DNA from: a bacterium
GTDB lineage: Bacteria > CSSED10-310 > JAJRTK01
Reading direction: 5' to 3'
Length of the DNA: 11,577 bases
NCBI GenBank assembly: GCA_024278345.1
Contig: JAJRTK010000200.1
Location: 1 to 11,577, forward strand
How positions within the stretch are numbered: position 1 is the stretch's first letter; the number at the start of each line of letters is the position of its first letter. Below, one piece after another: positions 1 to 11,577 of the stretch. Below the pieces are notes generated by a model. That model worked only from the letters and a program-made list of their open reading frames with translations, did no database searches and was not told the DNA's origin. A program made the translations under genes and the position numbers.

Positions 1-3000
1 TGATATGGCAAGGGAACCCCGATACGCACCCGAATCTTACGGCCGCGGGGAAGGACCGAGCCCTTGGGCAGAATCCCGTGCGTCCCGTCGATCCAGATGG
101 GCAGTAGATCCATCTTGTGCTCCAGGGCAAGGAGACCCACACCCGCCTTGAAGGGCGCCATCCGCCCCGTCTTGGAGCGCGTCCCCTCGGGAAAAAGGAG
201 CAGGCTGTGGCCCGATTCCAGCGCGTTTCCAGCCTCCCCGAGAGACTTGGCTGCACCGCCCTGGCGCTCCATGGGCACGAGGTTCGTGAGCTGCCTGGCC
301 AGGCCGGCCTTGAAAGGCGTGTCGAAAAAGTAATCCTTCGCCGCCAGCGTCACCATGCCCTCCGCCGCAGAACCCAGCGCATGGAGGACAACCCCCGTAT
401 CGAGGTGGCTCGCGTGGTTCGCCGCGGCAATGAAACGTCCCGACAAGGGGATGTGCGCCCGCCCGCTCACCCGAACGTCCAGCATCCGCCCAAACAGCGC
501 TTCCCGGGCCAGGTCAAGGCTCTTCCGTCCAACAGCCGCCAGAGGCTCCGGCAAGGGCTCAGGTAAAATAGGCTCCTCAGAGGCAAACCCAACCGGCCCC
601 CTAGTATGGCGTTGGGTTGCGTTCCTCTCGGGCTGCTCGCGGCCGCTCCCATCCCTCGACCCTTCCACCGGAAGACCTTCGCGGCCACCGGCATGACCTA
701 GATGATCCGCCAACTCCCGGGGCATGGACCCGGAAAACCCACCGGACCCGGCGCCCGTCACCGGAGAAAGCAGCTCTCCGGCGGCCTGAGCCGCGAATCC
801 AGCCAGAGCGCCCAGGAAGCCGGTTCCGGCCCAGGCTGGAGGCAGTTCTTCCCGAGGCGACCGCCATGAGAAGCGCGACCGGGTCCCCGCGGCGCTGGCC
901 GTGGCCCGCCGTGAAGAAGATGAAGCCCGGGCGGAGCACTGGGGAGTCGGTCTCTCGGTTGCCGCGGCAGCCCGGGGAGTTTCTCCCTCGGTTCCCGCGG
1001 CAGCCCGGGGAGTTTCTCCCCGCTTTCCTCTGGCAGGGCTTGGCATCGACTCAAGGCGAGACGATTCAATGCTCTCTTGCGTCGTACCAGCGCCTGGGTT
1101 ACGGCCCGCGGCCATTGTCTCCACTCCGCTCCGGATCGATCGGCGGTCATCCGGGGACTCCGGTCGCGGCCCTGTGTGCCGCGTCTCGCTGACGCTCGGC
1201 ATCCGGCCCCTGGCAGGGCTTTGCCCCGCACCCACCAGGGAGCTCGCTCCCTGGACCCACATCTTTGTACTTTGGGCGGATTCCCGGTTTTTCCTCCCAC
1301 ACGCTTTCACCAGGTCGCCCACGGTCTCGATTCCGGCGATCTCCTCACCGGACAATCGGAGACCGCAGCTCTCTTCCAGGAGCAGTCCCAGCTCCACGAG
1401 CTGAAGCGAGTCGAGGCCCAAATCCAGGGTCAGAGAGTGGCTCTCTGAAAGCTTGTCCACCGGCCGGCCGCTCAGGGCTGCAAGACTCGTCCAAAGGCCG
1501 GCCGGACCGGGACGCAAGCCCGATTCCACGCTGTCATCCCGATCCTTCTCCGCCTGGAGGATCGCCTTCAAGAGGCGTACGACCTTGGGCCGCTGGATCT
1601 TCCGGGTGGCGGTCCTGGGCAAGGATCCCGCCGTGAACCGGATAGCGCCAAGGCGCTTGTGTGGCGGAAGGCCGGCCGCAATCCTCTGAAACTCTTCCCG
1701 CAACTTGCGGCGGGCCCCATGGCGATCCAGTCCGCGCTTGTCGGCTTCGGCCTCCTCCACCACTGCCAGACAGGCGGGGCGCTCGCCTCCACGGCCATCC
1801 TCCAAGCCCACGACGGAAAGCTCCGTGCAAAGGGAATGCCCGCCGTACAGCTCTTCCAACTGGTCGGGATAAACGTTTTCCCCGTTGGCCGACAAGATCA
1901 CGTCCTTCTTCCGGCCAACGATCCGCAGATGCCCCTTCCTGTCAAGAAAGCCCAGATCTCCCGTGTGAAGCCAGCCGTCTCGGAGCGCCGAGGCGGTCTC
2001 ATCAGGCAGTTTCTCGTAACCGAGCATAACGCCCGGCCCAGAAGCGATCACCTCGCCGATGCCCTGATGATCCGGCTGGTGAATCCGGATCTCCACGCCG
2101 GGAACCGGCCGTCCCACGGCGCCGCCCCTGGGCATTCCGTTGGGCGACTGAACCGCCAGGACCGGCGCGGCCTCGGTGAGTCCGTAGCCCTCCAACAGCC
2201 TCAGCCCCAACCCCTGAAAGGTGCTCAAGACATCTTCTGAAAGGGCGGCGCCACCGCTGATGAGAAGGGGCCTGTGCCCTCCGAAAAACCGGTGGACCGG
2301 CGCCAGAAGAAGCGGGCCCGCGTTGATCCCGAACCGCCGCCAAAGCTCCCGGTTCAGACGGCCCAGAAGGCTCACAATTTTTTCGGCCCGGGGCCCCTTC
2401 TCCGCCGCTACGGCCTCGATCCGCCGCGCCAAGAGCTGCCACAACGCCGGAACGCCCACCATGTGGGTCATCCCCGACGACGAAAAGGCACGGGCCAGCT
2501 CCGACGCATTCAACTCTTCCAGATAGGTGATCTGACCGCCACGGGCCAGGGGCGTCAACAAACCGCAACTGAACTCGAAAGTGTGGTGGAGCGGCAGAAC
2601 ACTGACGAATCTGGGCTCCTTCAGAGGATCGAAGACCTCCAGCAAACCCTTCAACAGGCCCGTAAAATTGCCGTGACTAAGCATGACTCCCTTGGGCCGG
2701 CCCGTCGTGCCCGACGTGTAGATGAGAGAGGCCAGCTCAGTGGAGAGCTTGCCATTCCGGCCCCCAAGCTCCGGCCAATCTTGGTAAGAGTATCTAGAGA
2801 TGGTCATGGGCCGCGGGGCCTGATGGATTGCGCTCCCCTTGGCGGGGACGCCCGCGCTTCGCTCGGCGGGGACGCCCGCGCTTCGCTCGGCGGGGACGCC
2901 CGCGCTTCGCTCGGCGGGGACGCCTTCGCTTCGCTGGGCGGTCGTTTGGGGACTCTGTCCCCCATCCCCTGGCAGGGCTTTGCCCCGCACGCACCAGGGA

Positions 3001-5390
3001 GCTCGCTCATCTTCCCGTTGCAACGAAAGGCAACGGGAGCCCAGCCCACATTTTTGGGCAATGCGCGTTTTTTCTTCCGATACCGCCGCGGCGACGAATT
3101 CAACGATGTCCAGCCTCCAACAGCGGTGCTCTGTCAGCAGCTTCTCCAGCCCATCTGACATTCTTTCCCTACACCGTTCCGAAATGACCAGCAACCTTGC
3201 CCCGCTGGACTCCAGCAGGTTCCCCAATGTCGCCGCTTCCAGGGCCGGATCGACGGGGACCACGGTTGCTCCGGCCCGAACGATCCCGAAGTAGGCCGCC
3301 ACCCAGGCCGGTCGGTTTTCGCTCATGAGAAGCACCCGGTCTCCGCCCACAATCCCCATCCCGCGCAACCGGCCCGCGGCAGATCCAGCCATCCGGCCCA
3401 ACTGCCCATAAGTGATCCGCCGGACGCCATCTTTTCCCAACATTTTCAGGGCCGTCCGATCTCCGTACCGCTCCGTCACCTCGCCGAAAAGCTCGCGGAG
3501 ATCTCGGTAACCGTGGATTCGGCGGCGCTTCTTCTTCAGTTTTTCCTCCAGAAGAGGAAGCGTCCAGCGGTGCAGCCCCGGAACATGGACGTCCACCCAG
3601 TAGCGGCGCCAGTCGATCTTGTCCGGCTCGTAAGCAAGGATCTCCCTCTCCCCCGGCTCAAGACGGCCGCGAAGCTCCAAGATATTCTCAGAGCGGAATT
3701 CATACCGGTTCTCCCAAATATAGGGAAGGAAGGTGTCGATGGCCTTAGAAACGATCCGGCTCTGCTTTTCCAAGGTGCCCGCCGCACTTTTTGCGGTCTC
3801 CAGAAGCGGTTTCAGGGCCGCGGGAGATTGAACCCCCTCCAACAATCCCTTGAGGCCACCGGCAAGCCAACCCACCGTGGGGGCGGACCGGCGGCGGAAG
3901 GTCTGGAGGTCCGTGGGATTCAGCTCCAGAACGTGGTGGCGCACGAAATCAGCAAAAGTCTTCATCCCTGACCGGCGCCGGATCTTCCGGTGGGCCAGAG
4001 ACGTCAGCTCGATGATCCGATCCAGGGCCACGGGATTGCACTCTGACGTGGCAAGCTGGTAAACCCGCCTCGCCGAGCCCTCCAAAAGTGACGCCGCCAC
4101 CATCAAGATCCCGGCGGCCACGTGGTCCACGGGAATAAAGTCGATATTCAGGTGGCGGCCCACCGGCATGTTCTGGAGCCCGCGCCAACAGAGGTAGACC
4201 AAGGGCGCACTGGTGTTGACGCCCTCGTTCCAGCCCACCTGGGGATACCGGACGGCACTCTCCACGATGGCAGGCCGCACGAAAGCCAGCGGGACATCCC
4301 CGAGCCTCCCGGGCAAAATCCGCTCCGTCAACGCCTTGGAATAGGTGTAGGTGTTGGGCCAACCCCACCACCGGGCCCGCTCCTGGCCCACGCGCCGGAG
4401 CTCTCCCTCCACCCAGCGGGACCGGAGCCTCTCCGCCTCCTTGTAGACCAGGTCACGGCGGTCCAAGGGCGCATGCTCCCGTTCCAGATTCCGAAGAGCC
4501 TGTTCCAAGAAGCTCCGCTTCCTTCCCTGCTCCCTGGAAGCCACTTCCACCTCGGAAATCCGGCGGTAGCACTCCGACAGCTCCAGCTCCGCGTCGAACT
4601 CCTCGTCCATCAAGCGATGGAGGAGCCGATCCCGTTGATCGTGGCCCTGGCCCACGACGGTGGTCCGCCGGGCCGGAACCGCTCTCGAGCCGTTTCCGTT
4701 CTTCCCTGCCACCGCCGGGCCGTGAAGGGAGACCTCGCCATTCTCTTCGCGACCACCAGCCCCGTTTCCGTTCTTTCCCCCCAGAACAAGCCTCACCGCC
4801 GGATCGGCCGCGGGAAAGGGGATCTCCAGGCTCTCATCTTCTTCCACCAGGCCGTCTCGCTCCCCCGCCACGTAACAGGTGGAGACGTGGAGCATCCGCA
4901 CGTCGGCGCAGCTCCGGGCCAGCTCCGCAAGGTTCAGGGCCGCCCGAGTATTGGAAGCCAGAGACTGGTCCAAGGGCGGCGTGAAATCGGTATTCCCCGC
5001 GCAGTGGATGATGATGTCCAGCGAGGAGCGGAGGCGCTCCAGCTCCGTGGGCGGCAACCCGAGGTCCGGCGTCGAGAGATCGCTCTCCACGATTCCCACG
5101 CGCCGGGCCATGAACTCCTCGTAAGCGCTCCCCAAAAGCTCTTTGACCGGTCGGAGCACCGGGGATTCCAGGATTTCCCGCTGAAACCTCTCCCGCGCCG
5201 GGCCCTTGCCGCCTCGCCGGATCACGCAGGTGACCCGCCCGACGTCGGGGACATTCTTGAGCAACATGGACAAGACGACCTTCCCGACGAACCCAGTGGT
5301 CCCGGTCATCAAGATCTGCTTGCCTCGCAGTGTGGAAAAGACTGACAGCGGTCGCATGGACGGCTCCCTGTTCTCCAAGGCTTCAGACAT
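1..5390 (-). CDS. ElbD-like multidomain lipid enzyme: fatty acyl reductase, acyl-adenylating, ACP and PlsC domains (3' end outside window)
   Basis: One uninterrupted minus-strand frame runs from ATG 5390 past the left edge (at least 1796 codons; I checked the frame codon by codon). The start has GGAGG nine bases upstream. Residues 1-620 are a fatty acyl-CoA reductase of the extended SDR type: TGTTGFVG (29-36) binds the nucleotide, and WPNTYTYSK supplies the catalytic Y348/K352. Residues 626-1275 are an ANL adenylating domain: YTSGTTGRPKG (891-901), EGYGLTE (1067-1073), TGDLG (1143), GRKKD (1159) and the C-terminal lysine K1264. Residues 1290-1365 are an acyl carrier domain with LGLDSLQL, S1328 being the phosphopantetheine site. 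Residues about 1625-1796 are PlsC: NHASHLD (H1659, D1664) and FPEGT (1733-1737). Likely role: activation, reduction and acyl transfer of a fatty chain, as in ElbD of myxobacterial ether-lipid synthesis (from memory). Oddities: repeat-derived segments at residues about 772-850 and 1365-1480, and a Gly/Asn-rich insert near 200-240. Domain calls are firm; the pathway is inferred. Confidence 0.9.
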   Translation of the reverse strand, partial: MSEALENREPSMRPLSVFSTLRGKQILMTGTTGFVGKVVLSMLLKNVPDVGRVTCVIRRGGKGPARERFQREILESPVLRPVKELLGSAYEEFMARRVGIVESDLSTPDLGLPPTELERLRSSLDIIIHCAGNTDFTPPLDQSLASNTRAALNLAELARSCADVRMLHVSTCYVAGERDGLVEEDESLEIPFPAADPAVRLVLGGKNGNGAGGREENGEVSLHGPAVAGKNGNGSRAVPARRTTVVGQGHDQRDRLLHRLMDEEFDAELELSECYRRISEVEVASREQGRKRSFLEQALRNLEREHAPLDRRDLVYKEAERLRSRWVEGELRRVGQERARWWGWPNTYTYSKALTERILPGRLGDVPLAFVRPAIVESAVRYPQVGWNEGVNTSAPLVYLCWRGLQNMPVGRHLNIDFIPVDHVAAGILMVAASLLEGSARRVYQLATSECNPVALDRIIELTSLAHRKIRRRSGMKTFADFVRHHVLELNPTDLQTFRRRSAPTVGWLAGGLKGLLEGVQSPAALKPLLETAKSAAGTLEKQSRIVSKAIDTFLPYIWENRYEFRSENILELRGRLEPGEREILAYEPDKIDWRRYWVDVHVPGLHRWTLPLLEEKLKKKRRRIHGYRDLRELFGEVTERYGDRTALKMLGKDGVRRITYGQLGRMAGSAAGRLRGMGIVGGDRVLLMSENRPAWVAAYFGIVRAGATVVPVDPALEAATLGNLLESSGARLLVISERCRERMSDGLEKLLTEHRCWRLDIVEFVAAAVSEEKTRIAQKCGLGSRCLSLQREDERAPWCVRGKALPGDGGQSPQTTAQRSEGVPAERSAGVPAERSAGVPAERSAGVPAKGSAIHQAPRPMTISRYSYQDWPELGGRNGKLSTELASLIYTSGTTGRPKGVMLSHGNFTGLLKGLLEVFDPLKEPRFVSVLPLHHTFEFSCGLLTPLARGGQITYLEELNASELARAFSSSGMTHMVGVPALWQLLARRIEAVAAEKGPRAEKIVSLLGRLNRELWRRFGINAGPLLLAPVHRFFGGHRPLLISGGAALSEDVLSTFQGLGLRLLEGYGLTEAAPVLAVQSPNGMPRGGAVGRPVPGVEIRIHQPDHQGIGEVIASGPGVMLGYEKLPDETASALRDGWLHTGDLGFLDRKGHLRIVGRKKDVILSANGENVYPDQLEELYGGHSLCTELSVVGLEDGRGGERPACLAVVEEAEADKRGLDRHGARRKLREEFQRIAAGLPPHKRLGAIRFTAGSLPRTATRKIQRPKVVRLLKAILQAEKDRDDSVESGLRPGPAGLWTSLAALSGRPVDKLSESHSLTLDLGLDSLQLVELGLLLEESCGLRLSGEEIAGIETVGDLVKACGRKNRESAQSTKMWVQGASSLVGAGQSPARGRMPSVSETRHTGPRPESPDDRRSIRSGVETMAAGRNPGAGTTQESIESSRLESMPSPARGKRGETPRAAAGTEGETPRAAAATERPTPQCSARASSSSRRATASAAGTRSRFSWRSPREELPPAWAGTGFLGALAGFAAQAAGELLSPVTGAGSGGFSGSMPRELADHLGHAGGREGLPVEGSRDGSGREQPERNATQRHTRGPVGFASEEPILPEPLPEPLAAVGRKSLDLAREALFGRMLDVRVSGRAHIPLSGRFIAAANHASHLDTGVVLHALGSAAEGMVTLAAKDYFFDTPFKAGLARQLTNLVPMERQGGAAKSLGEAGNALESGHSLLLFPEGTRSKTGRMAPFKAGVGLLALEHKMDLLPIWIDGTHGILPKGSVLPRGRKIRVRIGVPLPY
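954..1019 (+). repeat. 33-bp tandem duplication beside repeat copy A
   Basis: Two 33-bp units (954-986 and 987-1019) differ at a single base. They contain GCAGCCCGGGGAGTTTCTCC. The unit is a multiple of three, so each copy adds 11 residues (GETPRAAA-type) to the linker between the ACP and PlsC domains. Confidence 0.85.
1042..1298 (+). repeat. Dispersed repeat copy A, inside the lipid-enzyme gene between the ACP and PlsC domains
   Basis: Positions 1141-1243 match 9059-9160 with about ten differences in 103 bases, read by eye. The core carries CTGGCAGGGCTTT and a hairpin at 1235-1254 (9-bp stem CCAGGGAGC/GCTCCCTGG), then a T-rich tail ending near 1298. The stretch at 1042-1065 resembles the terminal inverted repeat of copy D (about 18 of 24), at a similar distance from the core, so this copy may keep a decayed left end. 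It lacks a recognisable right end. It encodes residues about 1365-1450 of the interrupted protein without a stop. Confidence 0.75.
2841..2936 (+). repeat. 24-bp tandem repeat, four units, abutting repeat copy B
   Basis: Units start at 2841, 2865, 2889 and 2913. The first three are identical and the fourth differs at three bases. The unit is GGCGGGGACGCC followed by CGCGCTTCGCTC. On the coding strand it reads as an eight-residue period GVPAERSA. Because the unit is a multiple of three, copy-number change keeps the enzyme in frame. Confidence 0.95.
2937..3078 (+). repeat. Dispersed repeat copy B, inside the adenylating-domain coding region
   Basis: It shares with copies A and D the opening GGCGGTCGT, the core CTGGCAGGGCTTTGCCCCGCA, the CACCAGGGAGC block, a second hairpin at 3014-3037 (8-bp stem CCCGTTGC/GCAACGGG) and the T-rich tail GCGTTTTTTCTTCC. 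About 45 bases of the core found in A and D are missing. In the gene frame it lies between KLLTEHRC (residues 750-757) and YTSGTTG (891), where acyl-CoA synthetases normally have only a short linker. Confidence 0.8.
4690..4778 (-). repeat. Short Gly/Asn-coding repeat pair inside the reductase domain
   Basis: The plus-strand motif CCGTTTCCGTTCTT occurs at 4690 and again at 4762. Read in the gene frame, both copies give GKNGNG. They flank a low-complexity stretch (residues about 203-236) in a variable helical part of the reductase, between the nucleotide-binding motif and the YxxxK site. It looks like a flexible surface insert. Confidence 0.5.
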
Positions 5391-5618
5391 GGGACACTAC
5401 CTCCGGCAAATGGATGAGACCAGGCAAGAACCTTGCCCCCGATGGGAGCGGCTGCGAGCAGCGGGGGCGGAACACAGCGCAAAGAAAAGCCCCGGGAAAA
5501 ACCAAACCAATCGGTTCCAGGCAGGCCCATGGCGGCGCGATGGCCGACAATGAGCCAGCCATGAGAAGCTTTCCGCGGCGAGTTCCACGGGATTCGGCGA
5601 ATCGATACAGTTTCCTGC

Positions 5619-5622
<4 letters not shown>
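5383..5622 (-). CDS. Small hypothetical protein with one hydrophobic segment
   Basis: This 79-residue ORF is linked at both ends. Its ATG (5622-5620) overlaps the TGA of the LarA-like gene in an ATGA junction, and its own TGA (5385-5383) lies within the first codons of the lipid-enzyme gene. The N-terminus is basic ([18 protein letters not shown]). A hydrophobic stretch follows at about residues 32-53, then a proline-rich tail. I recognise no family. A GGAG lies only two bases before the ATG, so translation would depend on coupling. The alternative is a non-coding spacer that happens to stay open; another minus frame (5588-5397, GTG start) is also open here. Confidence 0.4.
5400..5404 (-). 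promoter_or_regulatory. Ribosome binding site of the multidomain lipid enzyme
   Basis: GGAGG on the minus strand, nine bases before ATG 5390. It favours this start over the in-frame ATG at 5357, which would trim 11 residues and still keep the nucleotide-binding motif. Confidence 0.7.
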
Positions 5623-7198
<1,576 letters not shown>

Positions 7199-7202
<4 letters not shown>

Positions 7203-7495
7203 AGAGCGCCTCTCTCAAACTTCCGGACATAGCGGAGCCGGTGGATCCCCGACCCGACGATGTAGGTAACGGGAAAAACCAAGAGCGTTGTCAGGATCGC
7301 CTCCGAGACGCCCATGGGCAACCCAGAGCCAGCCTCGGGGCCCAAGGCCCACGAAACCGCCAACAAGACCACCGGATTCACCAGGATCGACACCAACGAG
7401 CCCCACCAAAAGGTCGGCGCAGCCAAGTGACAAGCCACCGAAACCAGAAGCAAAAAGAAAGCCGAATAAAAGAGATGAGAAAAAAATTCAACCAC
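7199..7495 (-). CDS. Small integral membrane protein, three predicted helices
   Basis: 98 residues from GTG 7495, with GAGGG eight bases upstream; an in-frame TGA just upstream rules out an earlier start. Hydrophobic segments lie at about residues 4-25, 30-51 and 63-84, with a basic C-terminus ([11 protein letters not shown]). The TGA overlaps the ATG of the LarA-like gene (ATGA at 7202-7199), so the two are probably translated together. I recognise no named family. It could anchor or support the lipid enzymes at the membrane, but this is a guess from position only. Confidence 0.75.
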
Positions 7496-7557
7496 GGCTC
7501 TGACCCTCGATCATCGAAATGAACATTTGCGGCCCAAAAATCAGCGCCACTCCGGAC

Positions 7558-8328
7558 TCAGCGACGCTCCGGCGAATCCACCACCGGCCACCGGTACTCC
7601 GAGGCCATCCTCCGAAGCTTGCCATCGGAGTTCATGGCACAGGGACGCCCCACGGAAACCAACATGGGAAGATCCGAAAAGCTGTCGGCAAAGGCGAAGG
7701 AATCCTCCAGATCAAGGCCACGGCGCCTGGCATACCGGCGGATCCAGGCCGCCTTGTTCGCTCCGGCCATAACAGGCTCCAGAACGCGGCCAGTGGCCAC
7801 GCCCCCATCCATCTCCAGCCGGTTCGCAGCCCAGGCATCGACGCCCAAATGGCGCGCCAACGGAGCCACCACGTGCTCCAGAGATCCCGTCACCAACACA
7901 AGCTCACATCCCTGTGCCTTGGAATCCTCTAAAAGCTGGCGGACACCAGGCCGAATCGCAGGCCGGATCACCTCGTCGAAGGCTTCCTCGCCCATGAGCC
8001 AAAGGCGATCCTCCGTAAACCCCCGATAGGCCCGAAAGAGAGCCTCATTGAAGGCCCGGCGGCTCAAAAGCTCCAACGCGCCATAGACCGGAAGCCTCGC
8101 CGCAAACCCCAAAAGCCGCCCTAACCGGCCCACCAAGCCCCGAGCATTCATGGCGTAGTAAAGGTATGCGTGCAAGAGATTCACCGTCACCAGCGTCCCG
8201 TCCACGTCAAAAAAAGCCCCGCGCCGAAGCCCGACCTTTCCGCCCAAGGGATCCTCAAGCCCAGCCCCGCCGCCAACGGCCTCCGCCCCCCGTAAACCCT
8301 CTTCTTTGATTCCCGCGAAACTCGGCAT
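7558..8328 (-). CDS. HAD-IB family hydrolase (phosphoserine-phosphatase-like)
   Basis: All four HAD motifs are present in a 256-residue protein: FFDVDGT (D41 nucleophile, D43), LVTGS (145-149), K192 in ANKAAW, and FADSFSDLPM (D215, D219). The helical cap between motifs I and II (about 50-130) is that of subfamily IB. I chose ATG 8328 because GGAGAGG lies five bases upstream; the frame stays open to a TTG at 8400, and an ATG at 8343 lacks such a site. Members of this family dephosphorylate small phosphomonoesters and are sometimes fused to PlsC acyltransferases, which fits a lipid-phosphate role in this operon. The actual substrate cannot be read from the sequence. It is the first gene of the minus-strand operon; 62 bases separate it from the next gene. 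Confidence 0.88.
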   Translation of the reverse strand: MPSFAGIKEEGLRGAEAVGGGAGLEDPLGGKVGLRRGAFFDVDGTLVTVNLLHAYLYYAMNARGLVGRLGRLLGFAARLPVYGALELLSRRAFNEALFRAYRGFTEDRLWLMGEEAFDEVIRPAIRPGVRQLLEDSKAQGCELVLVTGSLEHVVAPLARHLGVDAWAANRLEMDGGVATGRVLEPVMAGANKAAWIRRYARRRGLDLEDSFAFADSFSDLPMLVSVGRPCAMNSDGKLRRMASEYRWPVVDSPERR

Positions 8329-8371
8329 TTTCGCCTCTCCCATCGATTGAACGGCTCCCCGCGAACACCTG

Positions 8372-8400
8372 ATAGCATCATCCGTGCCATCCCGAATCAA
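8372..8400 (-). promoter_or_regulatory. Possible sigma-70-type promoter of the minus-strand operon
   Basis: Minus strand: TTGATT (8400-8395), a 17-base spacer, then TGCTAT (8377-8372). This would start a transcript near 8365, about 35 bases before ATG 8328 and its ribosome binding site. The -10 match is poor (three of six), so this is only a candidate. Confidence 0.25.
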
Positions 8401-8962
8401 TGAACACTCACTCAGGAATCAAGCGCCTTCAGCGGACTTCCATTCACCCCCACCCGCGAACAGCATTTCCCGAACCGACCCGCGGTGCGTAATCTAGGTC
8501 GCACTGGAGATCAAACCTGGTAGATGCCCGGGAATCCGCCAAAATGCTTCATCCTCCACCAGGCGCGAAACCCTCGCCGATCCTCGACCGTTGACCAAAA
8601 CCTCTCCAGAACGCTTCTTGCTGAGTTCCGCATCGCGCCAGGTGCAGGCCTGCACCCGTCGCTCGCCAATTTCCCCCCAAAAACCATCGGACAGCCCACC
8701 ATGCCCAAGACGACCCCAAAATCCCCAACCGCCGCCCCTCTTCCGGGAAAACCGGGGAGCCCCTTCCTCTCCCCCCGGACTTCGGCCAAGAGAGACCTTG
8801 AGGGCAGCAAGACCGGTTGGAGGGCGATGATTGGGAAGGGGCGGCGGACGCGGGGAACTCGCGCCGTAGGCGCGGGTCGGTGCCGACCCGACCGGACCCC
8901 AACCAGAAGAAAAGAAGACAGTTTTCGGGAGTCGCGGCTTGAAGGCGGCCCACGACTCAGAC
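8401..8962. other. Gene-poor divergent region
   Basis: Open frames cross this stretch on both strands because of GC bias, but none has recognisable motifs, a convincing ribosome binding site or protein-like composition (runs of Pro, Arg, Gly and Ser). It should hold the promoters of the divergent operon and the channel gene. Hairpins at 8861-8873 (GCGCC/GGCGC) and 8873-8890 (CGGGTCG/CGACCCG, loop GTGC) are the only structures I see. Confidence 0.6.
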
Positions 8963-8963
8963 T

Positions 8964-9268
8964 GGGGTATCCACGCAAAGCGGGACAATGGGTCGGCGGG
9001 AAGAAACTCGGCCTCGGACAACACCGCGATCCGCTCGGTGGGTCACGTTTGCGTGACCCGGCGGTCGTCCGGGGACTCTGGCCGCGGCCCCGGGGGCCGC
9101 GTCTCGCTCCGCTCGGCATCCGGCCCCTGGCAGGGCTTTGGCCTGCACCCACCAGGGAGCGTGCAAGGACCCGTTGCAATGAAAAGCAACGAGTTCCCCA
9201 CCCACGTTTTTGTACGCTACGCGTTTTCCTTTTTTTTTCTGTTCTGTCCCGCCTTGCGTGGATACCCC
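8964..9268 (+). mobile_element. MITE-like element (dispersed repeat copy D with inverted terminal repeats)
   Basis: A 25-bp arm at 8964-8988 (starts GGGGTATCCACGC) is the reverse complement of 9244-9268 with two mismatches. The sequence TCAGAC occurs just outside both ends (8957-8962, one base from the arm, and 9269-9274), like a 6-bp target duplication. Inside lie a perfect hairpin at 9040-9059 (GGGTCACG/CGTGACCC, loop TTTG), the core shared with copy A (9059-9160), a CGTTGC/GCAACG hairpin at 9172-9191 and a T-rich tail. It has no transposase, so it would be non-autonomous. It ends 14 bases before the channel start codon. Confidence 0.6.
9040..9059 (+). other. Perfect 8-bp stem-loop in the MITE-like element
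   Basis: GGGTCACG, loop TTTG, CGTGACCC. It sits at the left edge of the conserved core. No U-run follows it, so it is not a classical terminator. Confidence 0.7.
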
Positions 9269-9282
9269 TCAGACCGCGGGGC

Positions 9283-11406
9283 ATGGCTCTTTTTCTGAGC
9301 CTGGCACTCCTGCTCTGGTTGCCCTTTCCCGCCAGCGCTGACGAGCCCACCACGCCTCCGCCAACGGGTCCCACAATCAACACCGGACTGGGCTCGGCGC
9401 CCACGGAGATCGACCGCACAACTCCTCGGCGAAGCTGGCGGGGATTCATCGAGGCCGCCGCCAAGAAAGACCTCCTGCTGGCCGCCCATTTCCTGGATCT
9501 CCGGGAAGTCGATCCCGCCCAGCAGCCCCTGGTAGGCCCCGACCGCGCGGGCGAGATCTACCGCCTCATCCGGGGCCTTGGCCCACCCCGGATCCGCTCC
9601 ATCCCCGACGAAACCGATCCGCCACTGCCCGCCAAGGAAGAGCCGGGAACCTGGATCCTCAAGGCTTTCGAGCACGGCGCATCGGGCGTCCACGGGAAGA
9701 TCATGCTCCAGCGGCAGATCTTGCCCGAAACCAACCAACCTGTCTGGCTCATCAGCTCCGAAACCGTCTCCGCCGTGACGGCCTGGTACAGTAGAATTGT
9801 GGAGGGCCAGAAGCTCAAGAAGCCCACTCACACCCTGAATGCCGGGTTGGAGCATCCCACCTCGGGACTTGATCGGAGCACCCCTGCACGGAGCCTGCGG
9901 AACTATGTCGATGCCTGCCGCGCCGGCGATTTTGCCCTGGCCGCTCACTCCCTCCGCCTCGATCACCTTCCCGTCCAGCGGCAAGCCGAGCTGGGCCCGC
10001 GCCTGGCGCGAAAGCTCAAGCTGGTCCTGGACCAGAAGCTCTGGATCGACTTCGATCTGGTGAGCGATCAGCCCCACGGAAAACCGGAAGCGGCGGAGAT
10101 CCCCCATGACGAAGACGAAATCGGCACCATCCGCCTCCGGAACAAGGAGATCCCCATCCGGATGGTCCGCGTCCCGCTGGGCGGCGAGGAGGCGGCATGG
10201 GTTTTCTCCAAGGGCACGGTCGTACGGATCAGCGATCTTTACAGGGAATTCGGCCTTGACTGGTGGGGGGACTACATCCCCGACAGCCTCTTCGGCCACC
10301 GCTTCCTGGAGCTGGATCTCTGGCAATGGATGGGCCTGGCGGTAAGCCTGATCATCGCCCTCATCCTTGCCACGGCGGCCCAGTGGCTCGGCCTCTACAT
10401 CCTGGATGTTTTGGCCACTCGAGCCAAGATCTCCCTCCTGGCCCATTTTGTGGACCGCGCCACGGGGCCGGTCCGAGCTCTTTTCTTCCTGGTCCTCCTT
10501 CGGATCTTCCTGGGCCAGCTCCGGCCGGCCCAACCGGTAGAACCGATCCTTGGCCAGATCTTTTTCCCCCTCTTCGTTCTCACCATCGCCTGGCTGGTCA
10601 TGCGGCTGGTAGCCGCCAGCACCCACGCGTTGGACGAGGCCCTTGGCCAGAGCCAGGAAGGAGCCAGTTACCGGGCATCTTCCACCCGGATCCTGCTCCT
10701 TCGCCGTGTGCTCAACTTCCTGGTGACCCTCTGCGCCACGGCGCTTGTGCTCATGCAGTTCGAGATCGTCCGCAACGTGGGCACCGGCCTGCTGGCCTCG
10801 GCCGGAATCGCCGGGCTGGTCCTGGGCCTGGCGGCGCAAAAGACCATCGGAAACATCTTTGCCGGCATCCAGCTCGGCCTCACGCAACCCCTGAAACTGG
10901 GAGATTTCATCAAGATCGACGGCACCACCGGCACCGTCGAGGAGATCTCACTCTCCCACGTCATCATCCGGGTCTGGGACAAGCGGCGGTTCGTGGTCCC
11001 CATCCCGACGCTCCTGAGCAAGCCCATCGAAAACTGGACCCGGGTAAGCCCGGATCTACTGGGTACCGTCTACCTGGTGGCCGACTACCGAGTCGATGTG
11101 GAAGCGGCCCGCCGCCGGGCAGTGGAGATCGTCGAGGCGTCGCCCCTCTGGGATCGGGCAGCCTCTCCATCCCTCATCGTCACCGACCTCAAAGAAGGCT
11201 CCGTGCAGCTCCGGGTGCTCACGAGCGCCAAGGATGCCGGCGACCTCTGGAGCCTCCGCTGTCAAGTCCGGGAGCAGATGCTCCTCTGGCTCCAGGAACA
11301 TGACTTCACCCCAAAACATCCCGTGATGGTACAGGAAGCTGGAGGCGATCCGGAGCAATTTGCGCCAAACCGAGAAACAGGTTGTGACACGCATTCAGGA
11401 CAATAA
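9283..11406 (+). CDS. MscS-family mechanosensitive channel with duplicated periplasmic domain
   Basis: 707 residues. ATG 9283 begins a signal peptide, MALFLSLALLLWLPFPASA, with likely cleavage after residue 19. The frame is open further upstream to 8524, but that part is repeat and gene-poor DNA. No clear ribosome binding site precedes the ATG. Residues 34-185 and 186-330 are two related periplasmic modules: each begins with a DR(T/S)TP(R/A)RS motif, then a short helix and L(L/A)AAH. Hydrophobic helices lie at about 347-375, 396-413, 421-446 and 472-495. Next comes the MscS pore helix (about 498-530; GLLASAGIAGLVLGLAAQ, then TIGNIFAGIQ), GDFIKIDG (540-547) of the beta domain, and the cytoplasmic alpha/beta domain to the end. 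The channel should open under membrane tension and release solutes on osmotic downshock. It is transcribed away from the lipid operon. Confidence 0.9.
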   Translation: MALFLSLALLLWLPFPASADEPTTPPPTGPTINTGLGSAPTEIDRTTPRRSWRGFIEAAAKKDLLLAAHFLDLREVDPAQQPLVGPDRAGEIYRLIRGLGPPRIRSIPDETDPPLPAKEEPGTWILKAFEHGASGVHGKIMLQRQILPETNQPVWLISSETVSAVTAWYSRIVEGQKLKKPTHTLNAGLEHPTSGLDRSTPARSLRNYVDACRAGDFALAAHSLRLDHLPVQRQAELGPRLARKLKLVLDQKLWIDFDLVSDQPHGKPEAAEIPHDEDEIGTIRLRNKEIPIRMVRVPLGGEEAAWVFSKGTVVRISDLYREFGLDWWGDYIPDSLFGHRFLELDLWQWMGLAVSLIIALILATAAQWLGLYILDVLATRAKISLLAHFVDRATGPVRALFFLVLLRIFLGQLRPAQPVEPILGQIFFPLFVLTIAWLVMRLVAASTHALDEALGQSQEGASYRASSTRILLLRRVLNFLVTLCATALVLMQFEIVRNVGTGLLASAGIAGLVLGLAAQKTIGNIFAGIQLGLTQPLKLGDFIKIDGTTGTVEEISLSHVIIRVWDKRRFVVPIPTLLSKPIENWTRVSPDLLGTVYLVADYRVDVEAARRRAVEIVEASPLWDRAASPSLIVTDLKEGSVQLRVLTSAKDAGDLWSLRCQVREQMLLWLQEHDFTPKHPVMVQEAGGDPEQFAPNRETGCDTHSGQ

Positions 11407-11577
11407 ACGCTGTCCGGGGGCGAAGAAAGGGGGTATCCACGTACCATGAAAGTACATGGTTCAATCCATCTTCGACGGCGTGGTCATGGCGCTCCGCGCC
11501 TTCCACTTTCATCTTCCGGGGTGTGGTCGCCGGGATCATGCTCGTTAAGGCGGGACAAAACGAGAAACAAAGAGACA
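11407..11577. other. Intergenic end of window with a split copy of the inverted-repeat motif
   Basis: I see no confident gene or terminator here. A 12-base match to the left part of the element arm lies at 11430-11441 (GGGGTATCCACG) and a 12-base match to its right part at 11547-11558 (AAGGCGGGACAA), 105 bases apart. A small hairpin, ACCATG/CATGGT, lies at 11443-11460. Confidence 0.45.

Follow-up and report, generated by a model that had tools for sequence, protein, structure and literature searches.

How can the gene of a multidomain enzyme carry pieces of a dispersed repeat in its reading frame and still stay open? The question is raised by a window of 11,577 bp, the whole of contig C124 in a bacterial genome of 6.06 Mb (550 contigs, 88% complete). 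A sequence-only reading of this window had proposed that two copies of one palindromic repeat, here named A and B, are carried in frame inside a catalytic megaenzyme. We examined this proposal with profile searches, comparison with relatives, structure prediction and a census of repeat copies in the source genome.

Two repeat copies within a megaenzyme gene

The host gene occupies positions 3–5390 on the minus strand, runs off the contig and encodes at least 1796 amino acids without a stop. Its product combines an NAD-dependent reductase (NAD_binding_4), an AMP-binding ligase, an ACP (PP-binding) and a PlsC-type acyltransferase (Acyltransferase), and the same domain order is found in orthologues (L156 and L237–L240). 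From 31 complete copies located outside the window in the same genome we built a profile, and it detected both A and B on the plus strand within this frame. Both copies thus lie in frame inside the enzyme, as had been proposed.

Copy A (1042–1292; E = 2.3e-25) is a decayed full-length element in the linker between the ACP and PlsC domains. Its core lies at 1207–1243, its left terminal repeat can still be recognized at 1041–1063 with 6 mismatches in 23 positions, and it shares 92–93% identity with other copies over 103 nt. Copy B gives a profile match at 2900–3076 (E = 3.1e-42) with its core at 2966–3002, and is 83–91% identical to about 30 copies; the whole insert, which includes in-frame 24-bp tandem units at 2830–2925, spans approximately 2788–3085. 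These outer limits rest on protein alignment because the terminal repeats of B are no longer recognizable. Candidate decayed repeats at its ends (2788 and 3085) showed 13 and 14 mismatches in 23 positions, the background level, and were rejected. The target duplications of both copies have been lost. The two copies described earlier were confirmed, but copy A does not begin as early as 954, since 941–1006 is a separate 33-bp tandem repeat in the linker beside it. At 612–665 the same linker also holds a copy of another short dispersed repeat (GTTGCGTTCCTCTCGGGCTGCTCGCGGCCGCTCCCATC-like), which recurs inverted at 5441–5482. This repeat occurs at no fewer than 36 other places in the genome and is translated both here and in a helicase-like protein on contig C278.

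Segment B is missing from seven relatives, comprising the orthologues above and shorter relatives, and the loop in which it sits counts 45 residues in the window once the insert is removed, compared with 46 in the close relative L156. Similarly, the ACP–PlsC linker has about 245 residues in the window versus roughly 15–40 in relatives, where copy A is absent. These alignments show that copies A and B were inserted into the enzyme. Copy B interrupts the Pfam AMP-binding match (residues 638–1125) at a loop that is hypervariable among relatives. An AlphaFold model of the ligase domain, computed with 24 relatives, showed an ANL-type fold with a mean pLDDT of 81, and its best PDB matches were MatB and other acyl-CoA ligases. 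The single long stretch with pLDDT below 50 (model residues 177–270) falls largely inside insert B, most of which is below this value; a helix precedes this stretch, and the strand that runs into the ATP-binding loop follows it. The model thus predicts copy B to be one disordered loop within an otherwise confident ligase fold.

A mobile element of the MITE type

The 37-bp core was found 216 times in the genome at up to 3 mismatches, and its reversed control pattern was not found. A 23-bp terminal inverted repeat, GGGTATCCACGCAAGGCGGGACA, occurred at 413 sites at up to 3 mismatches (control, 0), and the first 100 stretches fetched gave 54 pairs of it; unpaired terminal repeats, listed by eye, were also present in the fetched stretches. 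Direct target duplications, 8–9 bp by the present scoring, flank 33 complete copies. The true duplication is probably 8 bp, because 8 bp plus a chance ninth base would approximately account for the observed frequency of perfect 9-bp matches. Complete copies measure 168–355 bp (n = 33) and have a hairpin-rich body, built as a chain of small hairpins, with no transposase gene. Terminal repeats, target duplications, short length and high copy number together identify the repeat as a MITE, a non-autonomous DNA transposon, which goes beyond the earlier description.

The window itself contains one complete element, copy C (8965–9267, plus strand; E = 4e-66). Its 23-bp terminal repeats carry 1 and 0 mismatches, its target duplications read CTCAGACTG (8956–8964) and CTCAGACCG (9268–9276, one mismatch), and its predicted DNA fold is stronger than that of dinucleotide shuffles (z = −5.3). 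A mechanosensitive channel gene follows, its probable ATG (9293) lying 25 bp downstream of copy C. The channel open reading frame (8524–11406, plus strand) stays open through copy C, and automatic annotation would therefore give a false N-terminal extension; the true start is more likely the signal-peptide-like MALFLSLALLLWLPFPASA at 9293. Another G+C-rich dispersed repeat, of the GGGGCGGCGGAC...GGTCGGCGGC type, lies beside copy C at about 8830–8905, and likewise at locus L164. In many copies a nested repeat is joined to the terminal repeat (window positions 11523–11557; loci L104, L106, L112, L134, L157 and L186). It reads KYMVKSIFDGVVMALGAIHFHLPGCGRRDHAR followed by a stop in one frame, and suggests that one repeat family inserted into the ends of another.

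No match to the core was found in 59 comparison genomes, only seven of which belong to the same phylum. An Rfam scan of the repeat gave no family match, copy C had no match in plasmid and phage collections, and the terminal repeat was absent from viral contigs. An exact scan of genome contigs with the core, own-genome records left out, showed no other organism among the matches listed. Within the scope searched, namely the 59 genomes, the plasmids, phages and viral contigs, and the genome-contig matches listed, the MITE family is new.

These data bear on whether A and B could be ordinary lineage-specific protein sequence, that is, low-complexity linker or loop residues that owe nothing to a mobile element. 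Both segments do lie where unrelated length variation is common, one in a linker and the other in a hypervariable loop. The same DNA, however, recurs at all the core sites counted above, most of them outside genes, and is read in several frames, and complete copies bear terminal repeats and target duplications. The sequence-only reading had named alignable sequence in relatives, or a core confined to this gene, as signs of ordinary protein; neither was seen, and we regard this explanation as having a negligible chance of being right.

We searched the 88% complete genome for the mobilizing enzyme with the Y1_Tnp, IS1595, ISL3 and IS256 families and found no transposase flanked by these terminal repeats. 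IS1595 and ISL3 matches were present without such repeats, and the IS256 family was absent. A different hairpin element splits one ISL3-family transposase gene (L319, C5:9–767); the ends of this element resemble GGTCATAGTACCGGCCAC / GTGGCCCGTACCATGACC, and it has internal modules in common with the MITE and introduces a stop. The only Y1/RAYT match was a 241-aa RAYT-like open reading frame (L196; C390, positions 1012–1737), with a cluster of repeat modules some 0.6 kb away. This proximity would suit a REP/RAYT system, in which palindromes are mobilized by a Y1 tyrosine transposase. Such an origin is highly improbable here, given that the single match falls below the Pfam cut-off and that the elements carry long terminal inverted repeats and target duplications. 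To our knowledge, RAYT-driven REPs have neither. The mobilizing transposase presumably is, or was, of the DDE type.

Insertions in other genes

The census of intragenic copies covered 140 stretches (781 kb) picked for holding repeat copies, and empty sites were recovered by a script that took out each complete copy together with one duplication. Outside the window, seven of the complete copies with target duplications are intragenic. Although these numbers are small, the added bases (length plus duplication) are divisible by three in 7/7 intragenic copies, compared with 9/25 of the others (Fisher p = 0.003); the host frame is stop-free in six of the seven. The copy on C26 interrupts a membrane/TPR protein, with duplication ACACAGGC and an added length of 169 + 8 = 177 bp. 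That on C512 has TGGAATGC on both sides and adds 244 + 8 = 252 bp, or 84 codons, ahead of the TPR repeats of a kinase–AAA–TPR protein. Others lie in a DsbD_2 family membrane protein (C183), in a methyltransferase (C205), where the element separates one cysteine pair of a putative N-terminal zinc ribbon from the other, and in the helicase-like protein of at least 1832 aa on C278; the copy on C250 is stop-free, and the one on C402 (L153) carries a stop in the host frame. Degenerate in-frame copies were seen in ApbE, in an exosortase open reading frame and in a spermine-synthase-like membrane protein (identified by inspection, with no Pfam match). A further degenerate copy, at C14 (L174), breaks the frame of a DUF2887 gene. 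The genes holding the stop-bearing C402 and the frame-breaking C14 insertions seem dispensable (DUF2887; the C402 gene resembles DUF2887 by eye), and the C402 gene appears to be frameshifted already.

Insertions within genes are strongly depleted. Using a home-made gene model (frame accuracy, 92% on 150-bp windows) and counting a site as genic only when both flanks were coding in one stop-free frame, we found 5/32 copy sites to be coding versus 70.6% of random sites (p = 2e-10). The intragenic total is 5–7 of 32 copies, the upper figure adding C183 and C205, which were counted as genic from protein reading, outside the strict two-sided test.

Many copies sit at contig ends, and the repeat therefore does break this assembly. 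One might accordingly ask whether contigs were mis-joined at the repeat in a metagenome assembly of 550 pieces. We hold this to be very unlikely: the megaenzyme parts flanking A and B are collinear and in frame with a single orthologue, and seven independent sites show matching 8–9 bp duplications, exact joins and the host gene on both sides. A different possibility is that the insert is skipped during expression, by RNA splicing, by protein splicing as an intein, or by ribosome bypassing between the 8-bp duplicates, which could serve as matched take-off and landing sequences for elements that form strong hairpins. Skipping would make frame and stops irrelevant, yet the frame is kept at every intragenic site and all but one of them are free of stops. 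No Rfam intron match was found, and the insert is not an intein, because its peptide differs in every frame. Skipping is thus scarcely credible.

We instead favor MITE insertion followed by purifying selection that keeps stop-free, in-frame copies in tolerant loops, to which we give a probability of about 0.9. A transposase acting in trans would insert the element at many sites with an 8-bp target duplication, and insertions that shift the frame of a needed gene or bring in a stop would be lost through purifying selection. Those that persist would have a length plus duplication divisible by three, a stop-free host frame and a tolerant loop or linker as their site; they would be translated as approximately 55–100 extra disordered residues and later decay, as A and B have done. 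Under this scheme the full-length proteins are presumably made and active, and selection probably did the filtering.

Openness of the element and known in-frame MITEs

The megaenzyme reads A as SSLVGAGQSPARGR and B as APWCVRGKALPGDG, in different frames relative to the repeat and both stop-free, as the sequence-only reading had stated. Across the genome at least five frame and orientation combinations are in use for the core, three frames antisense and two sense. No peptide is therefore conserved, in agreement with the earlier view that the peptide is not what is maintained. Complete elements have 2.48 stop-free frames out of 6, compared with 0.96 in dinucleotide shuffles and 0.85 in host noncoding DNA of similar G+C, a comparison that involves related copies and hence carries no significance test. 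Because 41% of frames are stop-free and one length in three is suitable, chance alone would make about 14% of genic insertions tolerable. Random insertion with subsequent loss of all others explains the in-frame survivors without a special mechanism. If anything, genic survivors seem fewer than this expectation relative to intergenic copies, which would fit further loss outside tolerant loops.

The excess openness may stem from repetition of the hairpin modules or from selection acting on the element. In the latter case the element itself would be selected for readability, as a 'stealth' transposon with no stops in two to three of its six frames, in intergenic copies too; its genic insertions would be survivable in several frames without encoding a particular peptide. 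We consider this rather doubtful. Of the two alternatives raised earlier, a repeat that is stop-free in many frames gains support from the openness values, and survival only in surface loops from the few, in-frame genic survivors and from the hypervariable, modeled-as-disordered loop at B.

Transposons kept as translated sequence inside conserved enzymes are known from few cases, mostly in host-restricted or pathogenic bacteria. Accommodation of a translated MITE is a rare but previously known kind of event: in-frame cases appear in reports on RPE, ERIC, the Correia 107-bp element and QMITE (PMC10969869, PMC2229807, PMC2759123, PMC5896051). In the present genome the selective filter of frame, stops and loop position is measurable, because the duplications let the empty site be rebuilt exactly. 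With young and decayed insertions in one genome, one can directly test how MITEs contribute to the lengthening of protein loops.

The closest likeness is to the Rickettsia palindromic elements (RPEs; Ogata 2000, 2002), which are described as inserted in frame in conserved protein genes, where they are expected to be tolerated as extra surface residues (PMC10969869, PMC2229807). Both are short palindromic mobile repeats that sit in frame within genes of conserved proteins, and the in-frame genic insertions support the parallel drawn earlier with an unrelated GC-rich lineage, here an uncultured one. By description the two are set apart, and they are not known to be related in sequence. RPEs are given as 105–146 bp (~150 bp) long; their terminal repeat has 12 bp, their target duplication is not established and their peptide is conserved (PMC10969869, PMC2229807). 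The present element has about 170–360 bp, a 23-bp repeat, an 8-bp duplication and at least five readings of its core, so that no conserved peptide is shared and, by this criterion, it is not an RPE. We class it as a new MITE family working like RPEs.

ERIC/RU-1, YPAL/RU-2 and the Correia 107-bp element are MITEs whose open frames are joined in frame to host open reading frames, and RU-1 is used in two frames (PMC2229807, PMC2759123). The enterobacterial fusions are reported from C-terminal regions, with none within conserved domains (PMC2759123), whereas copy B lies inside a Pfam AMP-binding match. In Coxiella burnetii, QMITE1 and QMITE2 are MITEs of about 50 copies that overlap open reading frames; QMITE2 has 7–11 nt duplications and a few in-frame insertions, and the in-frame QMITE cases concern hypothetical proteins or gene ends (PMC5896051). 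Target duplications and in-frame insertions are also features of the present MITE. MITECca01 of Cardinium (~240 bp, 169 copies), whose parental element belongs to the IS982 family, is mostly intergenic and shows a lineage-specific expansion (PMC9769881). The present MITE is likewise short, high-copy, mostly intergenic and lineage-specific; in-frame retention of MITECca01 was not found in that report. Compared with the known in-frame MITEs, the family described here is distinguished by demonstrated target duplications, five readings of its core and the interruption of a catalytic domain.
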